Below are positions 1 to 40,100 of a stretch of 40,100 nucleotides of DNA, piece by piece. Source of the stretch: Lacunisphaera sp. Its GTDB lineage: Bacteria; Verrucomicrobiota; Verrucomicrobiia; Opitutales; Opitutaceae. Numbering within the stretch: the first letter of the stretch is position 1; every line of letters begins with the position of its first letter. The translations under genes and the position numbers were made by a program. The stretch covers positions 1 through 40,100 of the forward strand of contig JAQSDJ010000324.1 in the NCBI GenBank assembly GCA_029945855.1, written 5' to 3'. Under the pieces are notes generated by a model. The model saw nothing but the letters and a program-made list of their open reading frames with translations, did no database searches and was not told the DNA's origin.

Positions 1-948
1 CCGCCCAATCTCCGCCGGCTGGCGGCCGCGTTGCGGCGCGGCGAGTTGGTGGCGCTGCCGACCGAGACGGTCTACGGGCTGGCGGCTAACGCCCTCGACG
101 CCCGGGCCTGCCGCGCGATCTTCAAGGCCAAGGGGCGGCCGGCCAAGGATCCGCTGATCGTGCATGTGCTCAATCTCGCGCATGCGGAGCAACTGGCCGT
201 GTTCAACCCCGCGGCGCGCCGGCTCGCCCGGCGCTTCTGGCCCGGCCCACTCACGCTGGTGTTGCCGAAGCAGCCTTGCGTGCCGGGTGTCGTCACCTCG
301 GGTGGTGACACCGTGGCGGTGCGTGCGCCCGCGCACCCGCTGGCGCGCCGGCTGTTGCGGCTGGCCGGGATTCCGCTCGCGGCGCCGAGTGCCAATCTTT
401 TTGGTTACATCAGCCCGACCGAGTCCGCGCATGTCGCCGACGGCCTGGGGCGGCGGATCAAATACGTGCTCGAGGGCGGCGCCTGCGAAGTCGGCGTGGA
501 ATCCACCATCCTCGACCTGACCAACCCGGCCAAGCCGCGGATCTTGCGGCCCGGAGTGGTGACGGCGGCCGCTTTGGCGAAATTCCTCGGCCGGCCCGTC
601 GGGGCAGCCCCGCGCAAGTCCGGCGTAGGGCGCTTGCTGGCACCGGGAATGATGGCGCGGCACTACAGCCCGCGCACGCCCCTCGTCCTGAAGAATCCAC
701 GCGGCCGTCCGCTGGAGGGCGTGGGCCGGATTTTGCTGCGCAAGCCCGCCGGCGAGACCGCCGACAACATCTACTGGTTGAGCGAACGCGGCGCTCTCTC
801 CGAAGTGGCGCGGAATTTATACCGGGTTCTGCGGGCGGCTGACCAAGGCGGCCACCGGCAGATCCAGGTGGAGCCGTTGCCGGCCGATGCCGGCGGCTTG
901 GCGGCGGCGCTCAACGACCGGTTGAAGCGCGCCGCGGCGCGCGGCTGA
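1..948 (+). CDS. L-threonylcarbamoyladenylate synthase, Sua5/YwlC type (5' end outside window)
   Basis: This enzyme makes threonylcarbamoyl-AMP from threonine, bicarbonate and ATP, the first step of the t6A37 modification of ANN-decoding tRNAs in the cytoplasm. The YrdC-like domain is clear: PTETVYGLA close to the N-terminus, then KGRPAKDPLIVH and PSANLFGYISPT. The C-terminal part, with PGMMARHYSPRTPL, matches the extra Sua5 domain, so this is the long two-domain form rather than a short YrdC. The frame is open from base 1 and already reads family-like sequence (RRLAAALRRGELVALPTE), so the true start lies upstream of the window and the TTG at 31 is internal. The gene ends at TGA 946-948 and converges on the polysaccharide kinase gene, with a REP-like element between them. 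Confidence 0.93.
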   Translation, partial: PPNLRRLAAALRRGELVALPTETVYGLAANALDARACRAIFKAKGRPAKDPLIVHVLNLAHAEQLAVFNPAARRLARRFWPGPLTLVLPKQPCVPGVVTSGGDTVAVRAPAHPLARRLLRLAGIPLAAPSANLFGYISPTESAHVADGLGRRIKYVLEGGACEVGVESTILDLTNPAKPRILRPGVVTAAALAKFLGRPVGAAPRKSGVGRLLAPGMMARHYSPRTPLVLKNPRGRPLEGVGRILLRKPAGETADNIYWLSERGALSEVARNLYRVLRAADQGGHRQIQVEPLPADAGGLAAALNDRLKRAAARG

Positions 949-979
949 AGGCTGATACAGTATCATGCGATTGCACAGG

Positions 980-1050
980 GTGGAACCGGTCCTCCGGACC
1001 GGTTTGCCTGGGCAGGCGTCCAACAACCCGTCACGGAGGACGGGTTCCAC
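980..1050. repeat. BIME-like pair of REP palindromes with GTGG heads
   Basis: The element starts GTGG (980-983), followed by a perfect 9-bp stem AACCGGTCC/GGACCGGTT (984-992 with 996-1004). It ends with the mirror arrangement: stem AACCCGTC/GACGGGTT (1025-1032 with 1039-1046), then CCAC (1047-1050), which is GTGG on the other strand. It lies between two convergent genes. A separate short palindrome, TGATAC-A-GTATCA (953-965), precedes it. The tetranucleotide-plus-palindrome layout is that of REP elements mobilised by REP-associated tyrosine transposases. Either strand could fold and act as a terminator or mRNA 3' stabiliser, which is inference. Confidence 0.7.
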
Positions 1051-1065
1051 CTGATGGCGCCCAGC

Positions 1066-3285
1066 TCAGCGATCGGGCGAGCCCGGGTCTTTCTTCGCCA
1101 TCGTCACGTAGTAGTCCTTGTAGGACTTGTCGTAATACTGGGCGTAGTAGTAGCCGGACACCGCGAGATTGAGGCCGTTGAGCACGGCGCCGAAGCAGGG
1201 CACATTCACCTCGAGCAGCTTGCGGGCGCTGAACTGCGCGGCCTTGCGGCGGACGCGGTTGAAAAAAATCGTGAACAGCGACCCGTCGACCAGCGGAAGG
1301 ATGATCAGCGCGTCGCTCACGGCGGCGAGCGGCGGGGTGTCGATGAAGATCCGGTCGTAGCGCTTGCGCAGGTCGGACAGCATCAGCTCGAAATTCTTGC
1401 TGTTGAGGATCTGCGTGGGGTTCTTGGCGCGACCGCCAGCGGGGATGATGTCCAGGTTGGGGTGCACGCTCTTGCACACCACCTGTTCGATGGTCTGGGT
1501 GCCCGCGCAGATGTCGATCACGCCCTTGAGATTCTCGAGGCGGAATGATTTGTGGATGTTCGGCTTGCGCAGATCGCAATCGACCACGACCACCTTCTCA
1601 CCGTGGGCGGCGAAGGTGAGGGCGAGATTCGTGGTGGTGAAGGATTTGCCCTCACCGGGGATCGTGCTCGTGACCAAAATCGCCTGGGCGCGCTTGCTCT
1701 CGTCCTTGAGCCGGAGGCTGGAGTGCAGGGTGAGGAAGGATTCCACCACCTGCTTGTCCTGGTTGTTCGCGACGATCTGCGCCTTTTCCGACTGCTCGAG
1801 CCGCTTGATCTCGGGAATGATGCCGACGAGCGGGAGGCCGACCACCGACTCGATGTCGAAGGAGCTCTTCACGCGGTCGTCGATATAGGCGACAAAGAAG
1901 GCGAAGGCGGTGCCGAGGGCCAGGCCGCCAAGGAAGCCGAGGGCGAGGTTGAGCGGGATGTTGGGTGAGACGGGCCGGAGGGCCGGGGCGGCGCGGTCCA
2001 CAACGCGGGCGCTCTGGGTCTCGATGGTGCTGCTCATCGAGGTCTCGCGCATGCGCGAGAGGATGTTGTTCAGCAGGTGCTCGTTGATCCCGAGGTCGCG
2101 CTCGAGGTTCGAGTATTCGACGGCGAAGCGGTCCAGCTCGAGGGACTCGGTTTCCTGCCGGCTGAGGTTGGCGCGGGCCTCCTCGTCGTTGCGCTTGGCG
2201 GTCTGGAAGTCGGCCTCGACCATCGCAGCGGTCGAGTCAATGGCCCGGCTCAGCTCCTTCTCGGTTTGGCCGATGGAATTCATCGCCTCCATCATCTTGG
2301 GGTGCTTTTCGCGGTATTGGTCCCGCAGCTGGGCGATGAGGATCTTCTGGGCGGAAACCTGTTGCACGAGCTGGCCGATCAGCTGCGAGCTGGAGATGAA
2401 GGGCAGGTCGAGCAACAGGGCCGGGGTGGCCTTGCGTTCCTGCACCTGGCGCCAGCGGATCTCCGCCTCGTTCAGGCGGGACGTGGTCTGGGTGACATAG
2501 GCGTTCAGCGCCTTGAGCTTCTCGGTGACGATGTCCTTGCGCTGGTCGAGGGAGACCAGCTTGTTCTTCTCGCGGTAGGCCTGCAGGTTGATGGCCAGCT
2601 CCTCGACCTTTTTCTTCTGCTGTTCGGCGCGTTCCTTCAGATCGTCGACCGCTTTCATCGAGTCCTCGATGCGCAGGCGGGAGTTGTAGGCGATGTATTC
2701 GTCGATGAAGAGGTTCGCGACCCGCGACGCGATGTATTTGTCGGGGTGGGAGTATTGCACCTGCAGGACGAGGCTCAGGCGGACGGGCACGATCTTGCGG
2801 TTCCGGAAGATGATCTCCGCCGGGCTGACCGGATCGGCGCTGCCTTCCTTGAGGTAGGGCGCGAGGAACTGCTTCAGCTCATCGCCGACCAGGCGCTCGG
2901 ACACCCGCTGCACGATGGCAAAGCTTTCCAGCACCTTGACCTGGGTGTTCAGGTCTTCCGCCGAGCGGATGTCGTTGTTCACCACCGCCTGCACCTGCAT
3001 GACCACAGGATCGCCGCGCAGCACCTGCACGCTGGCGACCGACTGGAACAGCGGGACGCGGGTGAAGGTGAAGATGGCGGCCGCGGAAAAGACCAGGGCG
3101 AAGACCAGCACGATATACCAGACGCGCTCGCGCAGGATCAGCACGTAATCCTGCATGCTCCGCTGCATCTGGCTGTCCCCGCCGGTGCCGGCCGCCCCAT
3201 AGCCGCTGTAGCTGGTGCCGTAATAGGTGTAGGGGTAGGATTCGGCCGAGCCGGTTGCTTTTTCCCCCTTAGGCGCTGTATCCAT
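1066..3285 (-). CDS. Wzc-like polysaccharide co-polymerase / bacterial tyrosine kinase
   Basis: This inner-membrane protein (739 aa) controls chain length and export of an exopolysaccharide through autophosphorylation on tyrosines. A Wzz domain follows a membrane segment near residue 70; a long coiled-coil periplasmic region comes next, then a second membrane segment near 470 and a cytoplasmic BY-kinase domain. The kinase shows Walker A TIPGEGKS near residue 540, Walker A' VVVDCDLRKP and Walker B IFIDTPP. The tail carries a tyrosine cluster of eight Tyr within 17 residues (GYYYAQYYDKSYKDYYV), the usual autophosphorylation site. Unusually, the cytoplasmic N-terminus is also Tyr-rich (YPYTYYGTSYSGY). 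ATG 3285 was chosen because an upstream in-frame start would overlap the preceding gene. It lies 11 bases after the wza-like stop, so the two are one operon. Confidence 0.93.
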   Translation of the reverse strand: MDTAPKGEKATGSAESYPYTYYGTSYSGYGAAGTGGDSQMQRSMQDYVLILRERVWYIVLVFALVFSAAAIFTFTRVPLFQSVASVQVLRGDPVVMQVQAVVNNDIRSAEDLNTQVKVLESFAIVQRVSERLVGDELKQFLAPYLKEGSADPVSPAEIIFRNRKIVPVRLSLVLQVQYSHPDKYIASRVANLFIDEYIAYNSRLRIEDSMKAVDDLKERAEQQKKKVEELAINLQAYREKNKLVSLDQRKDIVTEKLKALNAYVTQTTSRLNEAEIRWRQVQERKATPALLLDLPFISSSQLIGQLVQQVSAQKILIAQLRDQYREKHPKMMEAMNSIGQTEKELSRAIDSTAAMVEADFQTAKRNDEEARANLSRQETESLELDRFAVEYSNLERDLGINEHLLNNILSRMRETSMSSTIETQSARVVDRAAPALRPVSPNIPLNLALGFLGGLALGTAFAFFVAYIDDRVKSSFDIESVVGLPLVGIIPEIKRLEQSEKAQIVANNQDKQVVESFLTLHSSLRLKDESKRAQAILVTSTIPGEGKSFTTTNLALTFAAHGEKVVVVDCDLRKPNIHKSFRLENLKGVIDICAGTQTIEQVVCKSVHPNLDIIPAGGRAKNPTQILNSKNFELMLSDLRKRYDRIFIDTPPLAAVSDALIILPLVDGSLFTIFFNRVRRKAAQFSARKLLEVNVPCFGAVLNGLNLAVSGYYYAQYYDKSYKDYYVTMAKKDPGSPDR

Positions 3286-3296
3286 GTTGCTCAAAG

Positions 3297-3896
3297 TTAG
3301 AGGATTCGCTCCGGCACGAAGATGACATCGCCCTTGGTCAGCAGCCATTGCTCCGCCGAGGCACCCTGGATCATCTCGTCCGTGTTGATGATGTAATTCT
3401 CGGATTTCCCGTCCTCCAGCGTGCGGGACAGCCGCACCTTCCGGCGCTCGGCGATGCGGGAGAAGCCCCCGGCGCGGGAGATGGCCTCCAGGAGGCCCAT
3501 CTTCTGCTCTGGCGGGAAGACGATCGCCCCGGCCTGGTTGACCGCGCCCAGCACCTTGACCGTGCGCTGGGTGTATTCCAACACGGTGAGGTTGATCTGC
3601 GGATTAACCAGATAATCCTTATCGTAAAGACTGCGGATGATTTCCTCGGCCTGCCGGACCGTCTTGTTCCGGAGGTCGATCGTCCCGATCAGGGGCAGCG
3701 TGATGGTATATTCCTGGGTGAGCCGCACCTCACGCATGAGATCCGGTTCCTGGAAGACCATCACCCGGATCAGGTCGGAAGGCTGCATCACATAATCGGT
3801 CGAGGTGGCCGCCGGCGGTTGGTCTTCGGCCCGGCCCCCGGCGCACAGCAGCGCACAGCCGAGGAGGGCCAGCAGTCGGTAAAAACGGAAGATCAT
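3297..3896 (-). CDS. Wza-like polysaccharide export protein
   Basis: This is an outer-membrane or periplasmic export component for exopolysaccharide, 199 aa. A signal peptide with cysteines (LLALLGCALLCAG) precedes the Poly_export domain starting at YVMQPSDLIRVMVFQEPDL. One SLBB-like segment follows (RTVKVLGAVNQAGAIVFPP) and the C-terminus is GDVIFVPERIL. It is much shorter than E. coli Wza (about 380 aa) and has only one SLBB unit, as in many compact export proteins of non-enteric bacteria. The cysteines at the end of the hydrophobic stretch could be a lipobox (ALLC), but this is uncertain. The ATG sits only about 15 bases from the T-tract of the terminator that ends the upstream gene, so it may be expressed by read-through. 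Confidence 0.9.
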   Translation of the reverse strand: MIFRFYRLLALLGCALLCAGGRAEDQPPAATSTDYVMQPSDLIRVMVFQEPDLMREVRLTQEYTITLPLIGTIDLRNKTVRQAEEIIRSLYDKDYLVNPQINLTVLEYTQRTVKVLGAVNQAGAIVFPPEQKMGLLEAISRAGGFSRIAERRKVRLSRTLEDGKSENYIINTDEMIQGASAEQWLLTKGDVIFVPERIL

Positions 3897-3910
3897 GCGT
3901 CAGGTAGAAT

Positions 3911-3944
3911 AAAAAACGGAAGAAGGTCCACGACCTTCTTCCGT
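3911..3944 (-). terminator. Strong intrinsic terminator (minus strand)
   Basis: A perfect 13-bp inverted repeat, ACGGAAGAAGGTC / GACCTTCTTCCGT (3916-3928 with 3932-3944), has a 3-base loop. In the minus direction it is followed at once by a run of six T (3916-3911; the first T also pairs at the stem base). It lies 19 bases after the stop of the beta-barrel gene and only 15 bases before the ATG of the wza-like gene. Confidence 0.9.
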
Positions 3945-3963
3945 GTGCGACTATGATCTGCGA

Positions 3964-5079
3964 TTAGTAGCGGACGTTGGCGCCAATGGTGAAGACGTTC
4001 TGGGCGAATTCCGCCGAGGCCAGATCGGAGCTGTTGTCGCGCAAGGTGAGGGAAGCACCGAAATTGACGAAGTTATTGTAGACGTAGGTCACGGCAATCA
4101 GGCCCTGCATGAAATCATCGGTGCGGGTGGAATACTCGGATTTCTTATAATTGAGGCCGGCAGTCACAGACCACTGTTCGGTCACACGATTGCTGGCATT
4201 CAGACCCAGGCTGAAATCCTTCGTCGAGTCACCCGTGCCGGAGCTGCCGAAGTCGTTGCCGAAGGTGAAGCTGTAGTTGGTCTTGTCCGAGTAGGCGTAG
4301 GTCAGGCTGCCGTCCATACCGAAGAGGGATTCGTCACTGCCGACATCGAAAGAGCGCTTGGTGTAACCGGCGCGCACCTGGCCGGTCAGCTTGGGGGTGA
4401 ATTCACCACGGGCACCGAGGCTGAGGAAGTGGTCCTTGCTGTCCCGGGCGGCGCCGCTCAGGTCGGAGCTGCGGTAGCGATAGCCCAGGCTCCAATCCAG
4501 CTTGGGGCTGGCCTCGTAGTAAATATCAACCGGCAGGCTCCAGATATCGCTGTCGGTATAGGACGCCGGGGCGTAGTTGGTTTTCGCAAAGTTCGCGCCC
4601 ACGCCAAGGACGGTCTTCTCGGAAATCCCGAACTCGACCTTGCCGCCGAGGTTCGAGACGGCGCGCCGGGCGATGTCACCGGTCGGCCGGACATCGTTGG
4701 AGTTCTGGGCCAGCTGGGCATAGGAGGCGTTGAAGTTCGCCTTCGTCACGCCGTTGCTGTATTTGGAGTTGAAGCCGAGATTGGAGAGGCTGGTGTTCTG
4801 GACATCGTTGTCCGAGTAGCGGCGGAATTCCTCGCGGTAGTAGACATTGCCGCTGGTCGCCGAACCCTTGCCGAACACCAGGTCGAAACCCGGGGTGAAG
4901 CTGAAGATCGTGTCGTTCTGCTCGTTCGTGGTATCGAGATAGATATTGTCATCCAACTCGACGGCGGCAGACACCGTCACAAACAGTTCAGCATTATCGC
5001 CAACCGCCATAAAGGGCGCGGCTTGGGACGAAATGGCCAGTGTAGCGGAGACAAGGGCGAGGCGAGCTAGGTGTTTCAT
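3964..5079 (-). CDS. Outer-membrane beta-barrel protein of the exopolysaccharide locus
   Basis: This is a 371-aa predicted outer-membrane barrel. The N-terminus is a signal peptide (MKHLARLALVSATLAISSQAAP). The rest consists of alternating polar/aromatic beta strands with many short Asn/Asp/Ser turns, such as VELDDNIYLDTTNEQ and YRYRSSDLSGAARDS. The last strand ends in VFTIGANVRY, an aromatic C-terminal residue as expected for BAM recognition. Barrels of this size often accompany Wza/Wzc export genes in Verrucomicrobiota and beta/gamma-proteobacterial EPS clusters, where they are thought to be secretion pores. That role here is inferred from position. It begins the minus-strand block, diverges from the TPR gene, and is followed by its own strong terminator. 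Confidence 0.82.
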   Translation of the reverse strand: MKHLARLALVSATLAISSQAAPFMAVGDNAELFVTVSAAVELDDNIYLDTTNEQNDTIFSFTPGFDLVFGKGSATSGNVYYREEFRRYSDNDVQNTSLSNLGFNSKYSNGVTKANFNASYAQLAQNSNDVRPTGDIARRAVSNLGGKVEFGISEKTVLGVGANFAKTNYAPASYTDSDIWSLPVDIYYEASPKLDWSLGYRYRSSDLSGAARDSKDHFLSLGARGEFTPKLTGQVRAGYTKRSFDVGSDESLFGMDGSLTYAYSDKTNYSFTFGNDFGSSGTGDSTKDFSLGLNASNRVTEQWSVTAGLNYKKSEYSTRTDDFMQGLIAVTYVYNNFVNFGASLTLRDNSSDLASAEFAQNVFTIGANVRY

Positions 5080-5259
5080 AGATAGAAAGCGGTCGTGAGG
5101 ACCGCATTAGAGTCGGATGGTCGAATAAAAAAACTGCAAATCACTTTCCTGATCAAGCCAATACTTGGACCATATCTCGGGCCAAATGCACAATTTTCTT
5201 GGCAGGACAGGTCATAAACACTCGTTTTCAGGCCCGAACCCCGGATAATCGCTAAAACG
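5080..5259. other. Divergent intergenic region of the exopolysaccharide locus
   Basis: This 180-base AT-richer spacer must hold the promoters for the barrel gene (minus) and the TPR gene (plus). A 6-bp hairpin GCGGTC/GACCGC (5089-5094 with 5100-5105) lies in the probable leader of the barrel gene, 10 bases before its ATG. On the plus strand GATAAT (5244-5249) is a possible -10 element, which would give a very short leader before 5260. No clear -35 partner is seen for either, so these are only candidates. Confidence 0.35.
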
Positions 5260-6840
5260 ATGCGGTGGAGCCCTGATAGTCTTGATATCGGAAAACGCGG
5301 CGCGGTGGTGCGCATCCACTGGCGTCGGCTCGCCCTGTGCGGAGCTTCAGGCGTCATCGTCTTTTGGCTGACCGCCACCTTGGGGGCGTGGGTGTTCGTG
5401 AAATACCACCGGGATTTTCCCGAAGTCCGGTATATTGATCTGCTGCTTCCGAGCCGTTGGCCGGCGTATCGCATCAGCGAGGGGAACCACTACATCGCTC
5501 AAGCCGGGCAGCTCCTGCGGCAGAACGAAGTGAATGCCGCCCTCCATCGCTTGAGGGCGGGGGTGGCCCGGGCGCCTGCCAACGGCCAAGGGCGCCTGAC
5601 CCTGGCCGGCCTTTATCTGGCCGGCCGCCGGCCGGATCTTGCGCGTGACCTGATGCTCGATGGGTTGCCCCACCGGCCGGAGGACCCCGGCTACCTGCAG
5701 TCCACCCTGTCCCTGCTGCTCGAGTTGCAGGAGGATGCCAGGCTGCTTGAAGTCGCCGACCGGCTGCTGACTTCGCCGCTCCATGCCTCTCTTCATCCGC
5801 TCGCCGCCACCTACGCGGCCACCGCCTCCTACCATCGCGGCAACTATGATCGCGCCGAGGACCTGATCATCCGGCATCAATTGCGCGACTCCGCCGAGGG
5901 GACCGCTTTGCTCGCCCGGATCGAGTGGGAGCGGGGCTATCCCGAACTCGCCGTGCTGCGACTCGGCGATCTGCTCGACCGGCAACCCGACCATGATGGC
6001 GCCCGGACCCTGCTGGCCGGATATTACCGCGAACTCGGCCGCACCGGCGAGTTGGAATCAACCCTCGTCGAACGCCTCGCGGGCAACCCGCTGGCGCCGG
6101 CCCCGCGCATCGAGTTCCTCCACCTTTACCACCAGCGGGGCGACCAGGCCCGGCTGGAACGCGACACCGAGGCCTATCTCACCCAATTCCAGCACGACTA
6201 CCCCGCCCTGCTGCTGCTCGCCGATTTCGCCGCCCACACCGGCCGGCCCGGCCTCGCCCGCCGCGTGCAGCAGGTTGTCATGGATCGCCGCGAAAACAAC
6301 GGCGCCCCGGCCCTGCTGGTCGCCGAGGCCCACCTCGTGGCCGGCGAATACCAGGCCGCGCTCGGCCTGATCGAAGGCTACGCACGGGACTACCCTGAGT
6401 GGACGCGGCAGTTCGCCGCCGTCTTCCACGGCCTCCAGGCCGTCGCGTTGTGCGGCTTGGGCAGGATGGACGAGGCCCGCCTCTGCCTCGACCATCTGCT
6501 CGCGCAGAAAAACCTCCGCGCCGACAACCTCGTCGCGGTGGCCGGCCGCCTGGCCGCCCACGGCGCCCCCGATCTGGCCCGCGCCGCGCTCGGCCGCGCC
6601 GTCGAGGCCGATCCCCTCAACCAGGCCGCGCTCACCCACCTCCTGCGGCTCGAACTGGACACCGGCAACCTCGCCGCCGTGCCAGCCCATCTGGAACTCT
6701 ACCTGCGCACCCGCAAACCCGCGCGCGATATCCTGTCCCGGACCTACGCCGCGCTGGGCAGCGACCGGTATCTCTTCCTGCCGCAGCAGCCCGGATTGCT
6801 GGCCGCGCTGCGCCAGACGCCGGCCGCGAGGCCGCGCTAG
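5260..6840 (+). CDS. TPR-repeat protein, membrane-anchored, near EPS export genes
   Basis: This 526-aa protein has one N-terminal membrane segment (LALCGASGVIVFWLTATLGAWVFV, about residues 26-50) followed by a large helical region of tetratricopeptide-like repeats, for example NEVNAALHRLRAGVARAP, RPDLARDLMLDGL and MDEARLCLDHLLAQ. The anchor suggests the repeats lie in the periplasm. TPR scaffolds like this often accompany EPS machinery, as in PelB/BcsC-type systems, but no specific family was recognised. It is transcribed divergently from the barrel/Wza/Wzc block, so a role in assembly or regulation of the exporter is an inference from position. A GTG near 5306 is an alternative start. Its TAG stop overlaps the stop codon of hisC on the other strand. 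Confidence 0.75.
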   Translation: MRWSPDSLDIGKRGAVVRIHWRRLALCGASGVIVFWLTATLGAWVFVKYHRDFPEVRYIDLLLPSRWPAYRISEGNHYIAQAGQLLRQNEVNAALHRLRAGVARAPANGQGRLTLAGLYLAGRRPDLARDLMLDGLPHRPEDPGYLQSTLSLLLELQEDARLLEVADRLLTSPLHASLHPLAATYAATASYHRGNYDRAEDLIIRHQLRDSAEGTALLARIEWERGYPELAVLRLGDLLDRQPDHDGARTLLAGYYRELGRTGELESTLVERLAGNPLAPAPRIEFLHLYHQRGDQARLERDTEAYLTQFQHDYPALLLLADFAAHTGRPGLARRVQQVVMDRRENNGAPALLVAEAHLVAGEYQAALGLIEGYARDYPEWTRQFAAVFHGLQAVALCGLGRMDEARLCLDHLLAQKNLRADNLVAVAGRLAAHGAPDLARAALGRAVEADPLNQAALTHLLRLELDTGNLAAVPAHLELYLRTRKPARDILSRTYAALGSDRYLFLPQQPGLLAALRQTPAARPR

Positions 6841-7934
6841 CCGGCCGGCAGCACTTCCGCCAGCGTGGCCAGCAGGCGCTCGTTCTGCGCGCGCGTGCCC
6901 ACCGTGATGCGCACCCACTCGGGCAGGCCGTAGGGTTTCACCGGCCGCACGATCAGCCCGCGCTGCTGCAACGCGCCGAAAATCCGCATGCCGTCACCCA
7001 CCTTCACCAGCAGGAAATTCCCCTGCCCCGGCACGAATTCGAGTCCGAGCTGCCTGAACCCGGCACCGAGCTGGACGAGGCCCGTCTGGTTCTCGCGCCG
7101 GCAGCGGGTGACAAATTCCGTGTCGTCCAGCGCCGCGATCGCCGCGGCCGCCGCGATGGCGTTCACGTTGAACGGCTGCCGTGCCCGTTGCAAAATGGCG
7201 ATGAGTTCCGGGGCCGCGTAGCCGTAGCCGATGCGCAGCGCCGCCAACCCGTAGATCTTCGAGAACGTCCGCAGGCCGATCACCTTCTTTCCCGTGGCGA
7301 TCAGCGGCCGCAGGTCGGGCGGGTTGTCCAAAAAATCCGCATACGCCTCGTCCAGCACGAGGATGACATGCGGGGGCAGGGCCTGGGCCAGCTCGAGGAT
7401 CTCCTCCGCCGTGTTCGTCGCCCCGACCGGGTTGGCCGGGCTCGCAAGGAACACCAGCCGCGTGCGCGGCGTTACCGCTGCCGCCAGCGCGCGCAAATCC
7501 TGCCGCATGCCGACCAGCGGCACCTCGACCGGTGTCGCGCCGAACATCACCGTCACCAGCTTGTAGACCACGAACGCCGCCTGGTGCATGACACACTCGA
7601 CGCCCGGGGCGAGGAACGCGTGGCCGAGCAGCTCGATGATCTCGTTCGACCCGTCGCCGATGATGAACTGGTCCAGGCCCAGCCCGGTTTTCTGCACCAG
7701 CTTCTGCCGCAGAGCGTAATAGCCACCGTCGGGATAAAGGTGCGCCTCGCGCAGGGCCAGCTCCGCCGCCGCGATCGCCTTGGGCGAGGGCCCGTGGGGA
7801 TTTTCGTTCGACGCCAGTTTCACGATGCCGGCCGGATCCAGGCCGAGTTCGCGCGCCACCTGCTCGATGGGCTTGCCCGGCTCATAGACCGGCTGCGTGA
7901 GGATCTTCGGGTTGGCCAGCTGCGCAAAGGTCAT
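6837..7934 (-). CDS. hisC: Histidinol-phosphate aminotransferase
   Basis: This fold-type I PLP enzyme converts imidazole acetol phosphate plus glutamate to histidinol phosphate in histidine biosynthesis. The 365-aa length is normal. Diagnostic stretches are SNENPHGPSPKA near residue 40, LDEAYADF (PLP aspartate) near 200, and LRTFSKIYGLAALRIGYG with the Schiff-base lysine. The C-terminus carries IVRPVKPYGLPEWVRITVG, with the phosphate-binding arginine. Stand-alone hisC copies of this type can also transaminate aromatic amino acids, so the substrate is not certain. No other his genes are nearby. The gene converges on the TPR gene with overlapping stop codons (TAG on each strand, sharing 6838-6839), leaving no room for a separate terminator. 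Confidence 0.93.
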   Translation of the reverse strand: MTFAQLANPKILTQPVYEPGKPIEQVARELGLDPAGIVKLASNENPHGPSPKAIAAAELALREAHLYPDGGYYALRQKLVQKTGLGLDQFIIGDGSNEIIELLGHAFLAPGVECVMHQAAFVVYKLVTVMFGATPVEVPLVGMRQDLRALAAAVTPRTRLVFLASPANPVGATNTAEEILELAQALPPHVILVLDEAYADFLDNPPDLRPLIATGKKVIGLRTFSKIYGLAALRIGYGYAAPELIAILQRARQPFNVNAIAAAAAIAALDDTEFVTRCRRENQTGLVQLGAGFRQLGLEFVPGQGNFLLVKVGDGMRIFGALQQRGLIVRPVKPYGLPEWVRITVGTRAQNERLLATLAEVLPAG

Positions 7935-8013
7935 CCGCCCAGTCCACCGGTTTGCCCGGGCCGGTTCAAATCCAAAACCGGCGCACGCCGGGGTTTACGC
8001 CTTCCGCCGTAGC

Positions 8014-8616
8014 TCAGCGCCGGGCCGCGCGGCTCTCCACCCGCACCCACGGCATGCCCGCGGCCTCCGCCGCCCGGAAACCGGGCTCGGCGTCTTCGAA
8101 CACCAGGCACTTCGCCGGCGCCACGCCCATTTTTTTCGCCGCCAGCAGAAAAAGATCCGGCGCCGGCTTGCCGTGCACCACGTCCTCGGGGGTCACCACG
8201 ACGGGAAAGAGGTCATGGAGGTGCATCAGCTCCAGCGTGTGCCGCACGATGTCGCGCGGGCCGCCCGAGGCCACGCTGACCGGGATGCGCGCCGCCACCG
8301 CCTGGCGGGCGAACGCCACCACCGACTCGATCAGCTTCATCTCGGACCGCAGTTCGAGAAAGAGCGCCTCCTTCTGGTGAAACACCTTTTCGACATCGAT
8401 CGTCAGGCCGTAGTGGTCCGCAAACCGTTTGGCCACGCTCTTCGTCGGCACGCCGCCGAGTGAATAGAACAGGTCCTCGCTCAGCTCCTCGCGCAGGCCG
8501 GCCAGGTGCATCGCCCGGTTCCAGGCGCGGTAATGCAGCGGCATGGTGTCCACCAGCGTGCCGTCCAGGTCGAAGATGTAGCCGGCGAAATCACCGGGCG
8601 GGATCGAGAGTTTCAT
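8014..8616 (-). CDS. HAD-superfamily phosphatase, beta-phosphoglucomutase-like
   Basis: This is a 200-aa haloacid-dehalogenase-type hydrolase with cap type C1. Motif I FDLDGTLVDTMPLHYRAW supplies the nucleophile and acid/base aspartates. Motif II is SVASGGPRDIV, motif III lysine is in HGKPAPDLF, and motif IV is CLVFEDAEPGFRAAEAAGM. This arrangement is shared by beta-phosphoglucomutase, YqaB fructose-1-phosphatase and related sugar phosphatases. The DTMPLHYRAW cap start resembles YqaB/PgmB enzymes most, so a sugar phosphate is the likely substrate, but the exact one cannot be read. It lies 79 bases upstream of hisC on the same strand and diverges from the SDR gene. The C-terminus is basic (VESRAARR). 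Confidence 0.88.
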   Translation of the reverse strand: MKLSIPPGDFAGYIFDLDGTLVDTMPLHYRAWNRAMHLAGLREELSEDLFYSLGGVPTKSVAKRFADHYGLTIDVEKVFHQKEALFLELRSEMKLIESVVAFARQAVAARIPVSVASGGPRDIVRHTLELMHLHDLFPVVVTPEDVVHGKPAPDLFLLAAKKMGVAPAKCLVFEDAEPGFRAAEAAGMPWVRVESRAARR

Positions 8617-8702
8617 GCAGGGGGCCAGCGAAGCGCGGGCCGTCCGGCGCGCAACGCCAATCGTTGACGCCCCGGGGTGTTTTGCGTCACATGGGCGGCA
8701 TC

Positions 8703-9476
8703 ATGTCCAAGCTCCTCGGCAAACGCGCCCTCGTCACCGCCGGCGCCCAAGGCATCGGCCTCGCCATCACCCGCCATCTCCTCGCCGCCGGCTGTGACGT
8801 CTTCGTGCACTACCGCAGCAGCGCCGACGCCGCCCGCGCCGTCGAGCCCGAGGCGCAGGTCCTCGGTCGCCGCTACGCCCACGCCAGCGCCGACCTCACC
8901 GAGACGGCGGACGCCGAGCGGCTCGTCGCCACGGCGGTCAAATTCCTCGGCGGGCTCGACATCCTCATCAACAACGCCGGCTCGCTCATCGGCCGCAAGT
9001 CGCTCGCCGAGGCCGACGATGCCTTCTGGGCCGAGACCCTCTCGCTCAACGTCGGCAGCGTCCGCCGCGTCACCCGCGCCACCCTGCCGCACCTCGCCGC
9101 CGCGGCGCAGACCGGCGGCGGCGCCAGCATCGTGAACCTTTCCTCCCTCGCCGGCCGCAAGGGCGGCCACGCCGGCTCGCTGGCCTACTCCACCGCCAAG
9201 GGCGCGGTCCTCACCTTCACCCGCTCCCTCGCGGGCGAACTCGGGCCGCAGGGCATCCGGGTCAATGCCCTCGCGCCCGGCCTCATCCTCGGCACCAGTT
9301 TCCACAACACGCACACGACGGCCGATTCCGCCAAGGCCACGGTCGCCGGCATCCCGCTCGGCCGCGGCGGCAGCGCCGACGACGTCGCCCGCGCCGCGGT
9401 GTTCCTCGCCGGCGAATACGACGGATTCATCACCGGCGCCACCCTCGACATCAACGGCGGCGTCTACGGCTGCTGA
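8703..9476 (+). CDS. Short-chain dehydrogenase/reductase (SDR), 3-oxoacyl-reductase-like
   Basis: This 257-aa classical SDR oxidoreductase uses NAD(P)H. The dinucleotide motif is TAGAQGIG near residue 12, with Ala where the usual TGxxxGxG has its first Gly. NNAG is followed by SLIG near 92, the catalytic Ser is in VNLSSLAG, and YSTAK holds the catalytic Tyr and Lys. The C-terminal LDINGGVYG is typical of FabG-like members. Start 8703 was chosen because MSKLLGKRALVT gives the normal SDR N-terminus and GGGCGG lies just before it; ATG 8691 in the same frame would add four residues. The substrate is unknown. The gene diverges from the HAD phosphatase and converges on the sigma factor gene. Confidence 0.88.
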   Translation: MSKLLGKRALVTAGAQGIGLAITRHLLAAGCDVFVHYRSSADAARAVEPEAQVLGRRYAHASADLTETADAERLVATAVKFLGGLDILINNAGSLIGRKSLAEADDAFWAETLSLNVGSVRRVTRATLPHLAAAAQTGGGASIVNLSSLAGRKGGHAGSLAYSTAKGAVLTFTRSLAGELGPQGIRVNALAPGLILGTSFHNTHTTADSAKATVAGIPLGRGGSADDVARAAVFLAGEYDGFITGATLDINGGVYGC

Positions 9477-9490
9477 GTTGGATATTTCAT

Positions 9491-9550
9491 GGAGCCACGG
9501 TGACCTCGCCGTGGTTCGCTCGTCAACTGCAGCGGGGTCGCTGCAGCTCC
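9491..9550. repeat. BIME-like pair of REP palindromes with GGAG heads
   Basis: The element opens with GGAG (9491-9494) and the stem CCACGG/CCGTGG (9495-9500 with 9509-9514). It closes with a perfect 8-bp stem CTGCAGCG/CGCTGCAG (9527-9534 with 9539-9546, loop GGGT) followed by CTCC (9547-9550), i.e. GGAG on the minus strand. It fills the gap between the convergent SDR and sigma genes. GGAG and GTAG are the classical head tetranucleotides of REP elements. Confidence 0.62.
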
Positions 9551-9568
9551 AGTAAACGGATTGCCGCC

Positions 9569-10123
9569 TCAATTCTCGCAGCAGAGCAGCTGGCGGCGCT
9601 CGTAGCCGATGACCTGGCCGAGCCGGTCGAACTCGAAACGGCAGCAGGCCTGGAGCTTTTTCCGCAGCATCGCCCGGCCGCGGCGCACGCGCGACTTCAC
9701 CGCCGTGAGCGACAGGTCGAGCCGCAAGGCGATGCGCGCCAGCGGCAGGCCTTCCAGTTCCGCCAGGCGCACCGGCTCGCGATAGGCCGCCGGCAGCTCC
9801 TCGAGGAATTTCCTCATCGAAACCATCACCCGCGCGCGCATCGCCGCCGTCTCGTCGGGACTTTCCCCCGCGATGGCCGCCGGCAGCTCCTCCGTCGGAT
9901 GCTGGCGCCGGTGGTGGTCGATGATGGTGCCCCGCGCGATCTGATAGAGCCACGCTTCCAGCTTCGTGTCGTCGCGCAACGTGGCGCGCGAGCGGTAGAC
10001 CTTGAGCAGCGTTTCCTGCACGAGATCGTCGGCGAGGGTGTCGTTGCGCACCCGCCGGCGGATGAAAGCGCGGAGCCGCGGCGCGAAGTCCAGGACGCCC
10101 GTGTTGAAGGTGCGCGCGGTCAT
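9569..10123 (-). CDS. ECF sigma factor, SigZ-like, with cysteine-pair tail
   Basis: This 184-aa alternative sigma factor of the extracytoplasmic-function type would redirect RNA polymerase. Region 2 reads LADDLVQETLLKVYRSR followed by LEAWLYQIARGTIIDHHRRQ. Region 4 reads LPAAYREPVRLAELEGLPLARIALRLDLSLTAVKSRVRRGRAML. The tail CCRFEFDRLGQVIGY...CCEN has two Cys pairs (160/161 and 181/182), a layout recalling Bacillus SigZ. Start 10123 was chosen because its ATG overlaps the arsN2 stop (ATGA), implying translational coupling; a longer start at 10165 would lie deep inside arsN2. No anti-sigma gene follows. As the last gene of the arsenic operon it may autoregulate it, with the cysteines possibly binding arsenite; this is inference. 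Confidence 0.9.
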   Translation of the reverse strand: MTARTFNTGVLDFAPRLRAFIRRRVRNDTLADDLVQETLLKVYRSRATLRDDTKLEAWLYQIARGTIIDHHRRQHPTEELPAAIAGESPDETAAMRARVMVSMRKFLEELPAAYREPVRLAELEGLPLARIALRLDLSLTAVKSRVRRGRAMLRKKLQACCRFEFDRLGQVIGYERRQLLCCEN

Positions 10124-10575
10124 GGCTTCACGGTCCGACGCATGCAGATCGAGCCGGCGGGGCACAGGTGGCTGAATTCCGGCGTCGCCGCGATGGCCGG
10201 TGGCACCGTGGAGCGGTCGATCTTCTGGAACCAGCGTTTGGCGAAAAAATGTTCCGCCGTGTTGGTCAGCAGGTAGAAATACCGTACCCCGTGCCGCTGG
10301 GCCTCGTCCTCAAGGCGCCGCAAGAGCGCGCCGCCGAGACCGTCCCCCTGCCAGCCCGGGGCCACCACGAGCGAACGCAACAGCGCCTCGTCCCCGTGTC
10401 GTTCGAAGCCGACGGCCCCGACGACCGCCCCGTCCTGCCGGGCGACGAGGAAATTCGCCAGATGCCCCGCGAAATCCTCGTGCGGCAGGCCGGCCGACTG
10501 GAGGAGCGCCCGGATGGCCGGCTCATCGGCCGGCCGGGCTGCCTCGATGATGAGGGGATCGCGCGCCGCGGACAT
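10120..10575 (-). CDS. arsN2: ArsN2-type GNAT acetyltransferase of arsenic operon
   Basis: This is a 151-aa GNAT-fold N-acetyltransferase. The acetyl-CoA loop is VVAPGWQGDGLGGALL (about residues 70-85). The ArsN2 signature follows: YFYLLTNTAEHFFAKRWF, then IDRSTVPPAIAATPEFSHLCP and CM near the end. Relatives are encoded in ars operons; the related ArsN1 detoxifies arsinothricin or phosphinothricin by acetylation, while the substrate of ArsN2 is not firmly established. The gene lies 3 bases after arsM and overlaps the sigma factor start by 4 bases, so the three genes form one tightly packed operon. The two cysteines of the tail are retained. Confidence 0.9.
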   Translation of the reverse strand: MSAARDPLIIEAARPADEPAIRALLQSAGLPHEDFAGHLANFLVARQDGAVVGAVGFERHGDEALLRSLVVAPGWQGDGLGGALLRRLEDEAQRHGVRYFYLLTNTAEHFFAKRWFQKIDRSTVPPAIAATPEFSHLCPAGSICMRRTVKP

Positions 10576-10578
10576 GGT

Positions 10579-11370
10579 TCAGGGTTTCCAAGCGGTGATG
10601 ATGGCCGACACCAGGTAATCTGCAACCCTCAGATCGTCGCCCCACTGGGCGATGAATTTCTTCGAGGCCCCCTTCAGCTCGAGATCCACCCGCGTGAAGC
10701 CCGCGGCGGCAAGCATCGCCTTCAGCTCCTCAACCAGCGAGGCGCCGCCGATGCAGGCCCCGATGAGCGGAAGCTGCTCGCGCAGGTCGGCGGGCAGCGG
10801 CTGCGTGGCGACGACATCGGAGATGGCCAGCCGGCCGCCGGACTTCAGCACGCGGAACGCCTCGGCGAACACCCGGGGCTTCTCCGGCGAGAGGTTGATG
10901 ACGCAGTTGGAGATAATCAGGTCCACGCTGGCGTCGGCCACGGGCAGCGCCTCGATCTCGCCAAGCCGGAACTCGACGTTCGGGAAGGCGGACTTGGCCG
11001 CGTTGCGGCGGGCCTTGGCCACCATGGCTGCGGTCATATCGACGCCGAGGACGCGGCCGGTGCCGGCGAGCTGCCGCGCAGCCAGGAAGGCGTCGAAGCC
11101 GGCGCCGCTGCCGAGGTCGAGGACGGTCTCGCCCGGCTGGATGCTGGCGATGGCCAGCGGATTGCCGCAGCCGTGGCCGCGGTCGGCGCCCGCGGGCACG
11201 CTGGCGACGTCGGCGGCGCTGTAGCCGAGCTGCTCGCTGTAGGTTTCGGCCTGGCCGCCGCAGCAGCCGGTGGCCTGGCCGCCGCAGCCCTGCGGCCCGG
11301 CCTGCTCTGCGATGGCGCCGTAGCGCTCGCGGACATAATCTTTCACGGTTTCGGTATTGGGAGTGCTCAT
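10579..11370 (-). CDS. arsM: Arsenite S-adenosylmethionine methyltransferase
   Basis: The 263-aa cytoplasmic enzyme methylates As(III) using SAM, giving mono- to trimethylated arsenicals. The SAM motif is VLDLGSGAGFD (residues 83-93), followed by VLGVDMTAAMVAKAR. Arsenic-binding cysteines are visible in CGGQATGCC (residues 29-37), NCVINLSPEK and GACIGGA, the pattern of bacterial and archaeal ArsM. Start 11370 gives the standard MSTPNTETVKDYVRERYG opening; reading further upstream gives low-quality sequence inside the helicase gene. It heads the operon arsM-arsN2-sigma. No arsR or arsenite pump is nearby, so regulation probably depends on the sigma factor and the inverted repeat that ends on its ATG. 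Confidence 0.94.
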   Translation of the reverse strand: MSTPNTETVKDYVRERYGAIAEQAGPQGCGGQATGCCGGQAETYSEQLGYSAADVASVPAGADRGHGCGNPLAIASIQPGETVLDLGSGAGFDAFLAARQLAGTGRVLGVDMTAAMVAKARRNAAKSAFPNVEFRLGEIEALPVADASVDLIISNCVINLSPEKPRVFAEAFRVLKSGGRLAISDVVATQPLPADLREQLPLIGACIGGASLVEELKAMLAAAGFTRVDLELKGASKKFIAQWGDDLRVADYLVSAIITAWKP

Positions 11371-11399
11371 GGATGATATGGTTTCATCCAAGGCAGACG
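11370..11399 (-). promoter_or_regulatory. arsM start region: CGTCT -10-like element plus inverted repeat ending on the ATG
   Basis: Reading the minus strand, CGTCT (11399-11395) is followed by GCCT and then the inverted repeat TGGATGA-AACCATA-TCATCCA (11390-11370), whose last A is the A of the arsM ATG. There are 24 bases between CGTCT and the ATG. The same layout recurs at 26331-26360. The repeat may be an operator or a 5' mRNA hairpin. An ATG inside it opens a 6-codon frame (MKPYHP) that stops at the arsM start (ATGA). No good match to the TGTAAGATT -35 element exists at the expected position. Confidence 0.6.
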
Positions 11400-11429
11400 C
11401 CGGCCGCCGCAAAAGGACGCAGACTTTTT

Positions 11430-12932
11430 CTACCGCCGCGCGCCGCCGCGCGTGAGCCGGCTTTTCGGCCGCTCCGGCGCCACCTGCGGCATGCCGCCGC
11501 CGTCGAAGATACCCGAGTAGGTGTAGTTGAAGCCGTCGATCTTCTTCCACTCGATGCTCTGGCCGATGAAACGCTCGATGCTGCGGGCGTCGCGCCAGGT
11601 TTCCTCGGTCACGAGGGTGAAGGCGTCGCCGGTCTTGTGGGCGCGGCCGGTGCGGCCGATGCGGTGCACATAGTCCTCGGGATTCTCCGGGACGTCGAAG
11701 TTGATGACGTGCGAGACGTCGGCGATGTCGAGGCCGCGGGCGGCGATGTCGGTGGCGACCAGCACCTCGTGCTTGCCGGACTTGAAGCCCTTGAGCGCGT
11801 CCACGCGTTCCTGCTGGCTGCGGTCGGAGTGCATGACGGCGCAGGTGTGCCCCTCGTGCTTGAGCCGGGCGGCCACGTAGTCGGCGCCGCTCTTGGTGCG
11901 GGAAAAGATGATGACGCTGTGGTATTTCGTCTGCTCGAGCAGGTAGGCGAGCAGGTCGAACTTCTGCGCCTGCACCACCGGATAGAAGGCGTGCGTGATG
12001 GTCTCGGCGGCCGTGCGCTCACGGCTGACGGAAATCTTGAACGGGTCGCGCAGCGCCCAGGCGGCCAGCTGCTCGATCTCGGCCGGCAGCGTGGCGGTGA
12101 AAAACAGCGTCTGGCGCGTTTTCGGCACCTTCGCGACGATCCGCTTCACATCGGGCAGGAAGCCCATGTCGAGCATGCGGTCGACCTCGTCGAGCACGAG
12201 CGTCTGGACCTGGTCGAGCTTGATCTCACCCTGCTCCATGAAGTCAAGGAGGCGGCCGGGCGTGGCCACGAGGATGTCCATGCCGCGCGCGAGATCCTCG
12301 CGCTGCTTGCCGTAGCCGACGCCGCCATAGATCACGGTCGTGCGCAGATCGGTGAACTTGGAATATTCCTTGAACGACTCCTCGACCTGCAGCGCGAGCT
12401 CGCGGGTGGGCTCGAGCACGAGGCAGCGGATGGCGCCGTGCGTGCCGAGGCGCTGGAGGATCGGGAGCGAAAAGGCCGCCGTCTTGCCCGTGCCCGTCTG
12501 GGCCGAGCCGATGACATCCTTGCCAGCCAGCACGACCGGGATCGCCTGGACCTGGATGGGCGTGGGAATCTCGTAGCCTTTCTGCTGCACGGCGTAGGCG
12601 ATGCGGTCGCCGAGGCCGAGGGCGGTGAAGGTCGTGTCCATCTTCGGGACGTCCGGCAGCGGCTTGGGGGCGTGGACCGGGCGGGCCACCGGGGCCGCCG
12701 GACGCGCCGGCGCGGCGGAGCGGGACTGGACATGCGCGGGAGCCGGATGCCGGGTCGGGCCGGCCGGCCGGTGGGTCTGTCCGCGACCGCCGCTGCTGCG
12801 GTCGGATCGCTCGGGCCGCGGTTCGCCGCCCTTCGCGGCGGGTCGGGTGGATTTGTGGGCCGGCTTGGACTCGGGATGTTTCGGGTCCTTGGTGAAGGAC
12901 GACCTGATTTTGGAAATAAGCTTACGCAGCAT
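11430..12932 (-). CDS. DEAD-box ATP-dependent RNA helicase, RhlE-like
   Basis: This 500-aa RNA helicase probably acts in ribosome assembly or RNA turnover. A disordered, basic, Pro/Arg-rich N-terminus of about 100 residues precedes the core. Core motifs in order are the Q motif ([12 protein letters not shown]), [30 protein letters not shown] in place of [23 protein letters not shown] and HRIGRTGRA. The DEVD variant keeps the essential Asp-Glu and final Asp. The start at 12932 ([13 protein letters not shown]) follows the usual RhlE-like opening; an earlier non-ATG frame adds unlikely residues. The last codons contain the sequence where a -35 element for arsM would fall, so the two genes are packed closely (59 bases). 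Confidence 0.93.
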
Positions 12933-13018
12933 GGAAAATGAGAACCTTGGTATCAGGTTCCCCCGCGTGCATTGCAATCCCGCATCTCAAATCGCTAAAT
13001 CCGCCCCGGACCGGCGGC

Positions 13019-13429
13019 TCAGAGACCGGCCTTGATCTTGTCCAGAATGGACATGGACAAGGCCTCGTCGCCGAACAAGCCGACGCGAATCTTGATGTTA
13101 GTCAGCTTCTTGCCTGAATTGATGATGGTGATCTCGACCTTTTTGTCCATGGCCGTCCGGGCCACCAAGACGGCTTTGAGCGCGTCCTTGTTTTCGCTGA
13201 CCTTGGCGAATTCCAGTTCCTTGATCGAATCGCGCGCGGAATCGACGACCTTGGTGTAGTCCGTGTGGAGGTTCGTCTCCAAGTCGCCGCGCACATAAGC
13301 CACCGCGCTGGCGCCCGCTCCCGCCGCCACGGCCAGACAGCCGGAAAGTCCGGCCAAGGAAATACCAAGAAGAACAGCGGCCAACAGCCGGCGCAGGGAA
13401 AGGGCGGAATACAGGAAGGATGAGTTCAT
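13019..13429 (-). CDS. DUF3568-like small lipoprotein
   Basis: This 136-aa protein has a lipoprotein signal: a basic start, a hydrophobic stretch LLAAVLLGISLAGL, then the lipobox LSGC. The mature part begins with a Gly/Ala-rich segment (LAVAAGAGASAVAYVRGDLE) and continues as one alpha/beta domain with KVEITIINSGKKLTNIKIRVGLFGDE. This matches DUF3568, a family of unknown function common in Planctomycetota and Verrucomicrobiota and often present in several copies per genome. ATG 13429 was preferred over an upstream start because it places the signal peptide correctly. It lies upstream of the helicase gene on the same strand (86 bases apart) and diverges from the acetyltransferase gene. Confidence 0.8.
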   Translation of the reverse strand: MNSSFLYSALSLRRLLAAVLLGISLAGLSGCLAVAAGAGASAVAYVRGDLETNLHTDYTKVVDSARDSIKELEFAKVSENKDALKAVLVARTAMDKKVEITIINSGKKLTNIKIRVGLFGDEALSMSILDKIKAGL

Positions 13430-13578
13430 GGGACAGAGGGTTGCTGCCTCCGACATCTAACCGATGGATTTGCTCCCGCAATGCCGTAAATCACCGGCCG
13501 GCAAATGACTGCATCGGTGGGTGCCTGCATCCGACGATACGCTCGCCTCCCCAGAGGCAATCCGCCAGCTTCCGCCGC

Positions 13579-14052
13579 ATGTCCTGCTCCCTCCGTTCCG
13601 CCACCGCCGCCGACGTGCCGCTCATCCTGTCGTTCATCCGCGACCTCGCCACCTACGAGAAACTGCTGCCCGAGGTTGTCGCCACCGAGGATTCCCTGCG
13701 CCTGACTCTTTTTGGCACCGCCCCCGCCGCGCACGTCGTGATGGCCGAGGAGGACGGACGGCCCGCGGGTTTCGCGCTCTATTTTTTCAATTATTCGACC
13801 TTCCTGGCCAAGCCGGGCCTCTACCTGGAAGATCTCTTCGTGCAGCCTGAGTTTCGCGGCGCCGGCACCGGCAAGGCCCTGTTGCTCCACCTGGCGAAAA
13901 TCGCCAACGCCCGCGGCTGCGGCCGCATGGAGTGGGCCGTGCTCGACTGGAACGAGCCCGCCAAGGGTTTCTATAAAAAACTCGGGGCTGTGCCGCTCGC
14001 CGACTGGCGCGTCATGCGCCTGACCGGGGAGGCGCTCGCGCAATACGCCTGA
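13579..14052 (+). CDS. GNAT acetyltransferase, spermidine/diamine N-acetyltransferase-like
   Basis: This 157-aa GNAT enzyme is close in layout to SSAT-type polyamine acetyltransferases: RSATAADVPLILSFIRDLATYEKL at the N-terminus, HVVMAEEDGRPAGFALYFFNYSTF in the middle, and LYLEDLFVQPEFRGAGTGKALL as the acetyl-CoA loop. The conserved end segment is WNEPAKGFYKKLGA. The combination YSTFLAKPGLYLEDLFV is characteristic of this group, so small amines are the likely substrates, although many relatives have other targets. Start 13579 was chosen because the family normally begins a few residues before the first strand. It stands alone as a transcription unit, divergent from the DUF3568 gene. Confidence 0.88.
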   Translation: MSCSLRSATAADVPLILSFIRDLATYEKLLPEVVATEDSLRLTLFGTAPAAHVVMAEEDGRPAGFALYFFNYSTFLAKPGLYLEDLFVQPEFRGAGTGKALLLHLAKIANARGCGRMEWAVLDWNEPAKGFYKKLGAVPLADWRVMRLTGEALAQYA

Positions 14053-14122
14053 TCCGCCGCCCGCATACCCTTGCATCCAAATGCCGGCTGACGCGTAGTA
14101 GATTATCAATCCCTATCCCTCG

Positions 14123-15004
14123 ATGAACCTGCGCACCAACCTGCTCCTCCTTGCCCTCCCGGGCCTCCTCTTCGCCCAGCCTTCCGCCACCATGCGACCG
14201 GCGCTGCTCAGTTCACTGGATGTCGAAATATCGTCCTCTTCCAAGGAAAGCCTGGAGCAGGGCAGCACCGCGCAAGGCACCGTGTCGGTATTCAGCACCT
14301 CGCTCAGTCTCTCCGGCCGCCACAGCCTCAACGCGACGACCGCGCTCGTCTACGGACTGGCCTACCGGCGCCACGACCTCGACGCCACCACCGCCCTGCT
14401 ACCCGACCAGCTGACCGAGCTGTCCCTCAACCTCGGCCTGCAGCATCGCTATTCGGCCATGTGGAGCGGCGCGGTGTTCATCCGCCCCGGCCTTTACAGC
14501 GACTTCGAGGATCTCTCCAGCCGCAGCCTGAACCTGCCCTTGCTGGCCATGATGAACTACACTCCCAGCGCGGCCCTCACCTGGAGCTTCGGGCTCAATC
14601 TCAATGCCTTTTCCGACAATCCCGTGCTGCCCATCGCCGGCGTGCGCTGGCGCTTCGCCCCGGAATGGACTTTCACCATCGGTTTTCCCCAGAGTGGTTT
14701 CACCTGGCGCACCGGCGATCGTCTCAGCCTGCGCGCCGGGGTCGGTTTCCATGGCGGCAGCTTCCGGGTCACCGCCGATCGCGGCGTCCCCGGTCCCGGC
14801 GGGGCCCGCCTCGCCGACACCCTCCTTGATTTCCGCGAGGTGCGCGCCGGTCTCGGCGCCGACGTCGTCCTCGGGCGCGGCTTCACGCTCGCCGCGGACC
14901 TCGGCGCCGTCACGGACCGCAAGTTTGACTACATCGACCGGGACTTCCGGCTCGACGGCGATGCGGGGCTTTACGCCACCCTCGCCCTGCGCGCCGCTTT
15001 CTGA
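14123..15004 (+). CDS. Outer-membrane beta-barrel protein, DUF6268-like
   Basis: This 293-aa predicted outer-membrane protein has a cleavable signal peptide (LLLLALPGLLFAQPS) and a body of alternating amphipathic strands, for example SVFSTSLSLSGRHSL, LTELSLNLGLQHRY and LTWSFGLNLNAF. It ends in Phe (LALRAAF), the usual last residue of barrels inserted by BAM. The pattern resembles DUF6268 barrels, for which no function is known; the family call is by eye. It is monocistronic: a strong intrinsic terminator follows after 38 bases. The substrate, if it is a porin, cannot be read. Confidence 0.72.
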   Translation: MNLRTNLLLLALPGLLFAQPSATMRPALLSSLDVEISSSSKESLEQGSTAQGTVSVFSTSLSLSGRHSLNATTALVYGLAYRRHDLDATTALLPDQLTELSLNLGLQHRYSAMWSGAVFIRPGLYSDFEDLSSRSLNLPLLAMMNYTPSAALTWSFGLNLNAFSDNPVLPIAGVRWRFAPEWTFTIGFPQSGFTWRTGDRLSLRAGVGFHGGSFRVTADRGVPGPGGARLADTLLDFREVRAGLGADVVLGRGFTLAADLGAVTDRKFDYIDRDFRLDGDAGLYATLALRAAF

Positions 15005-15042
15005 GCCGGCCGTTGCCCGGGCGAACCGCCCCCTGCCTCCTG

Positions 15043-15070
15043 AGGCGATCCTGCGCGGATCGCCTTTTTT
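15043..15070 (+). terminator. Intrinsic terminator after the beta-barrel gene
   Basis: A perfect 9-bp stem AGGCGATCC/GGATCGCCT (15043-15051 with 15057-15065), loop TGCGC, is followed directly by a T run ending at 15070. It is positioned correctly for the plus-strand gene ending at 15004. Confidence 0.92.
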
Positions 15071-15097
15071 GTCCCCCGCTTCCCGTTTTCGGGATAA

Positions 15098-15136
15098 TTG
15101 TCATGGTCACAGCACCGGTTTATGCCAACTGTGCTG
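15098..15136 (+). promoter_or_regulatory. Candidate promoter and operator of the MocR gene
   Basis: TTGTCA (15098-15103) and TATGCC (15121-15126) are separated by 17 bases and could be -35/-10 elements; the -10 is weak. Inverted half-sites CAGCAC (15110-15115) and GTGCTG (15131-15136) straddle the -10. The same region can be read as an imperfect direct repeat ending in GGTTT (15111-15121 and 15130-15140). MocR regulators commonly autoregulate through paired sites at their own promoter, so this is a reasonable operator candidate. Confidence 0.4.
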
Positions 15137-15214
15137 GTTTCAATTAATCCCGGCTGCTGCTGCCCCGCGACGGCGGCTTCGGGTATCCTCGGCTCTTCCT
15201 CATCGATCCACGCC

Positions 15215-16681
15215 ATGATCCAGACCCTGACCCCGCCTCGCGCGAAGCCGGTTGACTCCGTGTTGTCGCAGCCGCTCTACGCCGAGCTGGCCAACTCCCT
15301 CCAGTCGCTCATCGAGCAGGGCACGCTACGGCCCGGTCACCGTGTGCCGTCCGTCCGCCGCATGGCGCTGCAACGGGGCGTGAGCATCGCCACCGTGCTG
15401 CAGGCCTACACCGTGCTGGAAAACCGCGGCTATCTCGAGGCGCGGCCGCAGTCCGGCTACTATGTCCGCCCGCGGCCGCCGTGCCTCAGCCCCGAGCCGC
15501 GCATGGCCAAGCCCATGGCCAAGCCTGCCTATGTCGGCGTCAAGGATCTCACCACCGCGGTCATGGAACGCTCGTCGAACAGCGACTTCATGCCGTTCGG
15601 CGCGGCCTGCCCGCACCACAGCCTTTTCCCCAACAAGAAGCTCGCGCGGCTCCTCGGCTCCGTCGCCCGCCGCGACCCCACGCTCATCAGCCGCCTCGGC
15701 ATGAACTGGGGCTACGAGCCGCTCACCCGTGAGATCTCCCGCCGCTACCTTCAGGGCGGCGTGCCGCTCGCGCACGACGAGCTCGTCGTCACCATCGGCT
15801 GCTCCGAGGCGCTCAACCTCTGCCTGCGCGCCGTCACCAAGCCCGGCGACACCGTCGCGATCGAGACGCCGGCCTACTTCGGCTTTTTGGAGATGATCGA
15901 GAGCCTCAACCTCCGCGCACTCGAGATTCCCACCTCCTCGCGCGAGGGCATCTGCCTCGACGAGCTTCGTGACGCCATCGAGCAGAACGACGTCAAGGTC
16001 GTGCTCGTCGTGCCGAACTTCCACAACCCGCTCGGCAGCCTGATGCCCGACGACAAGAAGCAGCGTCTCTACGACCTGCTCTGCGAATACGACCTGCCCG
16101 CCATCGAGGACGATGTCTACGCCGACACGCACAGCGGCGACTTCCGCCCCAAGCCCCTCAAGGCCTGGGACCGCGACGGCCGCGTGATGCTTTGCTCCTC
16201 GTTCGGCAAGACGCTCGCACCGGCCTTCCGCATCGGCTGGACCGCGCCGGGCCGCTACCTCGAGCGCGTCCGCCGGCTCAAGTTCACCAACACCATGGGC
16301 ACGCCCGTCGTGCTGCAGAAGACCCTCGCGGAGTTCCTGCGCGACGGCGGCTACGACCACCACCTGCGCACGCTCCGGCGCGCCTACCACCAGCAGCTGC
16401 ACCAGTTCGCGCAGGCCATGCAGCGCTATTTTCCCGAGGGCACGCGCTACAGCCGGCCGCAGGGCGGCAACGTCATCTGGGTCGAGTTCCCGGCCAAGGT
16501 CGACACCCTCAAGCTCCATCACGAGGCGCTCAAGCACCGCATCAACACCGCGCCCGGCGCGCTCTTCTCCGTGAAGGACCGCTACCGCAACTGTCTGCGG
16601 ATGAGCTGCGGCCTGCCCTGGTCCGACGAGGTCGAGGCCGCCCTGGCCAAGCTCGGCGAGCTGATCAAGAAGCAGCTCTGA
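15215..16681 (+). CDS. MocR/PdxR-family transcriptional regulator (GntR HTH + aminotransferase-like domain)
   Basis: This 488-aa regulator has an N-terminal GntR winged helix (LYAELANSLQSLIEQGTLR, then VPSVRRMALQRGVSIATVLQAY) and a C-terminal fold-type I aminotransferase-like domain. The PLP-binding lysine is in SSFGKTLAPAFRIGW and the phosphate region in GCSEALNLCLRA; IEDDVYAD supplies the usual aspartate. Such proteins use PLP or a PLP-amino acid adduct as the signal. ATG 15215 was chosen because upstream in-frame starts give non-conserved sequence, and a promoter-like region lies in that stretch. The target genes are not evident; the downstream DJ-1/PfpI and DMT exporter genes are candidates, since MocR members often control neighbouring transporters. 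Confidence 0.92.
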   Translation: MIQTLTPPRAKPVDSVLSQPLYAELANSLQSLIEQGTLRPGHRVPSVRRMALQRGVSIATVLQAYTVLENRGYLEARPQSGYYVRPRPPCLSPEPRMAKPMAKPAYVGVKDLTTAVMERSSNSDFMPFGAACPHHSLFPNKKLARLLGSVARRDPTLISRLGMNWGYEPLTREISRRYLQGGVPLAHDELVVTIGCSEALNLCLRAVTKPGDTVAIETPAYFGFLEMIESLNLRALEIPTSSREGICLDELRDAIEQNDVKVVLVVPNFHNPLGSLMPDDKKQRLYDLLCEYDLPAIEDDVYADTHSGDFRPKPLKAWDRDGRVMLCSSFGKTLAPAFRIGWTAPGRYLERVRRLKFTNTMGTPVVLQKTLAEFLRDGGYDHHLRTLRRAYHQQLHQFAQAMQRYFPEGTRYSRPQGGNVIWVEFPAKVDTLKLHHEALKHRINTAPGALFSVKDRYRNCLRMSCGLPWSDEVEAALAKLGELIKKQL

Positions 16682-16685
16682 AGCG

Positions 16686-16709
16686 GGCGCCGAATCCCGC
16701 GCCTGTTTT
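16686..16709 (+). terminator. Weak candidate terminator after the MocR gene
   Basis: The stem GGCGC/GCGCC (16686-16690 with 16699-16703) with an 8-base loop is followed by TGTTTT. The stem is short, so this is tentative; it begins four bases after the MocR stop codon. Confidence 0.3.
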
Positions 16710-16795
16710 CCGTCCTTGGGTGCGGCGCATCCTTCCATTCCACATTTCCTGTCAAAGCCCCCCACTTTTCACCTTCACTCCCCCTTTCCCTTACC

Positions 16796-17395
16796 ATGCG
16801 CCGCAACGTCGCCATTCTGATCTTCCCCGAAGTGGAGGTGCTCGATTTCGCCGGACCCTTCGAGGTCTTCGCGGTGACCGGTGAGCTGAACGCCGACACC
16901 TTCCACACGTTCACGGTGGCCGAAACGCCGGGCAGCATCCGCGCACGCAACGGCCTCAAGATCGTGCCGGACTTCACCCTCGAGAACGCCCCGGCGCCGG
17001 AGGTCCTCATCGTGCCCGGCGGAGCCGGCACGCGGCCTTTGCTCAAAAAACCCGCTGTGCTCGAGTGGATCCGCCAACGCGCCCGCCAGGCCGAAATCGT
17101 CGCCTCGGTCTGCACCGGCTCGCTCGTGCTCGCGCAGGCCGGCCTGCTGCACAATCTCCGCGCGACGACTCATTATGAGAACTTCGCCGACCTGGCCGAC
17201 CTCGCGCCCGAGACCGAGGTGGTCGAGGATGTCCGCTTCACCGACAACGGACAGGTGCTGACCGCCGCGGGCATTTCCGCCGGCATTGACCTGTCGTTGC
17301 ACCTCGTCAGCCGCCTGCTCGGCGAGCCCGTCGCCACCCGGACCGCCCGTTACATGGAATACCATTGGCGCAACGACGGCGGCCTTGTTCGCTGA
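16796..17395 (+). CDS. DJ-1/PfpI-family protein, isonitrile hydratase-like
   Basis: This 199-aa protein has the DJ-1/PfpI fold: VAILIFPEVEVLDFAGPFEVF at the N-terminus with the conserved glutamate, VLIVPGGAGTRPLL in the middle, and the nucleophile elbow ASVCTGSLVLAQAGLL with the reactive cysteine. TAAGISAGIDLSLHLV follows. This arrangement is shared by isonitrile hydratase and by the N-terminal domain of GATase1-like AraC regulators; here there is no AraC HTH, so it is a free-standing enzyme or stress protein. Its substrate is unknown. A DMT exporter gene follows after 46 bases, most of which is a heptanucleotide tandem repeat. Confidence 0.88.
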   Translation: MRRNVAILIFPEVEVLDFAGPFEVFAVTGELNADTFHTFTVAETPGSIRARNGLKIVPDFTLENAPAPEVLIVPGGAGTRPLLKKPAVLEWIRQRARQAEIVASVCTGSLVLAQAGLLHNLRATTHYENFADLADLAPETEVVEDVRFTDNGQVLTAAGISAGIDLSLHLVSRLLGEPVATRTARYMEYHWRNDGGLVR

Positions 17396-17405
17396 CGATC
17401 CCTTT

Positions 17406-17436
17406 CTGTCCTCTGTCCTCTGTATTCTGTCCTCTG
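17406..17436 (+). repeat. Heptanucleotide tandem repeat (CTGTCCT), about 4.4 copies
   Basis: The copies are CTGTCCT, CTGTCCT, CTGTATT, CTGTCCT and a partial CTG. It fills most of the 46-base gap before the DMT exporter ATG (17442). It is pyrimidine-rich and contains TCCTC, so there is no Shine-Dalgarno site at the expected place. Copy number could vary by slipped-strand replication. Confidence 0.85.
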
Positions 17437-17441
17437 ATTCA

Positions 17442-18437
17442 ATGACCGCCGCCGAAAAAACGCCGACCAAGGCCGCCCTGATCACCGGCTTCGCCGCCAT
17501 CTACCTGATCTGGGGCTCGACCTACCTCGGCATCCGCATCGCCGTGGAGACGATGCCGCCCTTCCTCATGGCCGGGGCACGCTTCCTGGTGGCGGGCAGC
17601 ATTCTCACGGCGTGGATCGTGTTCACCGGCGGCTTCCGCGCCACGCGCCGCCAGTGGTTCGACAACACCATCATCGGCGGTCTCCTGCTGCTCGGTGGCA
17701 ACGGCCTGGTCTCGTGGGCGGAGCAGAAGGTCCCCTCCGGCATCGCCACGCTCATCATCTCGGTCAGCCCGCTCTTCATCGTGCTGCTCGACTGGCTCGT
17801 GCTGCTGGTCGGTCAGGATGCCACCCGCGGCTCGCGGCCCACGCCGGCGATCTTTGTGGGGATTGCGCTCGGTTTCGTGGGACTTGCCCTCTTGGTCGGT
17901 CCCGACCTCCGCGAGGGTGCCGGGCAACTCGATCCCTGGCGCGTCGGTGGGCTGGTCCTCGCCTGCCTGTCCTGGGGTCTCGGTTCCATTTATACGCGCT
18001 ACGCCCGCAACCAGGCCGCGCCGTTCACCGGCGCCGCCATCCAACAGCTCACGGGTGCCGTCTGGCTTTTCGTCGTCAGCCTCATCCTGCGCGAACCGGC
18101 CCATTTTGACTTTGCCGCGGTGTCCGGACGTTCCTTGCTGGCCTGGTCCTATCTGGTCGTGGCCGGCTCGCTCGTCGGCTTCACCACGTTCATCTGGCTG
18201 ATGAAACACAGCACGCCGGCCAAAGTCTCCACCTACGCCTATGTCAACCCGGTCGTGGCCGTCTTCCTCGGCTGGCTGGTCCTCCACGAGTCCGTGTCGC
18301 CGCGCATCTTCGTCGCCGCCGGGATCATCATCGCCGGCGTCGCCATCATCACCGTCGCCAAGAGCCGGAAGGCCACCCTCCCGGCACGGCCGGCCGGGGC
18401 GGTCGGGCCGGCGGCATCGGCCCGCGATAACACCTGA
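17442..18437 (+). CDS. EamA/DMT-superfamily exporter (RhaT/YedA-like)
   Basis: This 331-aa inner-membrane protein of the drug/metabolite transporter superfamily has about ten transmembrane helices in two EamA repeats. Repeat one starts at FAAIYLIWGSTYLGIRIAVE and the second at WRVGGLVLACLSWGLGSIY, ending with VVAVFLGWLVLHESVSPRIF. The IWGSTYLGIR signature is typical of YedA-like proteins, which export small metabolites or amino acids. The tail is Ala/Pro-rich and cytoplasmic. ATG 17442 was chosen because it opens just before the first helix; the longer frame would run through the tandem repeat. The location after DJ-1/PfpI suggests co-transcription. The substrate is unknown. Confidence 0.9.
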   Translation: MTAAEKTPTKAALITGFAAIYLIWGSTYLGIRIAVETMPPFLMAGARFLVAGSILTAWIVFTGGFRATRRQWFDNTIIGGLLLLGGNGLVSWAEQKVPSGIATLIISVSPLFIVLLDWLVLLVGQDATRGSRPTPAIFVGIALGFVGLALLVGPDLREGAGQLDPWRVGGLVLACLSWGLGSIYTRYARNQAAPFTGAAIQQLTGAVWLFVVSLILREPAHFDFAAVSGRSLLAWSYLVVAGSLVGFTTFIWLMKHSTPAKVSTYAYVNPVVAVFLGWLVLHESVSPRIFVAAGIIIAGVAIITVAKSRKATLPARPAGAVGPAASARDNT

Positions 18438-18545
18438 CCATGCCGCGCGCCGTTGCGGATGGTGGGCGGGCAATTTGATTGCGCCGTTGCCGGGGCGTGG
18501 GCAGAAACGCCTCCACCCAACGCTTGGAACACGCTCCTCGCCTCC

Positions 18546-19883
18546 ATGGATCATCCTGCATCCGCCTCCGCTCCCGTCGCCCCGGTTCCCGCCCGCACTT
18601 CGTTGTTCAACCGTATTCTTCGCGGAATCCTCCTGCTGGGCTTGGTGGGCGCACTGACCTTCCTGCTCGGCCTGGCGGTGATCACCGTCTCGCCTTTCAT
18701 CGCCACGGCTTTCGAAGCCCTGATTTCCCCGGAATCCAAGCTGCCGAAGCTCGTCGGGGTGCTGGTCCTGCTCTTCGTGATCGTCGTGCCGGCCGCGCTG
18801 CTCTGGATCGCCCGCCGCCAGCACTGGGGCAACTCGTGGCCCTCCCTTGCCGCGGGTTATCTGCTCCTGGCCCCGGTGTTCGTGTGGCTGGCGTGGGATG
18901 AACCCACGATCCGGTATCCCGTCTCGCTCGACGAGCTCTGCCCGCCCGGACCGCAGGCCGAGTCCAGCTGGGAGGCGACGCTGGCCTTCACCCCCCGCGA
19001 CCACCGGTCCGCCCCGCGCACCTTTTCCGCGCCGAAATTCCCGCTGAGCTCCGCCGGGCCTGACAAGCCGGCCGAGTGGCAGGCTTATCTGGAGAAAAAC
19101 CGCGAGGCGCTCCATGCTGCGTGGGCCGGCCTGCCGGAACGCGCGTGGTGGGCCGAATTGAACACCTACGCGATCCTCGGCGACCTGATGCCCGCGCGCT
19201 TCGACGCCCCGATCATCAAGTTCCAGCCCTACCGGACGATGGCGCAGCTGGGCTGCGCCGAGGCCGGCCTGCTCGCGCTCGAAGGCAAGGGCGACGAGGC
19301 GATGGACACCCTCCTCCCCATCCTCGAGGTCGGCCGCAAGCTCGAGCCCTCGGCCCGGTCGCTCGTGCGCTTCATGGTCGCGCGCGTCATCCAGAAGATG
19401 GGCCTGCACACCGCCCGGTTCATCCTCGATCACGCCCCGGTCTCCCCCGACCGCCGCGCCCGGCTGGCCGCCGTGCTCGCGGGCGGCAGCGGCGGCCCGG
19501 CGGGCGCCCGGCGGCTGATCCTCATCGAATACGCCATCTCCAGCAACTACCTGCTGTCCCAGTTCGGCGACTCCGCCCGCCCGCGCCCGCTGTGGAAGCG
19601 CGGCCTGCTCGGCCTGTTCCGCTTCGTCTACAATCCGATCGCCACCACCAACCGCTACGGCGAGCTGACGCAGGAACTGGCCGGTCTCGCCGAGCGCCGC
19701 GAATTGGCGGGCTTCGGCACGCGCGCCGAGGCGTTTGTCGCCAGCAACAGCCGGCCCCGCTTCAAGAACATGGCGGGCAGCCTGATGCTCTCGATGACCA
19801 TCCCTTCCTACGCCAAGGTGCTGGATTCCTATTGGAAGATCGAGGACCTGCGCGCCGGCCTCGCCGCCGACCTGGCCCAATGA
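18546..19883 (+). CDS. Unrecognised membrane protein with large C-terminal soluble region
   Basis: This 445-aa protein was not assigned to a family. Near the N-terminus are three hydrophobic segments: ILLLGLVGALTFLLGLAVITV (from about residue 33), LVGVLVLLFVIVVPAALLWIA and WPSLAAGYLLLAPVFVWLAW. The remaining 300 or so residues are soluble and mostly helical, with stretches such as LGCAEAGLLALEGKGDEAMDTL that resemble a TPR-like helical pair. The region SLDELCPPGPQAESSWEATLAF follows the last segment and probably faces the periplasm. The start follows a Pro/Ala-rich 30-residue cytoplasmic lead. It stands alone, 108 bases after the DMT gene. No catalytic motif was seen. Confidence 0.75.
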   Translation: MDHPASASAPVAPVPARTSLFNRILRGILLLGLVGALTFLLGLAVITVSPFIATAFEALISPESKLPKLVGVLVLLFVIVVPAALLWIARRQHWGNSWPSLAAGYLLLAPVFVWLAWDEPTIRYPVSLDELCPPGPQAESSWEATLAFTPRDHRSAPRTFSAPKFPLSSAGPDKPAEWQAYLEKNREALHAAWAGLPERAWWAELNTYAILGDLMPARFDAPIIKFQPYRTMAQLGCAEAGLLALEGKGDEAMDTLLPILEVGRKLEPSARSLVRFMVARVIQKMGLHTARFILDHAPVSPDRRARLAAVLAGGSGGPAGARRLILIEYAISSNYLLSQFGDSARPRPLWKRGLLGLFRFVYNPIATTNRYGELTQELAGLAERRELAGFGTRAEAFVASNSRPRFKNMAGSLMLSMTIPSYAKVLDSYWKIEDLRAGLAADLAQ

Positions 19884-20009
19884 CCCGGCCCGGATCCCTC
19901 AAAAGTCACCGCCCCTCATGAATTTGCGACACCACGCGCCAGGAATCGCAAAATCTGCCGGGCAATAAAAGTTGCCGACAGCGCTCTCACCGTTATCCCT
20001 CTCCCCCGA

Positions 20010-20375
20010 ATGAAACGCCTCGTCTGGCTCCTGCTTTTCGCCTTCGGCACGCTGCTCACGCAGGTGCCGGTGGTGGAGTCGCTGGCTTCGGCGGATCAGT
20101 GCGCCTGCGGCGCGGAGTGCGGCGGCCAATGTGGCATGCCTGGCTGCCTGCCGCCCGTCGCGCCCACGGTGCCGCAGTTTGTCAGTGACCGCGCGGTCAC
20201 GCTGGTGCGCCCGGCCGTGAAACGCGATGTGCTGCTCGGCGAGCGTCCGGCCAACCGTTATTTTGCTGTTCCCTTGGCTTCGGTGAAGTCCCGGCCGGCC
20301 CTCCGCGCGACGGATCGGGCGGCGTCTGCTGCGAGTGTTCCCCTGTTCCAGGAACATTGCAGCCTGCTGATCTAA
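20010..20375 (+). CDS. Small secreted cysteine-rich protein next to metal efflux genes
   Basis: This 121-aa protein is not recognised. An N-terminal signal peptide (KRLVWLLLFAFGTLLTQVPVVESLASA) is followed by a compact cysteine cluster CACGAECGGQCGMPGC (Cys at 31, 33, 37, 41 and 46), then a mostly polar region with one further Cys near the C-terminus (EHCSLLI). The cluster right after the signal suggests periplasmic metal binding. It lies just upstream of cusB but on the far side of the metal promoter at 20451, so it is not obviously in that transcript. No clear promoter motif of the same kind precedes it. A role as a periplasmic metal chaperone or sensor is only an inference from position and cysteines. 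Confidence 0.68.
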   Translation: MKRLVWLLLFAFGTLLTQVPVVESLASADQCACGAECGGQCGMPGCLPPVAPTVPQFVSDRAVTLVRPAVKRDVLLGERPANRYFAVPLASVKSRPALRATDRAASAASVPLFQEHCSLLI

Positions 20376-20450
20376 GCCCATACCCTCGGTGTGCCCGCAC
20401 GCGATTTTTCGCGCGGTTTCCTTCCTTTGCCCCGCGCCCGTCGGCGCCGG

Positions 20451-20477
20451 TGTAAGATTTTCCGCCCACGTCCGTCT
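20451..20477 (+). promoter_or_regulatory. ECF-type promoter 1 of the metal regulon (cusB operon)
   Basis: TGTAAGATT (20451-20459), 13 bases, CGTCT (20473-20477). It is identical in both elements and in spacing to the sites at 26309 and 27060. Measured from TGTAAG the gap to CGTCT is 16 bases, the normal ECF sigma spacing. The cusB ATG begins 14 bases after CGTCT, so the leader is only a few bases long. Confidence 0.88.
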
Positions 20478-20491
20478 CCCCCTGCCTGCCC

Positions 20492-22138
20492 ATGAAAACT
20501 TTCCTTTCCCTTTTCTTCCTCCTCCTCGGTCCGGTCCTCGCGGCTGAACCCGCCGGCCACACCCCGGTCTACCAGTGCCCCATGCACCCGTGGATCAAGT
20601 CCGACAAGCCGGACGCCAAGTGCACCATCTGCGGCATGGCGCTCGTCGCCGCCACCGCCTCACCTGCTGCCGGCTCCGACCAGCCCCTCGATCCCAACCT
20701 CGTCACGCTCACCGCAACCCAGGTCGCCGTCACCGGCGTGCAGACCGCCCCCGTTACCCGCGGCCCGCTCGTCCGCACCCTGCGCGTCAACGGCGTGATC
20801 GACGACGACGAGACCCGCCACCGCATCCTGGCCGCCCGTGTGCCGGGCCGCGTGGAAAAACTCGGCGTCAACTTCGTCGGGGCCGAGGTCCGCGAGGGCG
20901 AGATGCTCGCCACCATCTACAGCCCCGAGATGCTCACCGCCCAGCGCACCTACGTGGAGCGCCTCCGCGCCGGCAACACCGCCTTCACCGCCTCCGAGCG
21001 GGCCGCCGCCCGCGAGCGCCTGCTCGAGCTCGGCCTGACCGCGGAGGAGATCCGCATCCTCGAGGCCACGCTGGAACCGACCGCCATGGTCAACGTCCGC
21101 GCCCCGATGTCCGGCACCGTCGTGTCGCGCGCCGTCTACGAGGGCCAATATGTCGGGACCAACGACCGGCTCTTCGAGATCGGCGACTTTTCCCGCATGT
21201 GGTTCGTCTTCGACGTCTATGAACCCGACCTGTCGTGGGTCCGCCCCGGCCAGACCGTCGAGCTAGCCTTGCCCTCGCTGGCCGGCCGGATTTTGACCGC
21301 CCCCGTTGCGTTTATCGATCCCAACCTTAATGAAACGACCCGCACCGCCCGTGCCCGCGTCGTCCTCGACAACCCCGACCGCCAGCTGCTGCACCGGCAG
21401 ACCGGTATCGCCGCCGTGAAGGTCGAGTCGCCCGCCACCCTGCTCGTGCCGCGTTCGGCCGTGCTACAGCACGGCGGCAAGCCCGTGGTTTTCGTCGCCT
21501 CGGCCAATCGCGCCTACGCCGCGCGCGAAATCCAGCTCGGCCGCGTCGGCGACACCGCCGTCGAGGTCCTCGCCGGTCTCGCGGAAGGCGACCAGGTCGT
21601 GACCCAAGGCGCGTTGCTGCTCGATGGCCAGGCCCAGCTGGCCCACGCCGCCATCGGTGGCGGCGGACACGATCACGGCACACCCGCGCCCAGCAAGATT
21701 TCCGCCGCCGAGCCGGAACACGACGCAGCCGCCTATGCGCTGCTCAAGACCTTGGCCCTCTCCTCCGCCGATGCGGCCGCGACCCTCGCGGCCGACGATC
21801 TGCCCGGCTACCAGAAGAACCTGACCGCCCTCCGCGGCGCCTTTGCCGCCTACCTCACCGGCTATGCCCCCGCCGCCCGCGGGCCGCTGGCCGAGTTCAA
21901 GGATGCCCTCGTCGACGGCCCCGACCTGCGGGCCGCGCGCCGCGCCTTCGAGCCGTTCAGCACCGCGCTGGTGGACCTCGCCCGCTCACAGCACGTCCCT
22001 CACCGGGAGAAACTGCATGTCTTCCAATGCCCGATGACCCCCGTGCTCGGCACCGGCCGCTGGCTCTCCCGCAGCGCCGACCTCCGCAATCCCTTCTTCG
22101 GCTCCGCCATGCTCGAGTGCGGCGAGGAACTGAACTGA
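20492..22138 (+). CDS. cusB: CusB-like RND periplasmic adaptor with two metal-binding domains
   Basis: This 548-aa membrane-fusion protein would link the inner-membrane RND pump to an outer-membrane channel for Cu(I)/Ag(I) export. Order of parts: a signal peptide (residues 1-18); a heavy-metal-binding domain YQCPMHP...CTICGMALV (27-52); the barrel-sandwich and hairpin (GRVEKLGVNFVGAEVREGEML, MFV-type NVRAPMSGTVV); a beta-barrel region; a His-rich linker GGGGHDHGTP; and a C-terminal domain with FQCPMTP, NPFFGSAMLECG. The last part resembles the DUF3347 copper-binding domain. Having metal-binding modules at both ends is richer than E. coli CusB and may replace the separate CusF chaperone. It opens the operon driven from 20451, ten bases before cusA. 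No outer-membrane factor gene is present in the window. Confidence 0.93.
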   Translation: MKTFLSLFFLLLGPVLAAEPAGHTPVYQCPMHPWIKSDKPDAKCTICGMALVAATASPAAGSDQPLDPNLVTLTATQVAVTGVQTAPVTRGPLVRTLRVNGVIDDDETRHRILAARVPGRVEKLGVNFVGAEVREGEMLATIYSPEMLTAQRTYVERLRAGNTAFTASERAAARERLLELGLTAEEIRILEATLEPTAMVNVRAPMSGTVVSRAVYEGQYVGTNDRLFEIGDFSRMWFVFDVYEPDLSWVRPGQTVELALPSLAGRILTAPVAFIDPNLNETTRTARARVVLDNPDRQLLHRQTGIAAVKVESPATLLVPRSAVLQHGGKPVVFVASANRAYAAREIQLGRVGDTAVEVLAGLAEGDQVVTQGALLLDGQAQLAHAAIGGGGHDHGTPAPSKISAAEPEHDAAAYALLKTLALSSADAAATLAADDLPGYQKNLTALRGAFAAYLTGYAPAARGPLAEFKDALVDGPDLRAARRAFEPFSTALVDLARSQHVPHREKLHVFQCPMTPVLGTGRWLSRSADLRNPFFGSAMLECGEELN

Positions 22139-22148
22139 GGCGCCCGCC

Positions 22149-25100
22149 ATGATCAACCGCCTCATCCACTGGTCGCTGCACAACCGGTTCATCGTGCTCG
22201 CCGGCTTCCTCGCGCTCTGCGCGTGGGGCGTCGTCGCGCTGACCCGCGTGCCGATCGACGCCATCCCCGATCTCTCGGAAAACCAGGTCATCGTCTACGC
22301 CGACTGGCCGGGTCGCTCGCCGCAGGAGGTCGAGGACCAGATCACCTACCCGCTGAGCGTCTCCCTCCAGGGCCTCGCCGGCGTGAAGACCGTGCGCGCC
22401 ACCTCGATGTTCGGCTTCTCCTTCCTCACGGTCATCTTCGAGGACAAAGTCGACACCTACTTCGCCCGCACGCGCGTGCTGGAGCGGCTCAACTCGCTCG
22501 GCGACCTCCTCCCGGAGAGCGTGGTCGCCCGCCTCGGCCCCGACGCCACCGGCCTCGGCTGGATCTACCAGTATTACCTCAAGGACGAATCCGGCACGCA
22601 GGATCTCGGCTCGTTGCGCTCGTTGCAGGACACCTATGTCCGCTACCAGCTCGCCGCCGTGCCCGGCGTGGCCGAGGTCGCCAGCCTCGGCGGTTTCGTG
22701 CGCCAGTGGCAGGTCGAGGTGTCGGCGCTGAAGCTCCGGCAGTTTAATGTGACCCTCGGCGAGGTGATGGACGCCGTCGCCGGCAGCAACCGCAACATCG
22801 GCGGCAAGACCATCGAGGAAAACGGCGCCGAATATATCGTGCGCGGCATCGGCCTCGTGCAAAACGCCGCCGACCTCGAATCCATCGCGCTCCTGCCGCG
22901 CAACGGCACGCCGCTTCGCCTGAGCGACGTCGCCACGGTGCGCATTGGCGGCGACTTCCGTCGCGGCACGCTCGACGTCAACGGCCGGCAGGTCGTGGGC
23001 GGCATCGTCGTCATGCGTTACGGCGAAAACGCGTGGCAGGTCATCTCGGACGTGAAGGCCCGGCTCGCCGCGCTGGCCCCCGGGTTGCCCCCGGGCGTCA
23101 CGGTCGAGCCGTTCTACGACCGCAGCGACCTGATCGGCCGCGCCATCAACACGCTCAAGCATGCGCTGATCGAGGAAATCCTCCTCGTGACGCTCGCGCA
23201 CATCCTGTTCCTGTTCCACTTCCGCAGCATTCTCATCGTCACGTTGCCGCTGCCGGCCTCGATCCTGATCTCGTTCATCCTGATGGACCGGTTCGGCATC
23301 CCGTCGCACATCATGTCGCTCACCGGCATCGCCATCTCCATCGGCGTGCTGGTGGACGCCGGCATCGTGATGACGGAAAACGTCATCCGCCATTGCGAGC
23401 GGGCCGAGGAGGAATTGAAACGCCGGCTCACGCCGCCCGAGGTGTTCCGGCATACCCTCGAAGCCGCCACGCAGGTCGGCCGGCCGATGTTCTTCTCGAT
23501 GCTGGTCATCATCCTGGCCTTCGTGCCGGTGTTTCTGCTCACCGGGCAGGAAGGCAAGCTCTTCCACCCGCTCGCCTTCACCAAGACCTTCGCCCTGATC
23601 GGCGCCGTGCTGCTCGCGGTGACCGCGGTGCCGGTGTTCTGCACCATCCTCGTGCGCGGCCCGTTCAAGCCCGAGAGCGAGAACTGGCTGATGAGAGGCC
23701 TGCTGAAAATCTACGATCCCGTCCTCGACTGGGCGCTGACCCACCGCAAGACCGTGCTCGGTCTCGCCGTCGCCCTGCTGGTGGCGTCGTGTGTGGTCGC
23801 TTTCGGCCTGCCGCGCGGCGTCAACGCCCGGCTGCCCGATGCCGTCGCCCGCCACACGCAGGGGTTCGGCAGCGAATTCATGCCGACACTCGAGGAGGGC
23901 TCGCTGCTTTTCATGCCGGTCCTGCTGCCCGCCACCTCGCTCACCGAGGTCCAGCGCATCATGGCCTGGCAGGACAAGGTCATGAGCGAGCACCCCGCCG
24001 TCGCCTCTGTCGCGGGCAAACTCGGCCGCGCCGAGACCGCCACCGACCCCGCGCCGGTCGAGATGATCGAGACCACGATCATGCTGAAGCCCGAGAGCCA
24101 GTGGCCTGCCGGCACGACCAAGGCCTCCATCATCGCCGATCTCTCCGCGAAACTCATGAATGTGCCCGGCTACGTGCCCGGCTTCCTCCAGCCCATCGAG
24201 AACCGCGTCCTCATGACGAGCACCGGCATCCGCGCCCAGGTCGGCGTCAAGATCTTCGGCGACAACCTCGACGCCCTCCAGCAGAAGGCCTTCGAGATCG
24301 AGCGGGTGGTCAACCGCGTCCAGGGCGCGACCGGCGTCGCCCCGTCCCGCGTGCAGGGCAAGCCTTACCTCGAGATCGCCGTGCGCCGCGAGGACCTCGC
24401 CCGCTACGGACTGGGCGTGAAGCAGGTCTATGAATACATCGAGGCCGGCCTCGGCGGCGCCACCGTCGGCACCACCTTGAAAGGCCGCGAGCGCTGGCCC
24501 CTGCAGGTGCGGCTCGAACAGGCCGACCGCGGCGACATCGACAAGCTCGGCGAACTGCCCCTGCCCACGCCGTCCGGCGCGCTCGTGCAGCTCCGCCAGG
24601 TGGCCGACATCAAGCGCACCGTCGGTCCCAACGAGATCGCCAGCGAGAACGGCCGACTGCGCGTCTTCGTGCAGGCCAACGTGGCCGACCGCGACCTCGG
24701 CGGCTTTGTGAATGACATCAAGGAGCGCATCGAACGGGAGGTGCAACTCGATCCCGGCATGTCCATCGAGTATTCCGGCCAATACGAGCACCAGATCCGC
24801 GCGCGTCAGACGCTCATGTATGTGTTTCCCGCCGTCATCGGCATCATCTTCGTCCTGCTCGTGATGACCTTCCGGTCTGTGCCCGAGGCGGCGCACGTCC
24901 TCCTCGCCGTGCCGTTCGCCCTCACCGGCGGCGTCATGCTGCAGGCGCTGCTCGGCTACAACTTCAGCGTCGCCGTGTGGGTCGGCTACATCGCGCTCTT
25001 CGGCACCGCCATCCAGACCGGTGTGGTCATGGTGGTTTACCTGGAGGAGGCCGTGGCCAAGAAGCGCGCCGATCTCGGCGGCGCCTTCGACCGCGCCGCC

Positions 25101-25361
25101 CTCCTCGCCGCGATCAAGGAGGGCGCCCGCCTCCGCCTGCGCCCGAAGGTCATGACCGTCGCCACCACCGTGGCCTCCCTGCTGCCGATCTTCTGGTCCG
25201 ACCGCACCGGCGTCGAGATCATGCGCCCGCTGGCGGCGCCCGTCGTCGGGGGCATGCTCTCCAGTCTCGTCCACATCCTCATCGTCACCCCGGTCATCTT
25301 CGCCTGGCTGCGGGAACGCCACCTCGACATTCGGCGAAATCCTGAAATCCTCCCTCCATGA
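22149..25361 (+). CDS. cusA: CusA/CzcA-type heavy-metal RND efflux pump
   Basis: This 1070-aa inner-membrane proton antiporter belongs to the HME-RND class. The N-terminus MINRLIHWSLHNRFIVLAGFLAL is the first membrane helix. VPIDAIPDLSENQVIVY is the classic HME signature, and GIAISIGVLVDAGIVMTEN near residue 400 is transmembrane helix 4 with the proton-relay aspartate. MPTLEEGSLLFMP near residue 580 and GVEIMRPLAAPVVGGMLSSL near the C-terminus complete the family pattern. The methionine-rich MPTLEEGSLLFMPV region and the CPM-type adaptor upstream favour Cu(I)/Ag(I) over zinc/cobalt, but the ion cannot be proved from sequence. The gene follows cusB by 10 bases; its TGA overlaps the next ATG. 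Confidence 0.95.
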   Translation: MINRLIHWSLHNRFIVLAGFLALCAWGVVALTRVPIDAIPDLSENQVIVYADWPGRSPQEVEDQITYPLSVSLQGLAGVKTVRATSMFGFSFLTVIFEDKVDTYFARTRVLERLNSLGDLLPESVVARLGPDATGLGWIYQYYLKDESGTQDLGSLRSLQDTYVRYQLAAVPGVAEVASLGGFVRQWQVEVSALKLRQFNVTLGEVMDAVAGSNRNIGGKTIEENGAEYIVRGIGLVQNAADLESIALLPRNGTPLRLSDVATVRIGGDFRRGTLDVNGRQVVGGIVVMRYGENAWQVISDVKARLAALAPGLPPGVTVEPFYDRSDLIGRAINTLKHALIEEILLVTLAHILFLFHFRSILIVTLPLPASILISFILMDRFGIPSHIMSLTGIAISIGVLVDAGIVMTENVIRHCERAEEELKRRLTPPEVFRHTLEAATQVGRPMFFSMLVIILAFVPVFLLTGQEGKLFHPLAFTKTFALIGAVLLAVTAVPVFCTILVRGPFKPESENWLMRGLLKIYDPVLDWALTHRKTVLGLAVALLVASCVVAFGLPRGVNARLPDAVARHTQGFGSEFMPTLEEGSLLFMPVLLPATSLTEVQRIMAWQDKVMSEHPAVASVAGKLGRAETATDPAPVEMIETTIMLKPESQWPAGTTKASIIADLSAKLMNVPGYVPGFLQPIENRVLMTSTGIRAQVGVKIFGDNLDALQQKAFEIERVVNRVQGATGVAPSRVQGKPYLEIAVRREDLARYGLGVKQVYEYIEAGLGGATVGTTLKGRERWPLQVRLEQADRGDIDKLGELPLPTPSGALVQLRQVADIKRTVGPNEIASENGRLRVFVQANVADRDLGGFVNDIKERIEREVQLDPGMSIEYSGQYEHQIRARQTLMYVFPAVIGIIFVLLVMTFRSVPEAAHVLLAVPFALTGGVMLQALLGYNFSVAVWVGYIALFGTAIQTGVVMVVYLEEAVAKKRADLGGAFDRAALLAAIKEGARLRLRPKVMTVATTVASLLPIFWSDRTGVEIMRPLAAPVVGGMLSSLVHILIVTPVIFAWLRERHLDIRRNPEILPP

Positions 25362-25726
25362 AAACCAAATCCGTCCTCCTGCCCCTGCTGGCGCTGCTCG
25401 CCAGTCTCTTCGTCTCCTCCGTGCTTCATGGCGCCGACGCCCCGACCGGCGAACTTATCGCCCCCACCGACAAGGACGCGGCCTGGCTGTCCGAGGCCCG
25501 TGCCGCCTACCCGCTGAAGACCTGCCTCATCTCCGAAGAGGAACTCGGCGGCATGGGCGCCCCCGTCGAATTCATCTACCGCCAACCCGGCCAAGCCGAC
25601 CAGCTGGTCCGCTTCTGCTGCAAGATGTGCGTGCCGAAGTTCAAGAAGGACCCAGCCAAATACCTCGCCCTGCTCAAGTCCGGCGTCAAGACCGAGGCCA
25701 AGCCCGACGCCCACCCGCATCATTAA
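25358..25726 (+). CDS. Secreted YHS/TRASH-like cysteine protein of the metal operon
   Basis: This 122-aa protein has a signal peptide (VLLPLLALLASLFVSSVLHGA) and one small domain: TCLISEEELGGMGAPVEFIY, then VRFCCKMCVPKFKKDPAKYL. The spacing of Cys56 and the CCxxC group (87, 88, 91) with FKKDPAKYL resembles YHS/TRASH metal-binding domains, in which a C...CCxxC set binds copper or another soft metal. The tail DAHPHH adds histidines. The ATG overlaps the cusA stop (ATGA), so it is co-translated with the pump. It is probably a periplasmic metal-binding helper that loads the pump or its adaptor, an inference from gene position. Confidence 0.82.
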   Translation: MKTKSVLLPLLALLASLFVSSVLHGADAPTGELIAPTDKDAAWLSEARAAYPLKTCLISEEELGGMGAPVEFIYRQPGQADQLVRFCCKMCVPKFKKDPAKYLALLKSGVKTEAKPDAHPHH

Positions 25727-25737
25727 GCGTCCCGCCG

Positions 25738-26313
25738 ATGCCCCGCCGCCCCGACCAGCTCGCCGCCGCGCTCAACACGCAACGGAACGCCTTCAAGGCG
25801 TTCCTGGTCGCGCGCGTCGGCAGCGCGGCCGAGGCGGAGGACATTTTGCAGGACGGCCTGCTCAAGGCGCTGCGGCGGGCGGGCGAACTGCAGGACGACA
25901 CCAAGCTCACCGCGTGGTTCTATCAGCTGCTGCGCCATGCCGTGATCGATCACTATCGCTCGCGCGCTGCCGGCCGCCGGCGCGATGATACGCTGGGCGC
26001 GACGCTGGCCGCCCTCGGCGAGGACCTCGCCCCCCCGGACTGGGAAGCCCAACTCTGCACCTGCCTGGGCAGCGTGGTGGACACGCTGAAGCCGGCCCAT
26101 GCTGAACTGTTGCGCCGCGTGGATCTGAACGGCGAATCCGTGCAAGCCGCCGCCAAGGCCCTCAAGATAACACCCAACGGCGCCAGCGTCACGCTGCACC
26201 GCGCCCGGTCGGATCTGCGCGAGAAACTCCGGGCCTTCTGCGGCGCCTGCGCCGACGGAGCGTGCCTCGACTGCGATTGCGCCCCGGTGCCGGAAAAGAA
26301 GAATCGTGTGTAA
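25738..26313 (+). CDS. CorE-like metal-sensing ECF sigma factor
   Basis: This 191-aa sigma factor has region 2 (AAEAEDILQDGLLKALRRA, then LTAWFYQLLRHAVIDHYRSR) and region 4 (LKPAHAELLRRVDLNGESVQAAAKAL, then NGASVTLHRARSDLREKLR). The inter-domain linker contains Cys107-Thr-Cys109 and the C-terminus a cysteine-rich domain with Cys at 168, 171, 176, 179 and 181 (CGACADGACLDCDC). A CxC linker plus a Cys-rich tail is the hallmark of CorE-type (ECF44) factors of Myxococcus, which bind copper, cadmium or zinc directly and need no anti-sigma factor. ATG 25738 was chosen because the upstream extension is a shadow of the preceding gene. It is last in the cusBA operon, so it should amplify its own synthesis. 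Its stop codon lies inside the next promoter. Confidence 0.92.
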   Translation: MPRRPDQLAAALNTQRNAFKAFLVARVGSAAEAEDILQDGLLKALRRAGELQDDTKLTAWFYQLLRHAVIDHYRSRAAGRRRDDTLGATLAALGEDLAPPDWEAQLCTCLGSVVDTLKPAHAELLRRVDLNGESVQAAAKALKITPNGASVTLHRARSDLREKLRAFCGACADGACLDCDCAPVPEKKNRV

Positions 26314-26335
26314 GATTTCGCTCCCCGCTTCGTCT
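26309..26335 (+). promoter_or_regulatory. ECF-type promoter 2 of the metal regulon (Cys-rich small protein)
   Basis: TGTAAGATT (26309-26317), 13 bases, CGTCT (26331-26335), identical to promoters 1 and 3. The TAA within TGTAAGATT is the stop codon of the sigma factor gene itself (26311-26313), so coding and promoter sequence overlap. The start codon at 26360 follows CGTCT by 24 bases. Confidence 0.88.
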
Positions 26336-26337
26336 GC

Positions 26338-26360
26338 TGGAATGAAACCACTTCATTCCA
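26338..26360 (+). promoter_or_regulatory. Inverted repeat ending on the ATG of the Cys-rich protein gene
   Basis: TGGAATGA-AACCACT-TCATTCCA: a perfect 8-bp inverted repeat with a 7-base spacer whose last A is the A of ATG 26360. A near-copy sits at the arsM start with the same spacer length, the same AACCA and the same overlap with the ATG. It may be an operator for a shared regulator or a hairpin near the mRNA 5' end hiding the start codon. Confidence 0.65.
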
Positions 26361-26521
26361 TGACAAAAAACACCATTCCGAACACCGTGCCGCCCTGCGG
26401 CTGCAATCAATGCCTTTGCCGTCGCGGCCCGCGCTGCCGCTGTCACGCCTACAACGCCCTGCTGGCGATCGCTCTCTGGGATTTCGGGCGGGCCATACGC
26501 CGGCAGCGGCCGGCCCGGTGA
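26360..26521 (+). CDS. 53-residue cysteine-rich protein, candidate metal-binding peptide
   Basis: This short gene was not matched to a known family. The N-terminal half carries CGCNQCLC followed by RRGPRCRCH (Cys 13, 15, 18, 20, 26 and 28, His 29): six cysteines in 16 residues, in repeated CxC pairs as in metallothioneins. The second half is an amphipathic helix-like stretch (AYNALLAIALWDFGRAIRRQ) with a basic end. There is no signal peptide, so it is probably cytoplasmic. It has its own regulon promoter 25 bases upstream, which is the main argument that it is real. An in-frame ATG at 26342 would add MKPLHS and give an almost leaderless transcript. A metal buffer or a chaperone for the ATPase is the leading guess. 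Confidence 0.72.
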   Translation: MTKNTIPNTVPPCGCNQCLCRRGPRCRCHAYNALLAIALWDFGRAIRRQRPAR

Positions 26522-26587
26522 CAGCCACTCGGCCGCTTCCTTGATTGCCCCGCCGCCCCGCCGCCGCAGATTGGCCTCGCCTCCGCC

Positions 26588-27049
26588 ATGCCCGCACCCC
26601 GCTTCAAAATTCCTCCCGTGGTGACAGTTCTGCTCATGGGCGGGTTGATGTGGGCGACCGCCTGGGCGGCGCCCGATTTCGGGTTTACGCTGCCTGGCCG
26701 CCGGGTTGGCGTCCTGACCCTGGGTGTCGCCGGTGTGATCATCGCCCTCCTGGGAGTGATTTCATTCCGGCGCGCCAAGACCACCGTCAACCCCCTGCAC
26801 CCCGAAGCCGCCTCGGCCTTGGTGGTTTCGGGCATCTACCGGCTGACGCGGAACCCGATGTATCTCGGCCTGCTGCTGGTCCTGCTCGGCTGGGCGCTGT
26901 TCCTGGCCAACGCCCTCGCCTTCGTCTTCCCCGCCGTTTATGTTCCCCTCATGAACCGCCTCCAGATCCGCCCCGAGGAGAAAGCCCTGGCGGAAAAATT
27001 CGGTCCGGGCTTCTCAGACTATAAATCCAAGGTGCGGCGCTGGCTCTGA
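26588..27049 (+). CDS. Isoprenylcysteine carboxyl methyltransferase-like membrane protein
   Basis: This 153-aa integral membrane protein of the ICMT/phospholipid-methyltransferase group has three to four helices (VVTVLLMGGLMWATAWAA, VLTLGVAGVIIALLGVI, LGLLLVLLGWALFLANALAF). The family core is VSGIYRLTRNPMYLG, followed by the cytoplasmic tail RPEEKALAEKFGPGFSDYKSKVRRWL, in which RNPMY and the E..L...FG..Y..Y..KV.RW pattern bind SAM and the acceptor. Bacterial members of this group are common beside metal and cation resistance genes but their acceptor is generally unknown. It lies 66 bases after the small Cys-rich gene and just before promoter 3, so it is likely in the second transcript of the metal regulon. 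Confidence 0.86.
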   Translation: MPAPRFKIPPVVTVLLMGGLMWATAWAAPDFGFTLPGRRVGVLTLGVAGVIIALLGVISFRRAKTTVNPLHPEAASALVVSGIYRLTRNPMYLGLLLVLLGWALFLANALAFVFPAVYVPLMNRLQIRPEEKALAEKFGPGFSDYKSKVRRWL

Positions 27050-27059
27050 GACGCGCCGT

Positions 27060-27086
27060 TGTAAGATTCATTCCTGCGATACGTCT
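27060..27086 (+). promoter_or_regulatory. ECF-type promoter 3 of the metal regulon (copper ATPase)
   Basis: TGTAAGATT (27060-27068), 13 bases, CGTCT (27082-27086), identical to the two other sites. It lies in the 56-base gap before the P-type ATPase gene, whose ATG is 19 bases after CGTCT. Confidence 0.88.
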
Positions 27087-27105
27087 ACAGGGAAATACCA
27101 CAGCC

Positions 27106-29175
27106 ATGAATCACGCCTCCTCCTCCAACTCCGCTGACGGTCACGGCCATCACCATCACGGTTCAGCGCCCGCCCCCGACCACGCCTCGGCCCCCGACCA
27201 GCCCGTCTACATGGGCCTGCCACATGAACGTTACCTGCGTCCGAAGCTCTATGTCGCCACCGCCCTGACGGTTCCCGTGCTGATCCTATCCATGGGCGAG
27301 ATGCTGTGGCCCGACCTGGTGCACCAGATCACTCCGCGCATGAGCGGGTGGCTGCAGTTCCTGCTGACCACCCCGGTCTTCTTCTGGGCCGGCGCGCCTT
27401 TCATCCGCCGCTGGTGGAAATCCATCCGCGAGCGCGACACGAACATGTTCACGCTGACCGTCACCGGCACCGGGGCGGCGTATTTCTACAGCACCGCGGC
27501 GGTGTTCTTCTGGGCCTCCTTTCCGCCCGCCTATCAGACCCACCACGGCGTGCCGCTCTATTTCGAGGCGACCGCGTTTATCACGACCATCGTGTTGCTC
27601 GGCCAGATCCTCGAGCAGCGGGCGCATGCGCGCACCGACGAGGCCATCCGCGGGCTCATGGACCTGGCACCCAAGACCGCCCACCGCCTCCGGGCGGACG
27701 ACACCGAGGAAGATGTGCCGGTCGACCAGGTGCAGGTCGGCGACCGCCTGCGCGTCCGTCCCGGCGAGAACCTGCCCGTCGACGGTCACCTCGAGGCGGG
27801 CCGCGCCGAGATCAACGAATCCATGCTCACCGGCGAGCCGCTGCCCGTCGTCAAGTCCGCGGGCGAAGCGGTCAGCGCCGGCACGCTCAACACCACCGGC
27901 TCCTTTGTTTATCGCGCGCAGCGCGTCGGGGCCGACACCCTCCTCGCCCAGATCGTCCGGCTCGTCGAGCAGGCGGTCGAGAGCGAGGCCCCGATCCAGC
28001 GGCTGGCCGACCGCGTTTCCGCATGGTTCGCCCCCGTCGTGCTCACCATCGCCACCGTCACGTTCTTCTCGTGGGGCCTGTTCGCCCCGGAGCAGGGCTG
28101 GCTGCCCGGCCTGCTCAACGCCGTCGCCGTCCTGATCATCGCCTGCCCCTGCGCCCTCGGTCTCGCCACGCCCGTGTCGATCGTCACCGGCATCGGCCGC
28201 GGCGCGCAGGCCGGCGTGCTGGTCAAGGACGCCGCCGCGCTCGAACGCCTTGCCGAAGCCACCACCCTGCTCATCGACAAGACCGGCACCTTGACCGAAG
28301 GCCGGCCGCTGGTGGCGCTCATCAAACCGGCCGGAGCCTTTTCCGAGGCCGAGCTCCTGCGTGTGGCCGCCTCGGCGGAATCCGCCAGCGAGCATCCCCT
28401 CGCCCGGGCCATCGTAACCGCAGCGCAGGCGCGCGGACTGATTCTTTCGCCGGCCACTGACTTCATCGCCCAGCCCGGCGCTGGCGTCAGTGCAATCATC
28501 GAAGGCCGTCGCGTTGCGATCAGCCGCGCCCCGGCCGGCTATGAACTGCCCGGCCATCCCTCGGCCACGCTCGTCAGCGTGACCGTCGACGGTCAGGAAG
28601 CCGGTGTGATCGCGCTGGCCGACGCCCTCAAGACCGGGACGGCCGCGGCGATCACCGCTCTGCAGCACCTGGGCCTGAAGGTCTACATGGTGACCGGCGA
28701 TCGCACCGCCGCCGCCCGGCAGGTGGCGGAGCAGCTTGGCCTGGACGGCTTCCATGCCGAAGTGACGCCCGCCCGCAAGCAGGAGCTCGTGCGCGAGCAC
28801 CAAGCGCGGAGCGAGCGCGTGGTCTTCGCCGGTGACGGGCTCAACGACGCCCCGGCGCTCGCCGCCGCCGAGGTCGGCATCGCCATGGGCACGGGCACCG
28901 ACGTAGCCATGCACAGCGCCGGCATCGTGCTCGTGAAGGGCGACCTCGCCGCGCTGGTGCGCGCCGTGCACCTAAGCCGGGCGACGCTGCGCAACATCAA
29001 GCAGAACCTCTTCTGGGCCTTCGCCTACAACATCGCCGGGTTGCCGCTGGCCGCGGGTGCCTTCTACCCGCTCTTCGGCTGGCTGCTCAACCCGATGTTC
29101 GCCGGCGCCGCGATGAGCCTCAGCTCGATCACCGTTGTGTCCAACGCCCTGCGACTCCGCCGCGTCCGCTTGTAG
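27106..29175 (+). CDS. copA: Copper-type P1B ATPase with His-rich N-terminus
   Basis: This 689-aa metal-exporting P-type ATPase pumps Cu(I) (or Ag(I)) out of the cytoplasm. The N-terminus lacks a CxxC heavy-metal-associated domain and instead has a His-rich stretch GHGHHHHGSAPAPDH. Core motifs: TGEP near residue 242, the ion-binding ACPCALGLATP (Cys347-Pro-Cys349), the phosphorylation site DKTGTLT (Asp391), SEHPLARA near 430 and GDGLNDAPAL near 577. The last helices carry YNIAGLPLAAG and MSLSSITVVSNALRLRR, the Tyr-Asn and Met-Ser-Ser pattern of copper (P1B-1) pumps. It has its own regulon promoter rather than sharing the cus operon, so efflux at both membranes is co-induced. Confidence 0.94.
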   Translation: MNHASSSNSADGHGHHHHGSAPAPDHASAPDQPVYMGLPHERYLRPKLYVATALTVPVLILSMGEMLWPDLVHQITPRMSGWLQFLLTTPVFFWAGAPFIRRWWKSIRERDTNMFTLTVTGTGAAYFYSTAAVFFWASFPPAYQTHHGVPLYFEATAFITTIVLLGQILEQRAHARTDEAIRGLMDLAPKTAHRLRADDTEEDVPVDQVQVGDRLRVRPGENLPVDGHLEAGRAEINESMLTGEPLPVVKSAGEAVSAGTLNTTGSFVYRAQRVGADTLLAQIVRLVEQAVESEAPIQRLADRVSAWFAPVVLTIATVTFFSWGLFAPEQGWLPGLLNAVAVLIIACPCALGLATPVSIVTGIGRGAQAGVLVKDAAALERLAEATTLLIDKTGTLTEGRPLVALIKPAGAFSEAELLRVAASAESASEHPLARAIVTAAQARGLILSPATDFIAQPGAGVSAIIEGRRVAISRAPAGYELPGHPSATLVSVTVDGQEAGVIALADALKTGTAAAITALQHLGLKVYMVTGDRTAAARQVAEQLGLDGFHAEVTPARKQELVREHQARSERVVFAGDGLNDAPALAAAEVGIAMGTGTDVAMHSAGIVLVKGDLAALVRAVHLSRATLRNIKQNLFWAFAYNIAGLPLAAGAFYPLFGWLLNPMFAGAAMSLSSITVVSNALRLRRVRL

Positions 29176-29190
29176 GCCGGCGCGTCCCAC

Positions 29191-29218
29191 TGGCTTTTTA
29201 AGGAACCCGGACTATATT
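29191..29218 (+). promoter_or_regulatory. Candidate housekeeping promoter of the small lipoprotein gene
   Basis: TATATT (29213-29218) is a good -10 element. TGGCTT (29191-29196) lies 16 bases upstream and is a poor but possible -35. The ATG follows at 29242. It does not match the metal-regulon promoter. Confidence 0.35.
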
Positions 29219-29241
29219 CCCCGGGTCACCACCGCACTCCC

Positions 29242-29706
29242 ATGACTTTCCACCTGAACCGCCGCCTCATCACCACCTTCATGCTCGCCGCCAGTCTGGG
29301 CTTCCTGACCGGCTGCCAGAGCGTGGACGACCGCATCAAGCAGAAACCCGAGGTCTTCGCCGGGCTCGACGCCGCCACCCAGGACAAGATCAAGCAGGGC
29401 ATCATCGACCTCGGTTACACCGAGGACATGGTCTATCTCGCCCTCGGCGCGCCGGACCAGAAGCGCGAGTCCATCACGGCCGCCGGCAAGTCGGTCACCT
29501 GGATCTACAATACCTACTACACCCGCTATGACGGCACCCAGATGGTAGGCTACCAGCGCCGCGTCTATTACGACCCCTACCTCCGGTCCTACCGGGTCTA
29601 TTATCAGCCCGCTTTCGTCGAGACCTACCGGGACGAGAAGGAAGAGCGCATCCGTGTCGTCTTCAAGGACGGCAAGGCGACCGTGATCGAGCAGTCAAAG
29701 GATTGA
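29242..29706 (+). CDS. Small outer-membrane lipoprotein, BamE/SmpA-like fold
   Basis: This 154-aa protein has a lipoprotein signal (FMLAASLGFL then lipobox LTGC). The mature part begins with a polar linker, then IKQGIIDLGYTEDMVYLALGAPDQKRE, which matches the helix-helix start of the SmpA/OmlA (BamE-like) fold where a small-residue turn precedes GxPxx. Next comes SVTWIYNTYYTRYDG, an unusually tyrosine-rich strand region, and IRVVFKDGKATVIEQ. Proteins of this shape sit in the outer membrane and help assembly or have unknown roles; this one is not a true BamE by sequence. It is outside the metal regulon by promoter, and converges on the phosphatase gene. Confidence 0.78.
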   Translation: MTFHLNRRLITTFMLAASLGFLTGCQSVDDRIKQKPEVFAGLDAATQDKIKQGIIDLGYTEDMVYLALGAPDQKRESITAAGKSVTWIYNTYYTRYDGTQMVGYQRRVYYDPYLRSYRVYYQPAFVETYRDEKEERIRVVFKDGKATVIEQSKD

Positions 29707-29708
29707 GG

Positions 29709-29761
29709 GTGGGCCAGCGAGCTCGCTCGCGCCGAAGTGCGCCCGCCAGCGGGCGGCCTAC
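29709..29761. repeat. BIME-like element (GTGG/GTAG heads), copy 1 of a repeated family
   Basis: The element runs from GTGG (29709-29712) to CTAC (29758-29761), the complement of GTAG. Inside are the palindromes GCGAGCTCGC and GCCCGC...GCGGGC. The reverse complement is nearly the same as 36643-36696, differing in the middle spacer and one base of a stem. It sits between two convergent genes; the TAG in its right head is the stop codon of the phosphatase gene on the minus strand. Confidence 0.78.
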
Positions 29762-30732
29762 AGTTTGAGCTGCCGTCTCAGCTCCGGCCCGATCATTCGG
29801 GCGAGCGCCTTGTTCGCGTAGCCGACCCACGCCACGGGCGACGTCGTGTCGAGCGGCACCCGCAACGGCTTTCCGTCCGGCGCCGTCACGATGCAGCCCG
29901 CTTCCTGCGCAATCAACGCCGTGCAGATGTCGTAGGGATGGCACGCCAGGGCGGCGCGCACACGCAGGGCCGCGAAGGCCAGCGGCCGCAGGTCGGCGAT
30001 GAAACGGTCGTGACCCATGAGCAGCTCGTAGATCTGCCCGCCGCTGCTCAGGTATTGGTCGTCGAAGATTTCCACGCCGGCCCCGAGCACACACCAGAGC
30101 TTTTCCTCGCGCTCCGCCGCCCAGGCCTTGCCGGGCGGGAAGAATTTCACGAAGGAGGCGAACCCGTGCCCGACGTCCTTCGCCCGTGACGGCCGCGGCC
30201 TGAATTTCGTCCGCCGGCCCGTGCGCAGGTCGATCCGCTCGGCCTTCACGCCGCCGCCGCGCACCACGCTGAACTGGTCGGCCCGGCCCTGCTTGCTCAC
30301 GGGCAGTTCGGTCATCACGGCGACAAAGATGTCGCTCAAGTTTGTTTTGGCCCCGCGCTGCGGCGCGAGCGCCGCGAGGCTCCACGCGGAGCGCTTGTCA
30401 TACATCAGGCTGCGCGTGCCGTCGATCGGGTCGAGGATGCACTTGTAGAGCGTCTTGGCGACCGGTGTGCCGCGCGGGAAAGTCACCGCCTCGTGTTCCA
30501 GCCCCTCCATCACCAGCTCGACCGGCCAGCGCTTTGGCCAGTGTTTGGTGAACCACGCCAACACCGTGTGCTCGCTGACCTTGTCGATGCCGTAGATGGT
30601 GTCCGCCGTCGTCACGGCCGCCACACGCGTCAGTCGCCGGGCACCGCGACGCTGCGCCGCGCGCACCGCCTCACGGATTTCATCGTGGAGCCGGCAAAGC
30701 AAACGGCGGATCTTGGCGGGATTGGCGCGCAT
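29758..30732 (-). CDS. Inositol-monophosphatase-family phosphatase
   Basis: This 324-aa Mg-dependent phosphatase of the IMPase/FBPase/CysQ superfamily has the metal site CILDPIDGTRSLMYDKRSAW, where DPIDGT binds the metals; the upstream helix has EGLEHEAVTF. The C-terminal part has HPYDICTALIAQEAGCIVTAPDGKPL, where the second metal aspartate and EAG are kept. The substrate may be inositol phosphate, 3'-phosphoadenosine phosphate or fructose-1,6-bisphosphate; sequence alone does not decide. ATG 30732 was chosen over a TTG start 15 bases upstream. It is the last gene of the lysA-gpsA operon (33-base gap). The stop codon TAG is part of a REP-like head. Confidence 0.87.
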   Translation of the reverse strand: MRANPAKIRRLLCRLHDEIREAVRAAQRRGARRLTRVAAVTTADTIYGIDKVSEHTVLAWFTKHWPKRWPVELVMEGLEHEAVTFPRGTPVAKTLYKCILDPIDGTRSLMYDKRSAWSLAALAPQRGAKTNLSDIFVAVMTELPVSKQGRADQFSVVRGGGVKAERIDLRTGRRTKFRPRPSRAKDVGHGFASFVKFFPPGKAWAAEREEKLWCVLGAGVEIFDDQYLSSGGQIYELLMGHDRFIADLRPLAFAALRVRAALACHPYDICTALIAQEAGCIVTAPDGKPLRVPLDTTSPVAWVGYANKALARMIGPELRRQLKL

Positions 30733-30765
30733 CGGGCAATGGGGCAACGAGCCGGCCGTCGCCGT

Positions 30766-31809
30766 TCAGTCCTTCTTCGGGAAAGGCGAGGTGGTCTCGC
30801 GTTTCAGCTCGCGGGTCATCAACGCGAGCAGCGCGTCGGCGGGTTTCTTCTGGCGGTAGAGGATGGCGTAGACCTCGTTGAGGATCGGCGCGGTGATGCC
30901 GCGTTCCTGGCAGAGTCCATAAAGCGCCTCGGTGGTGCGGTGCCCCTCGACGACGGTCTTGCGGCCCTCGAGCAGGGACGCGACCGACGCGCCGGCGCCG
31001 ATCTTCTCGCCGAACTCGCGGTTGCGGCTCCAAATCCCGTGGCTTGTGGCCACGAGGTCGCCGAAGCCGCTGAGGCCGTAGAAGGTCTCCGGCTTCGCCC
31101 CGAGGGCCGCGCCGACGCGCAGCATCTCGTTGACGGCGCGGGTGAGCAAGGCGGCCTTCGAGTTGTCGCCGAGTTTCAGGCCGTCGCTGAGTCCGGCAGC
31201 GATGGCGTAGATGTTCTTGAGGCTGGCGCCGTATTCCGCCCCGGCCAGGTCGTCGCTGGTGTAGATGCGGAGCGTGGGGCCGCTCATGGCCGTCTGCACC
31301 TTGGGCACGAATTCATCCGTGTGGGCCGCGGCCATGACCATCGCGGCGGGCAGGCCGCGCGCCACCTCGGCGGCGTTGGTCGGGCCGGTGAGCGTGCCGC
31401 AATTCAAGCCGGGCAGCACCTGGGCCATCGTCTCGCTCGGCCGGAGGTGCGTGCCGATCTCGAGGCCCTTGACCAGGCTGAGGAAAAGCTGCAGTCGCGA
31501 CGTGTCGTGCATCACCGTGCGCATCTGCTCGCACCAGGCGCGCACCGACTGCGACGGGCAGGCGATCAGGGCCACGTCGGCCTCGACGAGCGCGGAGCGC
31601 AGGTAGCTGGTGACCACGAGTTCGTCCGGCAGCCGGATGCCCGGCAGGTAGTCGCGGTTTTCGCGGGCGGCGCGGATGGCCTCGGCGTGCTCGGCCCGGC
31701 GGGCGACCAGCGTGGTATGCTGGCCGCGGCGGGCTAGGTGCACCGCCATCGCGGTGCCCCAGGCGCCGGCTCCGATGACAGCAAAATTAAGGGGGCGCGG
31801 CGCGGGCAT
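30766..31809 (-). CDS. gpsA: NAD(P)H-dependent glycerol-3-phosphate dehydrogenase
   Basis: This 347-aa cytoplasmic enzyme reduces dihydroxyacetone phosphate to sn-glycerol-3-phosphate for phospholipid synthesis. The Rossmann motif is VIGAGAWGTAMAVHLARRG; SLVKGLE and GPTNAAEVARGLP follow, and ASLKNIYAIAAG with GDNSKAALLTRAVNEM carries the substrate-binding and catalytic lysines. The C-terminal helical region has GLSGFGDLVAT and SRNREFG. ATG 31809 was used: the reading frame extends upstream to 31884, but that part overlaps lysA. It lies 10 bases after lysA, so both are co-transcribed. Confidence 0.95.
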   Translation of the reverse strand: MPAPRPLNFAVIGAGAWGTAMAVHLARRGQHTTLVARRAEHAEAIRAARENRDYLPGIRLPDELVVTSYLRSALVEADVALIACPSQSVRAWCEQMRTVMHDTSRLQLFLSLVKGLEIGTHLRPSETMAQVLPGLNCGTLTGPTNAAEVARGLPAAMVMAAAHTDEFVPKVQTAMSGPTLRIYTSDDLAGAEYGASLKNIYAIAAGLSDGLKLGDNSKAALLTRAVNEMLRVGAALGAKPETFYGLSGFGDLVATSHGIWSRNREFGEKIGAGASVASLLEGRKTVVEGHRTTEALYGLCQERGITAPILNEVYAILYRQKKPADALLALMTRELKRETTSPFPKKD

Positions 31810-31819
31810 GGGGGTGGCG

Positions 31820-33127
31820 TCAGGTCGAGAGGAAGCCGGGGATTTTCTCGCCGGAGACCATAGCATCGAAATTTTCGCGCGCATTGACCAGCTCGAACCG
31901 GCTGCCGGACACGAGCACCTCGGCGGCCATGGGCCGGGTGTTGTAACGGCTGGCCATGGTATAGCCGTAGGCGCCGGCGCTCAGGAAGGCGACCAACTCG
32001 CCCTCGCCCACCGTCTGCAGCGTGCGGTCCTTCGCGAAACAGTCGCCCGACTCGCAGATGGGACCGACGAGATCGGCCTTGAGCGCGGGCCGCGCGGAAT
32101 CGCGCAGCAGCGGCACGACCTCGTGGTAGGCCTCATACATGGCGGGGCGCACGAGGTCGTTCATCGCCGCGTCGAGCACGAGGAAATTCCGCGCCGCACC
32201 GCGCTTGAGGTATTCGACGCGGGAGAGCAGGACCCCGGCATTGCCGACGAGGAAGCGGCCCGGCTCGAGAAGGATCTTCAGGCCAAGCGGCGCGAGCAGG
32301 GGCGCGAGCGCGGCGCCGTAGGCCTCGGGTGTAAGCGGACGTTCACCCTCGGACTTCGCGCTCCACCAGCCGGCATCGCCGCTGGCGAGCGCGTCCTGGT
32401 AGACGATGCCAATGCCGCCGCCGACGCTGAAATAGGTGATGCCGTAATCCTGCTTCAGCCGCAGGGCGAACGGCACCACCTTGGCGACCGCCTCGACGAA
32501 CGGGGCGGCGGAGGTGAGCTGCGAACCGATGTGCATCTGCACGCCCTTGATCTCCAGGTGCGGATACTTCGCCGCGGCGGCATAGGCCTCGGCGGCGTGT
32601 TCCAGCGGGATGCCGAACTTGTTCTCGCTTTTGCCGGTGGTGATCTTGGCGTGCGTCTTGGCGTCGACATCGGGGTTGATGCGGATGGCGATGGGCGCCT
32701 TGCGGCCCAGCTGGCCGGCGACATGGTTGATGCGCGCGAGCTCGGGCTCGCTCTCGACATGGAAGCCGAACACGCCGGTCTGCAGGGCCAGCCTGATCTC
32801 GGCCTCCGTCTTGCCGACGCCGGCGAACACGCTGCGGCCCGCATCGCCGCCGGCCGCCACGACGCGGCGGAGTTCCCCGCCGCTCACGAGGTCGAAGGCG
32901 GCGCCGAGGTTCGAGAAGAGGCGCAGGACGGCGAGGTTGGAGTTCGCCTTCATGGCGTAGCAGATCTGCACGTCGAGCCCGGCCAGGCTGGCGGCCAGGC
33001 GCCGATAATTGTCCGTGATCGTCTGGGCGCTATAGACATACGTCGGGGTGCCGTGCAGCTGGGCGACAGCGGCGAGGTCGACGGATTCGCAATGGAGCTT
33101 CTGGCCGGTGTAGCGGAAATGGTGCAT
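31820..33127 (-). CDS. lysA: Diaminopimelate decarboxylase
   Basis: This 435-aa PLP enzyme makes lysine from meso-diaminopimelate, the last step of lysine synthesis. The PLP lysine is in CYAMKANSNLAVL (near residue 58). Glycine-rich FSVGGGIGI and EPGRFLVGNAGVL bind the cofactor phosphate and are typical of fold-type III. The active-site loop GPICESGDCFAKDR supplies the cysteine from the other subunit. The ending YNTRPMAAEVLVSGSRFELV matches the family. The length is normal. It opens the operon with gpsA and the phosphatase; a short divergent orphan lies upstream, so the promoter lies in 33128-33205. Confidence 0.95.
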   Translation of the reverse strand: MHHFRYTGQKLHCESVDLAAVAQLHGTPTYVYSAQTITDNYRRLAASLAGLDVQICYAMKANSNLAVLRLFSNLGAAFDLVSGGELRRVVAAGGDAGRSVFAGVGKTEAEIRLALQTGVFGFHVESEPELARINHVAGQLGRKAPIAIRINPDVDAKTHAKITTGKSENKFGIPLEHAAEAYAAAAKYPHLEIKGVQMHIGSQLTSAAPFVEAVAKVVPFALRLKQDYGITYFSVGGGIGIVYQDALASGDAGWWSAKSEGERPLTPEAYGAALAPLLAPLGLKILLEPGRFLVGNAGVLLSRVEYLKRGAARNFLVLDAAMNDLVRPAMYEAYHEVVPLLRDSARPALKADLVGPICESGDCFAKDRTLQTVGEGELVAFLSAGAYGYTMASRYNTRPMAAEVLVSGSRFELVNARENFDAMVSGEKIPGFLST

Positions 33128-33205
33128 GGGTAAAGGGCGCGTGAAACAGCCGAGATAGCCAGAATCCCCTTGAAAGGAAGAGCTATTTTAAGCGATGTGT
33201 GGGTC

Positions 33206-33469
33206 ATGTCCTATCGCCTGCGCCATCTGCTCAACCAGCTGCCGATCTCCTTCGGCCAGCGGAGCGACCGGCGCCTGCGGACGACGAGCCTGAAACACGC
33301 GCAATTCGCCTGTTTCCTCGAGGAATCGGGTTTTGGCCACCACGACACGGACCATCATGAGCGCAGCTTGCGCCGCCGGCGACTGGTCAAGGGACTGTTC
33401 CTGTGGGCGACAGCCTTCGGGGTCGCCTGGGTCGCCTTGGAAAGCGCCCGGGCACTGACGTTGTTCTGA
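33206..33469 (+). CDS. Small orphan protein with C-terminal membrane segment
   Basis: This 87-aa protein was not recognised. The N-terminal 60 residues are basic and polar (RLRHLLNQLPISFGQRSDRRLRTT), with a His/Asp stretch FGHHDTDHHERS, and one hydrophobic helix at the end (GLFLWATAFGVAWVALESARALTLF) makes it a likely tail-anchored membrane protein. It diverges from lysA. The start ATG 33206 gives a compact protein; a longer frame beginning at 33170 would overlap the lysA promoter region. The gene call rests on reading-frame quality and position only. Confidence 0.5.
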   Translation: MSYRLRHLLNQLPISFGQRSDRRLRTTSLKHAQFACFLEESGFGHHDTDHHERSLRRRRLVKGLFLWATAFGVAWVALESARALTLF

Positions 33470-33583
33470 CCGGCGCAGCCCTTGTTCCCCTGCCTCTTGT
33501 CTGACGGACGCTGGATTTGTCCGAGCCAGCCGGCGGAGAATGCAGGTTGCCAGTCATGGCCGGACGCGGCTTAGTGCCGGGTC

Positions 33584-34207
33584 GTGCATCCGAGTGAAGA
33601 ACTCTATCCGTGGATATCCGCCGGCGCGATCGCCTGGGGCGTGCTCGACTGCTTTTTCGGCTACCGCATCTTCAAGATCACGCTGGCGGTGCTCGGTGGA
33701 CTGATCGGGGTCGTGTTCGGGCAAGCCGCCGGCGCGGCGCTGGGCATGGGCCCAACCGCCGAGATCGGCGGCCTGGTGCTCGGCGGCCTGCTGGGGGCGG
33801 GCCTGGCCTACCTGCTTTACCTCGCCGCAGTCTTCGTGGCGGGTTTCCTGTTCGGCGCGACCCTCGGAATTTTGTTGCTCGCCAATTTCAACCACATGGT
33901 CGCCCTGCTGAGCAGCGCCGTGCTCGGCGTAGTCGGCGGGTTCCTCGCCGTGAAGCTGCAGCGGGTGCTCATCATGCTCTCAACCGCGTTGGTCGGTGCC
34001 TTCCGCGCCATCCTCGCCCTGTCGTTTTTTACCAGCCGGATGGACTGGGTGTATTACCTCCGGCACCCCGACCAGATGCCGGCGCTGATCGACAACAACA
34101 CCTGGATGTTTCCCGCCATCCTGGCGCTGGCGACCGTCGGGGTGCTTGCCCAGTTCGGGCTGGGCGGGTCGGCGGCCAAAAAGAAAGAGCCGGCGAAGGA
34201 CGAGTAG
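33584..34207 (+). CDS. Polytopic membrane protein, TMEM198/DUF4203-like
   Basis: This 207-aa protein has about six to seven hydrophobic helices with Gly-rich repeats (LAVLGGLIGVVFGQAAGAALG, GGLVLGGLLGAGLAYLLYLAAVFVAGFLFG). This is the layout of TMEM198/TM7SF3-like DUF4203 domains, whose bacterial function is unknown. A GTG start (33584) precedes HPSEELYPWISAGAIAWGVL. The C-terminus is charged (AAKKKEPAKDE). It is probably co-transcribed with the next gene (38-base gap). Confidence 0.76.
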   Translation: MHPSEELYPWISAGAIAWGVLDCFFGYRIFKITLAVLGGLIGVVFGQAAGAALGMGPTAEIGGLVLGGLLGAGLAYLLYLAAVFVAGFLFGATLGILLLANFNHMVALLSSAVLGVVGGFLAVKLQRVLIMLSTALVGAFRAILALSFFTSRMDWVYYLRHPDQMPALIDNNTWMFPAILALATVGVLAQFGLGGSAAKKKEPAKDE

Positions 34208-34245
34208 ACTTGCCGCGCCCCGGGCGCGCCGCACAATTCCGCCTG

Positions 34246-34710
34246 ATGAAGAAATTGCTTACCCCCCTGCTGGTGCTGGCGTGCAGCATCCTGATTCTCG
34301 CCGGCTGCAATGGCTTCGAGCGCGGCATCACCGCCGTCGGGCTCAGCGTTGAGCTGACCGGCATCGAACGCGCCGCCGACGGCACGGTGGCGGTCGCGTG
34401 GAAACTGGTTAATCCCAACATTGCCGCCTACCTGATCGCGCGCACGAACCACAAGATTTTCCTGGAAGGCAGGCTGGTGGGCACGGCCCTCAATGAAGAG
34501 CCCACCGCCGTGCCAGCCCAGCAGTCCGTCGCCAAGGTGACCCGGCTGACCCTGGCCGATGCCGCGGCCGCAGGTCTCATCGCCGACGCCGCCGCCCGGG
34601 GCAGCGCCGCCTACCGGGTGGAGACACAGCTGGTCATCCGCCTTTATGGGGAGACGACGGACAAGGGCTCTCTCACCCATTCCGGCTCGGTGCCCGTGAC
34701 GAACAAGTAA
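34246..34710 (+). CDS. LEA14/WHy-domain lipoprotein
   Basis: This 154-aa protein has a lipoprotein signal (LLVLACSILILAGC) and one WHy/LEA-2 beta-sandwich domain, seen in the pattern AVGLSVELTGIERAADGTVAVAWKLVNPN, where VNPN is the typical NPN motif, then FLEGRLVGTALNEEPTAVPAQQS. LEA14-like proteins are linked to desiccation or envelope stress, but bacterial members are little studied. The ATG at 34246 is preferred to a longer frame that runs through the upstream gene in another phase. It converges on a small membrane protein gene. Confidence 0.8.
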   Translation: MKKLLTPLLVLACSILILAGCNGFERGITAVGLSVELTGIERAADGTVAVAWKLVNPNIAAYLIARTNHKIFLEGRLVGTALNEEPTAVPAQQSVAKVTRLTLADAAAAGLIADAAARGSAAYRVETQLVIRLYGETTDKGSLTHSGSVPVTNK

Positions 34711-34744
34711 GGAACCCGGATCGTCCGGGGGATTGAACCCGATC

Positions 34745-34782
34745 AAATTAAAAGGCGGCACCCGGGTTGTTCCGGGGCCGCC
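34745..34782 (-). terminator. Intrinsic terminator of the small membrane protein gene (minus strand)
   Basis: A bulged 11-bp stem (GGCGGC/GCCGCC plus CCCGG/CCGGG with one unpaired A), loop GTTGTT, at 34754-34782. On the minus strand it is followed by TTTTAATTT (34753-34745). It begins 23 bases after the stop of the gene at 34805. Confidence 0.75.
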
Positions 34783-34804
34783 GTGTCAGGTGGAAGCGTC
34801 TGGC

Positions 34805-35047
34805 TCAGGCCGCCAGCCGGCTCGCGGCCAGCCTGGTGTGGCGGCTGCGGTGGCCGAGCGAGAACCGGAGGGGCCGGCTGGAGTTCAACACGCGGGGCTC
34901 GCGGCTGTATTGCTCGATGGTCCAGGCGACGAGGCCGGTGGTGAAGAGGATGGCGGTGAAGTCGGCGGCGTCGAAGTGGCGGCCGCTGGCGATGGAAGCG
35001 ATGCCCAGGAGGGTGGCGGTAAGAACGGAGAGGAGGGAGATTTTCAT
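34805..35047 (-). CDS. Small two-helix membrane protein, function unknown
   Basis: This 80-aa protein was not recognised. It opens with a hydrophobic segment (LLSVLTATLLGIASIAS), has a short polar turn GRHFDAADF, then a second helix (TAILFTTGLVAWTIEQY) and a basic tail (RPLRFSLGHRSRHTRLAASRLAA). ATG 35047 gives the normal signal-like start; ATG 35068 would add seven polar residues. The clear terminator downstream supports a real transcript. Tiny membrane proteins of this form are common and mostly unannotated. Confidence 0.58.
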   Translation of the reverse strand: MKISLLSVLTATLLGIASIASGRHFDAADFTAILFTTGLVAWTIEQYSREPRVLNSSRPLRFSLGHRSRHTRLAASRLAA

Positions 35048-35141
35048 GTTATCGTGGGTTGATGCCATGAAAACCCGGCGGCGCGCGGAAAGTTGCAGGC
35101 TTTCGCAGAACCAGACGTCACAACCGGCCCGGCGTTGTTGA

Positions 35142-35158
35142 CTCGCCTGTCAGGCGAG
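35142..35158. repeat. Perfect palindrome upstream of an orphan secreted protein gene
   Basis: CTCGCCTG-T-CAGGCGAG: an 8-bp inverted repeat around one base, preceded by TTGACT (35138-35143). It is 56 bases from ATG 35214. It could be an operator, or simply a compact hairpin; no -10 is well placed for TTGACT. The rest of this 166-base gap shows nothing further. Confidence 0.45.
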
Positions 35159-35213
35159 CACGAGGGCGGCTATGCTCCTTGCCCTGAAACGACTGCTGCA
35201 GGATAACATCTGC

Positions 35214-36473
35214 ATGCGTATCGGTTTATGCTTCCTCGCCGGGCTTGTCCTCACCCTCGCCTCGCCCGGCGCGCCCGTCGAGGAAGCCGCCGGCCTGGAC
35301 GTAATCCTGCTGCCGACCATCCAGTATGCCCATCAGGACATCTGGACCAAGACGCCGAATGGCCGCGGGCCGGCGACCACCGGCGTCGGCCAAGTCGTGC
35401 GCGGGCAGCCGGTGCATATCCTGGTCTTCGCCACCCGTTTCGCCACCGGACCCGGACAGATCGCGGAAGTGGACTACCGGTTGTCGTTCATCCGGCCGGA
35501 TGGTTCAGCCGGATGGGCCAAAGACCACCTGCGCCTGATTACCCGCGGACCGGCCAAGGAACCACGCGGCGTGCACAAGGCCGTCGAGTTGGCCACCTTT
35601 GTTGCCACTCAGGAGGATCCCTTGGGCACATGGCGCGTGGTGGTGGAAGCCACCGACCGGATCAGCCAAGTCACCGTGAAGCGCGAGCAGCCGCTGACCG
35701 TGGTGGGTGACGAAGTGCTGACGGAACCGCTGCCGGCCGGATTCGACCCAAGTCGCTGGCTCATGGGCTATCATTTCAAGCCCATGCCGCAGCAGGTGCT
35801 CGCGGTGATCAAGTTCAGCGCGGAGCATCCGCCGGCCGGAGCCAAACCGCGCGACGATGCGGAAAACGGCGCGCTGTTGGGATTTTTCGAGCAGGTCCTC
35901 ACCGACAATCCGTGGCTGCTGCCCCATCTGCTGGCGCAAATGGACCGGGCCGACGGACGGGAGCGCGCGCTCCTGTCGACCCTGCTGGCCTTCGCCAAGC
36001 GCGACGATCCCGCTTTCCCCGACAGTCTGCCCGATGCGCTCCGCGTATCGATCAAGGAGCATCAGTTGGTGCGCTGGCCCGTGCCGGACCAGCAGCCGCT
36101 GCAGGGCACCCAGCTCGATGTCCTGTGGGGCCGCTTCTTTGCCAGCGGGCGTTACGAACCCATCCGGGCGCTGGTCGCGGTGCTGGCCTATCATCCCCAC
36201 AAAGTTGTGCTCGAAGAATACAAGAAGCTCAAAAATAAGCCGGCCAAACCGCCGGTCGAATTATACAAGAGCGTCGTGTTCCAGGCGGCCGTCTGGTCGC
36301 TGCAAAGCAATATCCAGCAGGACAAGGTCGTGCGCGATTATTGCGAAGGCATGCTCCTGCGCAAGGAGCTGCCGGCGGCCGAGCACGCGTTGTTGGCGGG
36401 CGCGTTCCAGGTCGCGGTGGGCAATCTCAGGAAAGCCCAGGACGCCAAACCGGCGGAACCCAAACCGGACTAA
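35214..36473 (+). CDS. Secreted orphan protein, function unknown
   Basis: This 419-aa protein was not recognised. A signal peptide (MRIGLCFLAGLVLTLAS) precedes an N-terminal beta-rich domain of about 180 residues (LSFIRPDGSAGW, LGTWRVVVEATDRI) resembling a carbohydrate-binding or Ig-like sandwich by appearance only. The second half is helical with HEAT-like repeats, for example LAVLAYHPHKVVLEEYKKLK and AEHALLAGAFQVAVGNL. An ATG at 35172 would add a 14-residue lead. AGGA lies about ten bases before 35214 and supports the shorter start. No catalytic motif is visible. It converges on sdhB, separated by two REP-like elements. Confidence 0.7.
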   Translation: MRIGLCFLAGLVLTLASPGAPVEEAAGLDVILLPTIQYAHQDIWTKTPNGRGPATTGVGQVVRGQPVHILVFATRFATGPGQIAEVDYRLSFIRPDGSAGWAKDHLRLITRGPAKEPRGVHKAVELATFVATQEDPLGTWRVVVEATDRISQVTVKREQPLTVVGDEVLTEPLPAGFDPSRWLMGYHFKPMPQQVLAVIKFSAEHPPAGAKPRDDAENGALLGFFEQVLTDNPWLLPHLLAQMDRADGRERALLSTLLAFAKRDDPAFPDSLPDALRVSIKEHQLVRWPVPDQQPLQGTQLDVLWGRFFASGRYEPIRALVAVLAYHPHKVVLEEYKKLKNKPAKPPVELYKSVVFQAAVWSLQSNIQQDKVVRDYCEGMLLRKELPAAEHALLAGAFQVAVGNLRKAQDAKPAEPKPD

Positions 36474-36504
36474 GTGCGGTTTCAATAATTCCGCAGCCCT
36501 GTTT

Positions 36505-36555
36505 GTAGGTCGGGCTTTACGCCCGACATGTCGGGGATAAATCCCGACCGACCTA
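36505..36555. repeat. REP-like element with GTAG head (BIME-like)
   Basis: The element starts GTAG (36505-36508), then the stem GTCGGGC/GCCCGAC (36509-36515 with 36521-36527), then a second stem GTCGGG/CCCGAC (36530-36535 with 36543-36548). It ends CCGACCTA, the complement of the TAGGTCGG start. It lies in the convergent gap before sdhB. Confidence 0.72.
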
Positions 36556-36642
36556 GCCGTTGCGGCCGGGTCAACTACCGATACGGTCTCATGTAATTGG
36601 CAGATCCACCCGAGTCATTCTGAGAAACTGAACGGTGCAGCG

Positions 36643-36696
36643 GTAGGCCGCCCGCTGGCGGGCGCCAGCAGAGCGCGAGCAAGCTCGCTGGCCCAC
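36643..36696. repeat. BIME-like element (GTAG/GTGG heads), copy 2 of a repeated family
   Basis: The element starts GTAG (36643-36646), has the palindrome GCCCGC-TG-GCGGGC and a second palindrome GCGAGC-AA-GCTCGC, and ends CCAC (36693-36696), the complement of GTGG. It matches the reverse complement of 29709-29761 in both arms and differs mainly in the central spacer. This shows the element is dispersed in the genome, here in the same convergent gap as the GTAG element at 36505. Confidence 0.78.
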
Positions 36697-36717
36697 GACC
36701 CATTGCATGAGTCCGGC

Positions 36718-37530
36718 TCAGCCACCGCCGCCGCCGGCGTTGGAGACGGGCTGGAAGCGGGTCCGGAACAGCGCGGCCACGTAGTCGCGGTTCAGGCGGG
36801 CGATGAAATCGTGCGTGATGTTCTTCGGGCACACGGCGCTGCACTCGTATTGGTTGGTGCAATTGCCGAAGCCGGCCTCGTCCATCGTCTGCACCATCGC
36901 CAGCACGCGGCGGTCGCGCTCGGGCTGGCCCTGCGGCAGCAGGCCGAACTGCGAGACCTTGGCCGCGACGAAGAGCATGGCGGAGGCGTTCTTGCACGCC
37001 GCCACGCACGCGCCGCAACCGATGCAGGACGCCGCGTCCATCGCGAGGTCGGCATCTTCCTTCGGCACGGGAATCGCATTGGCATCCGGCGCCGCGCCGG
37101 TGCGGACGGAGATGAAGCCGCCGGCCTGCTGGATCTTGTCGAAGGCGGCGCGGTCGGTGACGAGGTCGCGCTGGATCGGGAAGGCCTTGGCGCGGAAGGG
37201 CTCGACGGTGATCACGTCGCCCTCCTGGAAGCTGCGCATGTAGAGCTGGCAGGTGGCGATGCCGTGGCCCGGGCCGTGCGGCTTGCCGTTGATCGTGCAG
37301 GAGCAGGTGCCGCAGATGCCCTCGCGGCAGTCGTGCGCGAAAGCAATCGGCTCGTCGCCCTTGACGGTCAGACCGTCGTTGACGACGTCGATCAGCTCGA
37401 GGAAGGACATGTCGGGGTTCACGTTCGCCGCGGGATACTCGACGAACTTGCCGGCGGCGGCCGGACCGGCCTGGCGCCAGACGCGGAGCGTGACGGAGAA
37501 GAGTTTCTTGGAAGGTTTTTCAGCGACCAT
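36718..37530 (-). CDS. sdhB: Succinate dehydrogenase/fumarate reductase iron-sulfur subunit
   Basis: This 270-aa subunit passes electrons from the flavin subunit to quinone. The N-terminal ferredoxin domain has [11 protein letters not shown] for the 2Fe-2S cluster and a further cysteine in IATCQLYM. The C-terminal domain has [17 protein letters not shown] and, near the end, [15 protein letters not shown] for the 4Fe-4S and 3Fe-4S clusters. This is the B-type found with a single di-heme SdhC. ATG 37530 ([12 protein letters not shown]) was used; upstream frame sequence overlaps sdhA. The tail is Gly-rich. It follows sdhA after 17 bases. Confidence 0.95.
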
Positions 37531-37547
37531 GGTGGGATGCCTCGCGG

Positions 37548-39470
37548 TTATTTGTAGGAGCGCACGCTCATCTTGGTGAATTCGTAGTTCAGGGGCTCGG
37601 CGTTGCGCAGCGGGGTCTGGCCCTCGCCCTGGTATTCCCAGGCGGCGACGTGGCCAAACTTCTCGTCGTCGCGTTTGCACTCGCCGTCCGGATACTGGTA
37701 TTCCTCGCGGAAGTGCCCGCCGCAGCTTTCCTCGCGGGTGAGCGCGTCGCGGCACATCAGCTCGCCGAGCTCCATGTAGTCGGCCACGCGGCCGGCCTGC
37801 TCGAGCGACTGGTTGAGCGTGTCGGCGGAACCGGGAACCAGAACGTTCGCCCAGAATTCCTCGCGCAGGGCGGGGATCTTCTGCAACGCGGCCTCGAGGC
37901 CGGCCTTGGTGCGGGCCATGCCGCAGTGGTCCCACATGATCTTGCCGAGACGCTTGTGGAAATGGCTGACGGGCTGCTTGCCCTTGTTGTCGAGCAGGCG
38001 CTTGGTCAGGCCCGTGACGTTCTGCTCAGCCTGCGTGAATTCGGCGCGGTCCGGCGCGGGCCGCGAGCCGGGCTTCTGGCCGGCGAGGTAGTCGCCGATC
38101 GTGTAGGGAATGACGAAGTAGCCGTCAGCGAGGCCCTGCATGAGCGCTGAGGCGCCGAGGCGGTTGGCGCCGTGGTCGGAGAAGTTCGCCTCGCCGAGCA
38201 CGAAAAGGCCCGGGATGTTGGACATCAGGTTGTAGTCCACCCAGAGGCCGCCCATCGTGTAGTGCACGGCCGGGAAGATGCGCATCGGCGTCTTGTAGGC
38301 GTTCTCGGCGGTGATCTCGTGATAGATGTCGAAGAGGTTGCCGTAGCGTTCGCGCACGGCGGGTTCGCCGAGGCGCTTGATGGCGTCGGCAAAGTCGAGG
38401 TAGACGCCGAGGCCGGACTCACCGACGCCGCGGCCCTCGTCGCACATGCGCATGGCGGCGCGGGAGGAGACGTCGCGCGGGGCGAGGTTGCCAAAGCTCG
38501 GGTAGATGCGCTCGAGGTAGTAGTCGCGGTCGCCCTCGGCGATGTCGGCGGGGTTCTTCTTCGCGTCCTCCTTCTTCTTCGGCACCCAGATGCGGCCGTC
38601 GTTGCGGAGCGACTCGGACATGAGGGTGAGCTTGGACTGGTAGTCGCCGCTCACCGGGATGCAGGTCGGGTGGATCTGCGTATAGCAGGGGTTCGCGAGG
38701 CAGGCGCCGCGCTTGTAGGCGCGCCAGATGGCGGTGGCGTTGGACTGCCGGGCGTAGGTGGAGAGGTTGAAGACGTTGCCGTAGCCGCCGGTGGCGAGGA
38801 TGACGGCGTCGGCGCTGTGGCGCTCGATTTTGCCCGTGATCAGGTCGCGGACGATGATGCCCTTGGCGTGGCCGTCGACGACGACGAGATCGAGCATCTC
38901 GGCGTTGTTGTGCATCTCGACGCCACCCTGGCCGATCATGCGGGAGAGGGCGGAATAGGCGCCGAGGAGGAGTTGCTGGCCGGTCTGGCCGCGGGCGTAG
39001 AAAGTGCGCGAGACTTGGGCGCCGCCGAAGGAGCGGTTGGCGAGCAAGCCGCCGTATTCGCGGGCGAAGGGCACGCCTTGGGCGGCACATTGGTCGATGA
39101 TATTGACCGAGACCTCGGCGAGACGGTGGACGTTGGCCTCGCGGGCGCGATAATCGCCGCCCTTGAGCGTGTCGTAGTAGAGCCGGTGGACGGAGTCGCC
39201 GTCGTTCTGGTAGTTCTTGGCGGCGTTGATGCCGCCCTGCGCAGCGATGGAGTGGGCGCGGCGGGGGCTGTCGTGGAAGACGAAGTTCTTCACCTTGTAG
39301 CCCAGCTCGGCGAGGGTGGCGGCGGCTGAGGCGCCCGCGAGGCCGGCCCCGACGACGATGATCTCGTATTTCCGCTTGTTGGCGGGGTTGACGAGCTTGA
39401 TCTCCGTCTTGTGCCGCTGCCATTTGTCGGCGAGCGGACCGGCGGGAATTTTGGATTCAAGTTTGGCCAT
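37548..39470 (-). CDS. sdhA: Succinate dehydrogenase/fumarate reductase flavoprotein subunit
   Basis: This 640-aa FAD subunit oxidises succinate to fumarate at the membrane. The FAD site is [21 protein letters not shown] (residues 38-58). [15 protein letters not shown] carries the histidine that binds FAD covalently. Active-site elements are [19 protein letters not shown] and [16 protein letters not shown]; the substrate-binding [12 protein letters not shown] and [15 protein letters not shown] follow. Length and motifs match the B-type flavoprotein of Bacteroidota and Bacillus. It lies between sdhC (12 bases upstream) and sdhB in the order C-A-B. Confidence 0.96.
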
Positions 39471-39482
39471 GGCGGGAGAGGA

Positions 39483-40100
39483 TTAGCGGTGGATCAGGCC
39501 GCTGAGCACCGGCAGCCACCCCAAGATGGCGAGCGGAATGGCGGCGTTGAGGAGAAAGTAGCCCCAGCAGTAGATGACAGCGAAGCCCTCGAGGCCGCGC
39601 GTCCAGCGCTCGTTCTTGAGCCCGAGCGACTGCACCATGCTCACGATGCCGTGGCTGAGATGGTAGCTAAGCAGGCCCACCGCAATGATATAGAATATCG
39701 AGACGCCGACATTGGAGAAACCCTGCACCACCATGGTGTAGACGTCCCGGACGGCGGTGCCGCTGGCTAGCCGGTAGCTGTGTTCGCTCCACTCGGGATG
39801 GCCGATGCGGATGGTGAAATGAGCCAGATGGAAGACCAGGAAGGCCAGGACGACAATGCCGGTGCGGGCCATCACGCGCGACGCGAGCGTGGCGCGGCTG
39901 GTGTGGTCGACCCCGTAACCGGTGGGCCGGGCCGCGCGGTTCTCGATCGTGAGCTGGATGGCGATCCAGATGTGGATGACCACGCAGGCCAGCAGGAACA
40001 GGCGGATAAGCCAGAGCGCGCCGCCCAGCGACTCAAGCAGGAGGCCGTAGGCGTTGATTTTCTCGGGCGGGAGAAATATCTGCAGATTGCCGACCAGGTG
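39483..40100 (-). CDS. sdhC: Succinate dehydrogenase cytochrome b subunit, B-type (5' end outside window)
   Basis: This is the membrane anchor of complex II that carries the heme(s) and the quinone site. The visible 205 residues start with HLVGNLQIFLPPEKINAYG, the conserved first-helix end of B-type SdhC. At least four more hydrophobic segments follow (LWLIRLFLLACVVIHIWIAIQ, GIVVLAFLVFHLAHF, VSIFYIIAVGLLSYHLSHGIV, FAVIYCWGYFLLNAAIPLAILG). The histidines in VIHIWIA, VFHLAHF and SYHLSHG are the likely heme ligands. Reading continues in frame past the window end, so the true start is upstream at higher coordinates. It opens the sdhCAB operon. Confidence 0.92.
   Translation of the reverse strand, partial: HLVGNLQIFLPPEKINAYGLLLESLGGALWLIRLFLLACVVIHIWIAIQLTIENRAARPTGYGVDHTSRATLASRVMARTGIVVLAFLVFHLAHFTIRIGHPEWSEHSYRLASGTAVRDVYTMVVQGFSNVGVSIFYIIAVGLLSYHLSHGIVSMVQSLGLKNERWTRGLEGFAVIYCWGYFLLNAAIPLAILGWLPVLSGLIHR

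Follow-up and report, generated by a model that had tools for sequence, protein, structure and literature searches.

Sigma factors of the CorE type, formerly ECF44, are put by a review with ECF238, a group of the 2021 classification, though CorE itself is left unclassified in that review; in the excerpt of a 2021 review used here (PMC8103513), CorE and CorE2 of Myxococcus alone are given as having been studied experimentally. The cysteine tails are spaced C-x4-C-x2-C-x-C in CorE and CC-x3-C-x2-C-x-C in CorE2 (PMC9023288, excerpt), and for M. xanthus CorE residues 181, 184, 192 and 194 are described as invariant and residue 189 as the main one for copper (PMC3107203, excerpt). Among the literature matches listed, none presented a class-wide CorE promoter motif in its title or the start of its abstract.

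The window analysed here is the whole stretch of 40,100 nt from Lacunisphaera sp. (Opitutaceae, Verrucomicrobiota; GCA_029945855.1, contig JAQSDJ010000324.1, positions 1-40,100, forward strand). It holds a metal island with a sigma gene of this type, all of whose features described below lie on the + strand.

A CorE-like sigma factor in a metal island

The sigma gene (25738..26313) encodes an ECF protein of 191 aa with sigma2 and sigma4 regions only (Sigma70_r2, 1.9e-12; Sigma70_r4_2, 2.2e-4, under its cut-off; TIGR02937, 56.4 bits, above the cut-off of 42.9). The linker between the two regions carries a CxC motif (C107/C109) and the C-terminal Cys-rich domain, with its four conserved Cys, reads C168-x2-C171-x4-C176-x2-C179-x-C181; both are hallmarks of the CorE-like (former ECF44) group. 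A third is the lack of a linked anti-sigma factor, and none was found among the nine surrounding ORFs with Pfam and NCBIfam, three of the nine matching nothing in Pfam. All seven Cys columns are invariant in an alignment of 57 sequences, and the CorE-like identity proposed in the initial annotation holds up. The tail spacing C-x4-C-x2-C-x-C, without an adjacent Cys pair, is that of the CorE (Cu) subtype as opposed to CorE2 (Cd/Zn), and a CorE2-type tail was rejected on this spacing. A structure model gave nine helices (mean pLDDT 85.6, pTM 0.50) with both sigma domains confident, but since the Cys tail was modelled without confidence (pLDDT below 50 at 175-182) it is uninformative on the metal site. 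Solved structures matched the protein solely as distant ECF relatives (best 5.6e-08).

The sigma gene is the last of a cusB-cusA-YHS-like-sigma run. Ahead of it lie the genes for a CusB-like periplasmic adaptor of a metal RND efflux pump with an N-terminal HMBD (20492..22138; PF16576 2.7e-60, PF19335 3.2e-10, TIGR01730 above cut-off), a CusA/CzcA-family metal efflux RND permease (22149..25361; TIGR00914, 1064 bits, cut-off 701) and a small, probably secreted YHS-like protein of 122 aa (25358..25726; PF04945, E 8.4e-4, below cut-off). Behind it are a 53-aa Cys-rich protein (26360..26521), a PEMT/ICMT-type membrane methyltransferase (26588..27049; PF04191 2.5e-12) and a P1B-type copper-translocating ATPase with a His-rich N-terminus and a CPC motif (27106..29175; TIGR01511, 561 bits, cut-off 397). 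No multicopper oxidase was found in Pfam among the nine ORFs around the sigma gene. A scan of 20000-29400 for sigma-70 promoters returned none, which carries little weight because shuffles also give only 0.7, and terminator-like patterns were not enriched (6 against 4.2 in shuffles).

The candidate promoter word in the window, the genome and the family

Three identical sites with the same spacing, each directly ahead of a transcription unit of the island and without a further copy in the window, had been proposed in the initial annotation. The window scan bore this out: TGTAAGATT-N13-CGTCT has three exact matches, all on the + strand, namely P1 (20451-20477), the candidate CorE-type promoter of the cusB-cusA-YHS-sigma run, P2 (26309-26335), a candidate promoter ahead of the 53-aa ORF, and P3 (27060-27086), the candidate promoter of the copper ATPase. 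Each lies 14 to 24 nt upstream of the first gene of a copper-type unit, the distance from CGTCT being 14 nt to the cusB-like start at 20492, 24 nt to that of the 53-aa ORF at 26360 and 19 nt to that of the copper ATPase at 27106, and all three site-led units fall within one 9-kb island. When up to 3 mismatches were allowed, the single further match in the window was at 39701 (-), with 3 mismatches, and dinucleotide shuffles of the window gave a mean of 0.84 matches at this threshold.

Extended to the genome (5.0 Mb, 330 contigs), as had been suggested, the scan found the word nowhere else with 0 or 1 mismatch; 8 additional matches had 2 mismatches, and the reversed-pattern control gave 5 at up to 2. 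The looser form TGTAA-N17-CGTC had 9 matches genome-wide versus 24 for its reversed control and is thus uninformative at that scale.

We then considered the Opitutaceae. A sigma orthologue was detected in 50 of 252 family genomes, and the exact word was present in 23 of these 50 versus 8 of the 202 without a detected orthologue (Fisher p = 1.4e-12), counts that include close relatives whose sites are not independent. Of the 41 exact sites, 31 have a sigma orthologue no more than 10 kb away, and the reversed pattern has 3 sites in all (252 genomes, hand tally). At the orthologue loci (n=56) we counted 50 sites matching at least 13 of the 14 positions, spread over 34 loci, compared with a mean of 0.03 for scrambled words; a spacer of 13 gave 52 matches, other spacers 0 to 2. 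Judged by eye, the 58 sites of at least 12/14 mostly precede cusB-like, copA-like, YHS-like or small Cys-/His-rich ORF starts. P1 has a counterpart before cusB in L045, L046, L053, L080 and L133 (weaker, 12/14, in L091), copA-like genes have a site in front, as with P3, in many relatives (e.g. L080, L086, L110), and the YHS-like relatives in L081, L082, L083 and L095 have a site of their own upstream. No site of at least 12/14 was found in 19 of the 56 loci, some of which are short contigs. Among the ten loci at 43-48% identity, eight are site-free (L114, L115, L116, L119, L120, L122, L126, L127); the other two carry sites of 12/14 (L118) and 14/14 (L125). The word co-occurs with CorE-like genes family-wide. 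The genome and 252-genome scans led us to reject the idea that the full motif is widespread at unrelated genes, which would have spoken against the initial reading, and the window, genome and orthologue-locus scans with their controls rule out a chance origin of the three sites.

The -35 element of P2 includes the end of the sigma gene, the TAA within TGTAAG being that gene's own stop codon (26311-26313). A site overlaps the sigma stop codon in 14 of the 56 orthologue loci, the window counted.

Between P2 and the 53-aa ORF, and abutting its start codon, lies an inverted repeat, GGAATGAA-N5-TTCATTCC (26339..26359; -9.6 kcal/mol, z -5.46), which folding and leader alignment point to as a possible leader hairpin. 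Across 12 leaders 87.5% of cells are paired and the covariation score exceeds that of 500/500 shuffles; changes on both sides of a pair number only 2, a count equalled by 55/500 shuffles. The ORF itself, of pattern CGC-x2-C-x-C ... C-R-C-H, is present in 13 of the 252 genomes, every one of which has the sigma gene, and in the 13-row alignment the start Met and the Cys are conserved. An in-frame ATG at 26342 would extend the product to 59 aa; the conserved Met is that at 26360. The protein presumably resembles the bacterial metallothioneins of the SmtA/BmtA type in being short and in its CxC and CxxCxC motifs. It differs from them in matching no Pfam or NCBIfam family at E up to 1, metallothionein models included, and in a conserved C-terminal segment of its own, NALLALALWDxxRxxRR. 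By composition, we regard it as metallothionein-like, and it may buffer copper.

Other phyla and the reading of the word

Outside Verrucomicrobiota, TGTAA-N17-CGTC, which has the same geometry as the window sites, is found no further than 1 kb from the sigma gene at 28 of 41 named loci; other spacers occur at 0 to 3. The 36 sites found there fall into 27 spacer clusters and about 31 of them precede, by eye, genes for P1B ATPase-, HMA- or cupredoxin-like or Cys/His-rich proteins, the gene downstream of the remaining 5 having no copper-related look. Copper ATPases, chaperones and Cys-rich microproteins without annotation follow many of the sites. The strict form is present in just 2 of 11 myxobacterial loci, where a de novo word-pair search returned composition-driven words only. 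We think it likely that the metal-sensing sigma factors of the CorE type in Verrucomicrobiota, Nitrospirota, Acidobacteriota, Planctomycetota and Myxococcota, five phyla, have in common the promoter word TGTAA(G/T)-N16-CGTC, which stays constant under changing cargo, leads to several unannotated Cys-rich microprotein families (the 53-aa Opitutaceae family and dissimilar Acidobacterial ORFs of 31-53 aa) as metallothionein-like output of one-component copper switches, and in a quarter of Opitutaceae loci lies across the sigma stop codon, coupling the sensor to its first target.

Taken together, family-wide co-occurrence, the fixed spacer, placement before copper-type genes and a geometry that recurs in other phyla support the link between word and sigma factor, and comparison sustains the initial reading of a CorE-like factor serving three units through a shared motif. 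From these sequence data, P1-P3 are very probably read by RNA polymerase with the sigma factor encoded at 25738, and there is a good probability that copper is its main signal. Region 4 of the factor would read TGTAAG as -35 and region 2 CGTC(T) as -10, held at the fixed distance of TGTAA-N17-CGTC, and transcription would start from these sites. The factor would be idle when metal is absent; copper, most probably as Cu(II) if Myxococcus CorE is a guide, would bind the CxC of the linker and the Cys cluster of the tail, and the metal-bound factor would gain promoter-DNA binding and turn the three units on, with no need for an anti-sigma factor. Unit 1 would provide the efflux pump and the sigma factor, a positive feedback; unit 2 the small Cys-rich protein, a possible copper buffer, plus the methyltransferase; and unit 3 the copper ATPase. 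As no copy of the word stands directly upstream of the sigma gene, the last of its run, autoregulation would operate via the promoter at 20451.

We give very little credit to the alternative that the element is DNA bound by some other copper regulator, whether an activator or a repressor, with the sigma gene as a passenger of the island. A second regulator could use the inverted repeat just 3' of P2, copA of M. xanthus answers to an unidentified copper regulator in addition to CorE (PMC3107203, excerpt), and in G007 the site persists without the sigma factor, the cus operon retaining P1 while sigma and copA are missing from the locus. However, the element is not palindromic; it consists of two unlike boxes, as an ECF promoter does, with a fixed distance and a position close to start codons, and it goes with the sigma gene in five phyla despite differing cargo. 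Another ECF factor of the same genome as the reader of the motif is more improbable still. The one encoded at 9569-10165 (-) lies in the same window and shares 32% identity with the CorE-like factor over 151 residues, but the sites follow the CorE-like gene family-wide and TGTAA-N17-CGTC is absent from loci totalling 72 kb that surround other ECF genes and weak motif matches; it occurs twice in a further 92-kb control set, which includes loci chosen for carrying the motif.

Granting that the CorE-like factor reads these promoters, its signal might be another metal, such as Cd/Zn as for CorE2, or thiol or oxidative stress, which we hold to be unlikely. Sequence gives no certain metal specificity, TIGR00914 (CusA/CzcA) does not separate metals, and even CorE is weakly activated by Cd and Zn (PMC3107203, excerpt). 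Copper is favoured by the tail, which has CorE and not CorE2 spacing (PMC9023288, excerpt), and by the ATPase, which passes the copper-translocating model. With a promoter word legible across phyla, the regulon of every CorE-type factor would become predictable and testable; the word would put on offer a copper-responsive sigma/promoter pair needing no partner protein, and directs attention to small Cys-rich proteins without a family-model match.

Comparison with known systems

CorE of M. xanthus (MXAN_3426) shares with the window factor the sigma2-sigma4 architecture, the linker CxC, the same-spaced Cys tail, the absence of a linked anti-sigma factor in the searches made, and copper genes as known or predicted targets, among which CorE has a P1B ATPase and a gene for outer-membrane efflux. 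The two differ in phylum and cargo, the window having a CusBA-type pump, a YHS-like protein and the Cys-rich 53-aa protein, its three units gathered in a single island. Compared by description only, the window -35 is TGTAAG, with AAG where the promoter search in the M. xanthus paper began from AAC. CorE2 has the same architecture with an adjacent tail Cys pair, absent from the window protein, and a Cd/Zn response; OrbS of Burkholderia cenocepacia is likewise an ECF factor that carries its own Cys-cluster sensor for metal, but OrbS is off with iron and its Cys are spaced differently (PMC9023288, excerpt). Oter_1731 of Opitutus terrae and the CRD sigma factors of Verrucomicrobium spinosum, of the same type and phylum, were named in 2011 via tail alignment (PMC3107203, Figure 9 legend), and the excerpt names no target promoter of theirs. 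The CorE type has thus been known in Verrucomicrobia since then; the newer part lies in the promoter geometry held in common and in the microproteins.

Predicted promoter copies and gene units in the window

The initial annotation described three identical copies of TGTAAGATT-N13-CGTCT, at 20451, 26309 and 27060, each placed just before a transcription unit of the metal island, and no further copy in the window. We recovered the three sites exactly, all on the + strand, and found nothing else with up to two mismatches in the window; each of these predicted CorE-type promoters (P1, P2 and P3, respectively) precedes a copper-type unit. When the full genome was scanned (5.0 Mb, 330 contigs), as had been proposed, the copies with no or one mismatch were the three window sites only. 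Eight more copies carried two mismatches, and the reversed pattern, used as a background count, gave five matches at up to two mismatches. The looser core TGTAA-N17-CGTC, which reflects the window geometry (the G of CGTC falls 17 bases past AAG), matched 9 times in this genome compared with 24 times for its reversed control, meaning that specificity is reached there only with the fuller word. Two more TGTAAC...CATCGTC places with a partly common spacer (CCCGCC) were seen on contigs C47 and C193 of the same genome (loci L220 and L222).

P1 (20451, +) lies 14 nt upstream of the CusB-like adaptor gene (20492-22138, +), which is followed by genes for a CusA/CzcA-family permease (22149-25361, +), a YHS-like protein of 122 aa (25358-25726, +) and, at the end of the run, the sigma factor (25738-26313, +), with gaps that are short or genes that overlap. 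Since no promoter word is found in the window immediately upstream of the sigma gene, autoregulation, if real, would pass through P1. P2 (26309, +) overlaps the 3' end of the sigma gene, the TAA within its TGTAAG being the sigma stop codon, and precedes a Cys-rich ORF of 53 aa (26360-26521, +) and a PEMT/ICMT-type methyltransferase gene (26588-27049, +). P3 (27060, +) precedes the gene of a P1B-type ATPase (27106-29175, +) that scores above the cut-off of a copper-translocating ATPase model. Immediately upstream of P1, positions 20010-20375 encode a Cys-rich and probably secreted protein of 121 aa that is kept in several relatives; the relative in locus L089 is itself preceded, at 20 nt, by a near-consensus site, TGTAATACT, matching 12/14 of the fixed bases. 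The window also contains a second ECF sigma factor gene (9569-10165, -), which overlaps a GNAT acetyltransferase gene (10120-10575, -).

The leader of the Cys-rich gene carries an inverted repeat, GGAATGAA-N5-TTCATTCC (26339-26359), immediately upstream of the start codon. The repeat is also present in several related loci, where its loop varies in length and some changes are compensatory. Judged by eye, it stands immediately before the start codon in 8 of 12 leaders; it is shifted and extends into the start codon in L089 and L081, is weak in L129 and is missing from L086. This repeat may be an RNA hairpin or a DNA site. A hairpin formed in seven of the eight leaders folded, L086 being the one without, and in the leader alignment (12 rows) 87.5% of cells were paired, with a covariation score above all 500 shuffles, although sliding by -1 left the score almost unchanged (0.188 versus 0.220 in register). 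Pair changes on both sides numbered only two, a count equalled by 55 of the 500 shuffles. Loops of variable length are more in keeping with RNA than with a dimer-bound operator; were transcription to begin 7-8 nt past CGTC, though, the opening bases of the repeat would be left out of the transcript, which makes its nature ambiguous.

Sites and sigma orthologues in the Opitutaceae

With an E limit of 1e-20 and no more than 13 candidates scored in any one genome, 50 of the 252 family genomes yielded a sigma orthologue. Exact copies of GTAAGATT-N13-CGTCT numbered 41, spread over 31 of these 252 genomes, and the reversed control matched at 3 sites. Co-occurrence with CorE-like genes, which the initial annotation had put forward as a check, was indeed observed: the exact word was present in 23 of the 50 sigma genomes versus 8 of the 202 without (Fisher p = 1.4e-12; G016, in which a sigma fragment of 49 residues matched at E 5e-12, was counted among the latter). 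By hand tally, 31 of the 41 exact sites were within 10 kb of a sigma orthologue. Co-occurrence is not strict, since eight site-bearing genomes had no detected orthologue; their completeness is 75-77% (G157, G172, G181), 86% (G007, G182) or 93-100% (G151, G176, G200). For three of them the site precedes a cusB-like or YHS-like gene (L053, L132, L133). One, G007, belongs to the same genus (L053, 4878-10257): its cusBA operon retains P1, the sigma factor, 53-aa and ATPase genes are absent there, and the gene found behind the window's ATPase directly follows cusA.

We examined 0.92 Mb in 56 orthologue loci, the window being one of them and several genomes contributing two or three. Sites matching at least 13 of the 14 fixed bases numbered 50, in 34 of the 56 loci, and 100 scrambled words averaged 0.03 sites and never exceeded 1. 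Pairs of GTAAG(A/G)T and CGTC in these 56 loci had a spacer of 13 in 52 cases and other spacers in 3. A site covered the sigma stop codon in 14 of the 56 loci, one of them at only 11/14. The 58 sites scoring at least 12/14 mostly lay no more than about 40 nt upstream of a copper-type gene start (by eye); the genes behind them, called as the longest open frame and in some rows out of the true frame, encode CusB-like and YHS-like proteins, His-rich P-type ATPases and small Cys- or His-rich ORFs. No site of at least 12/14 was found in 19 of the 56 loci, including eight of the ten at 43-48% identity.

The family of the 53-aa protein has 13 aligned members, in which the start Met, C-G, CxC and CRC are conserved. 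With at most 26 candidates scored in each of the 252 genomes, it was found in 13, all sigma-positive and already in the alignment, and not in the remaining 239. L100 has a 56-aa ORF with many Cys at its site. Small ORFs beginning MNTH or MHRN, possibly one or two more small-protein families, stand behind CorE-type sites in L092, L098, L086 and L091.

The same geometry in other phyla

One conserved peptide served as the probe in a scan of named genome contigs. Of the 426 loci, the best 80 provided 41 outside Verrucomicrobiota, with phylum read off record titles; L140 was excluded, as was L170, which has no phylum. L140 is titled Chloroflexota (KLAP209), has a sigma factor 74-75% identical to that of the window with the same P2 and Cys-rich gene, and is probably a mis-binned Opitutaceae contig.

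TGTAA-N17-CGTC was present in 29 of the 41 loci: 13/14 for Nitrospirota, 9/9 for Acidobacteriota, 5/6 for Planctomycetota, 2/11 for Myxococcota (the title of one positive locus, L209, gives Deltaproteobacteria only) and 0/1 for Methylomirabilota. It lay within 1 kb of the sigma gene in 28 of the 41, and spacers of 12-16 and 18-22 gave 0-3 loci. The 36 sites form 27 clusters by spacer sequence, and most are thus not recent copies of one region. T and then C are favoured before CGTC (29/36 and 20/36), as in Opitutaceae. Six further myxobacterial loci carry close variants, TGTAAG-N16-CGTT in four Corallococcus loci, TGTAAG-N16-CGTA in Archangium and CGTAAG-N16-CGTC in L191; in four of the six loci the variant precedes a YHS-P1B ATPase, and in two Corallococcus loci the contig end is too close for ORF reading. 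No close variant was seen in L176, L177 or L210.

Judged by eye from sequence motifs, about 31 of the 36 sites precede copper-type-looking genes, namely P1B ATPases with a DPVCGMTV (YHS) segment, HMA chaperone-like and cupredoxin-like proteins, and Cys/His-rich ORFs. Sites that do not fit are two of the three in L207, one of the two in each of L211 and L212, and the one in L209, which precedes a small multidrug-resistance-like protein. Very Cys-rich short ORFs lie behind Acidobacteriota sites in L185 (37 aa), L200 (48 aa), L211 (53 aa) and L216 (31 aa). No Pfam or NCBIfam model passed for seven Cys-rich proteins, the sole listing being IscR at chance level (E 0.14); the short ORFs of these four loci and the 56-aa ORF of L100 are likewise without a match.

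Cysteines of the sigma factor and reading of the regulon

The CorE-like signature claimed for the sigma factor holds: the linker CxC (C107, C109) and the Cys-rich tail, C168-x2-C171-x4-C176-x2-C179-x-C181, are both present. None of the seven Cys columns varies among 57 aligned sequences (the window plus 56 named loci from several phyla, drawn from 59 of the best 80 of 426, three being dropped for internal stops). The aligned set also holds a compact form of the tail, C-x2-C-x-C-x3-C-x-C, which was fitted with a gap. Among Opitutaceae loci the compact tail occurs in L098, L099, L100 and L104, perhaps with another metal preference. The L112 sigma factor has a Tyr at the position of C176, and the tail Cys pattern is lost in L126 and in L047, the latter near a contig end.

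By the features examined the protein is a CorE-type factor, with a predicted metal dependence. The best reading of the sequence is that copper would activate it without a partner protein, and that it would then drive a compact regulon and thereby amplify itself. What is apparently new is the regulon in Opitutaceae, the promoter geometry across the class and the microproteins, the priority of the motif being uncertain. According to PMC9023288, copper-activated CorE has the spacing Cys184-x4-Cys-x2-Cys-x-Cys and Cd/Zn-activated CorE2 an adjacent Cys pair in the tail; the window sigma factor shares the tail spacing of CorE.
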